Of a DNA stretch of 64,000 nucleotides, positions 1 through 64,000 are shown one piece after another. Made by a program: the position numbers and the translations under genes. Within the stretch, counting starts at the first letter, position 1, and every line of letters begins with the position of its first letter. This DNA comes from Meridianimaribacter flavus (GTDB lineage Bacteria; Bacteroidota; Bacteroidia; Flavobacteriales; Flavobacteriaceae), in assembly GCF_004366715.1 (NCBI RefSeq), contig NZ_SOQZ01000002.1:124001-188000 (forward strand), read 5' to 3'. The notes below the pieces were generated by a model that was given only the letters and a program-made list of their open reading frames with translations, was not told where the DNA came from and searched no databases.

Positions 1-282
1 TTTTGGATAGTTGTTGATAGCCTCAATATAATCTTGTGCTGTATAGTTTCTTACTTGTCTAACACCTTCTAACCCAACAGTTCCTTTCTTGAAATATAAG
101 CTATCTAAATAGTTATATTGTAATACTGAATCTTGAGTTGTGACGATATGATCATAGGCATTCCAAAAGTTTATAACATCAGAAGTAATGACGTTGTTGC
201 TTTGCGGATTTTCTTTTTCAGGATTTTTACAAGCTATTGCAATAAATACTAAAAAGAATAATAGAATTGATTGATGCTTCAT
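1..282 (-). CDS. Lipoprotein, possible DUF2268-type Zn-protease (3' end outside window)
   Basis: The gene reads leftwards from an ATG at 282 and runs off the window edge, so only the first 94 residues are visible. It begins with a short hydrophobic stretch ending in a lipobox (IAIAC), so the protein should be a lipid-anchored envelope protein. The following segment (FWNAYDHI, then a run ending NNYPK) reminds me of flavobacterial lipoproteins with a DUF2268 zinc-protease-like domain, but the catalytic part would lie outside the window and this is only a tentative call. Confidence 0.6.
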   Translation of the reverse strand, partial: MKHQSILLFFLVFIAIACKNPEKENPQSNNVITSDVINFWNAYDHIVTTQDSVLQYNYLDSLYFKKGTVGLEGVRQVRNYTAQDYIEAINNYPK

Positions 283-351
283 TTTATTTCTTTATGATTA
301 ACAGGCTTTTAGAATAACAACTCATAAAACCTAATTTTATGATATTGTGAA

Positions 352-1617
352 TTATTTCTCTGGTTTAATATTCCCTTCTTCATCAATCTGGAACTGCTCT
401 ACAGTTATTTCCTTGTCTTCGAGCCATAAGGTATATGTTCTTTCAATAGTATGGTTTTCAATTTTTGAGGTTATTCTTGCAATTCCTTCAGCAGTTTCAT
501 CATAAGCTACAACTTCATAGTCGATAATTTCACCATTAAGATCGTAATTGATTAGTACAGACTCCATTTCATTATTGTCTTTAAGAGCTGTTATTACAGC
601 TGTATGAAAGTTATGAGACATTTCAATTTTGTATGAGGCTATCGCTTTGAAATTATAACCTTCTTTGTAAAAGTTTGGATAAACATCTATTAATTTAAAA
701 CCTTTAACATCAACTACTTTATAATCATCTTCATCAATAAAATCATCAAAATTTGTGCTATCTGTTATTGGTAGCGTTCTGGTTTTAGTATTGGCAATTA
801 GTCTATCAAAGTTTACTGTGTTTTCTTCTGCAATGACTTTCATAGCTTCATATGATTCATTATTAAATTTTAAAAAATACTGCTGTTCACTTTTACTTTT
901 CTCGATTGGATTACACTCCTCGTTTTCATCCTTGGCATAATTAATTTGTGTTATGGTTTGTAAGACTGTTATATCGTAATACCCATTTGTTGTTATATCG
1001 CTTATTTTTAGTTCATTTTTTTCTTTAACTATATCAGCATAACAATCACTAAAATTGACATTTACCTCTCCTGAACTTTCGTAAGTTGTAAAATTGTCTA
1101 ATAGCTTTTGTAGAGTATGATTTTTCTTAGCGTATAAAGATACTATTGAGGTACTGTAAGGATTAGGTTGAGAATTATTTCTAAACTTGACCATGACTCC
1201 AAAGGCAGTAACGGAATCGTTAAGTGTATATTCTGAATCTTCTATCGCAATGTCTTCAGTAAATACCGCATCGGAAATCCAACCGTTTGTTTTAGAACTT
1301 TCAAAATACTTGTGTTTGATGTTTGCCGTAGTAGTATTAGCTATAACAATATGACTGTTGAGTTCATAAATATCTTCTTCTTCATTTACTATTTCAGGAA
1401 TAATTATAATTATTTCATCTGAATTACTTGGGAATACTTTAGATACAATAGTTCCTAATTTGATTTCGTCTTGATCTAAATGAAGTGTTTTAACAACAGA
1501 ATTTATAATTTCCTCCTGAGATAATGCAGTTTCTTCTGCTGTTTTTTCTTTTGGTTCTTTTATGTTTTGAGCACAAGAGCTTAATAGGCACAGAAATAAA
1601 ACGTAAACGATTTTCAT
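352..1617 (-). CDS. Hypothetical lipoprotein, 421 aa
   Basis: I do not recognise a family. The start is placed at the second ATG (1617), which gives a compact signal peptide and a lipobox ending LLSSC; a start three codons earlier (1626) is also open. The mature part is acidic, rich in Asn, Thr and Ser, with many short beta-like segments and no membrane segment, as in a soluble lipoprotein facing the periplasm or cell surface. It lies in its own unit, some 70 bp before the partial lipoprotein at the left edge and transcribed the same way. An AT-rich inverted repeat at 322-342 downstream could be a weak terminator. Confidence 0.7.
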   Translation of the reverse strand: MKIVYVLFLCLLSSCAQNIKEPKEKTAEETALSQEEIINSVVKTLHLDQDEIKLGTIVSKVFPSNSDEIIIIIPEIVNEEEDIYELNSHIVIANTTTANIKHKYFESSKTNGWISDAVFTEDIAIEDSEYTLNDSVTAFGVMVKFRNNSQPNPYSTSIVSLYAKKNHTLQKLLDNFTTYESSGEVNVNFSDCYADIVKEKNELKISDITTNGYYDITVLQTITQINYAKDENEECNPIEKSKSEQQYFLKFNNESYEAMKVIAEENTVNFDRLIANTKTRTLPITDSTNFDDFIDEDDYKVVDVKGFKLIDVYPNFYKEGYNFKAIASYKIEMSHNFHTAVITALKDNNEMESVLINYDLNGEIIDYEVVAYDETAEGIARITSKIENHTIERTYTLWLEDKEITVEQFQIDEEGNIKPEK

Positions 1618-1716
1618 GATTTGCAATGTTAAACCCCTTAAAGTTATTCTATTAACGCTAAAAATAAGCTTTAAGGTATCATTTATAGTAATTCAATACG
1701 GTTATAAAAAAGAAAT

Positions 1717-1746
1717 GAGCAGTAATTAACCCAAATATTACTGCTC
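1717..1746 (-). terminator. Rho-independent terminator of the lipoprotein/LRR operon
   Basis: A perfect 10-bp inverted repeat (GAGCAGTAAT / ATTACTGCTC) with a 10-nt loop is followed on the minus strand by a T-rich tract at about 1702-1716. It sits after the small ORF at 1769-1852 and is therefore read as the end of the minus-strand operon that begins near 5721. Confidence 0.75.
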
Positions 1747-1768
1747 AATCTTGCAACAAACTAAAGCA

Positions 1769-1852
1769 CTACAACACAATCCATAAAATAATAGCAGTGT
1801 AGAATACTAATAAAAACAATTCTAATTTATATTCTTCTAATAGTTTAACCAT
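1769..1852 (-). CDS. Candidate 27-aa single-pass membrane micro-protein
   Basis: An ATG at 1852 opens 27 codons ending in TAG. The peptide starts MVKLLEEYKLE and continues as one hydrophobic stretch (LFLLVFYTAIILWIVL), the size of a single membrane helix with a charged N-terminal face. It lies 17 nt after the stop of the lipoprotein at 1870-2511 and before the operon terminator, so it would be on the same mRNA. No family is recognised. Whether it is translated is an inference from position and composition. Confidence 0.4.
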   Translation of the reverse strand: MVKLLEEYKLELFLLVFYTAIILWIVL

Positions 1853-1869
1853 GTTTTAAAGTGTTATAG

Positions 1870-2511
1870 TTATTGAATGACATAAGACTCCAAGCGCTTT
1901 TCTATGAAGTGTTCAGATTGGGTTACAAAAGACATAGTACTTAACACCTCTCCTATCCCATCTTCTCTATAGATATGATCTAATGCATTAGCGATATTAC
2001 CATTGAAATCTTTAAAATAGTAATGATTATCATAGCAGGTAAAACTGCCTGCGTTGGTTGTGATGTTATCCATGACATTAGATAGCGCCAAATGACACGA
2101 ATAATCAAAATCTAAATTGAACATAAAATGCTCATTATAATCGCTATTGTTGTATTTGATAAGCCCAACCTCGTCTATTAGAAATCCTAGAGAGTCTCTT
2201 AACGTGTAGTTTCTTTCGCCATTATCAGGAAAGTAAGGGTAAGTTCCATCATTACCTGTTACCACATGCTTAAAATTAAAGTAGGTATTATTATCAATTT
2301 CTACAGTCTCAGTAATATTAACCGTTTCAATTATTGTTGTGGGCAAAAAGGTGTTTGTGTCGTTATCTTTGAGGTAATAGACATACTCCCAAGTATTCCC
2401 TACCGTTAAGGCATAAAAATTGTCTGGTTGTTCATTTGGGTTTGTGTTGTCATCTGAACTACAAGCGTAACCCAAAATAAGCACACACAGAATTAACATT
2501 TTTCTTTTCAT
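1870..2511 (-). CDS. Hypothetical lipoprotein, 213 aa
   Basis: The N-terminus is a lipoprotein signal with lipobox LGYAC followed by SSDDN, the usual flavobacterial export pattern. The mature part contains FYALTVGNTWEYVYYL near its start, a motif seen in many Bacteroidota lipoproteins of unknown function, and is otherwise beta-rich. It is the fourth gene of a minus-strand operon (gap 39 nt from the T9SS cargo gene upstream) and is followed by a micro-ORF and terminator. No enzymatic motif is visible. Confidence 0.7.
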   Translation of the reverse strand: MKRKMLILCVLILGYACSSDDNTNPNEQPDNFYALTVGNTWEYVYYLKDNDTNTFLPTTIIETVNITETVEIDNNTYFNFKHVVTGNDGTYPYFPDNGERNYTLRDSLGFLIDEVGLIKYNNSDYNEHFMFNLDFDYSCHLALSNVMDNITTNAGSFTCYDNHYYFKDFNGNIANALDHIYREDGIGEVLSTMSFVTQSEHFIEKRLESYVIQ

Positions 2512-2550
2512 AGCATTTTATTTTAATTAAACATTTCGTTACAATTTTTG

Positions 2551-3333
2551 TTAGAACGTTAGTTTCTTTAGGACAGTTCCTATATTAAAATCTAGTTTTA
2601 CAAAATAAATCCCTTTAGATAACTGAAACGTTTCTATCTTAGACTCATTTCCTTCTTTTACTTGATTACCAGATATATCATACATAGTATATTTATACAA
2701 GTGCGCGCCAGAATTGAGAGTATTTATCTCAATAGTGTTTGAGTTTTTACTGTAACGTAATTGCACACTATCAGACAATAAATAAGACTGATTATGTAAC
2801 GTTGAGGATGACCAGTTGATACTGTCAATACCTAGGTTACCCAAATCGGCACAAGTAATTACTATTTTATCTACATCATCAAAAGCAGCATTGGGAGTAA
2901 AAATTGAATTCATTCCTCCAACCGAGAATGCTTGAGAGCCTGTTGATACATTGTTTTTAAAACCCTCAATTGTCAATTCGTAAGCGAAAACATAACATTG
3001 AAAAAAGTTGTCAAATTGTATAGTTCCAAAATCAACTTCATTTCCACTTTGAGTCTCTATAGTCCAAGTTGTAGCAGGAAATGTTCCTGAACTCAAGTGA
3101 CTTAAACTTGTATTACCACAACCAAAAGAATCTGTAGTTCTATACCTATGAGTTGTTGGCCCTCCAGTTACTCCACTAACAGTAAACACAAAGGTTTCTC
3201 CGTTATTTGCTATCATGTATGGGTTTCCCAAAGCTTGACCATCAACACTACCTTGGTCATCAAAAGTAATGACCTGTGCCCAACTTATTGTAGACCCTAA
3301 GAATACACATAACAATATTACTATTGCTTTCAT
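2551..3333 (-). CDS. Secreted protein with T9SS type A sorting domain, 260 aa
   Basis: A cleavable signal peptide (ending SWAQ) is followed by about 150 residues of a beta-sandwich-like domain and a C-terminal block of about 70 residues with the T9SS type A layout: a beta-rich segment, the turn MYDISGNQV, then LSKGIYFVKL and a final LKKLTF. Export would be through Sec and then the type IX machinery, ending at the surface or outside the cell. The central domain (aromatic and Gly-rich, with a pair of Cys near residues 72 and 113) is not recognised. It lies 8 nt after the LRR gene in the same operon. Confidence 0.75.
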   Translation of the reverse strand: MKAIVILLCVFLGSTISWAQVITFDDQGSVDGQALGNPYMIANNGETFVFTVSGVTGGPTTHRYRTTDSFGCGNTSLSHLSSGTFPATTWTIETQSGNEVDFGTIQFDNFFQCYVFAYELTIEGFKNNVSTGSQAFSVGGMNSIFTPNAAFDDVDKIVITCADLGNLGIDSINWSSSTLHNQSYLLSDSVQLRYSKNSNTIEINTLNSGAHLYKYTMYDISGNQVKEGNESKIETFQLSKGIYFVKLDFNIGTVLKKLTF

Positions 3334-3341
3334 AACGCCGA

Positions 3342-5105
3342 TTAATTAATCATTACTTTTTTAATCAGCATTCCTTGATCAAAATCTAATGCAAGGATGT
3401 AAATACCTTTTGACATTGTACTAGTTGAAATTTCGGTACTTGCACCAGTATGTATTTTTGCTCCAGTAATAGTATATAGTGTATAACTATTCAACTGTAG
3501 GTTATTAGTTGAAGTTATAGTTAAGCTTTCAGGGTTTGTTATGATTTTTACAGCATGTTGTAGCTGAAACTCATCAACACTTAAAGCGTCTTCGGTTACT
3601 GGATTAAAGCCTGTCCATAATGCTCCTGGATCAGTCACATACGCTCCCATAGTACCAGGAGGTATATGTAGATGGATATTACTACGGTACGTTGCAAATG
3701 TATCATAAGTACCACCAGTAGTAATTGTTGGAGGTGTTGTAGCAAGTACTGTTACATCGGTTAATGAAGAAATCCCAAAAGCATACTCTCCAATTGTAGT
3801 AACACTTGCAGGTATTATAACATTTGTGAGTATTGATAATGAAGGATTCATTGCAAAAGCAAAATCACCTATATTTGTAACATTATTTCCAATAACTAAA
3901 CTGGTCATATTATCACTGTATATAAAAGCATTGTCTCCTATAGAAATTACACTATCTGGAATAGTAAGACTTAGTATATCATTCTCGGAAAAAGCTGAAT
4001 CACCTATAATTTCAATACTACTACCTAAACTTAAATTTGTGATGTTATTATTACCAAAAGCATAAATACTAATACTTGTCACACTGTTAGGAATAGTAAG
4101 ACTCGTTAAACTATTGTGCCTAAAAGCCCAATTACCAATAATCTCAACATTACTTCCTAGTGTTAATGAACTAATGCTATTGTTATTAAAAGCTCCTTCA
4201 CCTATAGAAATAACTGTATCTGGAATGGTTACGCTTGTTAATTGATTTTGAAGAAAAGAATTGTTACCTATTTCAGTAACAGTGTAGGTTTCACAACCTC
4301 TAGTAACCGTAGCAGGTATATTAACCACAGCACCTCCAGTAGTATTATAATCGGTAGTTTTTACAGTATTATTTGTTGAAGAAGTTATTGCATATGTAAT
4401 ATGGTTTACAGTAAAATTTCCTGTTATTCCTTCCGCAACACTATTAAAACCTGTCCATGTTGCAGCTGCATAATCATTTGCTGTTCCTGTTGGTATGGTT
4501 AAGTCTATGTTGCTACGAGTGTTAAAAGAATCGCCTGTACCAGTAATTATTGTAGGTGGTACTGTAGCCTCTACTGTTATACAGGTTAGCTGATTATTAC
4601 TTTCAAATGCTCTCCAACCAATCGCTGTAATATTATCTGGAATATTAAGACTTGTAAATTGATTATTTTGAAAAGATTGTTCGGGAATACTTGTTAAACC
4701 ACTTCCAAAGTCTATATTAGTTAACTGATTATTTAAAAATGAATAGTTCCCAATATTTAAGACATTATCGGGAATCACAACATTGACTAATTGATTTTGT
4801 CTAAAAGCTGATTGACCACAGCTAATAATATTATTCCCAATGGTAATACTAGTTAACTGCTTATCAAAAAAACATGCTGAACCTACACTTGTTACATCAA
4901 ATACAATGTTATTATAAGTGACAGTATCAGGAATAGTAACTACTGTACCTCCATTTGTATCATAATCTACAGCTTCAACATTGTTAGGTGAAAGTGAGGT
5001 AATTTCATAGGTTATAAAATTGTCTATAAAAGTATCTCCAATAGTTTGGGCGTAACTTACTGAAAATAATAAGGTTGCCATTAAAAGAAGTAATTGTTTT
5101 TTCAT
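3342..5105 (-). CDS. BspA-type leucine-rich repeat protein with T9SS sorting domain, 587 aa
   Basis: After a signal peptide (ending SYAQ) the protein has two modules. Each begins with a header containing a Gly-Gly-x-Val-Val motif, continues with about 22-residue LRR_5 repeats of the form IGxxAFxxNxLTSLTIPDxV (five in the first module, eight in the second) and ends with a near-duplicate trailer (PPTI, then WTGFN). The last 75 residues are a T9SS type A domain with MSKGIYIL and LIKKVMIN. Proteins of this class are surface adhesins or carbohydrate or protein binders; the ligand here is unknown. It is the second gene of a five-gene operon with lipoproteins. Confidence 0.85.
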   Translation of the reverse strand: MKKQLLLLMATLLFSVSYAQTIGDTFIDNFITYEITSLSPNNVEAVDYDTNGGTVVTIPDTVTYNNIVFDVTSVGSACFFDKQLTSITIGNNIISCGQSAFRQNQLVNVVIPDNVLNIGNYSFLNNQLTNIDFGSGLTSIPEQSFQNNQFTSLNIPDNITAIGWRAFESNNQLTCITVEATVPPTIITGTGDSFNTRSNIDLTIPTGTANDYAAATWTGFNSVAEGITGNFTVNHITYAITSSTNNTVKTTDYNTTGGAVVNIPATVTRGCETYTVTEIGNNSFLQNQLTSVTIPDTVISIGEGAFNNNSISSLTLGSNVEIIGNWAFRHNSLTSLTIPNSVTSISIYAFGNNNITNLSLGSSIEIIGDSAFSENDILSLTIPDSVISIGDNAFIYSDNMTSLVIGNNVTNIGDFAFAMNPSLSILTNVIIPASVTTIGEYAFGISSLTDVTVLATTPPTITTGGTYDTFATYRSNIHLHIPPGTMGAYVTDPGALWTGFNPVTEDALSVDEFQLQHAVKIITNPESLTITSTNNLQLNSYTLYTITGAKIHTGASTEISTSTMSKGIYILALDFDQGMLIKKVMIN

Positions 5106-5136
5106 GATTTAAGGTTTATAATTAATAACTGTTTTT

Positions 5137-5721
5137 TTAGTAATCCATTTTAATTAGGTTGCCATCTAAAGTGTAGAAAAAGCTAAATGCTGTTCCTCCA
5201 TGTTCAGGCTCTAGCGTTACTAGGTATTCTGCTTTAGAGACATCACCATTTTTTGGGAACTTTATAGACGCAATACTTAATTTTGGGTTTTTAAGGTTTT
5301 TCATATCCTTTAGTTTTTGTGTAGACGTTTCTACCAAACCACCCAATTTTGTCAGGTTTATATTGTCCCCTAGTTGATACATATAATCGGTAGCTTTTGT
5401 GCCTTGAGGCACTTCAATTATAATATCAGAACTTTGTTTCCAGTTGTTTTGCACCACATTCCACTCTTCCATTTTCATGGATTCAGGATCTTGTGCAACA
5501 GTTACATTAATAGTATTACCAATTGTTTCATTGTAAATAACACTTAAGTTGGTATAGTATGCATCTTCACCAAATTTGCTTTTTAGCTCTTGCTCTATAG
5601 CACTAAAGCCTTTTGCTGTTGTAGGCTGTTGACTTAAATTATCGCTACATGCCATAAAAAGTAGTGTTGTAATACATACGATTACAACCTGCTTGTTTAA
5701 TTTTGAAATCTTGTTTTTCAT
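5137..5721 (-). CDS. Hypothetical lipoprotein, 194 aa, first gene of operon
   Basis: The N-terminal stretch contains a hydrophobic core ending LLFMAC, a good lipobox. The mature part (about 165 aa) is a mixed alpha/beta soluble domain with no motif I recognise. It begins the minus-strand run 5721-1769 of surface and secreted proteins, with small gaps (31, 8, 39 and 17 nt) to the next genes, so it is read as the first cistron. A near-match to the Bacteroidota -7 element (TACATTTA) lies about 25 nt upstream of its ATG. Confidence 0.7.
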   Translation of the reverse strand: MKNKISKLNKQVVIVCITTLLFMACSDNLSQQPTTAKGFSAIEQELKSKFGEDAYYTNLSVIYNETIGNTINVTVAQDPESMKMEEWNVVQNNWKQSSDIIIEVPQGTKATDYMYQLGDNINLTKLGGLVETSTQKLKDMKNLKNPKLSIASIKFPKNGDVSKAEYLVTLEPEHGGTAFSFFYTLDGNLIKMDY

Positions 5722-5856
5722 ACACTTATAGTTTTAGGTAGTATAAATGTATGTTACGATGATTGTCTATGAAATAGGAAATGGATTTCTACTATTTATG
5801 AATCCATAAGCGTGGTACTTCAAAACATATTTGAAAAACAGAATGTGCTAGATGTT

Positions 5857-6588
5857 CTAATTCTTGTTTAAGAACGCAGCTACAAATTGGTCTTTCTTTC
5901 GAGAAGATACTGGTATTTTTTTACCGTTTTTTAAATAAATGATACCAGATTTATCATATTTATCAATAAACTGAAGATTCACCATATACGATTGATGAGG
6001 ACGCGTAAAGTTTGCAGCACTAAGTTGGTCCTCAAAGGCCTTTAGTGTTTTTGAAACCACATGTTTTTTACCATCACTACAATAAAAAGACGTGTAACCT
6101 TTATCAGATTCGCAATACATAAGTTCTTTTAAGTCTATAACCTGAAAACTATCATGAAGCGACAAAATAATTTTAGAATCTTCATTATTCCAAACAGACT
6201 TAACAGTTTTAATTTGTTGTTTTTGCTCAGCTACAGTTAAGTTGGTCACTTTTTTTAAAGCAACTTCAAGGTCTGATATATCTACAGGTTTAAGAATATA
6301 GTCTACAGCTCCTATTTTTAAAGCTTGTAGCGCATATTCTTCATAAGCAGTAATAAATATTATTTTGAAGTTGAGGTGTTCTGTTTGATCCAGAAAATCA
6401 AAAGCAGTGCCATCAGTAAGATTAATATCTAGGAAAATTAAATCTGGTTTACAAGCATTGGCTACTACAACTGCTTCTTTAACCGATTCGCACTCACCCA
6501 ACACATTCACATTAGTATCAACAAGTTGCAAAAGATTTAATAACCCTTTTCGTATGTACGCTTTATCTTCAACTAATAGTGTTTTCAT
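5857..6588 (-). CDS. LytTR-family response regulator, 243 aa
   Basis: Residues 1-120 form a receiver domain with acidic residues ED at 7-8, phospho-acceptor D54 in FLDINL and the conserved Lys-Pro at 100-101. Residues from about 137 onwards are a LytTR DNA-binding domain (core FTRPHQSYMVNL, then KKIPVSSRKK). Its ATG overlaps the stop of the histidine kinase gene (ATGA), so the pair is translationally coupled and forms a cognate two-component system. Targets cannot be read from the sequence; the downstream lipoprotein/LRR operon, 135 bp away and on the same strand, is a candidate by position only. Confidence 0.92.
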   Translation of the reverse strand: MKTLLVEDKAYIRKGLLNLLQLVDTNVNVLGECESVKEAVVVANACKPDLIFLDINLTDGTAFDFLDQTEHLNFKIIFITAYEEYALQALKIGAVDYILKPVDISDLEVALKKVTNLTVAEQKQQIKTVKSVWNNEDSKIILSLHDSFQVIDLKELMYCESDKGYTSFYCSDGKKHVVSKTLKAFEDQLSAANFTRPHQSYMVNLQFIDKYDKSGIIYLKNGKKIPVSSRKKDQFVAAFLNKN

Positions 6589-8777
6589 GAAATAGCAATG
6601 ATTTTATGAGGAATTACTAAAGTAACTAAAGTTCCTTGCTCATCAAACTTTTTTCGATCTTCAATAGTTACCGACCCTTCCATGTTATAATCTTTTGATA
6701 ATACTGCAAGACGTTCGGCAGTAATAACTGTCGCTAATGAACTTTTATTTTTGTTCTCAGATTTTGTAGCACTATCAATACCAATACCATTATCAGCAAT
6801 GGTACATAACAGTTTTTTGTTAGTGTATGCAAGTTTTATATCTATACGCTTGTTATCTGTTTGGTCTTTAAACGCGTGTTCAATAGCATTTTCCACAAAA
6901 GGTTGAATGAGCATTGGCGGAACTTCAAACAATGTCACATCTATAGCTTCATCTACCAAAATAGTGCAATTAAAAGTGTCATTCTCTAAATTTTGAAGCG
7001 TAAGATAATTTTGAATAGCCAATAATTCTTGCGAAAGCGATACCATTTTATCTCGTGAATTTTCTAAGGTTATACGCAGTAACTTTGAAAACTTAGATAG
7101 ATACTGAATGGATTTTTTTTCTTCTTTGTTTAAAATCATTCCTTGTAGTACTGACAATGAATTGAATATAAAATGAGGTGTCATTTGCGAGCGTAATAGT
7201 TTTTGCTCCATAACCACGTTTTGGGTTTTTGACTTTTCGTTTTTTAATCTTTGACTAAAAATTATAGACCCAAGGATAATTGACACCAATAACACACAAA
7301 TAATTGCCCATAAATAATTACGCTTTGACTTTTGTAAATCTTGAGATGTAGCTTGTACTGTTTTAGTTAGTTTAAGCTCTCTTATACTTGCAGAGTCTAG
7401 TGCTTGTTTGTATTTGTATTCGTACTCTAATTGCGTCATTTTTTCAATATTATCTTCATTGAAAATACTGTCATTTAATATTTTGTATTGTTGATGGCTT
7501 TCAAATGCTTTTTTATAATTTCGGGTTTTCCCATAAATATCAGAAAGCAAACCATAGGCATTTTTTTTATGCCTTAAAAGACCATGCTTCTCCGATGAAT
7601 CTGCTAATTTTTGAGCATTCTCCAACGCCAGATCATATGTTTTCAAACGATAATAGGTGTCTGCTAAACCATGATAGGAATCCATCAAATCGTACGATTG
7701 GTTAATTTTCAAATTTATGTTTAAGGCTTGATCAAAATAGCTCAAAGCTGTCTCATAATCTTTCCTTTGAAAATAGACAAACCCCAAACCGTTAAGTGCA
7801 GTAGCTAAATTTACTTTATCATCAATTTCTTTACTCAACACTATAGATTCCTTAAAATAAGTTATGGCTTTGTCCAACTCATCATTATCATAATAAATAC
7901 CCGCAATATTATTTTTTAAGGCTGTTATATTTTTTACATTGTATTTAGCATTATCTATGGCATGCGCTCTGTTATAATAGCTTAAAGCCTTATCATTTAA
8001 GCCTTGAAATCGGTACAAATTCCCTAAATTAATCAGGGATTGGAATATACCAATAGAGTCTTTGCTTTTTTGCGCTATGTCTAAAGATTGATTGTGATAA
8101 TTTAAAGCTAATGGATAATTGCTTTGCTGGTAATATACATTCGCAATCGAATTGTAACAATTCAACATACCCAATGAATCTCTGTTTTTTATGTTGTGTT
8201 CTAAGGCTAGTTTAAAATTTTCAAGAGCTTTTTGATACTCACCTGTGTCTGAATAGACATTTCCAATGTTATATAAATAACTATGTTTATTGGAATTATC
8301 TCCTAACTGTTCTGAAATGCTTAAGGTTTCTTTGAAATGTTTTAAGGCCAAATTATAATTACCTCGATATTGATGCAAAACGCCTAAACCATTGTTGCAT
8401 TTTTTCAAACCATTTAAATCATTTATGGAGTTGTAAACTTCTAGGGCTTTGTTGTAATTCTTTATGGCAACTTCAAAATTGACTTGCTCTGTGTAAACAA
8501 CGGCTCTTATGTAGTAGCTGTGGGCTATAAACTTGGTAGCGTTTAATGTTTTGGCTAGATTTAATGCTTCTTCGTTATAAGCTATAGCTTGAGGTGGATT
8601 GTTTCTATAATTATAAAACGCCAAGTAATTGAGTGTATTAACTCGAATCGTGTCTTGCTTTTGATAAGTTTTCAATACATTTTCCAAGCTATCTATTGCC
8701 CTATTTTGGGAATAGATTGAAATTGATTGAAATAAAATGCAGACTAAAACAAAACAAGACAAATGGATTCTTTTCAT
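6585..8777 (-). CDS. TPR-containing LytS-type sensor histidine kinase, 730 aa
   Basis: The start at ATG 8777 gives a signal-like N-terminus (ending IYSQ); the frame is open further upstream but that extension has no signal character. About 400 residues of tandem tetratricopeptide repeats (many YNIGNVY / ALNYHNQSL units) would lie outside the cytoplasm, followed by a coiled region, one membrane helix (YLWAIICVLLVSII) and a LytS-type kinase core: phospho-acceptor H535 in MTPHFIFNSL, an N-box NAIEHAF and a G-box ADNGIGID. This build is common in Bacteroidota. The stimulus is unknown. It is coupled by ATGA overlap to the LytTR regulator downstream. Confidence 0.92.
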   Translation of the reverse strand: MKRIHLSCFVLVCILFQSISIYSQNRAIDSLENVLKTYQKQDTIRVNTLNYLAFYNYRNNPPQAIAYNEEALNLAKTLNATKFIAHSYYIRAVVYTEQVNFEVAIKNYNKALEVYNSINDLNGLKKCNNGLGVLHQYRGNYNLALKHFKETLSISEQLGDNSNKHSYLYNIGNVYSDTGEYQKALENFKLALEHNIKNRDSLGMLNCYNSIANVYYQQSNYPLALNYHNQSLDIAQKSKDSIGIFQSLINLGNLYRFQGLNDKALSYYNRAHAIDNAKYNVKNITALKNNIAGIYYDNDELDKAITYFKESIVLSKEIDDKVNLATALNGLGFVYFQRKDYETALSYFDQALNINLKINQSYDLMDSYHGLADTYYRLKTYDLALENAQKLADSSEKHGLLRHKKNAYGLLSDIYGKTRNYKKAFESHQQYKILNDSIFNEDNIEKMTQLEYEYKYKQALDSASIRELKLTKTVQATSQDLQKSKRNYLWAIICVLLVSIILGSIIFSQRLKNEKSKTQNVVMEQKLLRSQMTPHFIFNSLSVLQGMILNKEEKKSIQYLSKFSKLLRITLENSRDKMVSLSQELLAIQNYLTLQNLENDTFNCTILVDEAIDVTLFEVPPMLIQPFVENAIEHAFKDQTDNKRIDIKLAYTNKKLLCTIADNGIGIDSATKSENKNKSSLATVITAERLAVLSKDYNMEGSVTIEDRKKFDEQGTLVTLVIPHKIIAIS

Positions 8778-8988
8778 AAGTAGATTAGATAGATATTCTG
8801 TAAAATTTTCCGTACAAAAACAAAATAGAAAATTAATGGTTTTTAAGTATAAAGTTTTAATATAGACTTTAAAATTTAAATAAATAATCAAAATAACACT
8901 ATAAAATGTACTAAAGTATATAGAGAATCCATTTTAGAAGGTTTTCAAGACATATATGTTGAGGATTAATACATATTTGTTAAGCCGA

Positions 8989-9093
8989 TTAAACCAATTT
9001 ACTTAATAAAACTATTTTCACTGCTGTAAAAGTTTCCATAGCACCTTTTATTTTATTTTTTGCTTTTACATCAAAGCGTGGACACATTCTCAT
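8989..9093 (-). CDS. Doubtful 34-aa ORF, possible gene remnant
   Basis: An ATG at 9093 opens 34 codons (MRMCPRFDVKAKNKIKG, then AMETFTAVKIVLLSKLV). The amino-acid make-up looks protein-like, with a basic amphipathic first half and a hydrophobic tail, but no family is recognised and there is no clear promoter. It lies beside a degraded region, so it may be a leftover of a longer gene rather than a working one. Confidence 0.2.
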   Translation of the reverse strand: MRMCPRFDVKAKNKIKGAMETFTAVKIVLLSKLV

Positions 9094-9121
9094 ATCTTAG
9101 GTTTAAATATTTGTAAAAATG

Positions 9122-9148
9122 AAAAGACTACCAAAATGGTAGTCTTTT
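9122..9148. terminator. Strong bidirectional terminator hairpin
   Basis: A perfect 12-bp stem (AAAAGACTACCA / TGGTAGTCTTTT) with a 3-nt loop has T-tracts at both ends. It follows the SnoaL-like remnant, which ends at 9176, and would stop minus-strand transcripts there. Confidence 0.75.
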
Positions 9149-9175
9149 CTGCTATTAATCAATGAAATGTCTTTT

Positions 9176-9365
9176 TTAATTATTAGGAAAATTAAATTTA
9201 CCATTGGTGTTTTTTCTATCGGCTTCGGGTAAAATGGTTTCCATAACATCCCAATGTTCAGCAATTTTACCGTCTTCAACTCTAAACAAATCATAGTATG
9301 ACGTTGGTTTACCTGCAAAACGACCTTCGCTAATGGTTAACACAAAATTACCTTGACCAATGATT
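9176..9365 (-). pseudogene. SnoaL-like / NTF2-fold protein, C-terminal remnant
   Basis: The frame ending at 9176 encodes GNFVLTISEGRFAGKP, then YDLFRVEDGKIAEHWDV, which is the typical C-terminal half of stand-alone SnoaL-like proteins (normally 120-150 aa). Recognisable similarity begins only near 9360. The sequence upstream in this frame is not SnoaL-like but is the 3' end of the KefB-like fragment read in another frame. The N-terminal half is therefore missing. A short ORF starting at 9403 exists, but a folded protein from it is unlikely. The junction looks like a deletion scar. Confidence 0.65.
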
Positions 9366-9852
9366 ATCATAAGCCACAATACCTCGTTTAAAATCAGCTT
9401 CAAGGAGTTTTTCTTGTTGTTCTAGTTCTTTACGAGCTTTAAAAATATAGTCATCGTCACGCCTTGGTTGCTCTGCCATTCGCCTTAAACTGGCTTCATC
9501 ATATTTAATAAAATTTTGCACCTGACGGTTTAAAGTATATTTTCTAAACCCAAGCTTATGAAGAGCATCACTAGCTAAAGCCAATGACGTATCTAAGGTT
9601 TCACGATAAATATTATTTACATCCATATTAAGAAGCTCATAAGCGTCATACCTATTTTTGGTTCTTACCAAAAGTTCTACGTGTGGATATTTTTCTTTTA
9701 CAATTTTGGTAATAGCTTTAGCAACAGACACTTTGTTAGTAGCGCAAATCAATAATTTAGCTTCAGCTATTCCTGCAGATTCTAATAAATCTTCGCGTGT
9801 GGCATCACCATAATACACTTCAAATAGTATTTTAGCACTAATAATTACTATT
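9348..9852 (-). pseudogene. KefB/KefC-type antiporter, C-terminal RCK_N fragment
   Basis: The frame encodes VYYGDATREDLL, then AKLLICATNKV and further NAD-binding (RCK_N/TrkA-N) sequence followed by the acidic, coiled tail of a KefB-type potassium/proton antiporter (RRDDDYIFKARKELEQQEKL). Intact proteins of this family are over 550 aa with about 12 membrane helices; here the whole membrane part and the start of the RCK domain are absent. The fragment stops matching at about 9845, right where the divergent hxlR-type gene begins at 9856. At its other end it runs into the SnoaL-like remnant. It is read as a truncated pseudogene. Confidence 0.75.
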
Positions 9853-9855
9853 ACT

Positions 9856-10224
9856 ATGGAAATTGAGTATAAAAAACGCCTGATTAAGTTTAACGAAAAA
9901 GAGTACTCCTGCTCTACAAGTGTTGCTATGGAACTTATTGGGGGTAAATGGAAAAGTGTGATTCTTATTTATTTGCTCAACGGAAAGAAACGCTACAATG
10001 AGTTGTATAAACTTATATCAACAATTACTGAGCGCACATTAAGTTTACAGTTAAAACAACTTGAACAGGATGGACTTATTATTAGAAAAGTGTATACAAA
10101 GAAACCTCCATTGCGTGTAGAATATGAATTGACTGCCTTTGGTGAAAGTTTAAGACCTGTTTTACTTGCTATTGCTGAATGGGGAACTTATGTAGTTGCT
10201 GAAAAAGGTGAAGTTATTGCTTAG
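9856..10224 (+). CDS. HxlR-family winged-helix transcriptional regulator, 122 aa
   Basis: The protein is of full length for the family and carries the HxlR core: a Cys near the N-terminus (C19, in YSCSTSVAMELIGGKWK), the recognition-helix region ERTLSLQLKQLEQDGLI and the wing VEYELTAFG. Members with a Cys at this place (YodB, HypR, QorR) sense quinones or other electrophiles, and they usually control divergent detoxification genes. Here the divergent neighbours are only fragments of KefB-like and SnoaL-like genes, so its targets may be lost. There is almost no space for its own upstream promoter (the kef fragment is 4-10 bp away). Confidence 0.88.
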   Translation: MEIEYKKRLIKFNEKEYSCSTSVAMELIGGKWKSVILIYLLNGKKRYNELYKLISTITERTLSLQLKQLEQDGLIIRKVYTKKPPLRVEYELTAFGESLRPVLLAIAEWGTYVVAEKGEVIA

Positions 10225-10263
10225 GTTAGTCTTACTGTATTACTACTATATATAGTCGGGTGT

Positions 10264-10320
10264 ACCCAAACTCACCCGAGTAGACCCGAAGATAACCCGA
10301 AATAAACCCGGAGATGACCT
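10264..10320. repeat. Phased short direct repeat, ACCCRAR every 10-11 bp
   Basis: Five copies of ACCCAAA/ACCCGAG/ACCCGAA/ACCCGAA/ACCCGGA begin at 10264, 10274, 10284, 10295 and 10306, and a degenerate sixth (ACCT) at 10317. The spacing is one DNA helical turn. The array lies between the 3' ends of convergent genes and is much richer in C and G than its surroundings. Confidence 0.6.
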
Positions 10321-10347
10321 AATAATGTGATTGGGTTCTTAGGTTTA

Positions 10348-10983
10348 CTATTGTTTTTTTATTTCTCCAACATATACTTCATTTTCAAAATTGGCTTTGT
10401 AGATATAGCTATCTTCTAACAGTCCAATAATGTTTACATAGATAGTTTTTCCTAAAAGGGATTTGTTTTTTTCTTCTCGTACTTTGGTATAGGTCATGTT
10501 GTATTGACATGGTGTTACCCAATCTAGTTTATATTCAGCTTTAAAGGAGTCGCTTTCTTCTACTTGTTTTTTATTGTTTCGTTTTATTTTGGCATCGGCA
10601 TATCTTAAATCTAGATACTTAAACTTACCTTTTTGGAACTTTTTGCATTTATCCCAATTGGACTCAGAAATACTTGCGTTTTGGTATTTTTTGTTTATTA
10701 ATTCTGCTGTTTCAGTATAGCAATTGTTTTGGTATCCGCCATCTAAATCGCCTTGTTTACCAATAAAATCTCTTTTGATTTTATCAATCATCTCTTGATT
10801 GTTGTAAGATGTTAAGTCGTTAATTATTGTAACTTTATCCACAACAGCGTCATCATTAAAACATACTTCTATGGTTATAATTTCGACAGTTTCTACATCA
10901 TCAACATAGGCTATTTTACTTTTTTGTGCATAATTAATTGATGAAAGTAATAAGCAGATAAAACAAATGGGAAGGGTTTTCAT
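10348..10983 (-). CDS. Hypothetical secreted protein, 211 aa
   Basis: A signal peptide (ICLLLSSINYAQ) is followed by about 190 residues with no family I recognise. Two pairs of Cys (in EVCFND, NNCYTE, DKCKKF, TPCQYN) could form disulphides, as fits a periplasmic protein. There is no lipobox and no T9SS domain. It stands alone between the phased repeat downstream and a 200-bp gap upstream. Nothing indicates its job. Confidence 0.65.
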   Translation of the reverse strand: MKTLPICFICLLLSSINYAQKSKIAYVDDVETVEIITIEVCFNDDAVVDKVTIINDLTSYNNQEMIDKIKRDFIGKQGDLDGGYQNNCYTETAELINKKYQNASISESNWDKCKKFQKGKFKYLDLRYADAKIKRNNKKQVEESDSFKAEYKLDWVTPCQYNMTYTKVREEKNKSLLGKTIYVNIIGLLEDSYIYKANFENEVYVGEIKKQ

Positions 10984-11189
10984 TTTTAATAGATTGGTTT
11001 AAAAACAAATATATGTTTTTATGTACATATTCTTTGCTTGTCCAAAAAAACGAACCAAAAGAAAAGACCCTTGTCTTAGTAATTTTGAATGCTTACTAGC
11101 TTTGAAACCACAGATATAAATGAGATTACTTTAATATGTTTTTAATGACAATAAGAAAAGATATTTTGTTGTTGTTGTTTGTTTTTATG

Positions 11190-12161
11190 CTAAAAGAGAA
11201 TTGGTAATGTAAATTGCACATTAACTTTTTCATTATCATGCATACCTGGTTCAATCTTAGGTAGTGATTGTATAATTCGTATTGCTAATTGTTTTAATTC
11301 ATCATTTTTTGCACGTGCTGTTATTTTTTTTATGTCACCTTCTTTAGTAATAACAAAAGACACATAAATAGCTTGATTAATTTTACCCTTATTTAATTCA
11401 TTAATATAGTCTGGATTTTGCATTACATATTTTGTGATTTTTTGATTGAAACAATTTCTTCTTTCAGAAACTCTAACATCTTCACAACCAGGAAAAACAG
11501 GAGGTTGCCGTACTATAGCTATAGGATATGAATAACCTATGTTTTCTACTTTTTCTACTTTTTTGGTTTTTTTAGGCTCTTCAGGTTCTAACTTAATTTT
11601 TAATAGTTTTTGTCCTGTAGCGAAACGATATAAGTTTTCTCCGAATTGATTTCTCTCTTTACTATTACAGCTAAAGGATTTGAATAGAACTATTTGATGC
11701 ACAGAAAAGTCTCCAAATTTTTCATAGTCAGATAATAATTTTTTAACAACTTGCCCAGAAAATCCTTTATCAATATATCCTTGTGCTACTTTTTGAAATT
11801 TAGGGTCTACATAAATAGTTTGCTTTTGAGTAGACTTTTTATTTTGGTACATATCAATAAATGGCATAGTGTTTCCTCCTGTATAAAAAGTGTGACTATA
11901 TACTTGGCTAAAAACAGCTACATCTACCTGATATTCTATTTTATTAGATGGTAATGCCTCGGGACAACTTGAGGACATAAAGTTAATGTAGCTAAGAAAT
12001 AATGTTTTAAAATAAATATCGTTTTCAATGTCTCCAAAATGACCATAATATATAGCTCTAAATAGGTTTTCGCTTTCTCCAAATTGATGCCAGTTAATTT
12101 TATCTTGAGCTGTTGCTTGCTTGACTAAAAGCAAACAGATAAAGAATACTATTTTTTTCAT
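11190..12161 (-). CDS. Secreted protein with TonB-like C-terminal domain, 323 aa
   Basis: The start at the second ATG (12161) gives a clean signal peptide (ending ATAQ). A first domain of about 180 residues, with Cys at EALP/SSC and FSCNSK, is unrecognised. The second part carries the Bacteroidota energy-transducer signature PPVFPGCE followed by a TonB C-terminal-like fold (YVSFVITKEGDI, then LAIRIIQSLPKIEPG). It lacks the usual N-terminal membrane anchor and proline-rich spacer, so it is a periplasmic protein with a TonB-like domain rather than a classical TonB. It forms a pair with the gene just upstream (gap 32 nt). Confidence 0.75.
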   Translation of the reverse strand: MKKIVFFICLLLVKQATAQDKINWHQFGESENLFRAIYYGHFGDIENDIYFKTLFLSYINFMSSSCPEALPSNKIEYQVDVAVFSQVYSHTFYTGGNTMPFIDMYQNKKSTQKQTIYVDPKFQKVAQGYIDKGFSGQVVKKLLSDYEKFGDFSVHQIVLFKSFSCNSKERNQFGENLYRFATGQKLLKIKLEPEEPKKTKKVEKVENIGYSYPIAIVRQPPVFPGCEDVRVSERRNCFNQKITKYVMQNPDYINELNKGKINQAIYVSFVITKEGDIKKITARAKNDELKQLAIRIIQSLPKIEPGMHDNEKVNVQFTLPILF

Positions 12162-12193
12162 TTTATGCATTTAAATTGTGCTATACTTAATTT

Positions 12194-13783
12194 TTACTGC
12201 ATTTGTAAAGCAGGTTTATTTAATGCCATTTTAGTCATATTTGTATATAGTTGCTTTGCCTCTTTACTATTACAACCAAATTTGGCGTTAAACTTATAAA
12301 GTAATGTTATTAATTGAGTCATTTCGGAATAATTGACTACGTGATACCTTAGGTTGATTAAAAAATAATTGTGTAATTGACCATCAACTAGAATATCTTG
12401 ATAATATGAAATATAACCTCTACCATCATTTTCGATTTGCGACATGGCTTGAAACTCTGTTACTTTAACTGAGACCGTTTTGCCGTCACTAATACTTGAA
12501 GAGCACTTATTGGATTTGTATAAAATATACTCCCATAGTACCCAACTTTTTGACTTATATGGTATGAGATCAAAATGACCTTCAAAAACGCTCATCAATT
12601 GTTTAGCCTCATCAGTAGTACCAAAAGTGTTCCACCAAAACGAATCTTCAAAGGTTACAATATTGTTATTTTCTTTTTTATAGGCTTTCTGTTTTTCTTT
12701 TGAAACCAATAATGCTTGTTGCCAAGCTAATTCTTTGGCTTGTTGTTTTTCTTTATACTCTTTATATATTCTCTCTTGCTCTTGTTCTCTAGCTTTTTTT
12801 AGTTCTAACTCCTTTGCTTTTTTTGCTTCAATAGCTGTTATTTCTTTGTCCTTTAAAGCTATTGCTTCGTTTGTATTATTTATATCGAAGCTTAAACCGT
12901 AGCTTTCATGTTTGACATTTAACTTATATAGTAGTGCTTTGCTTTTACCATCTCTTACATGAATTTTATTTAAATTAGGGAAGAAATATGCTAATGGTTC
13001 CATGTTAGTGCCTCGTTTATGATTAAGAGCACTTGACAACATGTTTTGTTCATCATCAGTTTTTGAAGTGTACTGTAGTTGTCCGTCATAATCAGAAATC
13101 ATTTCGATAGTAGAAGCGTTGTATAGCTCTATGACATTTATGAGCTTTGAGGTTAGCTCAATACCACTCTTTTTTACACTATTGTATCTTTGCCCTGAGT
13201 TTGCGGTTTTAGTTCCCCAAATGATTTCGTCATTAGCTTGTCCGTACACTCGATATTTCTCTAATAGTTTAGTGTAACTTACGTTTAAAAAATCATCAAA
13301 ATCTGCTGCACTTACTGGATGACGCTTGTAAGTACCAGTGATGGTATTGTATGAATTTGTTTCGTTGCTTATTATAGAAACACTCGTATCAGAAATAATA
13401 TCTATTCCTTTAATATTAAAATGATGATTTCCTATTTTGTGAAGAGTAAATAAACTACGTACATCAATATTTTTACTATAAACTTCTGTAGAGCCTACAA
13501 AATAACTTGCTTTAAATTTTCCTGAAGCGCGTTTACCTTGATATTGTATTACCTTACAAAAAAATCTACTACCCGTATTAGTTTTTCGATATTCATAAAT
13601 GTAAATTTGAGTTAATCGTGGCCTTTCAAAATTTTTACCATCAATAATTGCTGAATAAAAACCGTTTATTCCAGAATTATCTATTTTAAATTTGGTTTGT
13701 GCACCCACAGAAAGGTTAAAGAATACAACAAGGCCTAATAAGAAAAGTTTTGACTTAATTGTAGGAGGTATGCGTTTAAACAT
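12194..13783 (-). CDS. Hypothetical secreted protein with coiled coil, 529 aa
   Basis: A signal-like N-terminus (LVVFFNLSVGAQ) precedes a beta-rich first half, a strongly charged helical stretch around residues 310-360 (repeated Ala-Lys-Glu-Leu with REQEQER) typical of a coiled coil, and a C-terminal region of about 150 residues. That last region ends with FGCNSKEAKQLY, which is close to FSCNSKERNQF in the downstream gene 11190-12161, so the two neighbours share a domain type. No known family is recognised. The two are probably co-transcribed. Confidence 0.65.
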   Translation of the reverse strand: MFKRIPPTIKSKLFLLGLVVFFNLSVGAQTKFKIDNSGINGFYSAIIDGKNFERPRLTQIYIYEYRKTNTGSRFFCKVIQYQGKRASGKFKASYFVGSTEVYSKNIDVRSLFTLHKIGNHHFNIKGIDIISDTSVSIISNETNSYNTITGTYKRHPVSAADFDDFLNVSYTKLLEKYRVYGQANDEIIWGTKTANSGQRYNSVKKSGIELTSKLINVIELYNASTIEMISDYDGQLQYTSKTDDEQNMLSSALNHKRGTNMEPLAYFFPNLNKIHVRDGKSKALLYKLNVKHESYGLSFDINNTNEAIALKDKEITAIEAKKAKELELKKAREQEQERIYKEYKEKQQAKELAWQQALLVSKEKQKAYKKENNNIVTFEDSFWWNTFGTTDEAKQLMSVFEGHFDLIPYKSKSWVLWEYILYKSNKCSSSISDGKTVSVKVTEFQAMSQIENDGRGYISYYQDILVDGQLHNYFLINLRYHVVNYSEMTQLITLLYKFNAKFGCNSKEAKQLYTNMTKMALNKPALQMQ

Positions 13784-14236
13784 AATAAGTGAAAGAAATA
13801 ATGATTAATAGCTAAGAGTAAATATACAAATTACTAACTACTAAAAATCAATTATTTACACTTTTTACTAATATAGCTTGTTTCTGTTTTTGATTATATT
13901 TATTTATTTGATTACAATTATTGATTAATATCTTATAATGTGTGTTGTTATGTTTATTTTACCTTGATGCAAAATGAACCAAAACATCAAAACAGACTAT
14001 AGGATATTCTTTCTTACCACTCGCCTCTTTATTTAGACCGCTTTTAGAATTTTTAATGATACTTGTTACTTGTTCAACTCTTCAACAAGATCTGGGTGAC
14101 AAGACGTATTATAATAGAGATAAATGTTATGTTATATTCAGAATTACAGAACTTTAGAATTGCTGTTTTCGTATTTATAATGACTATGAATAGAAGTAAT
14201 CGTTAGGTGATTTTATAAAATTTTTCCTACATTTAT
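13784..14236. other. Divergent intergenic region, 453 bp, nothing certain
   Basis: This AT-rich gap separates the minus-strand secreted-protein gene from the plus-strand membrane-protein gene, so it should hold both promoters. A TACATTTA box at about 14228-14235 is a one-mismatch -7 element for the plus-strand gene. A purine-rich stretch at 13971-13984 (AAAATGAACCAAAA) resembles one at 11047-11060. An open frame of 59 codons (13978-14154) has no good start. I see no other structure. Confidence 0.4.
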
Positions 14237-14254
14237 ATGCATGTAGTTTTGTAT

Positions 14255-14989
14255 ATGAAAAACACCAACGAACATACACATTTCGCAAGCAGGTTGAAGC
14301 TTTTTGACCTGCTTTTTTTATTGCTACTTGTTGTGTCGGTTGTTATTGGTATAGTTGCAGAAATGCAAGATTTAATATATACTATGCCGCTTGTTGTATT
14401 AAGTATAATAGGGAAATATATCTATGAAACTAAACGGAAGTTTAAGGTCTTATTTTTAATTGCATTATTGTGTATTCTTGTTTCTGATGTGTTGGTCTTT
14501 ACTTCTTTTAAAGATTATCTTTTATGGATTTCGCTACTTAATACATTTTTTTTAATATGCTCTGCACTAGTATTAAAGCCTTATGTAAAATATGGAAAAA
14601 CAAGAGCTTCGATGACTATTTCAGTATTTATAAGTATCGCTTTTGTTGTTTACATTTTATATACTGTTTTTAATTTAATTATTACTGAAGTGTATGGTAT
14701 AGAGGTGTATTTTGCTGTTTTATGTGAGCTAAGTATGCTTTTATTTTTATTCCCTATTGGAAAAATTTATTTGAGTGATTACTATGACACAGGTACAATA
14801 CTGTTAGCTTCAGGTATTTTTTCTTTATTTCAAGTAGCACTAAGTATTATTAATGAATTTCTTTATTTCGACTCCACGTTTACAGTATTGATTATTATTT
14901 GTCATTCATTGTCATTATACTTACTTACCAAGTTTTTAACAAACACTAAGGCGCTAAAAGACGAAGCGTTACGTGAAAACTATTTGTAG
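14255..14989 (+). CDS. Multi-pass membrane protein, YhhN-like (tentative), 244 aa
   Basis: Seven to eight hydrophobic helices fill the protein. The start is put at ATG 14255 rather than 14237 because a promoter-like TACATTTA box at 14228-14235 would place the transcript start after the first ATG. The layout, with KVLFLIALLCILVSDVLVF and a late ILLASGIFSLFQVAL helix, resembles YhhN-type (lysoplasmalogenase-like) proteins, but conserved catalytic residues are not obvious, so the call is tentative. It stands alone on the plus strand ahead of the OmpA-family gene. Confidence 0.6.
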   Translation: MKNTNEHTHFASRLKLFDLLFLLLLVVSVVIGIVAEMQDLIYTMPLVVLSIIGKYIYETKRKFKVLFLIALLCILVSDVLVFTSFKDYLLWISLLNTFFLICSALVLKPYVKYGKTRASMTISVFISIAFVVYILYTVFNLIITEVYGIEVYFAVLCELSMLLFLFPIGKIYLSDYYDTGTILLASGIFSLFQVALSIINEFLYFDSTFTVLIIICHSLSLYLLTKFLTNTKALKDEALRENYL

Positions 14990-15175
14990 TAACAGATTTT
15001 AATTTTACCAACTTCATATTTACCAAGCAATTAACAGCTTTTTTGTTAACTAATTTTTGTACACTAGGACACACAAATTATCTTCTTAAAAATATAAAAT
15101 TGGGGTGCCTAAAGTCTATATCCTGAGTTTGCGCGTACATATACATATAAACCAAAAACGATAAACAATTCAATT

Positions 15176-16000
15176 ATGAAAAAAACAGCAATTATTTGTT
15201 TTAGCGCTTTAGTATTAGCTTCTTGTGTATCAAAGAAAAAATATTTAGCTCTAGAGCAAGACAATGGCGAACTAAAAAGCGAACTGACCAAAACCAAAGT
15301 AGAGAATGAAGAACTGGAAGCAAAGTTTGCAGCAATACAAGCACGTGTAGACCAGTATAACACAAAAATAAACTCCCTTACCAAAGACAACGACTCTAAA
15401 CTAGTGAATGTAGATGGCGTAGTAATGTCTGAAAACACTAAAGCGCAAATGCGCGAAACCTTAAAGAGCGTCCCTCCTGCTTACTTAATGGGCTCAAAAA
15501 CTTTAAAGGACTCTATGAATGCTGCAATATCCTATAACCTTAAAAACTCGGTTGATACTATTGATGAAAGTGATGACATTGCCATTAATATAGAAGAAAC
15601 TGTAGTGATGATTTCCATTTCGGACAAGATGCTATTTAAATCGGGAAGTTATAAAGTTAGCGATAAAGCTGATGCTATATTACAACAGATTGCTGATGTG
15701 ATAAACTCTGAAGAGAGCTTAGACGTTATGGTTGAAGGACATACTGATGATAAAGCAATGGTACAAAACGCATCGGTAAAAGATAATTGGGACTTAAGTG
15801 TATTGCGTGCTACATCGGTAGTAAAAAAATTACAAAACGACTTTAACATTGCACCTGAGAAGCTTATTGCTGCAGGTAGAAGTTTTTACCAGCCTATTGC
15901 TGCTAACGACACCAAAGAAAATAGAGCTAAAAATCGTAGAACACGTATTGTGATTTTACCTAATCTTGATAAGTTTTTTGCACTTATGGCTAGCAACTAA
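15176..16000 (+). CDS. OmpA-family lipoprotein, 274 aa
   Basis: The N-terminus is a lipoprotein signal (ALVLASC, Cys at 17) followed by a coiled-coil region (residues about 25-70, Glu/Lys/Leu-rich). The C-terminal half is an OmpA peptidoglycan-binding domain: VEGHTDDKAM, then LSVLRATSVVKKL and AAGRSFYQPIA ending in NRRTRIVILP. Such proteins tie the outer membrane to the cell wall. It is a single gene, closed by the terminator at 16054-16081. Confidence 0.92.
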   Translation: MKKTAIICFSALVLASCVSKKKYLALEQDNGELKSELTKTKVENEELEAKFAAIQARVDQYNTKINSLTKDNDSKLVNVDGVVMSENTKAQMRETLKSVPPAYLMGSKTLKDSMNAAISYNLKNSVDTIDESDDIAINIEETVVMISISDKMLFKSGSYKVSDKADAILQQIADVINSEESLDVMVEGHTDDKAMVQNASVKDNWDLSVLRATSVVKKLQNDFNIAPEKLIAAGRSFYQPIAANDTKENRAKNRRTRIVILPNLDKFFALMASN

Positions 16001-16053
16001 TAGCTCAAACCATATTAAAACTTAACCACGTTAATTATTCCATTTAATAAAAG

Positions 16054-16081
16054 GACCGTTATTAGTTTAACGGTCTTTTTT
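16054..16081 (+). terminator. Rho-independent terminator after the OmpA-family gene
   Basis: An 8-bp perfect stem (GACCGTTA / TAACGGTC) with a 6-nt loop is followed by TTTTTTG on the plus strand, 54 nt after the OmpA-family stop codon. Confidence 0.85.
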
Positions 16082-16098
16082 GTTTGTTCTTCTTAAAT

Positions 16099-16157
16099 GT
16101 TAGGGTTTTGTTAAAAAACTTTTTACATTTGGTTTACTTTGATTACCAAACCCTAAC
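16099..16157 (+). promoter_or_regulatory. Promoter box of the haloperoxidase gene, framed by a perfect inverted repeat
   Basis: TACATTTG at 16124-16131 fits the Bacteroidota -7 consensus TAnnTTTG. It lies in the 39-nt interval between two perfect 10-bp inverted arms, GTTAGGGTTT (16099-16108) and AAACCCTAAC (16148-16157). The second arm ends 10 nt before the start codon at 16168. The arms could be an operator or a long-range mRNA/DNA hairpin; the role is inferred. Confidence 0.5.
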
Positions 16158-16167
16158 GTATTTGCTT

Positions 16168-18363
16168 ATGAAGAACATTACTTTACTCTTATTAGTTTTT
16201 GTATTATCATTTAGCACAACTCGTGCTCAAGAATCTGTTGCTAGAGAATGGAACGAGACTTTACTTAGTGCTATACGACTAGATTTTGCAAGACCTACTG
16301 TACATGCTCGTAACTTATTTCATACTTCAATAGCTATGTATGACTCTTGGGCTATTTTTGATACTACTGCTGAAACAGTATTTTTAGGAAAAGTCTTTGG
16401 TGGTTATAACTGTGGTTTTAATGGTATAACAACACCAACAGACGTTGCTGCTGCACGCCATGAAATGATGAGTTATGCTATGTACCGATTGTTAACCCAT
16501 AGATTTGCCAATTCGCCTAACCCAGGAACAACACAACAATTGTTTGATGATCATTTTTCTAGTTTAGGATACGATAGCAGCTTTACTTCTACTGACTATT
16601 CAACAGGTTCTTATGCTGCACTTGGTAATTATTTAGCACAAGAACTTATAGCTTTTGGATTGCAAGATGGTGCCAATGAGCAAGGTGGCTATGCAAATGT
16701 ATATTACACACCTAGCAACACACCATTAATTATGCAGTCTGGTTATTATGATGACATGAACGATATGCAAGACCCAAACCGCTGGCAACCTTTATCGTTT
16801 GACACGTTTATAGACCAAAGTGGTAATGTGTATCCTGTAGATACACCTTCGTTTTTAAGCCCTGAATGGGGAGCAGTTACACCGTTTTGCTTAAAACCAA
16901 CCGATCTTGATATTTTAAACGATGGTTTTGATTGTTATGTATATAACGACCCAGGACCACCAGCTTATATTCAAAATTCTAATGAAGATGGATTTGATGA
17001 CCCTTACAAATGGAACTTTTCATTAGTAGCTTCATGGTCTTCACATTTAGACCCTGACGACCCAACACTAATTGATATATCACCAGCATCTATAGGTAAT
17101 ATTGATTTTGCAAGCTTACCAACTACTTTTGAAGAATATAAAGTATTTTATGACTTTATGGAAGGTGGTGACCCAAGCCCAGGATATACTGTAAATCCGT
17201 CAACAGGATTACCATATACACCACAAATGGTAAAACGAGGTGATTATGGACGTATACTTGCTGAGTTTTGGGCAGATGGACCTGACTCTGAAACACCACC
17301 AGGACACTGGTTTACAATATTAAATTATGTAAGTGACCATCCTGAATTAGAAAAACGTATAGGAGGTGTAGGCCCAATTGTAGATGACCTAGAATGGGAT
17401 GTAAAGAGTTATTTAGCTCTTGGTGGTTCAGTACACGATTGCGCAGTAAATATTTGGGGAATTAAAGGTTATTATGACTATGTACGACCAGTGTCTGCTA
17501 TTCGTTATATGGCTTGGAAAGGACAAAGTAGTGATATGTCGTTACCAAGTTACGATCCACATGGCTTACCATTAATACCTGGACGCATTGAACTTATTGA
17601 AGCTGGAGATCCACTAGCTGGTTCGGGAGATGAGAACGTAGGAAAGATTAAAATATATGCTTGGAAAGGACCTGATTATATTAGTGATCCTGAAACTGAT
17701 ATTGCACATGTAGATTGGATATTAGGTACACGTTGGTGGCCCTACCAAAGACCTAGTTTTGTATCTCCTCCATTTGCTGGGTATTTATCTGGTCACTCCA
17801 CATTTTCAAGAGCTGCAGCAGAAACTTTGACTTTATTTACTGGTGACGCTTATTTTCCTGGAGGAATGGGAATTTTTGATGCTGACCAAAACCAATTTTT
17901 AGTGTTCGAAGAAGGTCCGTCACAAAACATTGAACTACAGTGGGCAACCTATAAAGATGCATCAGACCAATGTAGTTTATCTCGTATTTGGGGTGGAATT
18001 CATCCACCTATTGATGATATTAGAGGACGAATTATAGGTAATAAAATTGGCGTAGAAGCTTACAATTTAGCTACTCAGTATTTTAACGGAACACTTAACA
18101 CGCAAGAGCAAGAATTTGAGACTAGTAGTATTAAGCTTTATCCTGTTCCTTTTAAAGAGGAATTACACGTATCTCACAATTTTGGAAGCACTTTACAGTT
18201 GTCACTGTATAGCTTAGATGGTAAGCAAATACTAGATACTACCGTTACTAATAATGGTCCTACTTCCCTATCCTTAAACAATTTATCAACTGGTGTGTAT
18301 GTAGCAAAGTTTATTGATGCCAACAACCACATTGTAGACGTTAAAAAAATTGTTAAAAACTAG
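16168..18363 (+). CDS. Vanadium haloperoxidase/PAP2-type enzyme with T9SS sorting domain, 731 aa
   Basis: The start at ATG 16168 gives a signal peptide (ending TTRAQ). The full phosphate/vanadate-site signature is present: K433-x6-R440-P, then S541-G-H543-S, then S605-R606-x5-H612-x3-D616. The family includes vanadium-dependent haloperoxidases and acid phosphatases; the vanadate pocket is the phosphate pocket, so motifs alone cannot settle which reaction is catalysed. The last 75 residues form a T9SS type A domain (LSTGVYVAKF, then VKKIVKN), so the enzyme is exported to the surface or medium. It is a single gene with its own promoter. Confidence 0.85.
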   Translation: MKNITLLLLVFVLSFSTTRAQESVAREWNETLLSAIRLDFARPTVHARNLFHTSIAMYDSWAIFDTTAETVFLGKVFGGYNCGFNGITTPTDVAAARHEMMSYAMYRLLTHRFANSPNPGTTQQLFDDHFSSLGYDSSFTSTDYSTGSYAALGNYLAQELIAFGLQDGANEQGGYANVYYTPSNTPLIMQSGYYDDMNDMQDPNRWQPLSFDTFIDQSGNVYPVDTPSFLSPEWGAVTPFCLKPTDLDILNDGFDCYVYNDPGPPAYIQNSNEDGFDDPYKWNFSLVASWSSHLDPDDPTLIDISPASIGNIDFASLPTTFEEYKVFYDFMEGGDPSPGYTVNPSTGLPYTPQMVKRGDYGRILAEFWADGPDSETPPGHWFTILNYVSDHPELEKRIGGVGPIVDDLEWDVKSYLALGGSVHDCAVNIWGIKGYYDYVRPVSAIRYMAWKGQSSDMSLPSYDPHGLPLIPGRIELIEAGDPLAGSGDENVGKIKIYAWKGPDYISDPETDIAHVDWILGTRWWPYQRPSFVSPPFAGYLSGHSTFSRAAAETLTLFTGDAYFPGGMGIFDADQNQFLVFEEGPSQNIELQWATYKDASDQCSLSRIWGGIHPPIDDIRGRIIGNKIGVEAYNLATQYFNGTLNTQEQEFETSSIKLYPVPFKEELHVSHNFGSTLQLSLYSLDGKQILDTTVTNNGPTSLSLNNLSTGVYVAKFIDANNHIVDVKKIVKN

Positions 18364-18377
18364 ATAAAACACTTTAC

Positions 18378-18412
18378 ATAAGGTACTTTTGTAGTAAAAT
18401 AAAGTACCTTAT
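18378..18412 (+). promoter_or_regulatory. 12-bp perfect inverted repeat overlapping a promoter box and the DUF3817 start codon
   Basis: ATAAGGTACTTT (18378-18389) and AAAGTACCTTAT (18401-18412) are perfect inverted arms 11 nt apart. The left arm contains most of TACTTTTG (18384-18391), a TAnnTTTG match; the right arm covers the first two bases of the ATG at 18411. It is either an operator over the promoter or, if transcription starts upstream, a hairpin hiding the start codon. Confidence 0.5.
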
Positions 18413-18701
18413 GTTTTCATTGTTTAACACCTTTAGAATTGTCGCCTTTTTAGAAGGTCTTTCATACATTTTATTACTATTTGTTGCAACTCCTATAAAG
18501 TATCTTGCTGACGACCCACAGTATGTAAAACTATTGGGTATGCCTCATGGTTTATTATTTATTGCTTATATTATCCTAGCGATAATGGTAGGAAGTGAAA
18601 TGAACTGGAGCAAGAAAACATCAGCAATAGTACTCGTAGCTTCAATTATACCATTTGGTACTTTTTACATTGAAAAAAAATATTTAAAGACTGCTAAGTA
18701 A
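18411..18701 (+). CDS. DUF3817 membrane protein, 96 aa
   Basis: The protein is of normal length for DUF3817, with three hydrophobic helices and the family pattern FRIVAFLEGLSYILLL, then GMPHGLLFIAY. The function is unknown; the family is a small integral membrane protein found in many bacteria. Its stop overlaps the start of the MscS-type channel gene (TAATG), so the two are translationally coupled. The start codon is embedded in a perfect inverted repeat. Confidence 0.85.
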   Translation: MFSLFNTFRIVAFLEGLSYILLLFVATPIKYLADDPQYVKLLGMPHGLLFIAYIILAIMVGSEMNWSKKTSAIVLVASIIPFGTFYIEKKYLKTAK

Positions 18702-19942
18702 TGCAAGACATTCAGTGCTTTTTTTATGATCTTTTTGTAGCCTCTGGAGTTTCAGAAACTGCTGCGAAGTATTTAAACATGCTATGTTTATTGATTATAT
18801 TATCAATACTACTGTTTATTGCTGATAGAATAGCACGCAGAATTATTATTCGGTTTTCTACTGCTTTTTCAGAAAGAACTAAAACCGATTTTGACAACCT
18901 TTTAGTAAGTCATCGTGCACCAAGACGCATTGCGCACCTTGTTCCGTTAGTGCTTACCATTAATTTGTTTCCTATCGTTTTTCAAGATTTTCCACATTTT
19001 GAAAAATACATCATAATGATTCTTAAGGTGTATGGTATTTTACTTACCATCTGGATTATAAGAAGTGTATTAAAAACTTTTGAATCATACTTTAAAACCT
19101 TACCAAGACTAAAAGACAAGCCAATTGACAGCTACATACAAGTAGCTATGCTGTTTATTTGGATTATAGGTGTAGCTTCTATTCTTGCAATATTAATCAA
19201 CCTTTCGTTTATTAAGTTTTTTACCACATTAGGAGCAGCTTCTGCAGTATTACTTTTAATTTTTAAGGATACTATTTTAGGTTTTGTAGCTAGTATACAA
19301 GTAGCCATAAACGATACTGTACGTATTGGTGACTGGATTACCATGGAAAAATATGGCGCTGATGGTGATGTGATTGAAATTAACCTGTCTACTGTACAAG
19401 TGCAGAACTTTGACATGACCATCACTAATATTCCAACCTATGCACTAATCTCTGATTCGTTTAAAAACTGGAGAGGTATGCAAGCTTCAGGTGGTAGACG
19501 TATAAAGCGTTCTATACTACTAAAAGGAAAAAGCGTTAGCTATCTTACTGATGAGCAAATAGAACGTTTTAAAAAAATACAATTGATTACCGAGTACCTA
19601 AACCAACGTCAAAATGATATTTTAAAATCTAATGAAGAACGTGGAGCAGATAAATCGGTTTTAATTAATGGTAGAAACTTAACAAACCTAGGTGTATTTA
19701 GAAAGTATTTACAATCGTATATTGAAGGTCACTCGGCAATTAATAAAGACATGTTTATTATGGTACGCCAATTAGCGCCAACACCACAAGGTTTACCATT
19801 AGAAATCTATTGTTTTAGTAGTGATAAACGCTGGCAAAACTATGAGTATATCATGTCTGATATTTTTGACCATGCTTTAGCAGCAGTACCTTATTTTGAC
19901 TTAGAACTGTTTGAACTAACAACAGGGATTATTAACGAGTAA
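18701..19942 (+). CDS. MscS-family mechanosensitive channel, YbdG-like, 413 aa
   Basis: Four to five N-terminal membrane helices (the last pair IIGVASILAILINLSFI and FFTTLGAASAVLLLIFKDTILGF) lead into the MscS beta domain (VRIGDWITM, then VIEINLSTVQVQNFD and TITNIPTYALI). The length and the long cytoplasmic tail resemble the YbdG subgroup, which opens on hypo-osmotic shock. It is coupled to the DUF3817 gene by TAATG overlap, and ends 3 bp from the stop of the convergent thioesterase gene. Confidence 0.88.
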   Translation: MQDIQCFFYDLFVASGVSETAAKYLNMLCLLIILSILLFIADRIARRIIIRFSTAFSERTKTDFDNLLVSHRAPRRIAHLVPLVLTINLFPIVFQDFPHFEKYIIMILKVYGILLTIWIIRSVLKTFESYFKTLPRLKDKPIDSYIQVAMLFIWIIGVASILAILINLSFIKFFTTLGAASAVLLLIFKDTILGFVASIQVAINDTVRIGDWITMEKYGADGDVIEINLSTVQVQNFDMTITNIPTYALISDSFKNWRGMQASGGRRIKRSILLKGKSVSYLTDEQIERFKKIQLITEYLNQRQNDILKSNEERGADKSVLINGRNLTNLGVFRKYLQSYIEGHSAINKDMFIMVRQLAPTPQGLPLEIYCFSSDKRWQNYEYIMSDIFDHALAAVPYFDLELFELTTGIINE

Positions 19943-19945
19943 ACG

Positions 19946-20335
19946 TTACTCTTCTAGCCTATCTTTTACAAACTCTACTTTGGTTTTACCATGAGGAGCA
20001 GGTTTACCGTCTTCACCAAGGTTTACCATAATGATGTTATCAACCGTTAAAATGGTTTCTCTAGTCATTTTGTTACGCACTTCGCATTTCATTGTTAAAG
20101 AAGTTCTACCAAATTTTAGGACTTCGATACCAATTTCGATAATATCACCCTGTTTTGCTGATGACATAAAATTGATTTCAGAAATGTATTTAGTTACAAT
20201 TTTGGAGTTTTCTAACTGAATGATAGTATACAATGCAGCTTCTTCGTCAATCCAAGCTAATAGCTGTCCTCCAAATAAGGTTTGGTTTGGGTTTAGGTCT
20301 TCGGGTTTAACCCATTTGCGTGTGTGAAATCTCAT
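19946..20335 (-). CDS. Acyl-CoA thioesterase, hotdog fold, 129 aa
   Basis: A single hotdog domain of the YciA/acyl-CoA hydrolase type: NPNQTLFGGQLLAWIDEEAAL carries the conserved Asn, the Gly-Gly turn and the acidic catalytic residue, and the second strand set EIGIEVLKFGRTSLTMKCEV follows. It should hydrolyse acyl-CoA to free acid and CoA in the cytoplasm; chain-length preference cannot be read. It lies 3 bp after the DUF72 gene's stop, in the same direction, so the two are probably co-transcribed. Confidence 0.88.
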   Translation of the reverse strand: MRFHTRKWVKPEDLNPNQTLFGGQLLAWIDEEAALYTIIQLENSKIVTKYISEINFMSSAKQGDIIEIGIEVLKFGRTSLTMKCEVRNKMTRETILTVDNIIMVNLGEDGKPAPHGKTKVEFVKDRLEE

Positions 20336-20338
20336 CTA

Positions 20339-21232
20339 TTAAAATAATGTGTTTGTACTTTGATTACCCATTTGCGGAACAACTAAATCGGTTCCTAATG
20401 TGGCGTTTAATTGTTTTATAAAATATGCTGATAATAAAGGGGATGCCTTTTCAATGTTTTGATGCACAAAAAAATCTATTTCCTTAATGCCTTGTGCTTT
20501 CCATTCGTTGAGACGTTTTACCCAATCGTCCAATCGTGTGTAATCGCTTTCATGGTTGGCTCCTACATAACGTACAAAAGCTGTAGCGTTGGTTAGTCGC
20601 ATGTGCATAAGATCGCGACGACCTGCAGTATCAACAATTACATTTGAAATATTATTGGATTCCAATAAATCGTATAACTGATTTGCTACTACTTCGTCGT
20701 TGTACCAATTGGTATGTCTAAACTCAATAGCCAAAGGGACTTCTTTAGGCCAACTTTCAACAAAATGAACTACTCGGTCAAAATCTTTTGGTGCAAAATT
20801 ATTATGCATTTGTAAAAAGATAGTTCCTAACTTCTCTTTTAAGTTAGACGCATTATAGAGGTAGTTTTCTACAACTGCTTTAACCTCGTTTAAGCGTTTC
20901 CAATGGCTAATTTCTTGATTTAGTTTTGGAAAGAATTTAAAATTTTCAGGTGTTTTCTCATACCAAGTTTCAAACTGTTCCGCAGGAAAAATACGATAGA
21001 ATGTTGCATTAAGCTCTATAGAGTTAAACTGTGTAGAATAATACGCCAGTTCATCTTTTGTACCTCTTGGGTAAAAACCTTTAAGGTCTGCTCTATTCCA
21101 TTTTGCGCAACCTACATAAACGCTTGGAAAATTATCATCCTTTACTGCGTTTAGTACTCTTAGTGTATCTATGTGGTCGTTAGGAAAGGTAAAGTCTATA
21201 TCTTGAGGGTTGCTAACACTTCCAAATTTCAT
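20339..21232 (-). CDS. DUF72 (YecE-like) protein, 297 aa
   Basis: The family pattern is clear: VYVGCAKWNR near the start, FNSIELNATFYRIF, FPKLNQEISHWKRL and LAIEFRHTNWYN, forming a TIM-barrel-like fold of unknown function. The start is placed at ATG 21232 (MKFGS), since a perfect TATCTTTG promoter box at 21258-21265 would put the transcript start about level with the alternative ATG at 21256. It is co-directional with the thioesterase gene and divergent from the gene at 21419. Confidence 0.88.
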   Translation of the reverse strand: MKFGSVSNPQDIDFTFPNDHIDTLRVLNAVKDDNFPSVYVGCAKWNRADLKGFYPRGTKDELAYYSTQFNSIELNATFYRIFPAEQFETWYEKTPENFKFFPKLNQEISHWKRLNEVKAVVENYLYNASNLKEKLGTIFLQMHNNFAPKDFDRVVHFVESWPKEVPLAIEFRHTNWYNDEVVANQLYDLLESNNISNVIVDTAGRRDLMHMRLTNATAFVRYVGANHESDYTRLDDWVKRLNEWKAQGIKEIDFFVHQNIEKASPLLSAYFIKQLNATLGTDLVVPQMGNQSTNTLF

Positions 21233-21257
21233 TTTGAACTCATTTTTTAAATGCATT

Positions 21258-21265
21258 CAAAGATA
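21258..21265 (-). promoter_or_regulatory. -7 promoter box for the DUF72 gene
   Basis: TATCTTTG on the minus strand matches TAnnTTTG exactly and lies 26 nt upstream of the chosen ATG at 21232. A matching -33 element at the usual spacing is not clear. Confidence 0.5.
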
Positions 21266-21418
21266 CGCAAAAGCATGCATACCGCTTATTGCAATCCATA
21301 TCAAAGACTTATATTATTATCAGTAGAATCAATATTGTTAATAACGCAGTTAACAACATATTTCAAAGACACTCTTATGCAGAGTCTTAATTTATATTTT
21401 TAATAAAACAAAAGTTCC

Positions 21419-21832
21419 ATGTCAAACAGATCTACACAATTAGAACAGATTCGTCCTGTTATTTCTTCGGCTTTAGTACATGATAATATGAGTAGCGATG
21501 AACGCTTCCAAAACAACACTTTACGACCAGTAATAAAATTGCAAAGTGACTTGTTTATTGAAGTGTTTAAAAACTATGTTGCGAAGCACAAAAATGTGTT
21601 TTACGACTTGTCGCATACCAAACAATTGGACTATATAGAGAATGCCATACACAAGGATATGAAGTTTAGAAACTCCTTAAAGGGTATGATTATAGGACAG
21701 TTTACAATTGAAGAGTACCGTATTTATATTCAAAACTCTTCAGCTTTAAACAAACGCATGATGAACATTGTAAAAGAAGGTTTTATAAATAATATTCAAC
21801 TTTTTCAGCATCCTATTGCTAAGGCTATATAA
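21419..21832 (+). CDS. Conserved hypothetical protein, 137 aa
   Basis: I do not recognise a named domain. The protein is soluble and mainly helical (IENAIHKDMKFRNSLKGMIIGQFTIEEYRIY, shown here only as its central pattern of helices) with a conserved-looking QFTIEEYRIY segment. The stop overlaps the start of the GreA-like gene (TAATG), so both are translationally coupled. An imperfect hairpin (AGACACTC ... AGAGTCT) lies about 50 nt upstream and may be a terminator or regulatory site. Confidence 0.6.
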   Translation: MSNRSTQLEQIRPVISSALVHDNMSSDERFQNNTLRPVIKLQSDLFIEVFKNYVAKHKNVFYDLSHTKQLDYIENAIHKDMKFRNSLKGMIIGQFTIEEYRIYIQNSSALNKRMMNIVKEGFINNIQLFQHPIAKAI

Positions 21833-22275
21833 TGATTAAACACGAATTACTAGACGCTTGTTTTAGCTACGTTAACAAGCGTATATCGAGTTATAAAGAC
21901 GAGATAGAGACCATAAAAGAGTCTATTGAAAACAATGACAAAAGCAATGATGAGGATGACGACTCAGGTAACGGAAAGCTTTTTAACGACTTAGAAAAAA
22001 ACGCTCAGTACCTTAGTGATGCTACCAAAATGCTAGACATCTTAAAACTTATTAACCCAAAAACGGTAAATGACTATGTGGTTTTAGGCAGCTTAGTGAA
22101 AACCAATAGCACTTCTTTTTTTATTGCTGTAAGCGTTGGTAAGGTTGAACTTGCCAATGATAGCTTTTTTGTAATTTCTAAGTCTTCACCTATTGGTGAA
22201 CTCTTGATGGGAAAAACCAAAGGCGATGTTATTAGCTTTAACGAAACAACATATACCATTACTGAGGTTAGTTGA
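21832..22275 (+). CDS. GreA/GreB C-terminal-domain-like protein, 147 aa
   Basis: The N-terminal 60 residues form a charged helical hairpin (RISSYKDEIETIKESIEN, then an acidic linker), and the C-terminal 70 residues have the FKBP-like GreA/GreB fold: VVLGSLVKT, then SSPIGELLMGKTKGDVI. It therefore resembles a secondary-channel transcription factor of the Gre type, though the N-terminal hairpin is short and its tip acids are not clearly conserved. Similar flavobacterial proteins are sometimes labelled 3-oxoacyl-ACP synthase, which the sequence does not support. It is coupled to the gene upstream. Confidence 0.7.
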   Translation: MIKHELLDACFSYVNKRISSYKDEIETIKESIENNDKSNDEDDDSGNGKLFNDLEKNAQYLSDATKMLDILKLINPKTVNDYVVLGSLVKTNSTSFFIAVSVGKVELANDSFFVISKSSPIGELLMGKTKGDVISFNETTYTITEVS

Positions 22276-22350
22276 TATTTGAGAAAGTGAATTTGTCTCT
22301 TTTCATAACCCATTACACAAAAAAATCATAACACATTAAAAACAAACCAA

Positions 22351-22776
22351 ATGCACAATAATCAACCAAATGAAAGTCAAAAACTAATTTTAGCCGAAAA
22401 AGGAACAAGGTTTGGACATAATATAATTGACACTATCGGATTTTATTTTATTGTTTTCTTACATGCAATGGTATTAGATGAATGGTTAGGGATTATACCA
22501 GAAGGAGGTTCAGATTGGTTTGTGTTTTATTTCTTTTTTCTATATGTGATGTATCATGCCTTATTTGAACATTTTTTCGGAAAAACACCTGGTAAATTTA
22601 TAACGAAAACTAAAGTTGTAAAAAATGACGGAAGCAAGCCTTCATTTATGAATATTCTTGGACGAAATACAGCTAGACTTATTCCTTTTGATCCTTTGTC
22701 ATTCTTGTTTTCAGATAGAGGTTGGCACGATCAAATATCTAACACTTATGTTATAGTAGATAAAAAGAAAGAATAA
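22351..22776 (+). CDS. RDD-family membrane protein, 141 aa
   Basis: The RDD pattern is present: GTRFGHNIIDTIGFY with the Arg and Asp, two hydrophobic helices, then HFFGKTPGKFITKTKVV and a third segment ending ARLIPFDPLSFLF. RDD proteins are small integral membrane proteins, some linked to ion or osmolyte transport; the substrate here is unknown. It follows the GreA-like gene by 75 nt and may be part of the same unit. Confidence 0.85.
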   Translation: MHNNQPNESQKLILAEKGTRFGHNIIDTIGFYFIVFLHAMVLDEWLGIIPEGGSDWFVFYFFFLYVMYHALFEHFFGKTPGKFITKTKVVKNDGSKPSFMNILGRNTARLIPFDPLSFLFSDRGWHDQISNTYVIVDKKKE

Positions 22777-22882
22777 CATCTTATAACAACTAGTTTAAAC
22801 CTAAGATGAATTAAAAATTAAATCTTATTTGCTATCTTTCACAAAACAAGTCATATACAAACTGTTGTACTGCATTTGAGAA

Positions 22883-23407
22883 ATGAAATACCGAACGAAT
22901 AAATATCTGACTTTAAAAGGCAAAATTGAGGAAATTTCTCTTCCTGATTCTGCTTATGGAGAATGGATTGTTTATGAGAACAATGAACCTAAATTTCACG
23001 TAAATATTTTTAATTACGAATCGAAAAGTAACTGTTTGGTAAATGTGATTATGACTGAAAGTAAATCAGAGTTTAAAAGTGTTCTGAAAGACATCAATGA
23101 GCGATATAAACGGAATTTAACCTTGTCATCCAAAACAAACTTCGGAATTAAATTAAATTCAAAGCTTATAGAATCCGAATTAGATTCTTTACCATTCGAA
23201 TGGCTTGAGCATTATACCGAATTGATAAAAGCACCTTGGGAAAAATATCCTGATATCAATCCAAGCGATATGTTTTGGAGAATGGGAAAAGGAGAAGATG
23301 CTATTTCAATTTTTGCACGATATTACAACTCGCTAACTCGGACAGAAAAGAATGAATTTGAAAAAGAATTTAAACCGACAGCTGAATGGGCTGACTTTTA
23401 TGAATAA
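22883..23407 (+). CDS. Hypothetical cytoplasmic protein, 174 aa
   Basis: No family is recognised. The protein is soluble, with no signal or membrane segment, rich in Glu, Lys and Asn, and with two Trp-containing segments (EWIVYENNEP and PWEKYPDIN). Its base and codon use is like its neighbours. It is a single gene on the plus strand with a TATCTTTC box about 45 nt upstream of the ATG, a one-mismatch -7 element. Confidence 0.55.
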   Translation: MKYRTNKYLTLKGKIEEISLPDSAYGEWIVYENNEPKFHVNIFNYESKSNCLVNVIMTESKSEFKSVLKDINERYKRNLTLSSKTNFGIKLNSKLIESELDSLPFEWLEHYTELIKAPWEKYPDINPSDMFWRMGKGEDAISIFARYYNSLTRTEKNEFEKEFKPTAEWADFYE

Positions 23408-23483
23408 AAAACGCAGTACAACAATGTATAACCGCAATACTGTTGAACTCTTCTAAACCTATAGTTACCGTTTACAATTGCTT

Positions 23484-24158
23484 TTAAATAATAGACTCTC
23501 CGTTTATGTTTGTTGTTAACACATCGCTCATATAATCAAAATAGGGTCTTATGGCTTTAAAAGCTATATTGACTTCGTCTATAAAATTATTGCTTAACAC
23601 ATTTTTATCAGTATAATTTTTGGTGAAAATATATTGCTTTTTTCGTATTAAGTCTATTGCAGGATGCTCTTTATCAAAGCCTTTAGGTGCAGTTTTAAGC
23701 TCATCGCCAACAAAGTCTCCCCAAACCGATTTAAATGACTTGTTGTTTATGATTTCACGAATTTCGGTATCGTCAGCCTCAAATTCTTTTCTAATTCGCA
23801 ATAAGTCTTCTTTGTTAGGTTCCCAAAACCCTGTAGCAATAAACGATTGATTGTTTGGTGCAATGTGCAAATAATAACCACCACGTAGCTCAGGCTTTTT
23901 TCTATGGAATGATCCACCAAAATGCGTTTTGTAAGGAGTTTTGTTTTTTGAAAAACGCACATCGCGATAAATGCGAAATAGTTTAAGACGGTCAATTTCA
24001 TCATGTGTTTTTAAAGCTTCAAACAATTCGTTGTACACCTTTTTGGTATTGGCTTCAATGGTTTTAAATTCTTTTTTATGGTCGTTAAACCAATCTCTAT
24101 TATTGTTTTGCTCTAATCTGTTTAAAAAATCGAAAGTGTCTTTGGAAATCGAACTCAT
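23484..24158 (-). CDS. DUF2461 (TIGR02453) family protein, 224 aa
   Basis: The family pattern is complete: NRDWFNDHKKEF near residue 20, FRIYRDVRFSKNKTPYKTHFGG in the middle (within one conserved block), then GGYYLHIAPNNQSFIATGFW. The function of the family is unknown; members are single-domain cytoplasmic proteins of about 220 residues, as here. It lies convergent to the hypothetical gene at 22883-23407. Confidence 0.9.
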   Translation of the reverse strand: MSSISKDTFDFLNRLEQNNNRDWFNDHKKEFKTIEANTKKVYNELFEALKTHDEIDRLKLFRIYRDVRFSKNKTPYKTHFGGSFHRKKPELRGGYYLHIAPNNQSFIATGFWEPNKEDLLRIRKEFEADDTEIREIINNKSFKSVWGDFVGDELKTAPKGFDKEHPAIDLIRKKQYIFTKNYTDKNVLSNNFIDEVNIAFKAIRPYFDYMSDVLTTNINGESII

Positions 24159-24253
24159 TGGTGTTGCTTAAATTTTTATTTAAAAGTACAAAAAAAGTTC
24201 TGCATAACGCAGGACTTTAATTGAACTGATCATAAGAGAATTCAATTTAGTTA

Positions 24254-24415
24254 TTAATTATCATCAGTTACTTCGTCAACAGCATCCTCTACCTCGTCTC
24301 CTACATCCTCAATGGCTTCTTCAACGGTTTCGTCTGCTGATTTCTTTTCTCTACAGCTTGTAAATACTGTAGATAATGCGAACATTAATGTTAATGCTAA
24401 AACTATTTTTTTCAT
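24254..24415 (-). CDS. Small acidic lipoprotein, 53 aa
   Basis: The ORF begins at ATG 24415: MKKIVLALTLMFALS, then a lipobox ending FTSC at residue 21, and a mature part of 33 residues that is almost wholly acidic (repeats of EAIEDVGDEVEDAVDEV). Such tiny charged lipoproteins are frequent in flavobacteria and have no known function. It lies 47 nt after the DUF1328 gene, on the same strand, so a two-gene unit is likely. Confidence 0.75.
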   Translation of the reverse strand: MKKIVLALTLMFALSTVFTSCREKKSADETVEEAIEDVGDEVEDAVDEVTDDN

Positions 24416-24462
24416 GATATGGTTTTTAATGGTTATTAATTGTTTTATTGTTTTGGTACTGA

Positions 24463-24627
24463 TTAGCTTTTCTTCATAAGCCCTCTAAGTAGTGATACTA
24501 CAAAGAGTATTAAAAAGATAAAGAAACATATTTTAGCTATTCCAGCTGATGCACCTGCAATTCCACCAAATCCTAAGAATCCAGCGATAAGCGCAATAAT
24601 AATAAAGGCAATTGTCCAACGTAACAT
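24463..24627 (-). CDS. DUF1328 (YtjA-like) membrane protein, 54 aa
   Basis: The ORF from ATG 24627 encodes the typical DUF1328 protein: [20 protein letters not shown], then [12 protein letters not shown] and a second helix [13 protein letters not shown]. It has two membrane helices and the family's normal length. The family is linked to stress responses in several bacteria; here there is no direct evidence of its role. It is upstream of the small acidic lipoprotein. Confidence 0.88.
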
Positions 24628-24865
24628 AATTTTATTGTTTTATGATTACACTAAAAGCTTTGTGAATACAAAAAGCTACTCTAACGTTTAGAGATTTTAA
24701 ATACGTAAAATAAAGCTTAAAAGGGGAAAATACTTGAATAAGTAATTACTGTTAGCTAAGCGGATAATACCAACAGCATTTACCTCTAAATTACAAACAG
24801 TGAGCGAATTACCATAGTTTTTAACAGATGTTAACTGAATAGAGACACATTTAACACAAATTATG

Positions 24866-25936
24866 TTAAAGCCAACGTTTTCTTCTAAAATAAATTAACA
24901 TTAAAATAAACAGAACAATCATAACAGCCCACACTACATAGTAACCATATTTGTAATGCAGTTCTGGCATATTATTGAAGTTCATACCATACACACCAGC
25001 TATAAAGGTTAACGGAATAAAAATAGTAGCAATAATGGTAAGCACTTTCATAACTTCGTTCATCTTATTGCTAATAAGCGTCATGTACATATCCATAATA
25101 CTCCATATCATTTCGCGATACAAATCAATGGTTTCACTCACCTGAATGGTATGGTCATACAAATCTCTAAGGTAGCTTCGGGTTTTAATGTCTATGATTT
25201 TACATTCAGATTTTTCTAAACGGTTAATGATTTCCCTAAACGGAAATATAGACCGTCTAATTTTTAGAATTTCTCGTTTTAACCCTTGTATTTGACTTGG
25301 TGTACTTCCATTTGATTCCGAAGCAAAAACATCTGTCTCCAAATCCTCAATCCTATCGCCAAAATCTTCAATAACTGACATATAGTTATCCACAACAGCA
25401 TCTAAAATTGCATACATTAAATAATCGGAACCTTGAGACCTAATACGACCTTTAGCGTTAGAGATACGCTCTCGCAATTCATCAAAAACATCTCCATCGG
25501 CTTCTTGAAACGTAAGTACGTAGCTTTCACCAACTACCATGCTCACCTGTTCATAGTTTAACACACCATCATCTTTAAAATAAAGCATTTTAAAAACGAT
25601 AAATAAGTAATCTTCAAACTCATCAATTTTAGGACGATGTGTGGTATCAACAACATCTTCGAGTGTTAGTGGATGTAAGTGATAATGCAAACCAAGTTTT
25701 TCAATGTTTTCAGTTGCGTTTAACCCATTTACATTAATCCAAGTTACCTGATTGGTTTCTTTAAAATTAAAGGCATCCTCAACATTTTTAGAATCTAACT
25801 TTGTGTAAGAATCTATACTGTAATTGATAATTTCAACAGTAGTAACATCAGAAAACTTTTTCCCTTTATAGGAAATAGTTCCTGGTGGAAGGTTGGATGC
25901 TTTGTTGGGTTTTCTACGTTTTTTGATTTTCATCAT
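24866..25936 (-). CDS. corA: CorA-type magnesium/cobalt channel, 356 aa
   Basis: A long cytoplasmic domain (ending in the coiled stalk around SETIDLYREMIWSIMDMYM) is followed by two C-terminal membrane helices with the signature YGMNF between them; the loop after it has MPEL. It is a pentameric divalent-cation channel of the inner membrane. The start is placed at ATG 25936 (a second ATG follows directly at 25933); the ORF is open to 25984 but that extension looks non-coding. An inverted repeat TTTAACA/TGTTAAA at 24850-24870 covers the stop codon but lacks a T-tract. Confidence 0.92.
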   Translation of the reverse strand: MMKIKKRRKPNKASNLPPGTISYKGKKFSDVTTVEIINYSIDSYTKLDSKNVEDAFNFKETNQVTWINVNGLNATENIEKLGLHYHLHPLTLEDVVDTTHRPKIDEFEDYLFIVFKMLYFKDDGVLNYEQVSMVVGESYVLTFQEADGDVFDELRERISNAKGRIRSQGSDYLMYAILDAVVDNYMSVIEDFGDRIEDLETDVFASESNGSTPSQIQGLKREILKIRRSIFPFREIINRLEKSECKIIDIKTRSYLRDLYDHTIQVSETIDLYREMIWSIMDMYMTLISNKMNEVMKVLTIIATIFIPLTFIAGVYGMNFNNMPELHYKYGYYVVWAVMIVLFILMLIYFRRKRWL

Positions 25937-26043
25937 TAAAATAACTTGGAGACTAAAAGTATAAAACTTAGAGCAATTGAACACATCAATTTAAGAATAA
26001 CTAATAACAATTGAAATTTGACTGTAAAAAAGTTAAAACCAGC

Positions 26044-26051
26044 TATATTTG
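26044..26051 (+). promoter_or_regulatory. -7 promoter box upstream of the 74-aa gene
   Basis: TATATTTG is an exact TAnnTTTG match with a TTTG 23 nt upstream (26017-26020) as a possible -33 element. The transcript would start near 26057 and leave a leader of about 68 nt before the ATG at 26125. Confidence 0.55.
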
Positions 26052-26124
26052 AATAATTGGAATTCGACTTGCATTTTGGATAAATTTTTATTATTATGCA
26101 AATTAAATCCTTCAAATAGAATAT

Positions 26125-26349
26125 ATGGGAAGACCAGCGACAAAACCTAAGAAACTCAAAGATGGTTTTTATTTAGAAATTAGAAACAAAGGGTCAAAAA
26201 CAGGAATTAAACTTTACAGAGACACTAAGGCTCAAATGCTTAGAACAATTAAGGAGTATGAACAAGCCAAAGAAGTTATTATTTTAGGAGAATCTAAAAA
26301 CGGAAAATGGGTTAACAAAGAACCTGTTTTACACGTTATGGAAGATTAA
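26125..26349 (+). CDS. Small conserved basic protein, 74 aa
   Basis: MGRPATKPKKLKDGFYLEIRN at its start is strongly basic, followed by an acidic-basic helix and a short C-terminus (GKWVNKEPVLHV). I recall similar small proteins in other flavobacteria but no named function. The basic N-terminus (GRPATKPKK, close to an AT-hook GRP core) suggests nucleic-acid contact, which is an inference. It has its own promoter box and is divergent from corA. Confidence 0.65.
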   Translation: MGRPATKPKKLKDGFYLEIRNKGSKTGIKLYRDTKAQMLRTIKEYEQAKEVIILGESKNGKWVNKEPVLHVMED

Positions 26350-26448
26350 CTTCTTATACTTTTTTATTCATTTCGCAATTATTTAGATATACTTTTAGAT
26401 TATTTTCATAAATTGTTTTAAAATTTTACTAACTAAACAAAACAATTT

Positions 26449-26886
26449 ATGAATCATTCAACTAGAACAAAACCACCAATTTGGTTTTGGATTATTAGTG
26501 TTATTGCATTAATATGGAATTTAATGGGTGTTATGGCCTACTTGGGTCAAGCCTATATGTCTGATGCTGATTTAAGCGCTTTACCTGAAGCCGAACAAGC
26601 CCTTTATACCAATGTGCCTGCTTGGGCAACTGCTGCATTTGCTATTGGTGTTTTTGGAGGTGCGTTAGGATGCTTACTTTTACTTTTAAGAAAAAAATGG
26701 GCTAAAAGCCTATTTATTATTTCGTTAATAGGTGTATTGATACAGACTTCTTACAATATTTTTGTAAGCGATGCTTTAGGCGTTTATGGTACTAAAGGAT
26801 TAATTATGCCTATAATTATATTGATTATTGCGCTATATCTTATTATGTTTTCTAACAAGTCAATAGCTAAAGGTTGGATATCTTAA
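26449..26886 (+). CDS. Four-helix membrane protein, 145 aa
   Basis: Four hydrophobic helices (starting at WFWIISVIALIWNLMGV, then ATAAFAIGVFGGALG, SLFIISLIGVLIQ and MPIIILIIALYLIMF) with short loops. It is the pattern of a conserved small membrane protein, sometimes listed as sugar transporter in databases, but nothing here shows a transport function. It is a single gene closed by the bidirectional terminator at 26911-26940. Confidence 0.65.
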   Translation: MNHSTRTKPPIWFWIISVIALIWNLMGVMAYLGQAYMSDADLSALPEAEQALYTNVPAWATAAFAIGVFGGALGCLLLLLRKKWAKSLFIISLIGVLIQTSYNIFVSDALGVYGTKGLIMPIIILIIALYLIMFSNKSIAKGWIS

Positions 26887-26910
26887 TGCTATTATAAGTT
26901 AATAAAAATC

Positions 26911-26940
26911 AAAAGCATCTTATTTATAAGGTGCTTTTTT
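26911..26940. terminator. Bidirectional terminator between convergent genes
   Basis: AAAGCATCTTAT / ATAAGGTGCTTT form a 12-bp stem with one G-T pair and a short loop; T-tracts flank both ends. It serves the plus-strand gene ending at 26886 and the truA-like gene that ends at 26939. Confidence 0.8.
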
Positions 26941-27721
26941 ATTTAAACAACATCTTGTTAAGAATTAAACCTGAGGCAGGTGCAATGTAGTCAATTGCTG
27001 TATCACTATCTTCTTGCAAACTCGCAGTAATATCATCTAATGTCATTTCTCCCTTTCCTAGTTTTATCAAAGCTCCCATCATTAACCTTATTTGATTTCT
27101 ACCAAAACCTTCTCCTCTAACCCTTAGCATGTATGTGTTTTTTGGAAAGAAACTTGCTGTGTATTCTTTGTTTTCTATAAGCTCGCAGCTTTCAATAGTT
27201 CTGGTGTATAATCCATTTCCTGTTGCTTTATAGCAATAACTTTTAAAATTGTGCTCACCTTGAAAAAGTTTAGCGCCTTTAATCATTACATCTATACCCA
27301 GTTCATCTAAAATAGTTGTGAGTATTGGTGCACAAAACGGATGGCATTTTTCGCCATGAGCAAACAAGTAAATGTACTCTTTAACTTTTGGGTGTTGAAT
27401 GATATTAAACTCCTTATCGACTTCTTCAATTGATAAGGCTCTAACATCTTGTGGTAAGTTGTAGTTAAACCATTTTAAAAAATAGTCTTTATCGTCAATT
27501 TCATGCTTTAAAAATAGCTCTATAGCCGTTTCATTTGCTGACACCATTGCATCGGTTCGACCTGCAACTAAGGTTTTAAAATATTTGCCTTCAAGTATGT
27601 AATTAAATGTACGATCCACCATAAGGTGAAGGGTTTTTAAGTTGGGTTGTTTTTGCCAACCATGAAACCTATAGCCTAAATATTGAATTTTTATGAGGTA
27701 GTAATAGCGCTTATCAAACAT
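26939..27721 (-). CDS. TruA-type tRNA pseudouridine synthase, variant, 260 aa
   Basis: The N-terminal YYYLIKIQYLGYRFHGWQKQ and the catalytic block AGRTDAMVSANE, with the nucleophile Asp, identify the TruA fold; RVRGEGFGRNQIRLMMGAL and APASGLIL complete it. TruA makes pseudouridine at positions 38-40 of tRNAs. The canonical catalytic block reads GRTDAGVHA; here it is GRTDAMVSA, so this is a divergent member, perhaps a second paralogue. It is a single gene on the minus strand, just after the terminator of the M43 protease gene. Confidence 0.8.
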   Translation of the reverse strand: MFDKRYYYLIKIQYLGYRFHGWQKQPNLKTLHLMVDRTFNYILEGKYFKTLVAGRTDAMVSANETAIELFLKHEIDDKDYFLKWFNYNLPQDVRALSIEEVDKEFNIIQHPKVKEYIYLFAHGEKCHPFCAPILTTILDELGIDVMIKGAKLFQGEHNFKSYCYKATGNGLYTRTIESCELIENKEYTASFFPKNTYMLRVRGEGFGRNQIRLMMGALIKLGKGEMTLDDITASLQEDSDTAIDYIAPASGLILNKMLFK

Positions 27722-27769
27722 AATGGCAAGAACGTTATTTTATTGAACAATCCAAAGTCTAATATTTAT

Positions 27770-27803
27770 AAAAAAAGACCATCAAGCACGAAGCTTGACA
27801 GCC
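27770..27803 (-). terminator. Terminator after the M43 protease gene
   Basis: On the minus strand an 11-bp stem (GGCTGTCAAGC / GCTTGATGGTC, three G-T pairs) with a 5-nt loop is followed by TTTTTTT. It lies 25 nt after the protease stop. Confidence 0.75.
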
Positions 27804-27827
27804 TTTTAAAAAATTACTAACTAATTA

Positions 27828-29633
27828 TTAATCTATAACTACTTTCTTAACTTTTAGTTGAGATTGATTTGATACTTTTACAATGTAAATTCCACTGTTT
27901 AAACCTGATACATCAATACTGTTTCTTGTTGCAGAAGTATCTAACATTTTAGTTTTAACTAAACGACCTTGAATATCATATAAGTTAACTGTTGATTCAC
28001 CAAACAACTGTCCTTTTACAATTAATTCATTATTGGTATTATCAGAAAAGATATTCAATTCACTAGCATTAGCTTCACCAATTGATAGCGTCCCAGATGG
28101 TTCAACATAAATTGTATAGTCCTCAGTTTGTCCATATACTAAAGAGGTGTAACACGCTGAGTCTATTAGATTAACTCCTCCAAATCTATCATCAACATCA
28201 GTCATCAATCTTAATCTCACATAACTATCATAAGGAATGCTCGCAGGATATGCTATTGTTACTGGGACAACTGCACCTCCATCTATATCTTGAGTAAAAC
28301 TTTGCGTTTCAGCATCGTCATCAAAATCACCATCATTATTCCAATCTATCCACACACCTAACTGATGAAAGTTACCAGGCGCAACTTCAACATTCATTGT
28401 ATAAGAATTTGCTGCATCAATATTGAAAAGACCAGTACAATTAACACTTCTATCAAGATTACCACCATCAATTCCTGTAGTAGATGTTGTATATGTTGTA
28501 TTGTTTAATTCAACACTCATCACACCTGAGTAATTGTTTCCAGCAGGTGAATTTGCTAAACATACTGCTGCAGGAGCTGTAAATCCTGGTGATGGAGCTT
28601 CATCTCCTTTTGACGCTACAATTCCAGTATCAGTCAGTGCTGCTCTTGCTCTTGTTTTTTGGTCTTCGGTTAATCTATCAGTACAATAATAATAACTCAT
28701 TATATTATTAACAGTATTGTTATCAACCCAAGGACTACCTGTACATGTGTTATTTGCTGGACAAGTACTTGTTTCTCTTAAGTGAGGAACAGTATCAGCA
28801 CAACCATCACTATCTACACCTACAGTAGCATCGGCAGGACAAGTATCACCTACTCCATCACTGTCAGTATCATCTCCTTGAAACGTGTGATATAAATGGA
28901 AATAGTGACCAACTTCATGCACTACAGTACTATTGTCTCCATTGGAGTTTAATCCCCAACCATTAGTATTTCCTGGATCGTAACCAAAAACGGTTGACAT
29001 CATTACCGATCCATGGCTACTAGAACTTTCGCTATAGAAATATGCATATCCTTGGTAACCATAGCCACCATTATTATCGTCTAATTCAGTTACAACCCAA
29101 ACATTAAAATAATCAGTTTGCGGCCAGCTAATTAAAGTCTTAATATCATTGTAACTAGCTCCATTTGACTCAGCAACATTAACACCATATTGTGAGTAAC
29201 CTGGTAAACTAGAAGCATTAATTCTATTAATACCTGTTGTAGCGTTACAGTTCGGGTCTCTTTGTGCTAAAGCAAATTCTATTTCAAAATCAATAGAACT
29301 ATTAGGAGTTAAACCTCTGTAAAAATCGTTTAAGTTGTTTATACTACTTAAAATTTGAGCATCAGAAATATTAGATCCTGTACCTTCTGCTTCTCCAAGA
29401 TGCAATACATGCACAACAACAGGAATAGTATATACTGTTCCATTTCGTTGAGTTAACGTATTGTTTGAAATAAAGTTTTGAATTTTCTGTTCAGCAAGTT
29501 GCTCTTGTTGAACATAGTTAGGGTCTTGTAATAATAATTCTCTTTGAGTATCAAATGCACATTGCTGAGCAAAAGTAGAATAGCTAAACAAAGAAAACAC
29601 TACCATTACAACATAAATAGTAAAGTTTTTCAT
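27828..29633 (-). CDS. M43 (pappalysin-type) metalloprotease with GEVED and T9SS domains, 601 aa
   Basis: The start at ATG 29633 gives a signal peptide (ending TFAQ). The zinc site HEVGHYFHLYH begins at H239, and the Met-turn region is INNIMSYYYC. A GEVED-type beta domain follows (WIDWNNDGDFDDDAE and GQTEDYTIYV), then a T9SS type A domain (YDIQGRLV, then LNSGIYIVKV and VKKVVID). It is a secreted protease, probably used for extracellular protein degradation. It stands after the his operon with a separate terminator. Confidence 0.92.
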   Translation of the reverse strand: MKNFTIYVVMVVFSLFSYSTFAQQCAFDTQRELLLQDPNYVQQEQLAEQKIQNFISNNTLTQRNGTVYTIPVVVHVLHLGEAEGTGSNISDAQILSSINNLNDFYRGLTPNSSIDFEIEFALAQRDPNCNATTGINRINASSLPGYSQYGVNVAESNGASYNDIKTLISWPQTDYFNVWVVTELDDNNGGYGYQGYAYFYSESSSSHGSVMMSTVFGYDPGNTNGWGLNSNGDNSTVVHEVGHYFHLYHTFQGDDTDSDGVGDTCPADATVGVDSDGCADTVPHLRETSTCPANNTCTGSPWVDNNTVNNIMSYYYCTDRLTEDQKTRARAALTDTGIVASKGDEAPSPGFTAPAAVCLANSPAGNNYSGVMSVELNNTTYTTSTTGIDGGNLDRSVNCTGLFNIDAANSYTMNVEVAPGNFHQLGVWIDWNNDGDFDDDAETQSFTQDIDGGAVVPVTIAYPASIPYDSYVRLRLMTDVDDRFGGVNLIDSACYTSLVYGQTEDYTIYVEPSGTLSIGEANASELNIFSDNTNNELIVKGQLFGESTVNLYDIQGRLVKTKMLDTSATRNSIDVSGLNSGIYIVKVSNQSQLKVKKVVID

Positions 29634-29730
29634 GAAATCTAGTTTATAGTTTTGGGCTTGCAATATACACTTTTTTACAAAAAAACAACGCTTTATCGAA
29701 AATATTTACGTTTAATCGATGATTTTTAAC

Positions 29731-30327
29731 TTAGTGTCTTTGTTTAAGAATAGATACAATATCCTCTAACTTAAACCCTTTAGCCTGAAGGAGAATTAGA
29801 TAGTGAAACAACAAATCTGCACTTTCATTTAAAAATAAATCGTCATTATCATCCTTTGCTTCTATGACAACTTCAACAGCTTCCTCACCTACTTTTTGAG
29901 CAATTTTATTTATTCCTTTTTCAAAAAGTGCAACAACATAAGATTCTTTAGATTTGGAATTATGTTTCCTATCAGAAATAATATGTTCTAAACTAGACAA
30001 AAACCCATAAGTTTGTGAGTTATCTTCATCCCAACAAGTATCAGTTCCTTTATGGCAGGTAGGACCCAATGGCTCAACTTTTACAAGCAATGTATCATTA
30101 TCACAATCTACCTTTATATCTTTTAGCATTAGCATATTTCCACTTTCTTCTCCTTTAGTCCAAAGACGCTGCTTACTTCTACTAAAAAACGTCACTCGTT
30201 TTGTATCGATTGTTTTATTATACGCTTCTTCATTCATATAACCTAACATTAATACTGTTTTGGTTGTTACATCTTGAATGATAGCTGGTATTAATCCGTC
30301 GTTGTTTTTATTAAAATCTATGTTCAT
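29731..30327 (-). CDS. hisIE: HisIE: phosphoribosyl-AMP cyclohydrolase / phosphoribosyl-ATP diphosphatase, 198 aa
   Basis: The first 110 residues are the cyclohydrolase ([24 protein letters not shown], then the Cys/His zinc region [10 protein letters not shown] and [11 protein letters not shown]). The C-terminal 90 residues are the diphosphatase ([17 protein letters not shown]). It catalyses steps two and three of histidine synthesis. It is the last gene of the operon; its ATG overlaps the hisF stop (ATGA). No strong terminator is visible after it. Confidence 0.97.
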
Positions 30328-31079
30328 AACCTTACAGGAATATTTTGCTTTTGTAATTCTTTTTTAAGTTGAATAATTTCTATTTCTCCAAAATGGAATA
30401 CGCTTGCAGCCAAAGCAGCATCAGCTTTTCCTTTAGTAAATGCATCAGAAAAGTGTTGAATACTTCCTGCACCACCAGAGGCTATTATTGGAATGTTTAC
30501 CATTTTGGATAATCTTGCTAAGGCCTCATTTGCAAAACCATTTTTTGTTCCGTCATGATCCATAGAAGTAAACAATATTTCACCAGCACCTCGTTGTTCT
30601 ACTTCTTGAGCCCAATCAAACAAATTCAATTCTGTTTCAATTGTTCCTCCTGCTAGGTGTACTTTCCATTTATCATTTACTTGCTTCGCATCAATAGCAA
30701 CAACTATACATTGACTACCAAACTTTTCAGAAAGCTCATTAATAAGTTGAGGTCGCTTAACCGCAGATGAATTTACCGAAACTTTATCTGCTCCATTTTT
30801 CAATAATATACTTACATCTTCAATGGACGAAATACCACCACCTACCGTAAACGGAATATTAACTTGTTCAGCTACTTTAAGCACCATGTCTTTAGTGGTT
30901 TTTCTCGCTTCTTGAGTTGCTGAAATGTCTAAAAACACCAATTCATCAGCTCCATGAGTAGCATATTCTTTAGCTAACTCAACTGGATCTCCTGCATCAA
31001 TAAGGTTGACAAAATTGACACCTTTTACAGTTCTACCGTTTTTGATATCTAAACAAGGTACGATTCTTTTTGTTAGCAT
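30324..31079 (-). CDS. hisF: HisF: imidazole glycerol phosphate synthase cyclase subunit, 251 aa
   Basis: A (beta/alpha)8 barrel with the two catalytic Asp sites intact: [13 protein letters not shown] (D11) and [11 protein letters not shown] in the middle, plus the phosphate loops ASGGAGS and VGGGISS. It joins the glutamine amidotransferase HisH to form imidazole glycerol phosphate and AICAR. It lies 1 nt after hisA and overlaps hisIE by 4 nt. Confidence 0.98.
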
Positions 31080-31080
31080 T

Positions 31081-31812
31081 TTAAAACTGTTTTTCTAAGT
31101 CCTTTAAGTTTATAGCGCCTTCATAAAGTGCTTTTCCTATTATAACTGCTTCACAACCTAAATCTTCGAGTTTATTAATATCATCAATTGAGGTTACACC
31201 TCCTGAGGCGATTAGTTTAATAGATTGACTTTCGCTATTAGAACAGTTGTCAATAATTTTTTTATACAAATCAAACGAAGGACCTTCTAACATGCCATCT
31301 TTAGCAATATCAGTACAAACAACGTATTGTATTCCTTTCTTTTGGTACGTTTTGATAAAGGGAACTATTTCTAAACTACTTTGCTCCTGCCAACCATTGA
31401 TAGCTACTTTTTCGTTTTCACAATCGGCTCCTAATATGATTTTTGTTCCACCATATTTTTCAATCCATGTTTCAAAAGTTACACTGTCTTTTACAGCTAT
31501 ACTACCTCCTGTAATTTGTTTTGCACCAGAATTGAAAGCGATATGTAAGTCTTCATCAGATTTTAAACCACCTCCAAAATCTATTTTAAGACTAGTTTTA
31601 GAGGCAATAAGCTCCAAAACTTTATAGTTTACAATATGTTTTGCTTTTGCACCATCTAAATCTACTAAATGCAAATACTCAATACCTGCGCCTTCAAACT
31701 GTTTTGCAACTTCTAAAGGGTTTTCATTATATATTTTTTTGGTATTGTAATCGCCTTTAGTTAAGCGCACACATTTACCGTCTATGATATCTATTGCTGG
31801 AATTATCCTCAT
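31081..31812 (-). CDS. hisA: HisA: phosphoribosylformimino-5-aminoimidazole carboxamide ribotide isomerase, 243 aa
   Basis: The sequence starts [14 protein letters not shown] with the first catalytic Asp (D8), and the second is in [11 protein letters not shown]; the phosphate loops IDFGGGLKS and IASGGVTS are intact. It has the normal length for the family. A small palindromic repeat (31821-31836) lies in the 77-bp gap to hisH upstream. Confidence 0.97.
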
Positions 31813-31820
31813 GATTTCTT

Positions 31821-31836
31821 TCCTGCGAAAGCAGGA
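31821..31836. repeat. Small palindromic repeat in the hisH-hisA gap
   Basis: TCCTGC GAAA GCAGGA: a perfect 6-bp stem with a 4-nt loop that is clearly richer in GC than its surroundings. I recall this type of palindrome as a frequent intergenic element in flavobacterial genomes. It lies 9 nt upstream of the hisA start. Confidence 0.6.
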
Positions 31837-31889
31837 TTCTTTTTAATTAATAATTTATATTAAAATGCTGAAACTAGTTCAACATAACA

Positions 31890-32471
31890 TTATAGTTCTA
31901 TAAAATTCCTTAAAATTTGTTCTCCTGCTGTACTACTTTTTTCTGGGTGAAATTGTACGCCATAAAAGTTTTTATTTTGTAATGCAGAAGAATATGTCAA
32001 ACCATAATTAGTTTTGGCAATGGTTTGATTACATACTTCCGCAAAGTAACTATGAACAAGATACATATAGTCTTGCTCATTACTGTTTTTAAATAAAGGT
32101 GACTTCAAATCGGTAATGGAATTCCATCCCATTTGAGGTACTTTTAAAGCATCAGAAAACCGTTTTACACTAACATCAAATATACCTAAACCTTGAGTGT
32201 TACCTTCTTCTGTAAAATTGCAAAGCAATTGCATTCCTAAACAAATCCCTAAAACAGGTTGCTTTAACTCTGGAATTAAAAGATTAAGTTTTGATTTCTT
32301 CAACATATTCATTGCTGATGATGCTTCTCCTACTCCTGGAAAAATTACTCTGTCTGCTGATTTAATTTCTTCAGAATTATTTGTCAATATCGCTTCTACT
32401 CCTAACCTATTAAAAGCAAACTGAATACTCTTAATGTTTCCTGCTCCATAATCTATAATAGTTACTTTCAT
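31890..32471 (-). CDS. hisH: HisH: imidazole glycerol phosphate synthase glutaminase subunit, 193 aa
   Basis: A class I glutamine amidotransferase with GICLGMQLL (catalytic Cys) and FHPEKS (catalytic His and Glu); the start IIDYGAGNIKS is typical. It supplies ammonia to HisF. The gap of 47 nt to hisB upstream contains a palindromic repeat. Confidence 0.97.
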   Translation of the reverse strand: MKVTIIDYGAGNIKSIQFAFNRLGVEAILTNNSEEIKSADRVIFPGVGEASSAMNMLKKSKLNLLIPELKQPVLGICLGMQLLCNFTEEGNTQGLGIFDVSVKRFSDALKVPQMGWNSITDLKSPLFKNSNEQDYMYLVHSYFAEVCNQTIAKTNYGLTYSSALQNKNFYGVQFHPEKSSTAGEQILRNFIEL

Positions 32472-32500
32472 TTCTTATCGATATAATTTTTGTTGTACAA

Positions 32501-32521
32501 AATCACTCGAAGTGACATTTA
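32501..32521. repeat. Dispersed palindromic repeat, copy 1 (hisB-hisH junction)
   Basis: A 21-nt sequence with core TCACTCGAAGTGA (palindromic) that covers the hisB stop codon at its right end. It is 20/21 identical to 34792-34812, at the hisD-hisC junction. Confidence 0.65.
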
Positions 32522-33655
32522 CAAAACTCCTTTAGTTGATGGTAAAATCATTTTTTCTACATCTCGTTTTACTGCCATTTTAATAGCTTTAGCAAATGCC
32601 TTAAAAATGGCTTCAATTTTATGATGTTCGTTAGTACCTTCAGCTTTTATATTGAGATTGCATTTGGCACCATCAGTAAACGATTTAAAAAAGTGAAAGA
32701 ACATTTCGGTTGGCATTTTACCTATCATTTCTCTTTTAAAATCAGCATCCCAAACCAACCAATTTCGTCCTCCAAAGTCAATCGCAGCTTGAGCTAAACA
32801 GTCATCCATTGGCAAACAAAATCCGTAACGTTCCATTCCTAACTTATTGCTTAATGCTTTTGAAAACACTTCGCCTAAAGCAATTGCTGTATCTTCTATA
32901 GTGTGGTGTTCGTCAACTTCTAAATCACCATTGACTTTAATATCTAAATCAAGCTGACCATGTCTTGCAATTTGATCTAACATGTGGTCAAAAAATGCAA
33001 TTCCTGTATCAATATTACTTTTACCAGTTCCGTCAACATTAAGATTGATTGCTATTTGGGTTTCTTTAGTATTTCTTTCAATACTAGCCGAACGATCTTT
33101 AACTTTTAAGTATTGATAAATTGCTTTCCAATCTGTTGTTGTTATTGAGATACAATCTATAATACTCTGTAAAGATGTTTCAATTTCATTGGCTCCTAAA
33201 TTTGGGTCTTGAGATAAATAAATCCCTTTAGCTCCCAAGTTTTTTGCAAGTTCCATGTCAGTAATTCTGTCTCCAATAACAAACGAATTTTCTAGGTCAT
33301 ACGCATCAGAAAAATACTTAGTCAGTAAGCCTGCTCTAGGTTTACGAGTATCAGCGTTTTCTTCAGGAAATGTTTTATCAATATAAACTTCAGAAAAAAC
33401 AACACCTTCATTAGCAAATGCATTGATTATCTTGTTTTGAGCTGGCCAAAACGTGTCCTCAGGAAAAGAATTAGTCCCCAAACCATCTTGATTAGTAACC
33501 ATAACCAATTCGTAATCGAGCTCACTAGCTATTTTGCTCATATACTGAAATACCTTTGGATAGAACTCCAATTTCTCTAAACTATCCAATTGATAATCTA
33601 CAGGAGGCTCAAGTACCAACGTTCCATCTCTATCTATAAATAATACTTTTTTCAT
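32519..33655 (-). CDS. hisB: HisB: bifunctional histidinol phosphatase / imidazoleglycerol-phosphate dehydratase, 378 aa
   Basis: The N-terminal half is a HAD phosphatase (FIDRDGTLV with D8 and D10; later [11 protein letters not shown]), and the C-terminal half from about residue 185 is the dehydratase ([27 protein letters not shown] and later [11 protein letters not shown]). It performs steps six and eight of the pathway. Its ATG overlaps the hisC stop (ATGA). This fusion occurs in enteric bacteria and in many Bacteroidota. Confidence 0.97.
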
Positions 33656-34704
33656 TGGTCTAAATATTTTAATGTCTTAATTAATTTTTTATTTTCATCA
33701 GGTGTTCCAACTGTTATCCTTAAACAGTTTTTGCATAATGGTTGATTAGTTCTATTACGAACCACAATTCCTTCTGCAATTAATTGTCTATACCTTAAAT
33801 TGGCATCATCTACTTTCATCAAGATAAAATTTGCATCAGAAGGGTAAATTTTTCCTATAAATTTCAAATCCCCAAGTGCTTTTATCAATACTTCTCTTTC
33901 TGAAATTAAAGTCTTTACCTCTTGCTTCACTTTATTAATTTCTAATAATCGTTCAAGAGCTTTTTGTTGTGTTAATGCATTGACATTATAAGGCGGTTTT
34001 ATTTTGTTTAATATCGAAATTATAGCTTCTGAAGCATAACACACACCTAGTCTTATACCTGCTAATCCGTAAGCTTTAGAAAGTGTTTGAGTAACAATTA
34101 AATTAGGAAAATCCTTTAGTTTACTCAACCAACTCTCTTGATTTGAAAAATCAATGTAAGCTTCATCTATAACTACAATGCCATTAAACCCTTTAATTAA
34201 CTCTTCAATATTTTTCGCATTGAAACTATTAGCAGTAGGATTGTTAGGTGAGCACAAAAAAAGCAGTTTGGTATTTTCTTTTTGACCCTCTAAGATAGGT
34301 TTTACCTTAGGTTGAAATGTTTCATCTAAATTAATTTCAATAACCTTTACAGCATTGGTATTTGCCAACACTTCGTACATACCGTAAGTTGGAGGTAAAA
34401 CAATGACTTCATCTTTAGTTGGTTCACAAAATGCTCTAAAAATCAAATCGAGTATCTCGTCACTTCCATTTCCTAATAAAATCTGTGAACTTTTAACCTC
34501 TTTAATTTCTGATAGTTTTTCTTTTAAGCTGCTTTGTTGAGGATCAGGATACCTATTTAATCCGTTGTTAAAAGGATTCTCATTAGCATCTAGAAACATC
34601 ATGTCTTTATTGAACTCTTTAAACTCATCTCTTGCTGAAGAATATGGTTTTAAAGCCTTAACTGACGGTCTTACTATATTATTTATATTGAAGCGTGTTT
34701 TCAT
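33652..34704 (-). CDS. hisC: HisC: histidinol-phosphate aminotransferase, 350 aa
   Basis: A fold-type I PLP enzyme with FLDANENPF near the start, [31 protein letters not shown] and the PLP-binding Lys in [14 protein letters not shown]. The start is put at ATG 34704: the frame is open to 34776, but those 24 extra codons lie within a repeat element (34722-34812) and are unlike HisC. It overlaps hisB by 4 nt. Confidence 0.96.
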
Positions 34705-34721
34705 TTTATTGATACTTTGTC

Positions 34722-34812
34722 TGTTCGAGTGATTTTCCTGAAAATCGTATCGAGAACTTATTACATCTCGATACAATTCTTAATTCTTAAGAATCACTCG
34801 ATGTGACATTTA
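34722..34812. repeat. Composite palindromic element between hisD and hisC
   Basis: About 90 bp of nested inverted repeats: outer arms CGAGTGATT (34726-34734) and AATCACTCG (34792-34800); a central perfect 9-bp pair GTATCGAGA (34747-34755) / TCTCGATAC (34766-34774); and a small GATTTT/AAAATC hairpin. The right end (34792-34812) is the second copy of the 21-mer found at 32501-32521 and encodes the last HisD codons. Confidence 0.7.
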
Positions 34813-36095
34813 TAACTTAAATCTTTGAGTCTAATAGTAACCGCATTTTTGTGAGCTTGTAAACCTTCAGCCTCTGCCATTAACTCAATGCTTTGTCCTA
34901 TATTTTTTATACCTTCTTCACTAATTTTTTGAAACGTAATGCTCTTAGTAAAACTATCTAAATTAACTCCTGAATAGGATTTACTAAATCCATTTGTTGG
35001 CAAAGTATGGTTTGTTCCTGAAGCATAATCACCAGCACTTTCAGGTGTGTAATTACCAATAAATACAGAGCCTGCATTTATAATCCCATCAATAAAAAAG
35101 GCTTCGTCCTTTGCACACACAATAAAATGTTCTGGTGCATATTCATTAATTAACTCTAAAGCTTCAGCAATAGAATTCAGGTAAACAATTTTTGAATTTG
35201 AAATAGACTGTTCTGCAACTGATTTTCTTGGTAGAACTTCCAACTGCTTTTTAACTTCGTTCTCTACTTGTAAAGCAATTACTTTTGAAGTTGTCACTAA
35301 AATAACCTGACTATCTGTACCATGCTCTGCTTGACTCAATAGATCTGAAGCCACAAAAGCTGCATTAGCAGAATCATCAGCAAATACCAATAATTCACTT
35401 GGTCCTGCAGGCATATCAATTGCAACACCATATTTGGTAGCTAGTTGTTTTGCAACAGTAACAAATTGATTTCCTGGTCCGAATATTTTATAAACTTGCG
35501 GAATAGTTTCGGTTCCAAATGTTAAACTCGCTATTGCTTGAATACCTCCAACTTTATAAATTTTAGTTACACCACACAACTGAGCTGCATATAAAATTTC
35601 ATTAGCAATTTGTCCATTTTTATTTGGTGGTGAACATAAAATGATTTCTGTGCAACCAGCAATTTTAGCAGGAACTGCAAGCATTAAAACCGTTGAAAAC
35701 AATGGCGCTGTTCCTCCTGGAATGTATAAGCCTATTTTTTGAATTGCACGTTTTTCTTGCCAACAACGAACTCCTCTTGTGGTTTCTACGTCTACATTTT
35801 GGTTTTTTTGAGCTGTATGAAATGTTTCAATGTTAGCTTTAGCTAATTGAATGGCTTGTTTTAATTCTGAAGGTACACTTTCAACTGCTTTTTGAATTTC
35901 TAAGCTTGTAACCAAGCTACTTTTTAAATCTACTCCATCAAAAAGGGAAGTATATTTACTAACAGCTTTATCTCCATTACGCTTAACATCATCAAAAATT
36001 TGCGTTACAGTGTTTTCAATGTCGTCAATGGTTTTTGTTGGTCGTTGTAAAATTTCTGACCATTGTGCTTTACTTGGATTTATGATTGTTTCCAT
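34794..36095 (-). CDS. hisD: HisD: histidinol dehydrogenase, 433 aa
   Basis: The family motifs are intact: YIPGGTAPLFSTVLMLAVPAK, GPGNQFVTVAKQ, DMPAGPSELLV, AEHGTDSQ and EHFIVC, with the zinc-binding His/Glu residues. It oxidises histidinol to histidine in the last two steps. The C-terminus runs past the usual RLKDL end by about eight residues (SYKCHIE), which are encoded by the palindromic repeat. It begins 1 nt after the hisG stop. Confidence 0.97.
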   Translation of the reverse strand: METIINPSKAQWSEILQRPTKTIDDIENTVTQIFDDVKRNGDKAVSKYTSLFDGVDLKSSLVTSLEIQKAVESVPSELKQAIQLAKANIETFHTAQKNQNVDVETTRGVRCWQEKRAIQKIGLYIPGGTAPLFSTVLMLAVPAKIAGCTEIILCSPPNKNGQIANEILYAAQLCGVTKIYKVGGIQAIASLTFGTETIPQVYKIFGPGNQFVTVAKQLATKYGVAIDMPAGPSELLVFADDSANAAFVASDLLSQAEHGTDSQVILVTTSKVIALQVENEVKKQLEVLPRKSVAEQSISNSKIVYLNSIAEALELINEYAPEHFIVCAKDEAFFIDGIINAGSVFIGNYTPESAGDYASGTNHTLPTNGFSKSYSGVNLDSFTKSITFQKISEEGIKNIGQSIELMAEAEGLQAHKNAVTIRLKDLSYKCHIE

Positions 36096-36096
36096 A

Positions 36097-36954
36097 CTAT
36101 ACTACCATATTTTCTATTGGACAAACAAGGATACCTTCAGCTCCATTAGCTTTAAGTTCATCTATAATTTCCCAAAAGTCATTTTTATTGATTACTGAGT
36201 GTAGTGAGCTCCAACCTTCTTTTGCTAAAGGCATCACTGTAGGACTATTCATTCCTGGAAGAATGTTAATAATACTTTCTAAGTTTTTGTTAGGAGCATT
36301 TAGTAAGACATACTTGTTTTGTCTTCCTTTTAAAACCGATTTGATCCTGAATTGTAGCTTCTCTAATACCTGTTGTTTATCTTCACTAATATTAGGAGAC
36401 ACTGCTAAAACAGCTTCTGACTTTAAAAGCACTTCAACTTCTTTTAGGTTATTTTTAAACAAGGTACTTCCGCTGGAAACGATATCTACAATAGCATCGG
36501 CAAGTCCTATGTTTGGTGCAATTTCAACCGAACCATTTATTATATGTAATTCAGCATTTACATTGTTTGATTGTAAAAACCCATTAACAGTGTTTGGATA
36601 AGATGTTGCAATACGCTTGCCTTCTAAATCTTTAATTGTTGAATATTTGGTAGATTTTGGTACAGCTACCGAAACTTTACAGGTAGAAAACCCTAGTTTT
36701 TCAACTATGGAAATATCTTTACCTTTTTCAACCAATACGTTTTCTCCTATAATGGCAACATCAACCACACCATCTCTAAGGTATTGAGGGATATCGCCAT
36801 TTCTTAAATAAAAGACCTCTAAAGGGAAGTTTCTAGCCGAAGCTTTTAATTGGTCTTTGCCATTATCTATAGAAATCCCAACGTCTTTAAGGATTTTCAT
36901 AGAATCGTCGTGTAACCGACCTGATTTTTGAACTGCAATTTTTAATTTACTCAT
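36097..36954 (-). CDS. hisG: HisG: ATP phosphoribosyltransferase, long form, 285 aa
   Basis: The N-terminal MSKLKIAVQKSGRLHD, the middle VDVAIIGENVL and IVDIVSSGSTL, and a C-terminal regulatory domain of about 75 residues give the long, HisZ-independent form, which is inhibited by histidine. It catalyses the first committed step. It is the first structural gene of the operon, directly behind the attenuator. Confidence 0.97.
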   Translation of the reverse strand: MSKLKIAVQKSGRLHDDSMKILKDVGISIDNGKDQLKASARNFPLEVFYLRNGDIPQYLRDGVVDVAIIGENVLVEKGKDISIVEKLGFSTCKVSVAVPKSTKYSTIKDLEGKRIATSYPNTVNGFLQSNNVNAELHIINGSVEIAPNIGLADAIVDIVSSGSTLFKNNLKEVEVLLKSEAVLAVSPNISEDKQQVLEKLQFRIKSVLKGRQNKYVLLNAPNKNLESIINILPGMNSPTVMPLAKEGWSSLHSVINKNDFWEIIDELKANGAEGILVCPIENMVV

Positions 36955-37009
36955 TTTGGTTTTAATGTGTTTGAGTAAATCTTTTTTGGGAGATATTTTT
37001 ACGTTTGTA

Positions 37010-37041
37010 AAAACAAAAAACCGCTTGATTTACTCAAACGG
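37010..37041 (-). terminator. Attenuator terminator of the his operon
   Basis: On the minus strand CCGTTTGA and TCAAGCGG (37034-37041 and 37021-37028) form an 8-bp stem with one G-T pair and a 5-nt loop, followed by TTTTTTGTTTT (37010-37020). It lies 56 nt before the hisG start and after the His-rich leader peptide. Confidence 0.88.
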
Positions 37042-37105
37042 TTTTAAAAATATCTTGTTTTTATTCAATACATTTTCAGCTCGCTTGAGTGCAAGTATGA
37101 AAATG
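37032..37105 (-). promoter_or_regulatory. his attenuator: antiterminator and pause hairpin arms
   Basis: Arm 2 (37082-37090, ACTCAAGCG) lies in the last leader codons and pairs with arm 3 (37032-37040, CGTTTGAGT; one G-T pair), which overlaps the left side of the terminator stem. A second perfect pair, CATTTTCA (37098-37105) with TGAAAATG (37071-37078), encloses arm 2 and would hold it when no ribosome stalls. Stalling at the His codons should free arm 2 and let 2:3 form, allowing readthrough. Confidence 0.85.
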
Positions 37106-37132
37106 ATGATGATGTAATTGAATAAAATTCAT
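37076..37132 (-). CDS. hisL: his operon leader peptide, 18 aa
   Basis: MNFIQLHHHHFHTCTQAS: five His in six consecutive codons (residues 7-12), a signature of histidine attenuation leaders. The ATG at 37132 is preceded by an A-rich interval. The stop codon is 35 nt before the left arm of the terminator stem. Too short for standard ORF calling but strongly supported by composition, place and the surrounding RNA arms. Confidence 0.93.
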   Translation of the reverse strand: MNFIQLHHHHFHTCTQAS

Positions 37133-37150
37133 TTGTTGTTTTTGTCTATA

Positions 37151-37183
37151 CAAAGATTTAAAATAAAAATTTAAAAATCCAAA
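37151..37183 (-). promoter_or_regulatory. his operon promoter
   Basis: On the minus strand, AATCTTTG (37151-37158) is a one-mismatch TAnnTTTG, with TTTG at 37180-37183, 21 nt upstream, as -33. The transcript would start near 37145, a few nt before the leader ATG at 37132. Confidence 0.55.
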
Positions 37184-37234
37184 TCTTATAAGAGGTTTTA
37201 TGATTTTGTTAGTATTTTAAGTCTAAAATGCGAA

Positions 37235-37777
37235 TTAATCATATTTAGGGCATGTTGTCCAAGGATAAGCACATTGGTCCTTAAAACTTAACCAACCAGA
37301 CACTGATTTTTTGCCAACATTAAAACTCACTTTAGCCCATAAATCGCTAACTTCTATAATATTGACTTTTTGAAAATCGCTTATTTTATGGATTTTATTA
37401 GACGTTTTAGAGGCTAAATCATAAAGATAAACTTTGTTACCATCTTCATAGACATCAACAGAAACTAAAAATCCTGAACTTTTAACCCAATGATTTTCAT
37501 AGTCGTAATTTTTGTAAGCATCAGGTAAACGTTGTATGTTTTTGATTTTAAACCAACCGTAGCTACTTTCAATAATTGCTATTTTGTACCAAGAATATTT
37601 TGATTCGTTATTATATAAGGTGTCAACTATTTTACCGTCAATATCGTCATAAATGTATATTGGTTGCTTTGATTCTTTATCGTAGTAGGATTCAACAAAC
37701 TCTAGATAATGCGTTTGGTCATTATCTTGAGCAAATAGCGTGAAACTACACAATAGAAAAAGAATAAAACTTCTCAT
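37235..37777 (-). CDS. Secreted protein with SH3-like repeats, 180 aa
   Basis: A signal peptide (CSFTLFAQ) is followed by two segments that read like bacterial SH3 folds (PIYIYDDIDGKIVDTL, then SYGWFKIKNI; and VYLYDLASKT, then VSGWLSFKDQ). Two Cys near the end could form a disulphide. Bacterial SH3 domains often bind cell wall or proteins; nothing shows which here. It is transcribed towards the his leader and lies 9 nt after the prohibitin-like gene's stop. Confidence 0.65.
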   Translation of the reverse strand: MRSFILFLLCSFTLFAQDNDQTHYLEFVESYYDKESKQPIYIYDDIDGKIVDTLYNNESKYSWYKIAIIESSYGWFKIKNIQRLPDAYKNYDYENHWVKSSGFLVSVDVYEDGNKVYLYDLASKTSNKIHKISDFQKVNIIEVSDLWAKVSFNVGKKSVSGWLSFKDQCAYPWTTCPKYD

Positions 37778-37786
37778 TTAAAAGAC

Positions 37787-38602
37787 TTACTGATTTCCTA
37801 AAATAATTGGCATTCCAGAATCTCCTGAACCAATAACAATTACTTTACTATTTGGTGACTCTGATAGTTTAATAGTTGCTTCAATACCTTTGTCTTGAAG
37901 AATTTTATCGGTTAAGGAAGCACTTAAAATTTTATTTGCATCTGCTTTACCCTGAGCTTCAATAATTTGCCTTTCCGCCTCTTTTTCTGCAGTAACCAAT
38001 CTAAACTCGTACTCTAAAGACTCTTGTTCTTGCTTTAGTTTACGCTCAATAGCTTCTTTAATGGTTGGTGGTAATGTAACATCTCTAATTAAAACACTGT
38101 TTAATTGAATATATTGACTTTCAACAATTTTTTTGGTTTCTTCAAAAATTTCAGTTTGTATAGCATCTCTTTTTGTAGAATATAATTGCTCTGGAGTGTA
38201 ACGACCAACTACACTACGAGCTGCACTTCTAATTGCAGGCTGTAATACTCTACTTAAATAGTTTTCACCTTTTTCATTATGCAACTTGCCTAGGTTTCTT
38301 TCATCTGGTTCATATAAAACTGAAGCATCTAATTTAATATCCAACCCATTAGAAGAAAGTACCGACATCTTTTCAGGAATCTCTTGTTGGCGAGTTTCAT
38401 AGTCTATTACTCGATTCCATGGTGCTATTATATGAAAACCTGGGCCTAAAGGTGGTTTTTCTGAATCCACACCGTCTTTTAATGTTTCATACAACACAGC
38501 AGCATGTCCAGAATCTATTGTAACAGCTGATTTAGCCAAAATAATTATTAAAACCACCACTCCAATTATGATGGGTAGTCCTAGTCTAGGTAACTTATCC
38601 AT
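37787..38602 (-). CDS. Prohibitin/SPFH-domain protein, 271 aa
   Basis: One N-terminal membrane helix (IIIGVVVLIIIL) is followed by a prohibitin domain: DSGHAAVLYETLKDG, GPGFHIIAPWNRVIDYETRQQEIP, LQPAIRSAARSVVG and a long coiled coil EQESLEYEFRLVTAEKEAERQ. It belongs to the membrane-scaffold group that forms large ring assemblies and often limits proteolysis. The start is at ATG 38602. It follows the VWA gene by 12 nt, so co-transcription is likely. Confidence 0.9.
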   Translation of the reverse strand: MDKLPRLGLPIIIGVVVLIIILAKSAVTIDSGHAAVLYETLKDGVDSEKPPLGPGFHIIAPWNRVIDYETRQQEIPEKMSVLSSNGLDIKLDASVLYEPDERNLGKLHNEKGENYLSRVLQPAIRSAARSVVGRYTPEQLYSTKRDAIQTEIFEETKKIVESQYIQLNSVLIRDVTLPPTIKEAIERKLKQEQESLEYEFRLVTAEKEAERQIIEAQGKADANKILSASLTDKILQDKGIEATIKLSESPNSKVIVIGSGDSGMPIILGNQ

Positions 38603-38614
38603 TTTGTTAGTTTT

Positions 38615-40648
38615 TTAAATTAATCCGTTATATTTTCTGATAAACCACTCAGCAGTCAAGCTTAAAACTATGACAGCGAGTAAGTATTTCCAATCGATTA
38701 AAGGTACAACATTTTTGCTGCTTTTTTGTAGTGTTGCAAACCTAGTATCGCTCGTTAACGTTTTTACTAAGCTGCTGGTATTATCAATGAAAAAAGAGTT
38801 TCCTTTAGTGGATGCTGCAAGTCTTTCTAACTTAGCGACATCTGCATTAAGAAACTGTTGTTCTACATTATAGTCTAAAATTTTCAGTTCGCCAGATTGA
38901 GATACATTTTCACCAGTAACTGATACCGTAAAACTGTATTCGCCAGCAGGAATTCCACTTAAATCTACCTGATAACCATTATTTTTTAGTACAAAAGGAA
39001 GTGTTCTGGAGTTGTTAGCTTCTTTATCTTTTAAAGTGATGTTTAAATTACCACTAGTGTCAAACTCATAGTTTTTATTAAAATATTGAGCATTAATTTT
39101 TAAGTCTTCATTTCCGTTGTAAAAAGATTCGTATTCAACATTTAGTCTTGTACGTCTTTGTTTAGAACTTAAATATTGAACCATCTTACCGATAAAATTA
39201 TCAAACGGTTCAAAAGATTTTTGCTCAAGAAAACTTTGTGCTCGCCATTTCCAAATACCTTCACCATTAAGTAAGGCTTCTCGTGTTTCATTAATTTCAA
39301 AAGTAGCTAGTAAGGGTTCTCCTATAGCTATTCCGTTCACAGTTTTATAGCAAATGGTTTGAATTGGTAAGTTAAATTCAGTTTCGCCATATTCTGAACG
39401 CAAAGGAGGAAATTCATCAAAACTGACATTTTCAATAATAAAAGGTGTGTAATTTAAGTTTAACTCTGGTAAAAAATCTTCGGTTTGATTGGTTATTGTT
39501 TGCTTGTAATTACTTTGTAGCGCGTTAAGTGCATTCCAACTTGTTTTTGTACCAGCAATTACCCATTTATTAATTTTTAAACGATTGATTTCATCAAACG
39601 CTTGTTTAAACTTCATATTAGGTTGATACACTATTGCTAGCTGATAGTCGCCTGCGTTGGAAACAAACTCTTCAGGTGTTACAAGTATTGCTTGACGCTG
39701 TTCGTTGCTTTCAATACTCTTTTTTAAGGCTCCAATATCAGGATGCAAAATATCAGAAACTATAGCTACGTTTGTTTTTTGGTCTATAACTTCTACAGCA
39801 AAGTTTTTGATATTGTTTACTGTGTTTTTTTCGTTCTCTATCGGAACAATTTCAGCTTTATAACTCGACACTCCTGCTCTATTAGCTGGTAAAGTTAAAT
39901 TAATGACTTTTGAAGTGCTTGTTGCTGTAAAATTGATATTTTGCGAATACACAACTGTGTTTCCTGAAGTGATATTGAAAGTGGTTGATACCGAACCTTC
40001 TCCACTGTAAACAAGAATAGCTTCAATAGGAAATCTATTTTTTAAGTATGCATATTTATTGACATTCAACTGCTGGATTTTTAAATCAATAAACTGTGTA
40101 GTATCTCCTAAAATTATTGGGTAAATAGGCTGCTTATACTTATTTGTAGAAAACTCATAATCGTTACCGTAGGTTTGGTTTCCATCGGTTATCAATAGCG
40201 TTGGAGCTACTGAATTACTATAAATTTCTGATAAGCGGTCAAATGCTAAAGCCATATTAGATTGTCTATCAGAATAGGATAACGAATCTGTTTTAGCTAA
40301 GATTTTTCCGAAGGTGTAAAACTCTAGATTAAAATTTTCATTTAAAGAGTCGTTGGCTTTTAAGCGTTCAATTAACTCATTGGTGTTATTGTTTTGGTTT
40401 AAATACCTAACAGACTCTGAATTATCAATAGCTACAACAAGTGTTGGTTTTTCATTGTAATAAGTGGTTTGCTCAAATTTTGGATTGATAAGTAAAAGCA
40501 TAATAGCAAACAAAGTCACAAATCTTAAAAAGGTTAAAAACTTATGACTGTTGCTCTTACTTTTTGATTTATATATATACTGAAAAAGCGCTAATAAAAG
40601 CGCTATGATTCCAGATAGTATTATATATATAATGGTGCTTTCTTGCAC
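38615..40648 (-). CDS. Membrane protein with von Willebrand A-like domain, 677 aa
   Basis: Two N-terminal helices (IIYIILSGIIALLLALFQYIY and FLRFVTLFAIMLLLINP), then VVAIDNSESVRYL with the metal-binding DxSxS pattern and a large beta-rich periplasmic part, and a C-terminal helix (LLAVIVLSLTAEWFI). The build resembles BatA/aerotolerance-type proteins. The start codon is GTG at 40648, overlapping the upstream stop (TAGTG); no ATG is near. Its function is not known. Confidence 0.75.
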   Translation of the reverse strand: MQESTIIYIILSGIIALLLALFQYIYKSKSKSNSHKFLTFLRFVTLFAIMLLLINPKFEQTTYYNEKPTLVVAIDNSESVRYLNQNNNTNELIERLKANDSLNENFNLEFYTFGKILAKTDSLSYSDRQSNMALAFDRLSEIYSNSVAPTLLITDGNQTYGNDYEFSTNKYKQPIYPIILGDTTQFIDLKIQQLNVNKYAYLKNRFPIEAILVYSGEGSVSTTFNITSGNTVVYSQNINFTATSTSKVINLTLPANRAGVSSYKAEIVPIENEKNTVNNIKNFAVEVIDQKTNVAIVSDILHPDIGALKKSIESNEQRQAILVTPEEFVSNAGDYQLAIVYQPNMKFKQAFDEINRLKINKWVIAGTKTSWNALNALQSNYKQTITNQTEDFLPELNLNYTPFIIENVSFDEFPPLRSEYGETEFNLPIQTICYKTVNGIAIGEPLLATFEINETREALLNGEGIWKWRAQSFLEQKSFEPFDNFIGKMVQYLSSKQRRTRLNVEYESFYNGNEDLKINAQYFNKNYEFDTSGNLNITLKDKEANNSRTLPFVLKNNGYQVDLSGIPAGEYSFTVSVTGENVSQSGELKILDYNVEQQFLNADVAKLERLAASTKGNSFFIDNTSSLVKTLTSDTRFATLQKSSKNVVPLIDWKYLLAVIVLSLTAEWFIRKYNGLI

Positions 40649-41184
40649 TATTGTTTAACTTTTATAATTTCAAAACCGTCTAAAAAACGTTCTATTTTAC
40701 TATTATTATCATTTTCAGGCGTGCAAATTACTTGAGAAATGTACATTGAGTTTGTAACTAAAACAACACGTATGTATATAAAACCGCCTTGAATTTCAAT
40801 TTTTACATCTCTTCCTGGATAACCATTGAAGGTGATTTTTTTATCAAATATTAAAGAGCCGTTTACATTACTTACTGCTCCTTTAACTGCTCCATCTAAA
40901 ACAGTAGTATTATACTTATCATCTGCATCTATAAATTGTTCTTCAGGATAATCAGATTTTATTGTACTATACACAACATTATCGTCTTGTTGAGGAGTAC
41001 ACATAACCATATGCATGTCTAGTGTTCCTACTGCTGTTTCTACTTGTTGTACAGTACGCTTAGGCGTTTCAGGAAAATATGCTATAAAGGCTAAATCTTC
41101 AGATTTGTACTTTTGCCAATCTTGAGCTATTGCCTGGATAGATAATAAGCAACAAATTGCAATTAAATAAGAGAGTTTTTTCAT
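40648..41184 (-). CDS. Hypothetical secreted protein, 178 aa
   Basis: A signal peptide (IAICCLLSIQAIAQ) is followed by a 155-residue domain beginning WQKYKSEDLAFIAYFPETPKR, a pattern seen in small flavobacterial exported proteins of unknown function. The two late segments YPGRDVKIEI and YISQVICTP look like beta strands of one sandwich fold. Its stop overlaps the GTG start of the VWA gene. It follows fabG by 22 nt, so the series fabG to SH3-like protein may be one transcript. Confidence 0.65.
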   Translation of the reverse strand: MKKLSYLIAICCLLSIQAIAQDWQKYKSEDLAFIAYFPETPKRTVQQVETAVGTLDMHMVMCTPQQDDNVVYSTIKSDYPEEQFIDADDKYNTTVLDGAVKGAVSNVNGSLIFDKKITFNGYPGRDVKIEIQGGFIYIRVVLVTNSMYISQVICTPENDNNSKIERFLDGFEIIKVKQ

Positions 41185-41206
41185 AAGATTTGAATTAATA
41201 TATTGA

Positions 41207-41953
41207 TTAGGTTAGCATTCCTCCATCAACGTTTAGGGTTTGACCAGTAACATAAGCACTCATATCACTAGCTAAAAACACACATACGTTTGCAATATCT
41301 TCTGGTGTACCACCACGTTTTAAAGGTATTGCATCTCTCCATCCTTTTACTGTATCTTCATCTAGCTTTGCAGTCATTTCAGTTTCTATAAACCCAGGAG
41401 CAATCACGTTACTTCTAATGTTTCTTGAACCTAGTTCTAATGCAACCGATTTTGAAAATCCTATTATACCAGCTTTTGATGCTGCATAATTAGTTTGTCC
41501 TGCATTTCCTTTAACACCAACAACAGAACTCATATTAATGATAGATCCTTTACGTTGTTTTAGCATAGTACGTTGTACTGCTTTTGTCATATTAAAAACA
41601 GATTTAAGGTTAACTTCAATAACCTTGTCAAAATCTTCTTCAGTAATACGCATTAACAGGTTGTCTTTTGTAATACCTGCGTTGTTTACTAATATATCAA
41701 TGCTTCCAAATTCCTTTACAACATCATCAGCCAACTCTTGAGCTTGATTAAAATCTGCAGCATTACTTTGATAGCCTTTAGCTTTAACGCCTAGTGCGTT
41801 TAATTCATTTTCTAATTGATTAGCAGCTTCTACAGAAGAGCTATAAGTAAAAGCCACATTGGCTCCATGTTGTGCAAAAACTTCAGCAATTCCTTTTCCA
41901 ATACCTCTACTTGCACCTGTTATAATAGCTGTTTTTCCTTCTAAAATTTTCAT
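41207..41953 (-). CDS. fabG: FabG: 3-oxoacyl-ACP reductase, 248 aa
   Basis: The cofactor site TGASRGIGKG, NNAGITKDNLLMR, the catalytic Ser in MSSVVGVKGN, YAASKAG with the catalytic Tyr and Lys, and VDGGMLT at the end give the standard FabG of fatty-acid elongation. The start is at ATG 41953 rather than 42046, because the longer N-terminus covers the terminator and promoter just upstream. A TATATTTG box lies 27 nt before the ATG. Confidence 0.95.
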   Translation of the reverse strand: MKILEGKTAIITGASRGIGKGIAEVFAQHGANVAFTYSSSVEAANQLENELNALGVKAKGYQSNAADFNQAQELADDVVKEFGSIDILVNNAGITKDNLLMRITEEDFDKVIEVNLKSVFNMTKAVQRTMLKQRKGSIINMSSVVGVKGNAGQTNYAASKAGIIGFSKSVALELGSRNIRSNVIAPGFIETEMTAKLDEDTVKGWRDAIPLKRGGTPEDIANVCVFLASDMSAYVTGQTLNVDGGMLT

Positions 41954-41979
41954 TGTTAGTTTTAATATTAGTTGATGTT

Positions 41980-41987
41980 CAAATATA
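41980..41987 (-). promoter_or_regulatory. -7 promoter box for fabG
   Basis: TATATTTG on the minus strand is an exact TAnnTTTG match, directly after the terminator of the M16 peptidase gene. It gives fabG its own transcript. Confidence 0.65.
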
Positions 41988-42006
41988 GCAAATACAAGTT
42001 GCACGA

Positions 42007-42040
42007 AATAAAAAAACCTCACAAATTCTTGTGAGGTTTT
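42007..42040 (-). terminator. Terminator after the M16 peptidase gene
   Basis: A perfect 12-bp stem (AAAACCTCACAA / TTGTGAGGTTTT) with loop ATTC is followed on the minus strand by a T-tract (42007-42012). It is 50 nt after the peptidase stop codon. Confidence 0.9.
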
Positions 42041-42089
42041 TAACATTGTTATTGAGATTCCAAAACCTGTTTCGGAATGATAACTTCAA

Positions 42090-45062
42090 TTACAGCTTTA
42101 CGTCTTCAGGCTTTTCGTAGTTGAATAAATGATCAACATCCATTTCTTGTACTTCACCTAACTTACTTAACGCTTTAAAGTCGATTTCATTTTTGTTACC
42201 AATAACCATTACGTTATAGTTTTCACCCTTAATATTTGTATTGAAGAAGTTTCTTAAATCTTCAATAGTCATATCTTTTATAGTGTTATAGATTTCTTCT
42301 CTGTTATCGTTTTCTATACCTCTTTTTTGAAGCCCTTCATAAGTCCAGAAGATATTAGATTTTGTAATACGTTGTGCAGCAATCTTTTTTAATGTAGCTT
42401 CTTTAGCAGCATTAAATTGCTCTTCAGCTTCAGGCATATTAGTCATAAGCTCCATCATTGCATCTACTGCTTGTGGCATCTTGTTTGCTTGAGTACCAAT
42501 GTAAGCCATTACATAGTTAGACTCGTCTTTATCACTTGCATTACTATAGCTAGAAAACGCTGAGTAAGCTAACGATTTAGACTCTCTAATTTCTTGGAAT
42601 ACTATTGAAGATAAACCACTACCAAAATACGTGTTAAATAAAGTAGAAGCTGCCATGTTTTCAGCTTTAAAAGGCTCTCCTTTTGCTAAAAACAACATTT
42701 CAGACTGTACCATATCGTAATCTACAAAGTACACATTACCTCCTGTTTCTTTTTCAACATAAGCTGTAGCTTCAGGGTATTCTTTTAACTCGGTAGGTAA
42801 AATGTGATGTGTATTTAATGCTGCAATAGCAGCATCAACATCTTTACCGTAATAGAATACACGCTGTTTGTAGTTTTTCATGTCTTTAACTAAATCAACT
42901 AACTCTTGTGGATTTACTGTTGCTAGCTCACTAGCTTGCATGATGTTTCTTAATCTTGAATTATCACCATACTTACCATAGTTCATTAATCCGTTAAAAA
43001 GAATATTTCCTTTTTGAGTTTTACCGTCTTGTCTTCCTTTAATGATTTGATCAACATACTTATCATAAGCTTCTTGGTCTGGAACAGCATTAGCCCATAA
43101 ATGCTCTAATAACTCTAATCCTTTAGGCAAATTTTCTTTTAAACCACTTAAACCTACATAAGACTTCTCTGAACCTGCACTTACATAATAATCGATACCT
43201 AATTTGTAAAATTCTTTCTTAAGATCTTCAGCTGAGTATTTATCAGTTCCTAAGTACTCTAAATATCCAACAGCTAATCCTAACTTTTTATCGTTATCAC
43301 TTCCCATATCAAAAATGATATTTAAGTCGAAAAGATCGTTCAACTCATTTTCAATATAAGATACTTTAATTCCATTATCGGTTTTGGATTCTTTAATCGC
43401 TGTTTTGTAATCAACGTATTGTGGCTGTAATTCAGCAGCTTCAATAGCATTAAAGTTTGTTAAGTACTCAGAGCTCTTATCTCTGTTAAGATTTACAGGA
43501 GTAATACCAGGATTTTCAACCTTTACGATTGAGTTATCTTCTCCTTGACGCTTGTAGGTTACTACATAATTGTCTTTATAAAAACCATTAGCAAAATCTA
43601 CTAATTCTTGTTTAGTGATTTTCTTTAAATCATCTAAAAACTTCACTTTTCTTTGCCAATCTTCGTGGTGAATAAAAGCATTATAATACATTGAAGCTAA
43701 AGCAGTACTGTTTTCGTACTGTCTAGTTTCACTAAGCTTAAGGTCATTAATAACTGCGTCTAACATCCAATCTTCAAATTCTCCTTTTTTAAGCTTATCT
43801 ATTTGAGCTAATAGTAAATCTTTAACTTCATCTAGTGTTTGACCTTCTTTAGGAGAACCATTAAATGTATGGTATCCATAATCATTTAAAAAAGTAGGAG
43901 AACATCCAGCATATTGTACAACTTGTTGCTGATTTAAATTTAAATCAATTAAACCTGCTTTACCATTAGCTAAAATCATATCGGCAAGTGTCATTAATTT
44001 TTCTTCATCGGTATTTACACCTTTAGAACGGAAAGCTATAGATACACTTTCTGATTCTGGGCCAAACACTTCTTTTACAATTGGAGCAGTTATTGGCTCT
44101 TCAACTGGCAACGTAGGGTGTGTAACTTCTTTACGCTCTAATTTTCCAAAAGTTTCATTTACCTTTTTTATTGTAGCATCAAAATCTAAATCACCAACTA
44201 ATACCATTGCCATGTTATTTGGCACATAATATTTGTCGAAATAATTATGAATTGCTACCATTGAAGGATTTTTTAAGTGCTCTCCTGTACCAATAGTAGT
44301 TTGTTGTCCGTAAGGGTGGTTTGGAAACAAACCATCTAACATTGCTGCGTATGATTTTCTAAAATCGTTATCCTGACCTCTGTTAAACTCTTCAAAAACA
44401 GCTTCAAGTTCAGTATGAAATAAACGCAATACTAACTGGCTAAAACGCTCACTTTCTAATTTTAACCATTTATCTAACTCATTAGCAGGAATTTTGTTTT
44501 TGTAAACTGTTTCCTCAAACCAAGTATGTGCATTTGTTCCTGTAGCTCCAAGAGAGCTAACCATTTTATCATACTCGTTAGCTACACAATAGTTTGAAGC
44601 CTCTAGCGATACTTCATCTATCTTCTTATAAAGCGCTTTTTTCTTTTCAGGATCAGTTTCAGCTTTATGCTCTTCGTACAAATCAGAAATTTGCTTTAAA
44701 TACTCTTTTTCTTTTTCCCAGTCTAACGCACTAATCTCATCAGTACCTTTAAACACCATGTGCTCTAAGTAGTGTGCTAATCCAGTAGATTCTTTAGGAT
44801 CATAGTTAGAACCAGCTCTAACTGCTATGTAAGTTTGAATTTTTGGCTCATCATTATTTTTACTTAAGTATACTTTTAAACCATTGTCTAGAGTATACAA
44901 ACGTAAACCTGTTGGATCGTTTTCAACAGTTTCATAAGAAAACCCACTAGCGTCTTTATGTGTTTCAACAGCATAAGCCAAAGTGTCATTGCCTTTATCG
45001 GTTTTGCAGCTAAACACTACAAACAGTGATAAACACAAGTAAAGTAATTTAAATTGTTTCAT
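42090..45062 (-). CDS. M16-family zinc metallopeptidase lipoprotein, 990 aa
   Basis: The lipobox is VVFSC. The first M16 domain has the zinc site HYLEHMVFKGT (HxxEH) with the distal Glu in a later LELEAVFEEF-like helix, and the whole of about 970 residues holds two tandem M16 halves (the second has no zinc motif, as usual). It is a periplasmic or outer-membrane-anchored peptidase, similar to pitrilysin. A single gene between two terminators. Confidence 0.9.
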   Translation of the reverse strand: MKQFKLLYLCLSLFVVFSCKTDKGNDTLAYAVETHKDASGFSYETVENDPTGLRLYTLDNGLKVYLSKNNDEPKIQTYIAVRAGSNYDPKESTGLAHYLEHMVFKGTDEISALDWEKEKEYLKQISDLYEEHKAETDPEKKKALYKKIDEVSLEASNYCVANEYDKMVSSLGATGTNAHTWFEETVYKNKIPANELDKWLKLESERFSQLVLRLFHTELEAVFEEFNRGQDNDFRKSYAAMLDGLFPNHPYGQQTTIGTGEHLKNPSMVAIHNYFDKYYVPNNMAMVLVGDLDFDATIKKVNETFGKLERKEVTHPTLPVEEPITAPIVKEVFGPESESVSIAFRSKGVNTDEEKLMTLADMILANGKAGLIDLNLNQQQVVQYAGCSPTFLNDYGYHTFNGSPKEGQTLDEVKDLLLAQIDKLKKGEFEDWMLDAVINDLKLSETRQYENSTALASMYYNAFIHHEDWQRKVKFLDDLKKITKQELVDFANGFYKDNYVVTYKRQGEDNSIVKVENPGITPVNLNRDKSSEYLTNFNAIEAAELQPQYVDYKTAIKESKTDNGIKVSYIENELNDLFDLNIIFDMGSDNDKKLGLAVGYLEYLGTDKYSAEDLKKEFYKLGIDYYVSAGSEKSYVGLSGLKENLPKGLELLEHLWANAVPDQEAYDKYVDQIIKGRQDGKTQKGNILFNGLMNYGKYGDNSRLRNIMQASELATVNPQELVDLVKDMKNYKQRVFYYGKDVDAAIAALNTHHILPTELKEYPEATAYVEKETGGNVYFVDYDMVQSEMLFLAKGEPFKAENMAASTLFNTYFGSGLSSIVFQEIRESKSLAYSAFSSYSNASDKDESNYVMAYIGTQANKMPQAVDAMMELMTNMPEAEEQFNAAKEATLKKIAAQRITKSNIFWTYEGLQKRGIENDNREEIYNTIKDMTIEDLRNFFNTNIKGENYNVMVIGNKNEIDFKALSKLGEVQEMDVDHLFNYEKPEDVKL

Positions 45063-45081
45063 TTGTTGATTTGTTAATTGA

Positions 45082-45119
45082 TAAAAAAATTCCGTTGACT
45101 AAGATACAGCCAACGGAAT
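45082..45119 (-). terminator. Terminator after sucD
   Basis: ATTCCGTTG / CAACGGAAT (45089-45097 and 45111-45119), a perfect 9-bp stem, followed on the minus strand by a T-tract of seven. It lies 38 nt after the sucD stop. Confidence 0.88.
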
Positions 45120-45156
45120 GATAACGAGATATTTTTGTATATATTTTAACAAAAAG

Positions 45157-46029
45157 TTATGATAAAACTTCTGCTACTTTTTTACCTATTTCAGCAGGTG
45201 AATCAACTACATGAATTCCACAATCTCTCATAATTGCTTTTTTAGCTTGGGCAGTATCGTCACTACCACCAACTATAGCTCCAGCATGACCCATTGTACG
45301 TCCTGCAGGCGCAGTTTCACCAGCTATAAACCCAATAATAGGTTTTTTGCTTCCACTGTTTTTATACCATTTAGCAGCATCAGCTTCTAATTGACCTCCA
45401 ATTTCTCCAATCATAACCACAGCTTCAGTTTCTGAATCGTTAATTAACAACTCAACAGCTTCCTTAGTCGTTGTTCCAATAATTGGGTCTCCACCAATAC
45501 CAATTGCTGTAGTAATTCCTAAACCTTGTTTTACTACTTGGTCAGCCGCTTCATAAGTTAATGTTCCTGATTTTGAAACAATCCCTACTTTTCCTTTTTT
45601 GAAAACGAAACCAGGCATAATACCTACTTTAGCTTCACCAGGAGTGATTACTCCAGGACAGTTAGGACCTATTAAACGACAATCTTTATCTTTAATATAG
45701 TTTGAAGCCGTAATCATATCAGCAACTGGAATACCTTCAGTAATTGTGATAATTACTTTAATACCAGCATCAGCAGCTTCCATAATTGCATCAGCAGCAA
45801 ACGCTGGTGGTACAAATATAATAGTTGTATCTGCTCCTACTGAATCAACAGCTTCTTTTACAGTGTTAAAAACTGGTTTATCTAAATGAGTTTGACCACC
45901 TTTTCCTGGTGTAACACCTCCAACAACATTGGTTCCATACTCAATCATTTGTCCAGCGTGAAAAGTACCTTCACTACCTGTAAAACCTTGTACTATAATT
46001 TTTGAATTCTTATTTACTAAAACGCTCAT
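45157..46029 (-). CDS. sucD: SucD: succinate-CoA ligase, ADP-forming, alpha subunit, 290 aa
   Basis: The CoA-binding N-terminus ([15 protein letters not shown]), the [21 protein letters not shown] loop, [10 protein letters not shown] and the phospho-His region [13 protein letters not shown] identify the alpha subunit of this TCA-cycle enzyme. The beta subunit gene is not in the window. A TATTTTTG box upstream gives it its own promoter; it is closed by a terminator. Confidence 0.97.
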
Positions 46030-46061
46030 CTATATTTTGATTTTTATTTTAAAAAACGTTA

Positions 46062-46069
46062 CAAAAATA
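46062..46069 (-). promoter_or_regulatory. -7 promoter box for sucD
   Basis: TATTTTTG on the minus strand matches TAnnTTTG and lies 32 nt before the sucD ATG. Confidence 0.6.
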
Positions 46070-46096
46070 CTGTTTTAACACCTATAAAAAAGTGTT

Positions 46097-46504
46097 TTAT
46101 ACTTTTATTTTTGAAAATGATTTAAGACTCTCTAAACTTACATCTGCTTGCTGGCTTATTTCGTAACCACGATAGAGTTTATTGTCTTTTAACTCCCAGA
46201 TAGTTATAAAATGTGCCATTGGTTGTTCTTCATCAGGATCTTCAATTGTTCTTACATGGACAGTATATCTCGTAGTCACAAAATTTTCATCGGCTAACAG
46301 ATGACTGATTTCAACTCTAAACGACTCATACGTTCTACTGATATCTAAGAATAAATCTTTAATATCATTAAACTTTAAAACAGAAAACCCTTTACTACTA
46401 CTCCAATGCAATAAACAATCTTTATGTAGATAATTATCAATTACAGTTGTTTCATTGGCAAAATCTGATTCATAAAAACGCTTTACATATTCTTTTGGAG
46501 TCAT
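46097..46504 (-). CDS. SnoaL-like / NTF2-fold protein, 135 aa
   Basis: A single NTF2-like domain: [12 protein letters not shown] at the start, LHWSSSKGF, a strand [10 protein letters not shown] and the late [19 protein letters not shown]. Such proteins bind small molecules or act as isomerases, but active-site residues cannot be matched here. Its ATG overlaps the stop of the second lpxD-like gene (4 nt), so it is the last gene of the lipid A operon. A remnant of another SnoaL-like gene is at 9176-9365. Confidence 0.8.
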
Positions 46505-47439
46505 GATTTATTTTTTAATTGTTCTAAAATTTCAGGAATCTTCTTGATAGAAGCTATTTCTTTATATTTAGATCTAAAATCATCTGCTGGTGTCCCAAAA
46601 TAGCTATTGTTACCTTCAAGAGATTTACTTACTCCTGATTGTGCAGAAATAACTGCTTTTGAACCTATGGTAATTCCGCTGGTAATACCTACTTGTCCCC
46701 AGATAGTTACTTCGTCTTCAATTACTACACAACCTGCAATACCCACTTGCGATGCAATGAGACATTTTTTACCAATAACAGTGTCATGCCCTATTTGAAT
46801 TAAGTTATCTAGCTTAGAGCCTTCTCCAATGGTAGTATCTCCTGTAACACCTTTATCTATTGTACAAGAAGCTCCTATATCAACATTATCTTGAATAACT
46901 ACTCGACCTCCAGAAAGTAAACGATCAAAACCAGTTGGTCTTTTTTTGTAGTAAAATGCATTTGCGCCTAATACAGTACCTGAATGTATTGTAACATTAT
47001 CACCAATAACAGCATCATCATAAATACTTACATTGGAATGGATAACACAATTGTCACCTATTATAACATTATTACCAATAAAACAATTGGGCTGAATAAC
47101 TGTGTTTTTTCCAACTTTTGCAGTCTTTGATATTGCAATATCAGAAGCTTGAAACGGTTTAAAATGTTGCGTGAGTTTATTAAAATCTCTAAAAGGGTCA
47201 TCACTAATTAATAGTGCTTTCCCTTCAGGACATCCTACCTCTTTATTAATTAATATTATGGTTGCAGCAGATTGTAATGCCTTATCATAATACTTAGGAT
47301 GATCAACAAACACAATGTCTCCTGGCTCAACCACATGAATTTCGTTCATGCCCAAAACAGGAAAGGTCTCTTCTCCAACATAATCACACTTAATTATGCT
47401 AGCTATTTCTTTTAAAGTATGTGGTTTAGAAAATTTCAA
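46501..47439 (-). CDS. LpxD-like acyltransferase, second paralogue, 312 aa
   Basis: An LpxD-type N-terminal domain ([15 protein letters not shown]) leads into about ten left-handed beta-helix hexapeptide turns ([40 protein letters not shown] with the catalytic His region IGHD). The chain is shorter than LpxD1 (342 aa). In flavobacteria a second such gene often sits beside efp; it may modify another position or a different acceptor. It lies 6 nt after efp. Confidence 0.85.
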
Positions 47440-47445
47440 TTAAAG

Positions 47446-48012
47446 TTATTCTTTAATTCTTTCTTTGTAAGTTCCTTTTTCAGTTTCAATCTTAATCTTG
47501 TCTCCTTCATTAATAAACAAAGGTACATTTACCTCTGCTCCTGTCTCAACAGTTGCTGGTTTTGTTGCATTAGTTGCTGTGTTTCCTTTTACTCCAGGTT
47601 CAGTTGCAGTAACTTCTAGAATAACACTTGCAGGCATTTCAACAGATAAAGGTAAATTATCTTCTGTATTGATAAGCACAGTTACTACTTCTCCTTCTTT
47701 CATTAATTCTGGTCTGTCTAATGCAGCTTCTAATAAACGAATTTGAGTATAATCTTCAGTATTCATAAAATGGTAAAATTCTCCATCGTTATATAAAAAC
47801 TGAAACTTGTGAGTTTCTACTCTAACGTCTTCAATTTTATGTCCTGCAGAAAAGGTGTTATCTATAACTTTTCCTGTAGTTACACTTTTTAATTTTGTAC
47901 GAACAAACGCTGGTCCTTTACCAGGTTTTACGTGTAAAAATTCTATAATTTTATAAATATCATGATTGTATCTAATACACAATCCGTTTCTAATATCACT
48001 TGTAGTTGCCAT
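47446..48012 (-). CDS. efp: Elongation factor P, 188 aa
   Basis: Three beta-barrel domains with the normal length; the tip loop is VKPGKGPAFVR, with K32 at the place that is modified or bears the tip residue in other bacteria. It relieves ribosome stalling at proline runs. It is co-transcribed with lpxA (3 nt gap) and the second lpxD. Confidence 0.97.
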   Translation of the reverse strand: MATTSDIRNGLCIRYNHDIYKIIEFLHVKPGKGPAFVRTKLKSVTTGKVIDNTFSAGHKIEDVRVETHKFQFLYNDGEFYHFMNTEDYTQIRLLEAALDRPELMKEGEVVTVLINTEDNLPLSVEMPASVILEVTATEPGVKGNTATNATKPATVETGAEVNVPLFINEGDKIKIETEKGTYKERIKE

Positions 48013-48015
48013 AAA

Positions 48016-48801
48016 TTAATTTGATTTAAAATATCCTTTCATAATACCTCTTTGAGAGTCTTTGATAAATTGAAGTATTTCATCGCGTTCTGAAGTCGCT
48101 TCCATTTCAGCTTCAATAATCTCAGCAGCTTGGGTATTGTTATAATTTTTTTGATACAGAATTCTGTATATATCTTGAATTTCTCTAATTTTTTCGGTTG
48201 AGAACCCTCTTCGTCTTAGTCCTACAGAGTTTATACCAACATAAGACAAAGGCTCTCTTGCTGCTTTTACATAAGGAGGCACATCTTTTCTTACTAAAGA
48301 CCCTCCTGTTACAAAAGCATGATTACCAATTGAACAAAATTGGTGTACAGCAGTCATACCAGCAAGTACAACATAATCACCAACAGTAATATGACCTGCT
48401 AATGTTGAGTTGTTTGAAAAAATACAGTTATTACCTACAATACAATCGTGAGCAATATGGCAATACGCCATAATTAAACAATTATCTCCTACAACTGTTT
48501 TCATCTTATCAGTTGTGCCTCTATTAATGGTAACACACTCTCTTATAGTTACATTATCTCCAATAATTGTAAGCGTGTCTTCGTCTTTGTATTTTAAGTC
48601 TTGAGGTACTGCAGAAATTACAGCGCCAGGGAAAATATTACAGTTTTTTCCTATTCTTGCACCTTCCATAATGGTAACATTACTTCCAATCCAAGTACCT
48701 TCACCTATAGTTACATTATTGTTGATTGTTGTAAAAGGTTCTATTACGACATTCTTTGCAATTTTTGCTCCAGGATGCACGTATGCTAATGGTTGGTTCA
48801 T
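48016..48801 (-). CDS. lpxA: LpxA: UDP-N-acetylglucosamine acyltransferase, 261 aa
   Basis: A left-handed beta-helix protein of normal length with the catalytic His region AYCHIAHDCIVGNN and the C-terminal helices (RRRGFSTEKIREIQDIY). It starts lipid A synthesis. The ATG overlaps the stop of a 31-codon ORF upstream (ATGA), which fills the gap to lpxC. Confidence 0.96.
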   Translation of the reverse strand: MNQPLAYVHPGAKIAKNVVIEPFTTINNNVTIGEGTWIGSNVTIMEGARIGKNCNIFPGAVISAVPQDLKYKDEDTLTIIGDNVTIRECVTINRGTTDKMKTVVGDNCLIMAYCHIAHDCIVGNNCIFSNNSTLAGHITVGDYVVLAGMTAVHQFCSIGNHAFVTGGSLVRKDVPPYVKAAREPLSYVGINSVGLRRRGFSTEKIREIQDIYRILYQKNYNNTQAAEIIEAEMEATSERDEILQFIKDSQRGIMKGYFKSN

Positions 48802-48893
48802 TTTTGTAATTTTAATTTAAATGAATAGGTGAAAATGTATTCGCCTATTTGATTGACCAAAGCACTTAAAATATAAGTTTCTGTCTGGTTCAT
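48798..48893 (-). CDS. Candidate 31-aa peptide filling the lpxC-lpxA gap
   Basis: An ATG at 48893, 2 nt after the lpxC-fabZ stop, opens MNQTETYILSALVNQIGEY, then IFTYSFKLKLQK, and its TGA overlaps the lpxA ATG (ATGA). The frame therefore exactly bridges the two genes and would couple their translation. The peptide is moderately hydrophobic and basic at its C-end. No homologue is known to me. Coding is plausible but unproven. Confidence 0.45.
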   Translation of the reverse strand: MNQTETYILSALVNQIGEYIFTYSFKLKLQK

Positions 48894-48895
48894 GT

Positions 48896-50302
48896 TTATT
48901 TCACTTTAGATATTTGAGCCATAAGCTCTGCTTCAGCGCATAACTTTCCGTTTGCATAAGCATATCCTTGCATGTGGCATATACCACGACGAATAGGTGT
49001 AATTAAATCACACTTAAATATCAATGTGTCACCAGGAACTACTTTTTGCTTAAACTTAACATTATCTATTTTCATAAAGAAGGTTAAGTAGTTTTCAGGA
49101 TCTGGCACTGTACTTAACACCAAAATACCTCCTGTTTGTGCCATAGCTTCAACTATTAAAACTCCTGGCATTACTGGAGCTCCTGGGAAATGGCCTGCAA
49201 AGAAAGGCTCGTTCATAGTGACGTTTTTCATACCTATAACACCACTATCAGTCAATTCAAATATTTTGTCAATAAGCAAAAATGGTTGTCTGTGAGGCAA
49301 CATTGCCATAATTTGATTGACATCCATTAATGGTTCTTGGTTTAAATCTACACTAGGAACATTGTTACGTCTTTCATTTTTAATGATTTTAGACATTTTT
49401 TTAGCAAACTGCGTATTGATATAATGCCCAGGCTTGTTAGCTATAATTTTCCCTCTAATACGAGTTCCTACTAAAGCTAAATCTCCTATTACGTCTAACA
49501 GTTTATGTCTAGCTGCTTCGTTAGGATGATGTAACGTAAGATTATCTAAAATTCCGTTTGGTTTTATTGCTAGAGTCTCTTTATTAAAAGCTACTTTAAG
49601 TTTTTCTGTAGTTTCTTTTGACAATTCCTTGTCAACATAAACTATTGCATTGTTTAAGTCGCCTCCTTTAATAAGTCCATGCTCTAAAAGCATTTCTAGT
49701 TCATGTAAGAAACTAAAGGTTCTAGAGTCTGAAATATCATCTTTAAAATCGGAAATATGATTTAAAGTTGCATTTTGAGTGCCTAATACTTTTGTACCAA
49801 AGTCAACCATTGTTGTAATTTGATATTCTTTAGAAGGCATAACAATAATTTCGCTACCTGTTTCTTCATCAGAATACGACACAACATCAGACACTACATA
49901 TTCTTCTCTAAAATCGTCTTGCTCTTCGATTCCTGCATTTTCTAATGCTTCAACAAAGAATTTTGAAGACCCATCCATAATTGGAGGTTCTGAAGCGTTT
50001 AGCTCAATAATAACGTTGTCAATATCCATTCCAACCAAAGCAGCCAAAACATGTTCAGAGGTTTGAATAACAACTCCATTTTTTTCTAAACATGTACCAC
50101 GTTGTGTGTTGGTAACATAGTTTGCATCAGCTTCGATTACTGGATTACCTTCTAAATCAATTCTTTTAAAAGAGTAACCATTATTTACCGAAGCAGGTTT
50201 AAAAGTAAGTGTTACATTTTTTCCTGTATGCAACCCAACACCTGTAAGCGAAACTTCTTTTTGAATGGTTTTTTGCTTAACGTCTGTTTTAATTATTGCC
50301 AT
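48896..50302 (-). CDS. lpxC-fabZ: LpxC-FabZ fusion: deacetylase / 3-hydroxyacyl-ACP dehydratase, 468 aa
   Basis: Residues 1-310 are LpxC, with the zinc sites around TSEHVLAAL and [17 protein letters not shown]. Residues about 325-468 are FabZ ([11 protein letters not shown], then [23 protein letters not shown]). This fusion is typical of Bacteroidota. It carries out the committed step of lipid A synthesis and the dehydration step of fatty acid elongation, which compete for the same precursor. Its ATG overlaps lpxD1 by 14 nt. Confidence 0.97.
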
Positions 50303-51317
50303 TTACTTTTTTTTCTATTTCATTAATATCTTTTACAATCTTAGGAAGGTTTTTAAAGTATACATAGGATTTATTAAAATCACCATAACTTAATGCTGGC
50401 GAACCTTGTAACACTTCATTATCCTTAATGTTTCGTCCAATTCCTGATTGTGCTTGGATTTTTACATTATTTCCTATTGTTATATGTCCTACAATACCAA
50501 CTTGACCACCTATAATACAGTTTTCACCAATTTTAGTAGATCCTGCTACACCTGTTTGAGCAGCAATAACTGTGTTTTTACCAACTTCAACATTATGTGC
50601 AATTTGTATTTGGTTATCAAGTTTAACTCCTTTTCTAATAATTGTAGAGCCCAACGTTGCTCTATCAATAGTAGTAGCAGCACCAATATCTACATAATCT
50701 TCAATAATTACATTTCCGGTTTGTGGCACTTTGCTATATTCTCCTTTTTCATTAGGTGCAAAGCCAAAACCATCAGCTCCAATTATAGCTCCTGAATTAA
50801 TCACACAGTTTGAGCCTATGTAACTTTCAGAATAAATTTTAGCTCCAGAAAACACTATGGTATTATCACCAATTGTAACATTGTCTCCTATATAAGCACT
50901 TGGAAATATTTTTACATTATCTCCTATTTTTACCTTATCACCTATATAAGTGAATGCGCCTACATAAACGTTTTCTCCATAGCTTGCTGTTTCTGAAATA
51001 AACGAGGGTTGTTCAATTCCACTTTTATTAAGTTTTACCTGATTGTAATACTCCAACAATTTTGAGAACGATTTATAAGCATCTTCAACTTTTATTAAAG
51101 TTGTAGTGATGTCGTTTTCTGCTTCAAAAGTTTTATTAACTATTGTAATTGATGCCTTTGTAGAATAAATATAAGGCTTGTATTTAGGATTAGCCAAAAA
51201 GGTTAATGACCCTTCGGTTCCTTCTTCTATTTTGGAAAGTTTAGAAACTTCAACATCGGGATTTCCAATAATATCACCTTCTAAAATTCCTGCTATTTGT
51301 GTTGCTGTGAATTTCAT
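50289..51317 (-). CDS. lpxD: LpxD: UDP-3-O-(3-hydroxymyristoyl)glucosamine N-acyltransferase, 342 aa
   Basis: The N-terminal uridine-binding domain ([19 protein letters not shown]), the hexapeptide repeats with [22 protein letters not shown] (catalytic His) and a C-terminal helix identify LpxD of normal length. The start is placed at ATG 51317; an ATG three codons earlier is possible. It follows the HD-domain gene by 25 nt. Confidence 0.96.
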
Positions 51318-51342
51318 TAATCGCAAAAATAGAAAAAATGTA

Positions 51343-52572
51343 TCACATTTTATCCTTAGGATAACATATATAATATTTAGTCACTTGTTTTGAAAGGGAC
51401 TTGATGTTGAACTGGTCTGATACTTTAGCGATGTCTACTATCTTTCCATTTTTTTGAAGAATATTAATCCCTTGCTTTTTGGCATTGTAAGCCTGATTAG
51501 AAATTTCGCCATAAAACACAAAATACTCAGCTTCTTCTTTAGATATTGAATGCTTGTTCATTAGGTTTTGAGTGTGTTTTTGCAAAACATCTTTCTTTAT
51601 CCTTTTATTCTTTATTTTAACTTTAAGTAAATCTCTATTGATAATCATTTCACAAAGATTTCTCAGTACAAAATCTTCATGAAACTGCCATGTTTTCATT
51701 GCTGAAACAATATCATAATCGTCTAATCGTGAAAAAGCTTCTAGAGTATCTTTATTAAAATCGTCTAGAGAGATTTCATTCTTAAGAAAATACTGTAAAG
51801 GTTCACTTGCTTGCAAATGAACTCCTTTATTGGTCAGTTCCTTAGCTCTACTCAACACCCTCATCAACAACTGCTCAGCAGCTAAACTAGTTTTATGCAA
51901 ATACACTTGCCAATACATAAAACGTCTTGCGACTAAAAATTTCTCAACACTATAAATACCTTTTTCTTCAACAACCAACACATCGTCAACTACATTAAGC
52001 ATAGTTATTAATCGCTCACTATTAATATTTCCCTCAGCAACTCCTGTGTAAAAACTATCACGCTTTAAATAATCTGACCGATCCATATCTAATTGACCAG
52101 AGATTAATTGACATAAAAACTTTCTGGAATAGTTACCTTTAAAAATAGCTATAGCAAGCGTTAAACTTGAGTTAAATTCTTTATTCAACTGCTCCATAAA
52201 AAGCATTGAAATATCCTCGTGCGAGACTCCACTAACAATACTATGTTCCATAGCATGCGAAAATGGACCATGACCAATATCATGTAATAAAATGGCAATA
52301 TAGAGCGCATTTTCTTCTTCTTCAGAAATGGCAACTCCCTTAAAACGAAGTACATTCACCGCTTTTTGCATTAGATGCATACACCCAATTGCATGATGAA
52401 ATCTAGTATGATGTGCACCTGGATAAACCAAATAAGACATTCCCATTTGGGTTATTCGTCTTAAACGCTGAAAGTATCTGTGTTCAATTAAATCAAAAAT
52501 TAACGAATTTGGAATAGTAATAAATCCGTAAATTGGGTCGTTAAATATCTTAAGTTTGTTTACCTTATTCAA
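51343..52572 (-). CDS. HD-domain phosphohydrolase, dNTPase-like, 409 aa
   Basis: The HD motif is [11 protein letters not shown] with [15 protein letters not shown], followed by HEDISMLFM, as in deoxynucleotide triphosphohydrolase-like proteins. The substrate is unknown. No ATG is possible after the in-frame stop; the start is TTG 52572. A perfect TATATTTG promoter box lies 27 nt upstream, at the very 5' end of porX, so this gene heads the lipid A operon. Confidence 0.9.
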
Positions 52573-52598
52573 ACTTCAATTTTTACTTTAAATTTAAA

Positions 52599-52606
52599 CA
52601 AATATA
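52599..52606 (-). promoter_or_regulatory. -7 promoter box for the HD / lpx operon
   Basis: TATATTTG on the minus strand is an exact match and ends 27 nt before the TTG start at 52572. Its -33 region would lie inside the first codons of porX, so the two divergent promoters overlap. Confidence 0.6.
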
Positions 52607-52607
52607 C

Positions 52608-54161
52608 ATGAACAATATAAATATTCTTTGGGTTGACGATGAAATTGATTTACTTAAACCGCATATTCTCTTTTTAGAACAAAAGCAATATAAGGTTACT
52701 ACATGCAAAAGTGGTACTGAAGCCATCGAAATTATTAACGATACTAACTTTGATATTGTTTTTTTAGATGAAAACATGCCAGGACTTACAGGATTGGAAA
52801 CCTTAAATGAGATTAAAGAAAAGCGTGCTAACCTTCCTGTAGTTATGATTACTAAAAGTGAAGAAGAGTATATTATGGAAGAAGCTATAGGTAGTAAAAT
52901 AGCCGATTACCTTATAAAACCTGTAAACCCAAATCAAATACTACTGAGTTTAAAAAAGAATTTGGATCATTCTAGGTTAGTTTCAGAAAAGACAACTTCT
53001 AACTACCAACAAGAGTTTAGAAAAATAGCTATGGACTTATCTATGGTTAACTCTTTTAAAGAATGGGAAGAATTGTATCAAAAACTGATTTATTGGGAAT
53101 TACAGCTTGAAGACATTGAAGATGTTGGCATGACTGAGATTTTAGAATCTCAAAAAAGTGAAGCTAACCAACAGTTTGGAAAATTTATAGACAAGAACTA
53201 CCCTAGTTGGTTTGATCACAACACCGAAGCACCAATAATGTCACATACCTTATTTAAAGAAAAGGTTGTACCTGAATTAAGCGACAAACAACCAACTCTT
53301 TTTGTGGTTATTGATAATTTACGTTACGACCAATGGAAAGCATTTGAGCCTATTGTAAACAATTACTACAAAAAAACATACGAAGAGCCGTTTTACAGTA
53401 TTCTCCCTACAGCTACGCAATATGCAAGAAATGCTATTTTTTCTGGTTTAATGCCAAGTGATATGGAAAAGCTACATCCAGACCTTTGGAAAAACGACAC
53501 TGATGATGGTGGTAAAAATTTACACGAAGCTGAGTTTCTTGATGCACAATTAAAACGCTTAGGGTTATCGCACTTAAAACATGAGTATCACAAAATCACA
53601 AACCTAAAGTCTGGAAAGAAACTAGTTGAAAACTTTAAAGCTTTAAAAGACAACGACCTTACTGTAGTGGTTTACAATTTTGTAGATATGCTTTCTCACG
53701 CTAAAACCGAAATGGAAGTCGTAAAAGAGTTAGCTTCAAACGATAAGGCATACAGATCTTTAACACAAAGCTGGTTTAAAAACTCTCCATTATTAGAAAT
53801 GATTCAACAAGCACAGCTTCTTGGTTTTAAGCTTATTTTAACTACAGACCATGGAACCATTAATGTAAAAAACCCATCAAGAGTAATTGGTGATAGAGAT
53901 ACTAGTTTAAATTTAAGATACAAAACTGGACGTAGCCTAACTTATGAAAATAAAGATGTACTTGCAGCTAAAGATCCAAAGACCATACATTTGCCTTCAA
54001 TCACGATGAGTAGCTCTTATATCTTCGCAAAAGGCGATGTCTTTTTAGCTTATCCAAACAATTATAACCATTATGTAAGCTATTACAGAAACACTTATCA
54101 ACATGGTGGAGTGTCTCTAGAAGAAATGATTATTCCGTTTGTTGTCATGAGTCCAAAATAA
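52608..54161 (+). CDS. porX: PorX: T9SS response regulator with PglZ domain, 517 aa
   Basis: Residues 1-120 are a receiver with D10, D11, D54 (FLDENM) and the switch Lys in LIKPVN; a helical linker follows and residues from about 210 form the alkaline-phosphatase-like PglZ domain (FVVIDNLRYDQW, LPTATQYARNAIFSG and TTDHGTINV metal-site motifs). PorX controls type IX secretion genes in partnership with PorY, which is not in the window. Five T9SS cargo genes occur here. It is the first gene of a plus-strand run with tsaE. Confidence 0.95.
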   Translation: MNNINILWVDDEIDLLKPHILFLEQKQYKVTTCKSGTEAIEIINDTNFDIVFLDENMPGLTGLETLNEIKEKRANLPVVMITKSEEEYIMEEAIGSKIADYLIKPVNPNQILLSLKKNLDHSRLVSEKTTSNYQQEFRKIAMDLSMVNSFKEWEELYQKLIYWELQLEDIEDVGMTEILESQKSEANQQFGKFIDKNYPSWFDHNTEAPIMSHTLFKEKVVPELSDKQPTLFVVIDNLRYDQWKAFEPIVNNYYKKTYEEPFYSILPTATQYARNAIFSGLMPSDMEKLHPDLWKNDTDDGGKNLHEAEFLDAQLKRLGLSHLKHEYHKITNLKSGKKLVENFKALKDNDLTVVVYNFVDMLSHAKTEMEVVKELASNDKAYRSLTQSWFKNSPLLEMIQQAQLLGFKLILTTDHGTINVKNPSRVIGDRDTSLNLRYKTGRSLTYENKDVLAAKDPKTIHLPSITMSSSYIFAKGDVFLAYPNNYNHYVSYYRNTYQHGGVSLEEMIIPFVVMSPK

Positions 54162-54201
54162 TCTATGTAATGCAAAAAAATCCGACGAAATACACTTTTT
54201 A

Positions 54202-54233
54202 TTGGTTTTTCTCGAATTTTATTCTTATACTTG
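54202..54233 (+). promoter_or_regulatory. Promoter of tsaE
   Basis: TATACTTG at 54226-54233 is a one-mismatch TAnnTTTG, with TTG at 54202-54204 21 nt upstream as the -33 element. It supports a separate start for tsaE in the 100-bp gap after porX. Confidence 0.4.
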
Positions 54234-54263
54234 TGCTGAATTTTATACTTAGCAAGTACAATT

Positions 54264-54719
54264 TTGGAAATAACTTATCAAATATCTGATATTCATTCAA
54301 TTGCTGAAGCAGTTATAAAACATGCATCTTCTAGAACAATTTTGTTTTACGGAGAAATGGGTGTTGGCAAAACTACACTCATAAAAGCGATTGTTGAACA
54401 TCTTGGTAGTAATGATTTGGTAAGTAGTCCAACATTCTCACTTGTTAACGAATATTCATCTCCTTCTGATACGATTTTTCATTTTGATTTTTATAGAATT
54501 GAAAACGAGGAAGAAGCATTAAATTTTGGTGTTGAAGATTACTTCTACTCTAGTGCATGGAAACTTGTAGAATGGCCAGAAAAAATTCCAAATTTAATAC
54601 CAGATGACGCAGAAATTATAACAATTCTTTCTGATGAAAATGGTAAAAGAACCCTCAAATTTGACCAAAACATAAAATTAACCAAAAAAAAACCTATGGA
54701 GCAGCAAAATTTTTTGTAA
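54264..54719 (+). CDS. tsaE: TsaE: tRNA threonylcarbamoyladenosine ATPase, 151 aa
   Basis: The P-loop GEMGVGKTTLIKA, then SSPTFSLVNEY and HFDFYRIENEEEA give the TsaE signature; it works with TsaD and TsaB to modify A37 of ANN-reading tRNAs. There is no ATG after the in-frame stop at 54237; the start is read as TTG 54264. The C-terminal tail (after residue 135) is long and basic. Confidence 0.93.
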   Translation: MEITYQISDIHSIAEAVIKHASSRTILFYGEMGVGKTTLIKAIVEHLGSNDLVSSPTFSLVNEYSSPSDTIFHFDFYRIENEEEALNFGVEDYFYSSAWKLVEWPEKIPNLIPDDAEIITILSDENGKRTLKFDQNIKLTKKKPMEQQNFL

Positions 54720-54837
54720 AAAAAGTGGCATCACACCAATAGAGCATAGTTGCAAAGTACGGAAAAACCGTAACGTTCAAGCGATTTCTGAAAATTATTT
54801 TAACATTTCTTTAACAGAATTTAACTCCTGTTGATTC

Positions 54838-54845
54838 TAAATTTG
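54838..54845 (+). promoter_or_regulatory. -7 promoter box upstream of the 48-aa gene
   Basis: TAAATTTG is an exact TAnnTTTG match, 31 nt before the ATG at 54876. Confidence 0.6.
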
Positions 54846-54875
54846 AAGTAATTAATTAATTAAATCCCTTGAATT

Positions 54876-55022
54876 ATGAAAACAAAAAAGTATGTATTAG
54901 CAGTTGCTATTTTCGGTGGAATGTTATTTGCAGCACAGGCTACAAATTTAATTGACTTAAATGACCAAACAACAACAAACATCGAAAAAGCAAAAATCAA
55001 AATTCCAGGTCAAGGAAAATAG
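54876..55022 (+). CDS. Small exported peptide, 48 aa
   Basis: MKTKKYVLAVAIFGGMLFAAQA is a clear Sec signal with an AQA cleavage site; about 26 mature residues follow, rich in Thr, Asn and Lys, ending in PGQGK. I recall similar small proteins in other flavobacteria; their role is unknown. Its 3' end overlaps the next gene by 62 nt in another frame, and it has its own promoter. Confidence 0.7.
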   Translation: MKTKKYVLAVAIFGGMLFAAQATNLIDLNDQTTTNIEKAKIKIPGQGK

Positions 55023-55512
55023 TGCTAAGTCATTAGTATATGGAACTATTATTGCTACTTTAATAGCTTTAACTCCATATATTTTTACCTTTTACGAGAG
55101 TGTCCCTAACGTTAAAGTTTGGGACACTTTTTTGTTTACATATAGCAGTAACTATTACACTAGTGCACAAATCACAGCTTGGACACTTATGAATAAGTTA
55201 ATTCCATTATTACTTATTTTTGTTTGGTTTTTTACATCAAGACATTGGTGGTATCATGCACTATTAGTGCCAATTGCAATGTATGTATATCAAGTAATTG
55301 AAATATTTAATGACGATTTAGAGTTTATAGATACTAGCAAGCAAATTTTTTATTTACTACCTGTTATGGCTATAGTTGTTCCTTCAATATACCTTATAAG
55401 AGTTAGAATCTTTGATAAATTAAATGATGCTGATAAGACTATGCAAGACTTAGAAGATGAATTTAAAATTAAGCCAAAAGGTATTTTAGGAAAACTTAAA
55501 GATTACTTTTAA
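54961..55512 (+). CDS. Membrane protein, 183 aa, overlapping the small peptide gene
   Basis: A charged N-terminal tail of about 25 residues is followed by four hydrophobic helices (beginning LVYGTIIATLIALTPYIF, then LLLIFVWFF and others) and a charged C-terminal tail. No domain is recognised; the type is frequent in flavobacteria beside ald. The ATG at 54961 lies inside the upstream gene (62-nt overlap); no later start is convincing. Confidence 0.7.
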   Translation: MTKQQQTSKKQKSKFQVKENSAKSLVYGTIIATLIALTPYIFTFYESVPNVKVWDTFLFTYSSNYYTSAQITAWTLMNKLIPLLLIFVWFFTSRHWWYHALLVPIAMYVYQVIEIFNDDLEFIDTSKQIFYLLPVMAIVVPSIYLIRVRIFDKLNDADKTMQDLEDEFKIKPKGILGKLKDYF

Positions 55513-55569
55513 AGAGTTCTTTTAAAATTCAAATTATTATTTGTAATTTGAATATTATTTCAATCACAA

Positions 55570-56769
55570 ATGAGTAAATCTTTATCTCCTTTTACAAGGG
55601 CTCAACTTTTGCCTCAAGAAGAAAAACTAGAAGTTTTAAGAAAAAAAGGCAATCTATACATTGGTATTCCAAAAGAAACTTATTTTCAAGAGAAAAGAGT
55701 TTGTTTAACTCCTGATGCAGTATCTGCTTTAGTGTCAAATGGACATAGAGTAATGATAGAATCTGGAGCTGGCGAAGGTGCTAACTTTAAAGACAAAAAC
55801 TACAGTGAAGCAGGTGCTGAAGTTACCAAAGATACAGCTAAGGTCTACTCTAACCCTATTATTCTAAAAGTTGAACCACCTTCTCTTGACGAAATAAAAC
55901 TTATTAATCCGCAAACGCTTCTTATTTCTGCATTACAGTTAAAAACTCAAAGTAAAAAATACTTTGAAGCTCTTGCTTCTAAACGAATTACAGCTTTAGC
56001 TTTTGAATTTATTAAAGATGAAGATGGTGCATATCCTGCTGTGCGATCACTTAGTGAAATTGCTGGAACAGCTTCAATTTTAATTGCTTCAGAATTACTA
56101 TCTAATGTTAATGGTGGTAACGGATTAATGTTTGGTAATATTAGTGGTGTTCCTCCTACTGAAGTTGTAATTATAGGTGCTGGTACTGTTGGTGAATTTG
56201 CTGCACGTTCAGCAATTGGGCTTGGAGCCAATGTAAAGGTTTTTGACAATTCTATTACCAAATTACGTTGTTTACAGTCTAACTTAGGAAGAACAATATA
56301 TACCTCAACCATTCAACCAAAAAACTTAATTAAAGCCCTAAAACGCTGTGATGTTGCTATTGGAGCTGTAAGAGGAACCAATAGAGCTCCTATTGTTGTT
56401 ACTGAAGAAATGGTTGGCAGTATGAAAAATGGATCTGTTGTAATAGATGTTAGTATTGATATGGGAGGCTGTTTTGAAACTAGTGAAATTACAAATCATG
56501 ACCATCCAACTTTTGAAGTCAATGGAGTTACTCACTATTGTGTACCTAATATTCCTGCTCGATACTCTAGATCTGCATCAGTTTCTATCAGTAATATTTT
56601 TACACCTTATCTACTAAAAATTGCTGAAGATGGTGGTATTGAAGATGCTATCAGGTTTGATAGAGGTTTAAAAAATGGTTTATACTTATATCATGGTGTT
56701 TTAACCAATAAGTCGGTAGCTGATTGGTTTGGTCTTAACTATAATGACGTAAACTTGCTTATTTTTTAG
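55570..56769 (+). CDS. ald: Alanine dehydrogenase, 399 aa
   Basis: The N-terminal GIPKETYFQEKRVCLTPDAV and the NAD-binding VVIIGAGTVGEFAARSAIGLGANV give the AlaDH/PNT family; the C-terminal VNGVTHYCVPNIPARYSRSAS is alanine-dehydrogenase-like, with the full single-chain length. It converts L-alanine to pyruvate and ammonia with NAD. A gap of 57 nt separates it from the membrane protein gene. Confidence 0.93.
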   Translation: MSKSLSPFTRAQLLPQEEKLEVLRKKGNLYIGIPKETYFQEKRVCLTPDAVSALVSNGHRVMIESGAGEGANFKDKNYSEAGAEVTKDTAKVYSNPIILKVEPPSLDEIKLINPQTLLISALQLKTQSKKYFEALASKRITALAFEFIKDEDGAYPAVRSLSEIAGTASILIASELLSNVNGGNGLMFGNISGVPPTEVVIIGAGTVGEFAARSAIGLGANVKVFDNSITKLRCLQSNLGRTIYTSTIQPKNLIKALKRCDVAIGAVRGTNRAPIVVTEEMVGSMKNGSVVIDVSIDMGGCFETSEITNHDHPTFEVNGVTHYCVPNIPARYSRSASVSISNIFTPYLLKIAEDGGIEDAIRFDRGLKNGLYLYHGVLTNKSVADWFGLNYNDVNLLIF

Positions 56770-56849
56770 TTCAATTCATCTTTACTAAGTTGGAGTTTTG
56801 CTAAGGTTAAAAAGGGTTGTATTTTTACAGAAAATTTTCAATTTAACTA

Positions 56850-57221
56850 ATGAAATTAATACAACGTATAGGTTACTACTTAGGAGGATTTTCAATAGGT
56901 TTAATACTTTTAGCTTTTTTTTTAAGAGGAAAAAATACTTCGTGTGATTATGGTCCAAACGCAAGAACCATTAAAAACATTTCAATTAAAAAACGATTGC
57001 TCTCTGATGAAACGAAAGCAATTATGAATACTCATGATATAGACACTACTACTATCACTAATTTAATTTTAACTGGAGATGTTAACTTTCAAGAAAGTGA
57101 TACAAAGTCTGAAGATTGCAAAACTTATGTAATTGAAAACAAGTTAAATAAAAGTGATATTGCACTTCATATCAAAAACTGTGATTCAGTAGCTACTGTT
57201 CTTTCAATAGATTTTAAATAA
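56850..57221 (+). CDS. Conserved small membrane-anchored protein, 123 aa
   Basis: One N-terminal helix (YYLGGFSIGLILLAFFL) is followed by a soluble part with conserved-looking SCDYGPNARTIKNI. I recall this pattern in other flavobacteria, perhaps filed under DUF4258, but no function is known. It follows ald by 80 nt and is closed by a bidirectional terminator. Confidence 0.65.
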   Translation: MKLIQRIGYYLGGFSIGLILLAFFLRGKNTSCDYGPNARTIKNISIKKRLLSDETKAIMNTHDIDTTTITNLILTGDVNFQESDTKSEDCKTYVIENKLNKSDIALHIKNCDSVATVLSIDFK

Positions 57222-57248
57222 AAAAGACTTGGATAACCAAGTCTTTTT
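57221..57248. terminator. Bidirectional terminator
   Basis: A perfect 12-bp stem (AAAAAGACTTGG / CCAAGTCTTTTT) with loop ATAA lies exactly between the convergent stops of the membrane-anchored protein (57221) and the lyase (57254). Confidence 0.9.
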
Positions 57249-57253
57249 TATTT

Positions 57254-60200
57254 TTATCGAATAGGAATTTTTTTAACAAGTGCTTTATCATCGTATATCA
57301 ATCTAATGATATAGATTCCTCTAGAGAATGAGCTTGTATCTATTTCTTTTATAACAGTTGACTCATCTTCTTCTTCAAAATCAATAGAAAACACGTATTT
57401 TCCAGTAATATCAAATATAGACATGTTATTCACATTAACGCTTTGATAACCTGATACACGTACTTTTAACACATCTGTTTGTGGGTCTTGATATACAATA
57501 AAATCAAACTCTTCAGGCTCATCAGGAGTTTCTATTGATGAACAATCAACCACTGAAACAATCACTGAGGTCTCATCAAAATCTAACGCATTAAATACTG
57601 TTACTGAATATTCTAAACTCTCTTCAGGTGATACAGTTATGCTTTCAGTTGTATCTCCTGTACTCCATAAATACTCATCTCCTCCTGAAGCAGTAAGTGT
57701 AACAGTCTCACCTAAACAAATTTCATTTTGCTCAACATCAACAACTGCTGTAACTTCTTCTAACACATTAACTGTTATTTGCTTCTCATCTTCACAATTG
57801 TTTATAAATCCAGTAACTGAATATGTTGTTGTAACACTAGGATTAACAGCTATGTTAGGCTGAGTTGCACCATTGCTCCATTGGTAACTATTAGCTCCTG
57901 TTGCTGATAAAGTAATATAATCACCTTGCAGTATCATAACTTCATCTCCATTTTGAATAATAACATTCGGGTTAGGATTAACAGTAACTGTGACTTCATC
58001 TTCATCTTGTTGATCACCTACATAAGCAATAACCGAATAAGTTGATGTTGAACTAGGACTTACTGTTATACTTTGTGTAGTAGCTCCTGTACTCCATAGA
58101 TAACTTTCTCCTCCAGAAGCTGTTAAAACAGTTTCGTAACCTTGACAAATACTAACATCATCTCCTGCATTGGCAATTACTAGGTCTTCAACTGACACTA
58201 AAACAGAATCTGATGCTTCACAGCCATTTGTAAATCCTGTAACTGAATAAGTTGTGGCCTCTGCTGGACTTACTGTTATACTTTGGGTAGTTTCTCCTGT
58301 ACTCCATAAATAAGTATCTGCTCCAGTAGCTGTAAGCGTAGTGCTTTCTCCTACACTTATTGTAACATTAGAACCTGCGTCAACAATTGGTAATTCATTT
58401 ACAGTAACCATCACTTGATCAGTACTTGAACAACTGTTTTCAAAAACTTCAACTGAATATGTTGTTGTTTCACTTGGTGATACAGTTATACTTTCTGTAG
58501 TTTCTCCAGTACTCCATAAATATGTACTTCCTCCTGAGGCTGTTAGCGTAATAGAGCTACCTAAACAAACAGACACATCTTCTCCTGCATTAGCTATGGG
58601 ATATGCATTTACTGTTACAGTAACATCATCTTGATCTGAATTACTTCCAGATTCATCAAAAACTGTAACAGTGTAGATTGTTGTTTCAATTGGACTTACT
58701 GTAATGCTTTGTGTGGTTTCACCTGTACTCCACTCATACGTTGCTCCTCCTATAGCAGTTAAAACAACCTCTTCTCCTTCACAAATTGACACATCTTCTC
58801 CTGCATCAGCAACTACAGTGCTACCTTGCAAAAAAACTGTAACAGTGTTCGTGTTTTCACATCCATTTGTAAATCCTGTAACTGAATAAGTTGTTGTCTC
58901 TACAGGACTTACTGTTATACTTTGGGTAGTTTCACCTGTACTCCATAAATAAGTATCTGCTCCTGTAGCTGTAAGCGTAGTGCTTTCTCCTACATTTATT
59001 GTAACATTAGAACCTGCATCAACAATTGGTAATTCATTTACAGTAACCATTACTTCATCAGTACTTGAACAATTATCTTCAAAAACCTCTACTGAATATG
59101 TTGTTGTTTCACTTGGTGATACTGTTATACTTTGGGTAGTTTCTCCTGTACTCCACAAATAAGCACCTCCTTCTGAGGCTGTTAATACAATAGAATCTCC
59201 AAAACAAATGGAAACATCATCACCTGCATTTGCAACAGGAATTAGGTTTACAGTAACAGTTACATCATCGGAATCTGAATTACTACCAGACTCATCAAAT
59301 ACAGTTACAGTATATGTTGTTGTCTCGTTAGGAGTTACTGTTATACTCTGTGTGGTTTCACCTGTACTCCACTCATATGTTGCTCCTCCTGTAGCAGTTA
59401 AAACCACCTCTTCTCCTTCACAAATGGACACATCTTCTCCTGCATTGGCAGTAATGTCTGTTGGATCTAACATCATTCCATTTAAATAGTACTCTAAATT
59501 CGTGTACCCATCGGGCTGAACAATGTTTCTATCAGAGGGATCATTGACATTAAGCCCGTTAGAAATCTCCCATTCATTTGGCATTCCATCATTGTCTGTG
59601 TCAAAATCAGATGATCTAATGTTAATTGGTGTTGTGCTAATATTACTTAAAAAAGCTTGGTAATGTGGTTTGCCAGCCATCGTGAATGGTGAATTAACCG
59701 TTAATAAATCTCCATTATTTACATTTGTTATATAATAATCATCAACATCATCCAAGTTAGAATTTGCAACACCTAACTCATTTAATGTTTTATTTGCACC
59801 TACATCAGTTTTTACGTGTTCCAGTGATTCTAATGCTGACAGGATAACCCAATCATGGCCTAATAATGGATGTTGTGTAGATACAAAAAATTCAGCTGGT
59901 GCAGGATCATCATCATAATAACTCACACCATTATAATTAAATGCATATGCGCCATCTGATGATCCAAAAGCAGTCCACGTATCATTGTTATTTGGCAAAC
60001 TTGGATCTGTAACAGTTGATGGTAAATGTAAATTACCTTTAGAATATATTTGAGGGTCTACACTTTCTTTGTCAATTTTATTCATTTCACCTAAAGGTCT
60101 TGCAGCGTCTGTTATATAATAATTGTTTATTTCATTAAGGCTAGGATAACCATTAGCTGGTCTATTAATTCTGTATCGATAACCATAAATAACATTATTA

Positions 60201-60892
60201 ATAACATCAGCTCTTCCGTTTGTAGGTGTATTTGGGTGTCTATGACCTATTTGAAAAAATAAATTTCCTAGCATGCTTAAATTTTGAGCATTTTGAGGAT
60301 TGCTAGGATTACCCATTATTGAACCTGTTTTAGATTCTGCGATTATACTATTTTGAATAGTAATGTTAGAAGTATTACCTGTAAAAGAAAGGCATTCATC
60401 TCCACCCCAAGACACTGAACAGTGATCTACAATAACATTTGTACAACTATAGCACTGAAATGAATCAGCGTTACTCCCACCAGTGTAATATACAGGTCTT
60501 ACTCTAATATGCCTGAAAATCATGTTATTTCTACCTGATATTTCAAAAATTGGACTATTTCCTAGGTTTCCTGTAAAAGTAATTCCTCCTTCTGGAGCAG
60601 TTTGACCAGCTATTGTAACATTATCATAGGCCGTTGATAATGAACTTAAACAGTTTATAGTACCTGAAACATCGAAAACAATAATTCTTGTTCCTGGAGT
60701 TTCAAATGCCTCACGAAAACTACCGGGTCCACTATCATTAAGGTTTGTAACATGTATAACTGTACCGCCACGACCACCAGTTACATAAGCTCCAGCTCCG
60801 CTTGCTGTTGGGAATGCTAGCTGTGCGCTTAAGTTAACACTTGTAAAAAAGGTTATTAATAAAAGTATGGATTTTACATAAAATTTGTTCAT
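57254..60892 (-). CDS. Pectate-lyase-like T9SS protein with nine Ig-like repeats, about 1212 aa
   Basis: After a signal peptide (ending LSAQ) comes a parallel beta-helix of pectate-lyase type: GGRGGTVIHVTNLNDSGPGSFREA, then IAGQTAPEGG and VDHCSVSWGGDE. A short calcium-binding-like DTDNDGMPNEWE segment follows at about 450. Nine repeats of about 70 residues (each with LTATGG, WSTGETTQSITVSP and TTYSV) come next, then a T9SS type A domain (SRGIYIIRLIY, VKKIPIR). The likely role is polysaccharide breakdown at the surface. The start is set at ATG 60892; 60925 is also open. The repeats arose partly by a 639-bp duplication. Confidence 0.88.
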   Translation of the reverse strand: MNKFYVKSILLLITFFTSVNLSAQLAFPTASGAGAYVTGGRGGTVIHVTNLNDSGPGSFREAFETPGTRIIVFDVSGTINCLSSLSTAYDNVTIAGQTAPEGGITFTGNLGNSPIFEISGRNNMIFRHIRVRPVYYTGGSNADSFQCYSCTNVIVDHCSVSWGGDECLSFTGNTSNITIQNSIIAESKTGSIMGNPSNPQNAQNLSMLGNLFFQIGHRHPNTPTNGRADVINNVIYGYRYRINRPANGYPSLNEINNYYITDAARPLGEMNKIDKESVDPQIYSKGNLHLPSTVTDPSLPNNNDTWTAFGSSDGAYAFNYNGVSYYDDDPAPAEFFVSTQHPLLGHDWVILSALESLEHVKTDVGANKTLNELGVANSNLDDVDDYYITNVNNGDLLTVNSPFTMAGKPHYQAFLSNISTTPINIRSSDFDTDNDGMPNEWEISNGLNVNDPSDRNIVQPDGYTNLEYYLNGMMLDPTDITANAGEDVSICEGEEVVLTATGGATYEWSTGETTQSITVTPNETTTYTVTVFDESGSNSDSDDVTVTVNLIPVANAGDDVSICFGDSIVLTASEGGAYLWSTGETTQSITVSPSETTTYSVEVFEDNCSSTDEVMVTVNELPIVDAGSNVTINVGESTTLTATGADTYLWSTGETTQSITVSPVETTTYSVTGFTNGCENTNTVTVFLQGSTVVADAGEDVSICEGEEVVLTAIGGATYEWSTGETTQSITVSPIETTIYTVTVFDESGSNSDQDDVTVTVNAYPIANAGEDVSVCLGSSITLTASGGSTYLWSTGETTESITVSPSETTTYSVEVFENSCSSTDQVMVTVNELPIVDAGSNVTISVGESTTLTATGADTYLWSTGETTQSITVSPAEATTYSVTGFTNGCEASDSVLVSVEDLVIANAGDDVSICQGYETVLTASGGESYLWSTGATTQSITVSPSSTSTYSVIAYVGDQQDEDEVTVTVNPNPNVIIQNGDEVMILQGDYITLSATGANSYQWSNGATQPNIAVNPSVTTTYSVTGFINNCEDEKQITVNVLEEVTAVVDVEQNEICLGETVTLTASGGDEYLWSTGDTTESITVSPEESLEYSVTVFNALDFDETSVIVSVVDCSSIETPDEPEEFDFIVYQDPQTDVLKVRVSGYQSVNVNNMSIFDITGKYVFSIDFEEEDESTVIKEIDTSSFSRGIYIIRLIYDDKALVKKIPIR
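57545..59455 (-). repeat. Tandem Ig-like repeat region with a 639-bp higher-order unit
   Basis: Nine consecutive about 210-bp units in the lyase gene. Units 1-3 and 4-6 correspond one to one (unit 1 like 4, 2 like 5, 3 like 6) and are offset by 639 bp: the same GTACTCCACTCATA appears at 59364 and 58725. The last three units are more diverged. Confidence 0.85.
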
Positions 60893-61366
60893 GCCAAAGG
60901 CATGCAGATAATTTGGGGACTTCATTTGCTATTAATATTTGGGGCTACTATTATACTGCCAATCTATATAAATATTTTTTAAAAATACGTTTTAACGCAT
61001 TAATATTCGACAAAAAGAAAATATTTGAAATACTTTTCTTACAAATATAGATTTTTCAGGATGAAATAGTGATTTTAGCATCAACAAATATACGTGCAGA
61101 ATGTAAAAAAAGTCGACTAACTACATAATTTTAACGTTTAAAGGTAATTTCTTACAAAAAATCAATCTATTAGTTAAAATGTAAAAAAGTAAAACTATAG
61201 GCATATTATAGACTATTTTAAATTGTTTTAAATAAAGTTATTAGACTATATTCATTAACAAAAACAGTTCATAGTAGATATAAGTTCTTCCATCGATTAT
61301 TATCTATTGATTTAATTATATTATGTTTAATTTTACTAGCTTAGCTTGAAATTTTTAAATTATCAC
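60893..61366. other. Intergenic region, divergent promoters, 474 bp
   Basis: A very AT-rich gap between the divergent lyase gene and the polysaccharide cluster. On the minus strand a TATATTTG box at 61042-61049 could be the lyase promoter (leader of about 145 nt). ATTTGGGG occurs twice near 60912 and 60939. No other feature is supported. Confidence 0.45.
61042..61049 (-). promoter_or_regulatory. Possible -7 promoter box of the lyase gene
   Basis: TATATTTG on the minus strand is an exact TAnnTTTG match. No -33 element at the right distance is clear. Confidence 0.35.
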
Positions 61367-62101
61367 ATGAAAGCTAATAGGAAATTTTGGATTTTATCTA
61401 TTATACCTGTGGTCTACATCTTGACCTATAATTTAAAACTAGAATATATTGGGCGTTTTCTAGAAGAAGATGGATTTGTTGAAAGTATTGGGGCTTTTGC
61501 TTTTTTAATTTCATCTGTTGTTTTTGTTTATTTATTTTTTTCAAAAAGCAGTTCTCAATTTAAATTTTTTGGCAAGTCAACAAATCGAAATGTTTATTTT
61601 TTACTTCTTGGAATCTTATTTTTCTTGGCTTTTGGCGAAGAAATTAGTTGGGGACAACGTATTTTTGGATGGAATACTCCTGAAAGGCTTAGCGAGATTA
61701 ATGCTCAAAAAGAAACCAATTTACACAACTTATGGGTCTTTCAAAGCTATAAGAAAGATGGTACACAAAAGTCATTTTTTGAAAACATGTTAAACTTTAA
61801 CAGATTATTTAATATTTTTTGGTTTTTGTTTTGTGTTGCTATACCTCTTTTTTGCTTGGTCTCAAATAAGTTTAAAAAGATTGTTGATAATATAGGTATA
61901 CCTATAGTCCCATTATGGATTGGTGTTTTTTTTGTGTTAAACTATATAGTATTTATCACTGGGGTAAACATGGATAGTGTTAATATTTCCAAATCTGATC
62001 TAAATTACGCAAATGGATTTGATGAAATTAAAGAATCATTTTACGCTGTTGGTTTTGCTGTTTTAAGTTTAGTGTTTTTGAGAAATAGGTCAAAAAGCTA
62101 A
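61367..62101 (+). CDS. Membrane protein with GEEISWGQR motif, 244 aa
   Basis: Six or so hydrophobic helices with the block FGEEISWGQRIFGW in the middle, followed by NLHNLWVFQSYKK. I recall this GEEISWGQR motif in other bacterial membrane proteins without assigned function. The start is ATG 61367; an upstream TTG (61346) is in frame. It precedes the Wzy-like gene by 117 nt and is probably part of the polysaccharide cluster. Confidence 0.65.
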   Translation: MKANRKFWILSIIPVVYILTYNLKLEYIGRFLEEDGFVESIGAFAFLISSVVFVYLFFSKSSSQFKFFGKSTNRNVYFLLLGILFFLAFGEEISWGQRIFGWNTPERLSEINAQKETNLHNLWVFQSYKKDGTQKSFFENMLNFNRLFNIFWFLFCVAIPLFCLVSNKFKKIVDNIGIPIVPLWIGVFFVLNYIVFITGVNMDSVNISKSDLNYANGFDEIKESFYAVGFAVLSLVFLRNRSKS

Positions 62102-62218
62102 CATAACTCAAACTATGTTTTAATGAAGTTTTAATAACTAAAAAAACAACTTAGCATAATACACTATATAAAAAAAACAAACTATATAATTAACTAAATA
62201 AAAAACCAATTTATCTAA

Positions 62219-63406
62219 TTGAACAATCCAAATAAGTTAATAACGTTCTTATTCTTTATGGGCTTAGGCTTAAACTTAATTTTTGTGTATTTTGAACAAG
62301 GAAGGTTATACAATAATTTTACTTATGGTGATTTATCTTTAGGACCAGAAAAGTATATCAGGTCGTTTTCAGTTATACTTATTTGCTTAACAGTAATTTT
62401 AAATCTTTTTGCGTCCAAAAAGAAGTACTTATCCAAAATATTCATAGCATTTTTTTTAATTCTCGGCTTTATTACAATAAACTATCTTGTAACAGGACCT
62501 GGAATGGACGACCTAACAGGTTTGATGGATGCTAAAGGGATTGGACCATGGCTTGCCTTCGGGTTAATTTTTACCGCTTTTGATGACTATAGGTATGATT
62601 TATTTAAAAAATTCTTAGTTATCTCAGCAATTACCATTTCATTTTTTGTTATTTACACCCTTATCTTTAATGGAATTGGTTTGTACAGAGGGCAATCGCT
62701 AGCAAAATATCGTATTTTTGCAACCAATTTAGTTTGGATAACCCCTTTTGTGTTTTTAATTTCAAAAAACAACAAAAAATTAAGAATTATAAGCATCTTT
62801 CTACTTTTTATAGGAATTGCTTCAGCTCTTATTTGTGTTACTAGATCGTTTTTATTAATTTATTTATTAGTTCTCATTTTTGATTTTTTTCATACAAAAA
62901 AAAAGACAGGTTACATTATAGGACTAGTTGTAGTGGGAATACTGTTTTTATATATGTTATTTAATACAGAATCCTTTAGTTCTTCCTATGAATTATTAGC
63001 AAAAAGAGGGTTGGAAGATTCTCGGTCTAATCAACTAGTAGAGTTCCTAACCCAATTAAATTTCTTTGACATTATAGTTGGACAAGGTTTTGAATCTTCA
63101 TACTATATTGACGGAATGGAATATAATATTCTTGACAATCAATGGCTAAAATTAATTTGGTGGGCAGGATTAATACCAGCAATCTCTTATTTTTATTTAA
63201 CAGCTTATATTCCTCTAAAACTATTTTTAAAAAAAAATCAAGACTACGAAACCAAGGTTGAGACTTTTGTTCTTATTATTTGGACTTTAGCATGTGCAGG
63301 TTTGGCCATCTATACTACAATGTCAGTTGATTTTTATTTTTTTATAATTTGCATTATTCAAGGACGACTTTTATATAAATACAGCTTGAGGAGTGACATC
63401 AGATAG
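62219..63406 (+). CDS. Wzy-like O-antigen/polysaccharide polymerase, 395 aa
   Basis: About ten to twelve hydrophobic helices with one large loop near the C-terminus (around residues 245-315, YNILDNQWLKLIWWAG nearby) match the O-antigen polymerase layout; the sequence of the family is poorly conserved. The start is TTG 62219 (directly after an in-frame stop) or ATG 62258; the TTG keeps the first helix whole. The stop overlaps the flippase start by 14 nt. Confidence 0.75.
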   Translation: MNNPNKLITFLFFMGLGLNLIFVYFEQGRLYNNFTYGDLSLGPEKYIRSFSVILICLTVILNLFASKKKYLSKIFIAFFLILGFITINYLVTGPGMDDLTGLMDAKGIGPWLAFGLIFTAFDDYRYDLFKKFLVISAITISFFVIYTLIFNGIGLYRGQSLAKYRIFATNLVWITPFVFLISKNNKKLRIISIFLLFIGIASALICVTRSFLLIYLLVLIFDFFHTKKKTGYIIGLVVVGILFLYMLFNTESFSSSYELLAKRGLEDSRSNQLVEFLTQLNFFDIIVGQGFESSYYIDGMEYNILDNQWLKLIWWAGLIPAISYFYLTAYIPLKLFLKKNQDYETKVETFVLIIWTLACAGLAIYTTMSVDFYFFIICIIQGRLLYKYSLRSDIR

Positions 63407-64000
63407 AGACACATTAAATAAAGTTTTGGCATTATACGGCTCTTCATTTATAGGCATTGTCTTAGGTTTTTCTATAAGTGTTTTTAACACAAGAGTTTTA
63501 GGCAAAGAAGCTTTTGGAGATTTCAAATTTATTGAAACTGTATTTCGTTTTATAGCAAGCATAGTATCAATTGGCGTTTTCATTTCAATAACTAGAATGT
63601 TAGCCATTGCAAAAGATAAAATTTACAGACAAAATCTTATAGGTGTTTTTGTAGTAGCATTATTAATCACTGGTTTTATTGGAGTTTTATTATTAATTAC
63701 GTTTTCTTATTTAGAGCCTATTTGGTTTTCAGATAATTTAGGTTATTTTTTTAGAAAATATGCTGTTCTATTTTTTGCAATTCTTGGCAGTATCGCATTA
63801 AAAGAAATACTAAAAGGGTTAAATAAAATTTATATACTCTCATTATTATACACTCTTCCTGCTATTTTATATTTAATTTGTGCATATAGCTACAATCTAA
63901 ACAACGTTCTATACTTTGAAGACATATTCTTTCTTTTGTATGGACTTCAATTTCTTTTTTTAATTGGAGTAATCATTGTTTTAAAGCCAAATTTTAAAAT
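63393..64000 (+). CDS. Wzx-like polysaccharide flippase, partial (3' end outside window)
   Basis: GTG 63393 opens VTSDRDTLNKVLALYGSSF, then helices IGIVLGFSISVF and FKFIETVFRFIASIVSIGV, the start of a 12-14-helix oligosaccharide flippase (MATE/MOP type). The frame is open to the window end. It overlaps the Wzy-like gene by 14 nt in another frame, so the two are co-transcribed. Wzx moves lipid-linked repeat units across the inner membrane. Confidence 0.75.
   Translation, partial: MTSDRDTLNKVLALYGSSFIGIVLGFSISVFNTRVLGKEAFGDFKFIETVFRFIASIVSIGVFISITRMLAIAKDKIYRQNLIGVFVVALLITGFIGVLLLITFSYLEPIWFSDNLGYFFRKYAVLFFAILGSIALKEILKGLNKIYILSLLYTLPAILYLICAYSYNLNNVLYFEDIFFLLYGLQFLFLIGVIIVLKPNFK

Follow-up and report, generated by a model that had tools for sequence, protein, structure and literature searches.

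In the enteric his and trp leaders, the choice between antiterminator and terminator is made by the leader ribosome, depending on whether it stalls or finishes, and the Escherichia coli his leader carries seven consecutive His codons. In the trp leader of Bacillus subtilis, the TRAP protein acts as the sensor, and transcription attenuation is combined with a further structure close to the start codon. For the phylum considered here, a 2004 attenuator survey by Vitreschak and others reportedly mentions Bacteroidetes/Chlorobi. The closest described element precedes the same gene in the same family: in Flavobacterium psychrophilum, a 2021 study reports a structured 5' element before hisG that is conserved in other genera of Flavobacteriaceae, and speaks of "strong clues" for leader-peptide attenuation ahead of amino-acid operons (PMC9723704). 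The relevant passages of its main text, as distinct from its supplementary tables, describe neither the individual arms nor a fifth one, and report no co-variation. A literature search, with most subscription papers and all supplements beyond its reach, returned no description of a fifth arm. The kind of attenuator presented below is already known in flavobacteria, and its fifth arm appears to be a new part. A preliminary description of this locus had called attenuation less studied in Bacteroidota, which is fair, but main-text passages of the 2021 study indicate that the hisG case had already been reported.

The window, that is, the whole 64,000-nucleotide stretch of Meridianimaribacter flavus DNA that was analysed, holds a complete his operon on the minus strand, with all genes above the NCBIfam cut-offs in a profile search. 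The first gene, hisG (36097-36954, minus strand, TIGR00070), starts at 36954 and is followed by hisD, hisC, a bifunctional hisB, hisH, hisA, hisF and hisIE (29731-36095, minus strand), which match their NCBIfam models over the cut-offs. Ahead of hisG, the interval 36955-37158 (minus strand) contains, in order, a promoter-like box, a leader ORF, protector helices, an antiterminator, and a terminator with its U-tract. Two minus-strand genes of 180 and 271 amino acids precede the leader (37235-38602), neither with an NCBIfam match at E values up to 1e-10. The candidate -7 box AATCTTTG (37151-37158, minus strand) differs by one mismatch from TANNTTTG, a Bacteroidota -7 consensus, and it ends 18 nt 5' of the leader ATG. 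Among 301 leaders compared, a box resembling TANNTTTG and lying no more than 45 nt from the leader ATG is perfect in 137 and has one mismatch in 159, compared with 8 and 107, respectively, in the shuffled counterpart; its spacing to the ATG is most often 17-19 nt.

The leader ORF (37076-37132, minus strand) encodes the 18-residue peptide MNFIQLHHHHFHTCTQAS, and a His-rich leader of this sort is found ahead of hisG in 307 of the 317 unique upstream regions compared. Its control codons read HHHHFH (37097-37114, minus strand), so that five of six codons specify His, as the preliminary description had stated; the E. coli leader, by comparison, has an unbroken run of seven. Folding places two stacked protector helices around arm 2 (all on the minus strand). 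The outer helix is a perfect 11-bp pairing of 37117-37127, located in the leader ORF 5' of the His codons, with 37059-37069, and the inner 8-bp helix joins 37098-37105, within the His codons, to 37071-37078, which lies over the leader stop codon. The preliminary description had reported the perfect 8-bp pair correctly but overlooked the outer helix. Arm 2 (37082-37090), no more than 15 nt away from the leader stop codon, forms the 5' side of the antiterminator and pairs over 9 bp, including one G-U, with arm 3 (37032-37040), just as previously described. Arm 3 overlaps the 5' arm of the terminator (37034-37045), whose 3' arm, arm 4, occupies 37017-37028. The stem had been given as 8 bp; a terminator is indeed present, but it is longer, at 12 bp including an A-U end and one G-U. 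The 5-nt loop GTAAA (37029-37033) co-varies with a further arm treated below, and the U-rich tract TTTTTTGTTTTT (37009-37020) follows, its first four T doubling as stem closure. The U-tract and the order of the parts ahead of hisG were as reported. However, the attenuator had also been called complete, which does not hold, as that account lacked a fifth arm at 36969-36981 (minus strand).

Folding of the leader, which had been proposed as a check, was also favourable: the leader RNA is more stable than its shuffles (z of -6.6 for 191 nt and -6.3 for 140 nt), with none of 200 shuffles as stable in either case. An 11-bp A/T-rich inverted repeat flanks the terminator (37055-37045 with 37001-36991). 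Its 3' half, TAAAAATATCT, is absent from all other upstream regions compared, and the repeat was treated as not conserved.

Like the enterobacterial his leader (Rfam His_leader), this leader combines a His-rich peptide with mutually exclusive protector, antiterminator and terminator structures before hisG, whereas its protector of two stacked helices and its post-terminator arm set it apart. An Rfam search of the whole window gave no match at the gathering score, and within 36880-37260, at E values up to 10, the 20 weak matches did not include the enteric His leader family; these matches all fell below their own gathering scores and were rejected as chance. The earlier suggestion of unrelated sequences and a separate invention therefore stands only in its first part, in that no match to the enteric family was found. 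Independent origin is not established, because such leaders are short and fast-changing, and missing similarity does not demonstrate it.

Based on sequence and on analogy with the enteric systems, we consider it highly probable (roughly 85%) that this region is a ribosome-mediated attenuator controlling transcription of the his operon. It would belong to a type that is widespread ahead of hisG across the sampled class, and it has one additional, conserved part. The steps proposed here are drawn from the anatomy, its conservation and the established logic of enteric attenuators. When histidine is plentiful, the leader ribosome would reach the stop codon and cover arm 2, which lies close enough to that codon to be masked; arms 3 and 4 would then pair (3:4), and RNA polymerase would halt at the U-tract. 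When histidine is scarce, a ribosome stalled on the His codons would keep the protector open, since these codons overlap or lie next to the 5' strand of each helix, allowing arms 2 and 3 to pair (2:3) and the polymerase to read into hisG. If the leader is not translated, the protector helices would hold arm 2, so that the terminator forms. The preliminary description had invoked the logic of the enteric his operon, and the parts are found in the corresponding order in the window and recur before hisG across the class sampled.

For the comparison, 263 hisG loci were collected and reduced to 247 distinct upstream regions, to which 70 from one genus were added, giving 317; the sample was a chosen one, in which close relatives are over-represented and every genome has a hisG match. 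Fixed rules were applied, with a leader defined as at least three His in seven codons and a terminator called by our own score. Under these rules, a terminator is present in 305 of the 317 unique regions, and a His leader and terminator in the proper order in 301. By contrast, the same rules applied to upstream regions of other long ORFs in this genome returned 2 of 215, neither of them attenuator-like. Such hisG leaders also occur in further families of the class, with terminators of different sequence. That the complementarities arose by chance or are constitutive, with a plain terminator following an unrelated His-rich ORF, is exceedingly improbable given this excess over the controls, fold z-scores of about -6 and the co-variation described next.

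Swap tests, in which own arms were compared with arms from other leaders, were performed for each pairing on 150 leaders of the CGTTTGA type (the first 150 of a thinned list) and on 39 other leaders. In the CGTTTGA type, the protector pairing averaged -13.5 kcal/mol with own arms and -12.1 kcal/mol with swapped arms, and the antiterminator -12.9 and -12.2 kcal/mol, respectively. In the other leaders, the corresponding values were -12.6 and -9.9 kcal/mol for the protector and -12.9 and -10.0 kcal/mol for the antiterminator. In all four comparisons, no permutation out of 2000 was as favourable as the own arms, and the modest shift in the CGTTTGA type (0.7-1.4 kcal/mol) is explained by the likeness of its sequences. 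In addition, the antiterminator pairing spans at least 6 bp in 236 of 240 leaders and at least 8 bp in 176. The leader His codons and the arms are thus kept in relatives, as the preliminary description required of a genuine attenuator. This places histidine attenuation on solid comparative ground in a phylum for which few cases have been worked out; the attenuator itself is ordinary in kind, and it is the fifth arm that merits further attention.

Arm 5, GATTTACTCAAAC (36969-36981, minus strand), lies past the terminator, 14 nt 5' of the hisG ATG, and is the perfect complement of GTTTGAGTAAATC (37039-37027), which comprises most of the terminator 5' arm together with the loop. When scored against shuffled downstream sequence in 194 CGTTTGA-type leaders, the arm 5 duplex was significant at p<=0.01 in 126 and at p<=0.05 in 148, leaving 46 without a significant arm 5 (p>0.05); among 40 leaders with other terminators, the corresponding counts were 2 and 5. 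Across 59 distinct arm types, own arm 5 pairing (between arms 3 and 5, hereafter 3:5) averaged -10.3 kcal/mol compared with -7.5 kcal/mol (sd 0.24) for permuted arms, and none of 5000 permutations equalled the own mean. The 3:5 helix has all 13 of 13 pairs in 83 of the 143 leaders with a 5-nt loop. The loop bases, except the first, which belongs to the antiterminator, lie outside terminator and antiterminator pairing, and their co-variation therefore tests arm 5 largely alone. When only the stem half was used to place the arm 5 site, 315 of 475 loop cells were paired, compared with 238 (sd 8.7) when rows were shuffled (0 of 5000).

The same pairing was traced on a HisG protein tree covering 132 of 133 leaders, with the arm 5 site taken as the best 13-base site. 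This yielded 28 compensatory and 1 non-compensatory double changes, along with 42 single changes that break a pair, whereas sliding the register by 1-3 positions gave 3-7 compensatory and 5-9 non-compensatory changes. Stricter anchoring on six stem bases weakened the signal (16 compensatory changes, 9 not, and 118 single pair-breaking changes). Site picking is permissive and raises the own count: swapped arms reach at least 9 of 13 pairs in 126 of 133 leaders on average, and when at least 11 of 13 pairs are required, own arms succeed in 106 leaders and swapped arms in 71 (sd 3.8, highest 79). These comparisons indicate that the pairing of arm 5 with arm 3 and the loop is real and selected in many, though not all, of the leaders.

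Several individual leaders show variants of this arrangement. In one genome of another family (L260, 83% complete), arm 3, the loop and arm 5 are kept and the U-tract is absent, so that it resembles a leader reduced to its non-termination part; the one other genome of that family had no hisG match, and the case is given little weight. By eye, L008, L082, L128, L196 and leaders like them have a palindromic insert, CCCGTGAAAACGGGA in form, between the terminator and hisG at the expected position of arm 5. In L067, L078 and L084, whose hisG starts read ATGACAAAA or ATGACCAAG, arm 5 can, again by eye, form a local hairpin, for example GTTTGG-TTT-CCAAAC; its partner there is a copy of arm 3 directly 5' of it, which perhaps replaces pairing with the start.

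Once a transcript has run past the terminator, its arm 5 could pair with arm 3 and the terminator loop. Arm 5 is transcribed too late to influence termination, which implies a second control step acting on the escaped mRNA. Its end lies no more than 24 nt 5' of the hisG ATG in 110 of 126 clear cases, a proximity that points to translation. The likeliest role for arm 5, held tentatively, is to couple hisG translation to the state of arm 3, with arm 5 either released onto the start region or kept off it. Such an arrangement would be similar to the TRAP-controlled trp leader, in which attenuation is likewise joined by a further structure that forms close to the start codon of the readthrough mRNA; however, the sensor there is a protein and here the ribosome, and the translation step here is putative. 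Alternatively, arm 5 might shape only RNA stability or processing, with the 3:5 helix in the readthrough mRNA serving as an RNase site or as a 5' shield. The length of that helix, up to 13 bp, is in keeping with this idea, which we nevertheless regard as unlikely, as the closeness of arm 5 to the ATG fits an effect on initiation better.

For a link to translation, the hisG start region, TGAGTAAATT (36944-36953, minus strand), provides an alternative 10-bp partner of arm 5 (36981-36972) in the minimum-free-energy fold, with one G-U. At least six contiguous pairs between arm 5 and the start occur in 122 of 240 leaders, 120 of which are among the 179 that start ATGAGT, whereas none of the 16 leaders with an ATGACA start has more than three. 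Where codon 2 of hisG encodes Ser, it is AGT in 129 of 133 cases, whereas in the ORFs of this genome AGT makes up 25% of all Ser codons and 17 of 32 Ser at codon 2; this favours start pairing, yet the leaders are related, and the bias is no proof. A swap test of start pairing gave no selection signal: a median of 38% of foreign starts pair as well as the own start, and fewer than 10% do so in only 12 of 190 leaders. Start-codon pairing as the universal reason for arm 5 is ruled out by this failed test together with the ATGACA leaders.

Constrained folds bear on how the state of arm 3 might reach the start. The unpaired value of the start region was 0.57 with 3:4, 0.69-0.70 with 3:5 and 0.58-0.63 with 2:3, and in the window itself the start was open to 0.51 with 2:3 compared with 0.52 with 3:4. 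The opposite arrangement, in which arm 5 hides the hisG start, with 3:5 blocking initiation and 2:3 relieving it, has some appeal, since arm 5 sits just 5' of the ATG, a helix there could hinder the ribosome, and 2:3, the pairing expected in starvation, would relieve it directly. However, compared with 3:4, the 3:5 state opens the region from -12 to +12 by more than 0.1 in 128 of 240 leaders and closes it by as much in 4, a test biased partly by construction, as enforcing 3:5 takes arm 5 away from other pairings; hiding of the start thus appears improbable.

A more specific form of the link between arm 3 and translation, which we consider rather doubtful, is a two-level attenuator acting in cis. 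The terminator 5' arm and loop would imitate the hisG start, arm 5 would be complementary to both, and the mRNA would in effect remember the route by which it escaped. In leaked transcripts, the terminator hairpin would lock arm 3, and arm 5 would fold onto the AUG, silencing translation; in starvation transcripts, 2:3 would leave the loop bases as a toehold, and arm 5 would take arm 3, leaving the AUG free. Because 2:3 alone hardly frees the start, this cis model needs arm 5 to oust arm 2 from arm 3. Of 240 leaders, 234 have a 3:4 pairing that exceeds 3:5 in stability, and in just 100 of the 240 does 3:5 outcompete 2:3; in the window the displacement of arm 2 from arm 3 is unfavourable (-41.8 compared with -45.6).

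Arm 5 could also act in trans, with terminated leader RNA accumulating at high histidine and its loop pairing with arm 5 of the full-length hisG mRNA, lowering translation. The attenuator RNA rnTrpL of the Sinorhizobium trp leader, which acts on other mRNAs, provides a precedent. The loop would be exposed in the terminated RNA, and co-variation between loop and arm 5 fits cis and trans equally, because both partners lie at one locus. However, the co-variation runs well into the terminator stem (a 13-nt complement), which would be shut in the terminated RNA, and we see little likelihood in this explanation.

Other amino-acid leaders were found in the same genome. Upstream of a chorismate-binding enzyme gene (L267, G000:C1 near 877,232-877,984, minus strand), the leader MNTILNNTWWWMSRNSIFVN is accompanied by a strong terminator 46 nt before the gene, which, from the Trp run, is probably trpE; the arrangement is a predicted Trp attenuator without arm 5. 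A second leader, MKTNNYTYYNWFYFFFSEKSETLYV (L264, G000:C6 near 139,627), has a terminator just 5' of a prephenate dehydratase gene and is, by the same kind of prediction, a Phe/Tyr attenuator. The stretch between terminator and start measures just 14 nt in the Trp case and 6 nt in the Phe case, leaving no room for arm 5. Before ilvD, the leader MNRQIINIISIIIVVIISHR (L265 and L360, G000:C6 near 96,000) is followed by a strong terminator-like hairpin and is a predicted Ile/Val attenuator. Like the his leader, the Trp, Phe/Tyr and Ile/Val leaders all have a terminator-like hairpin after the leader or at its end.
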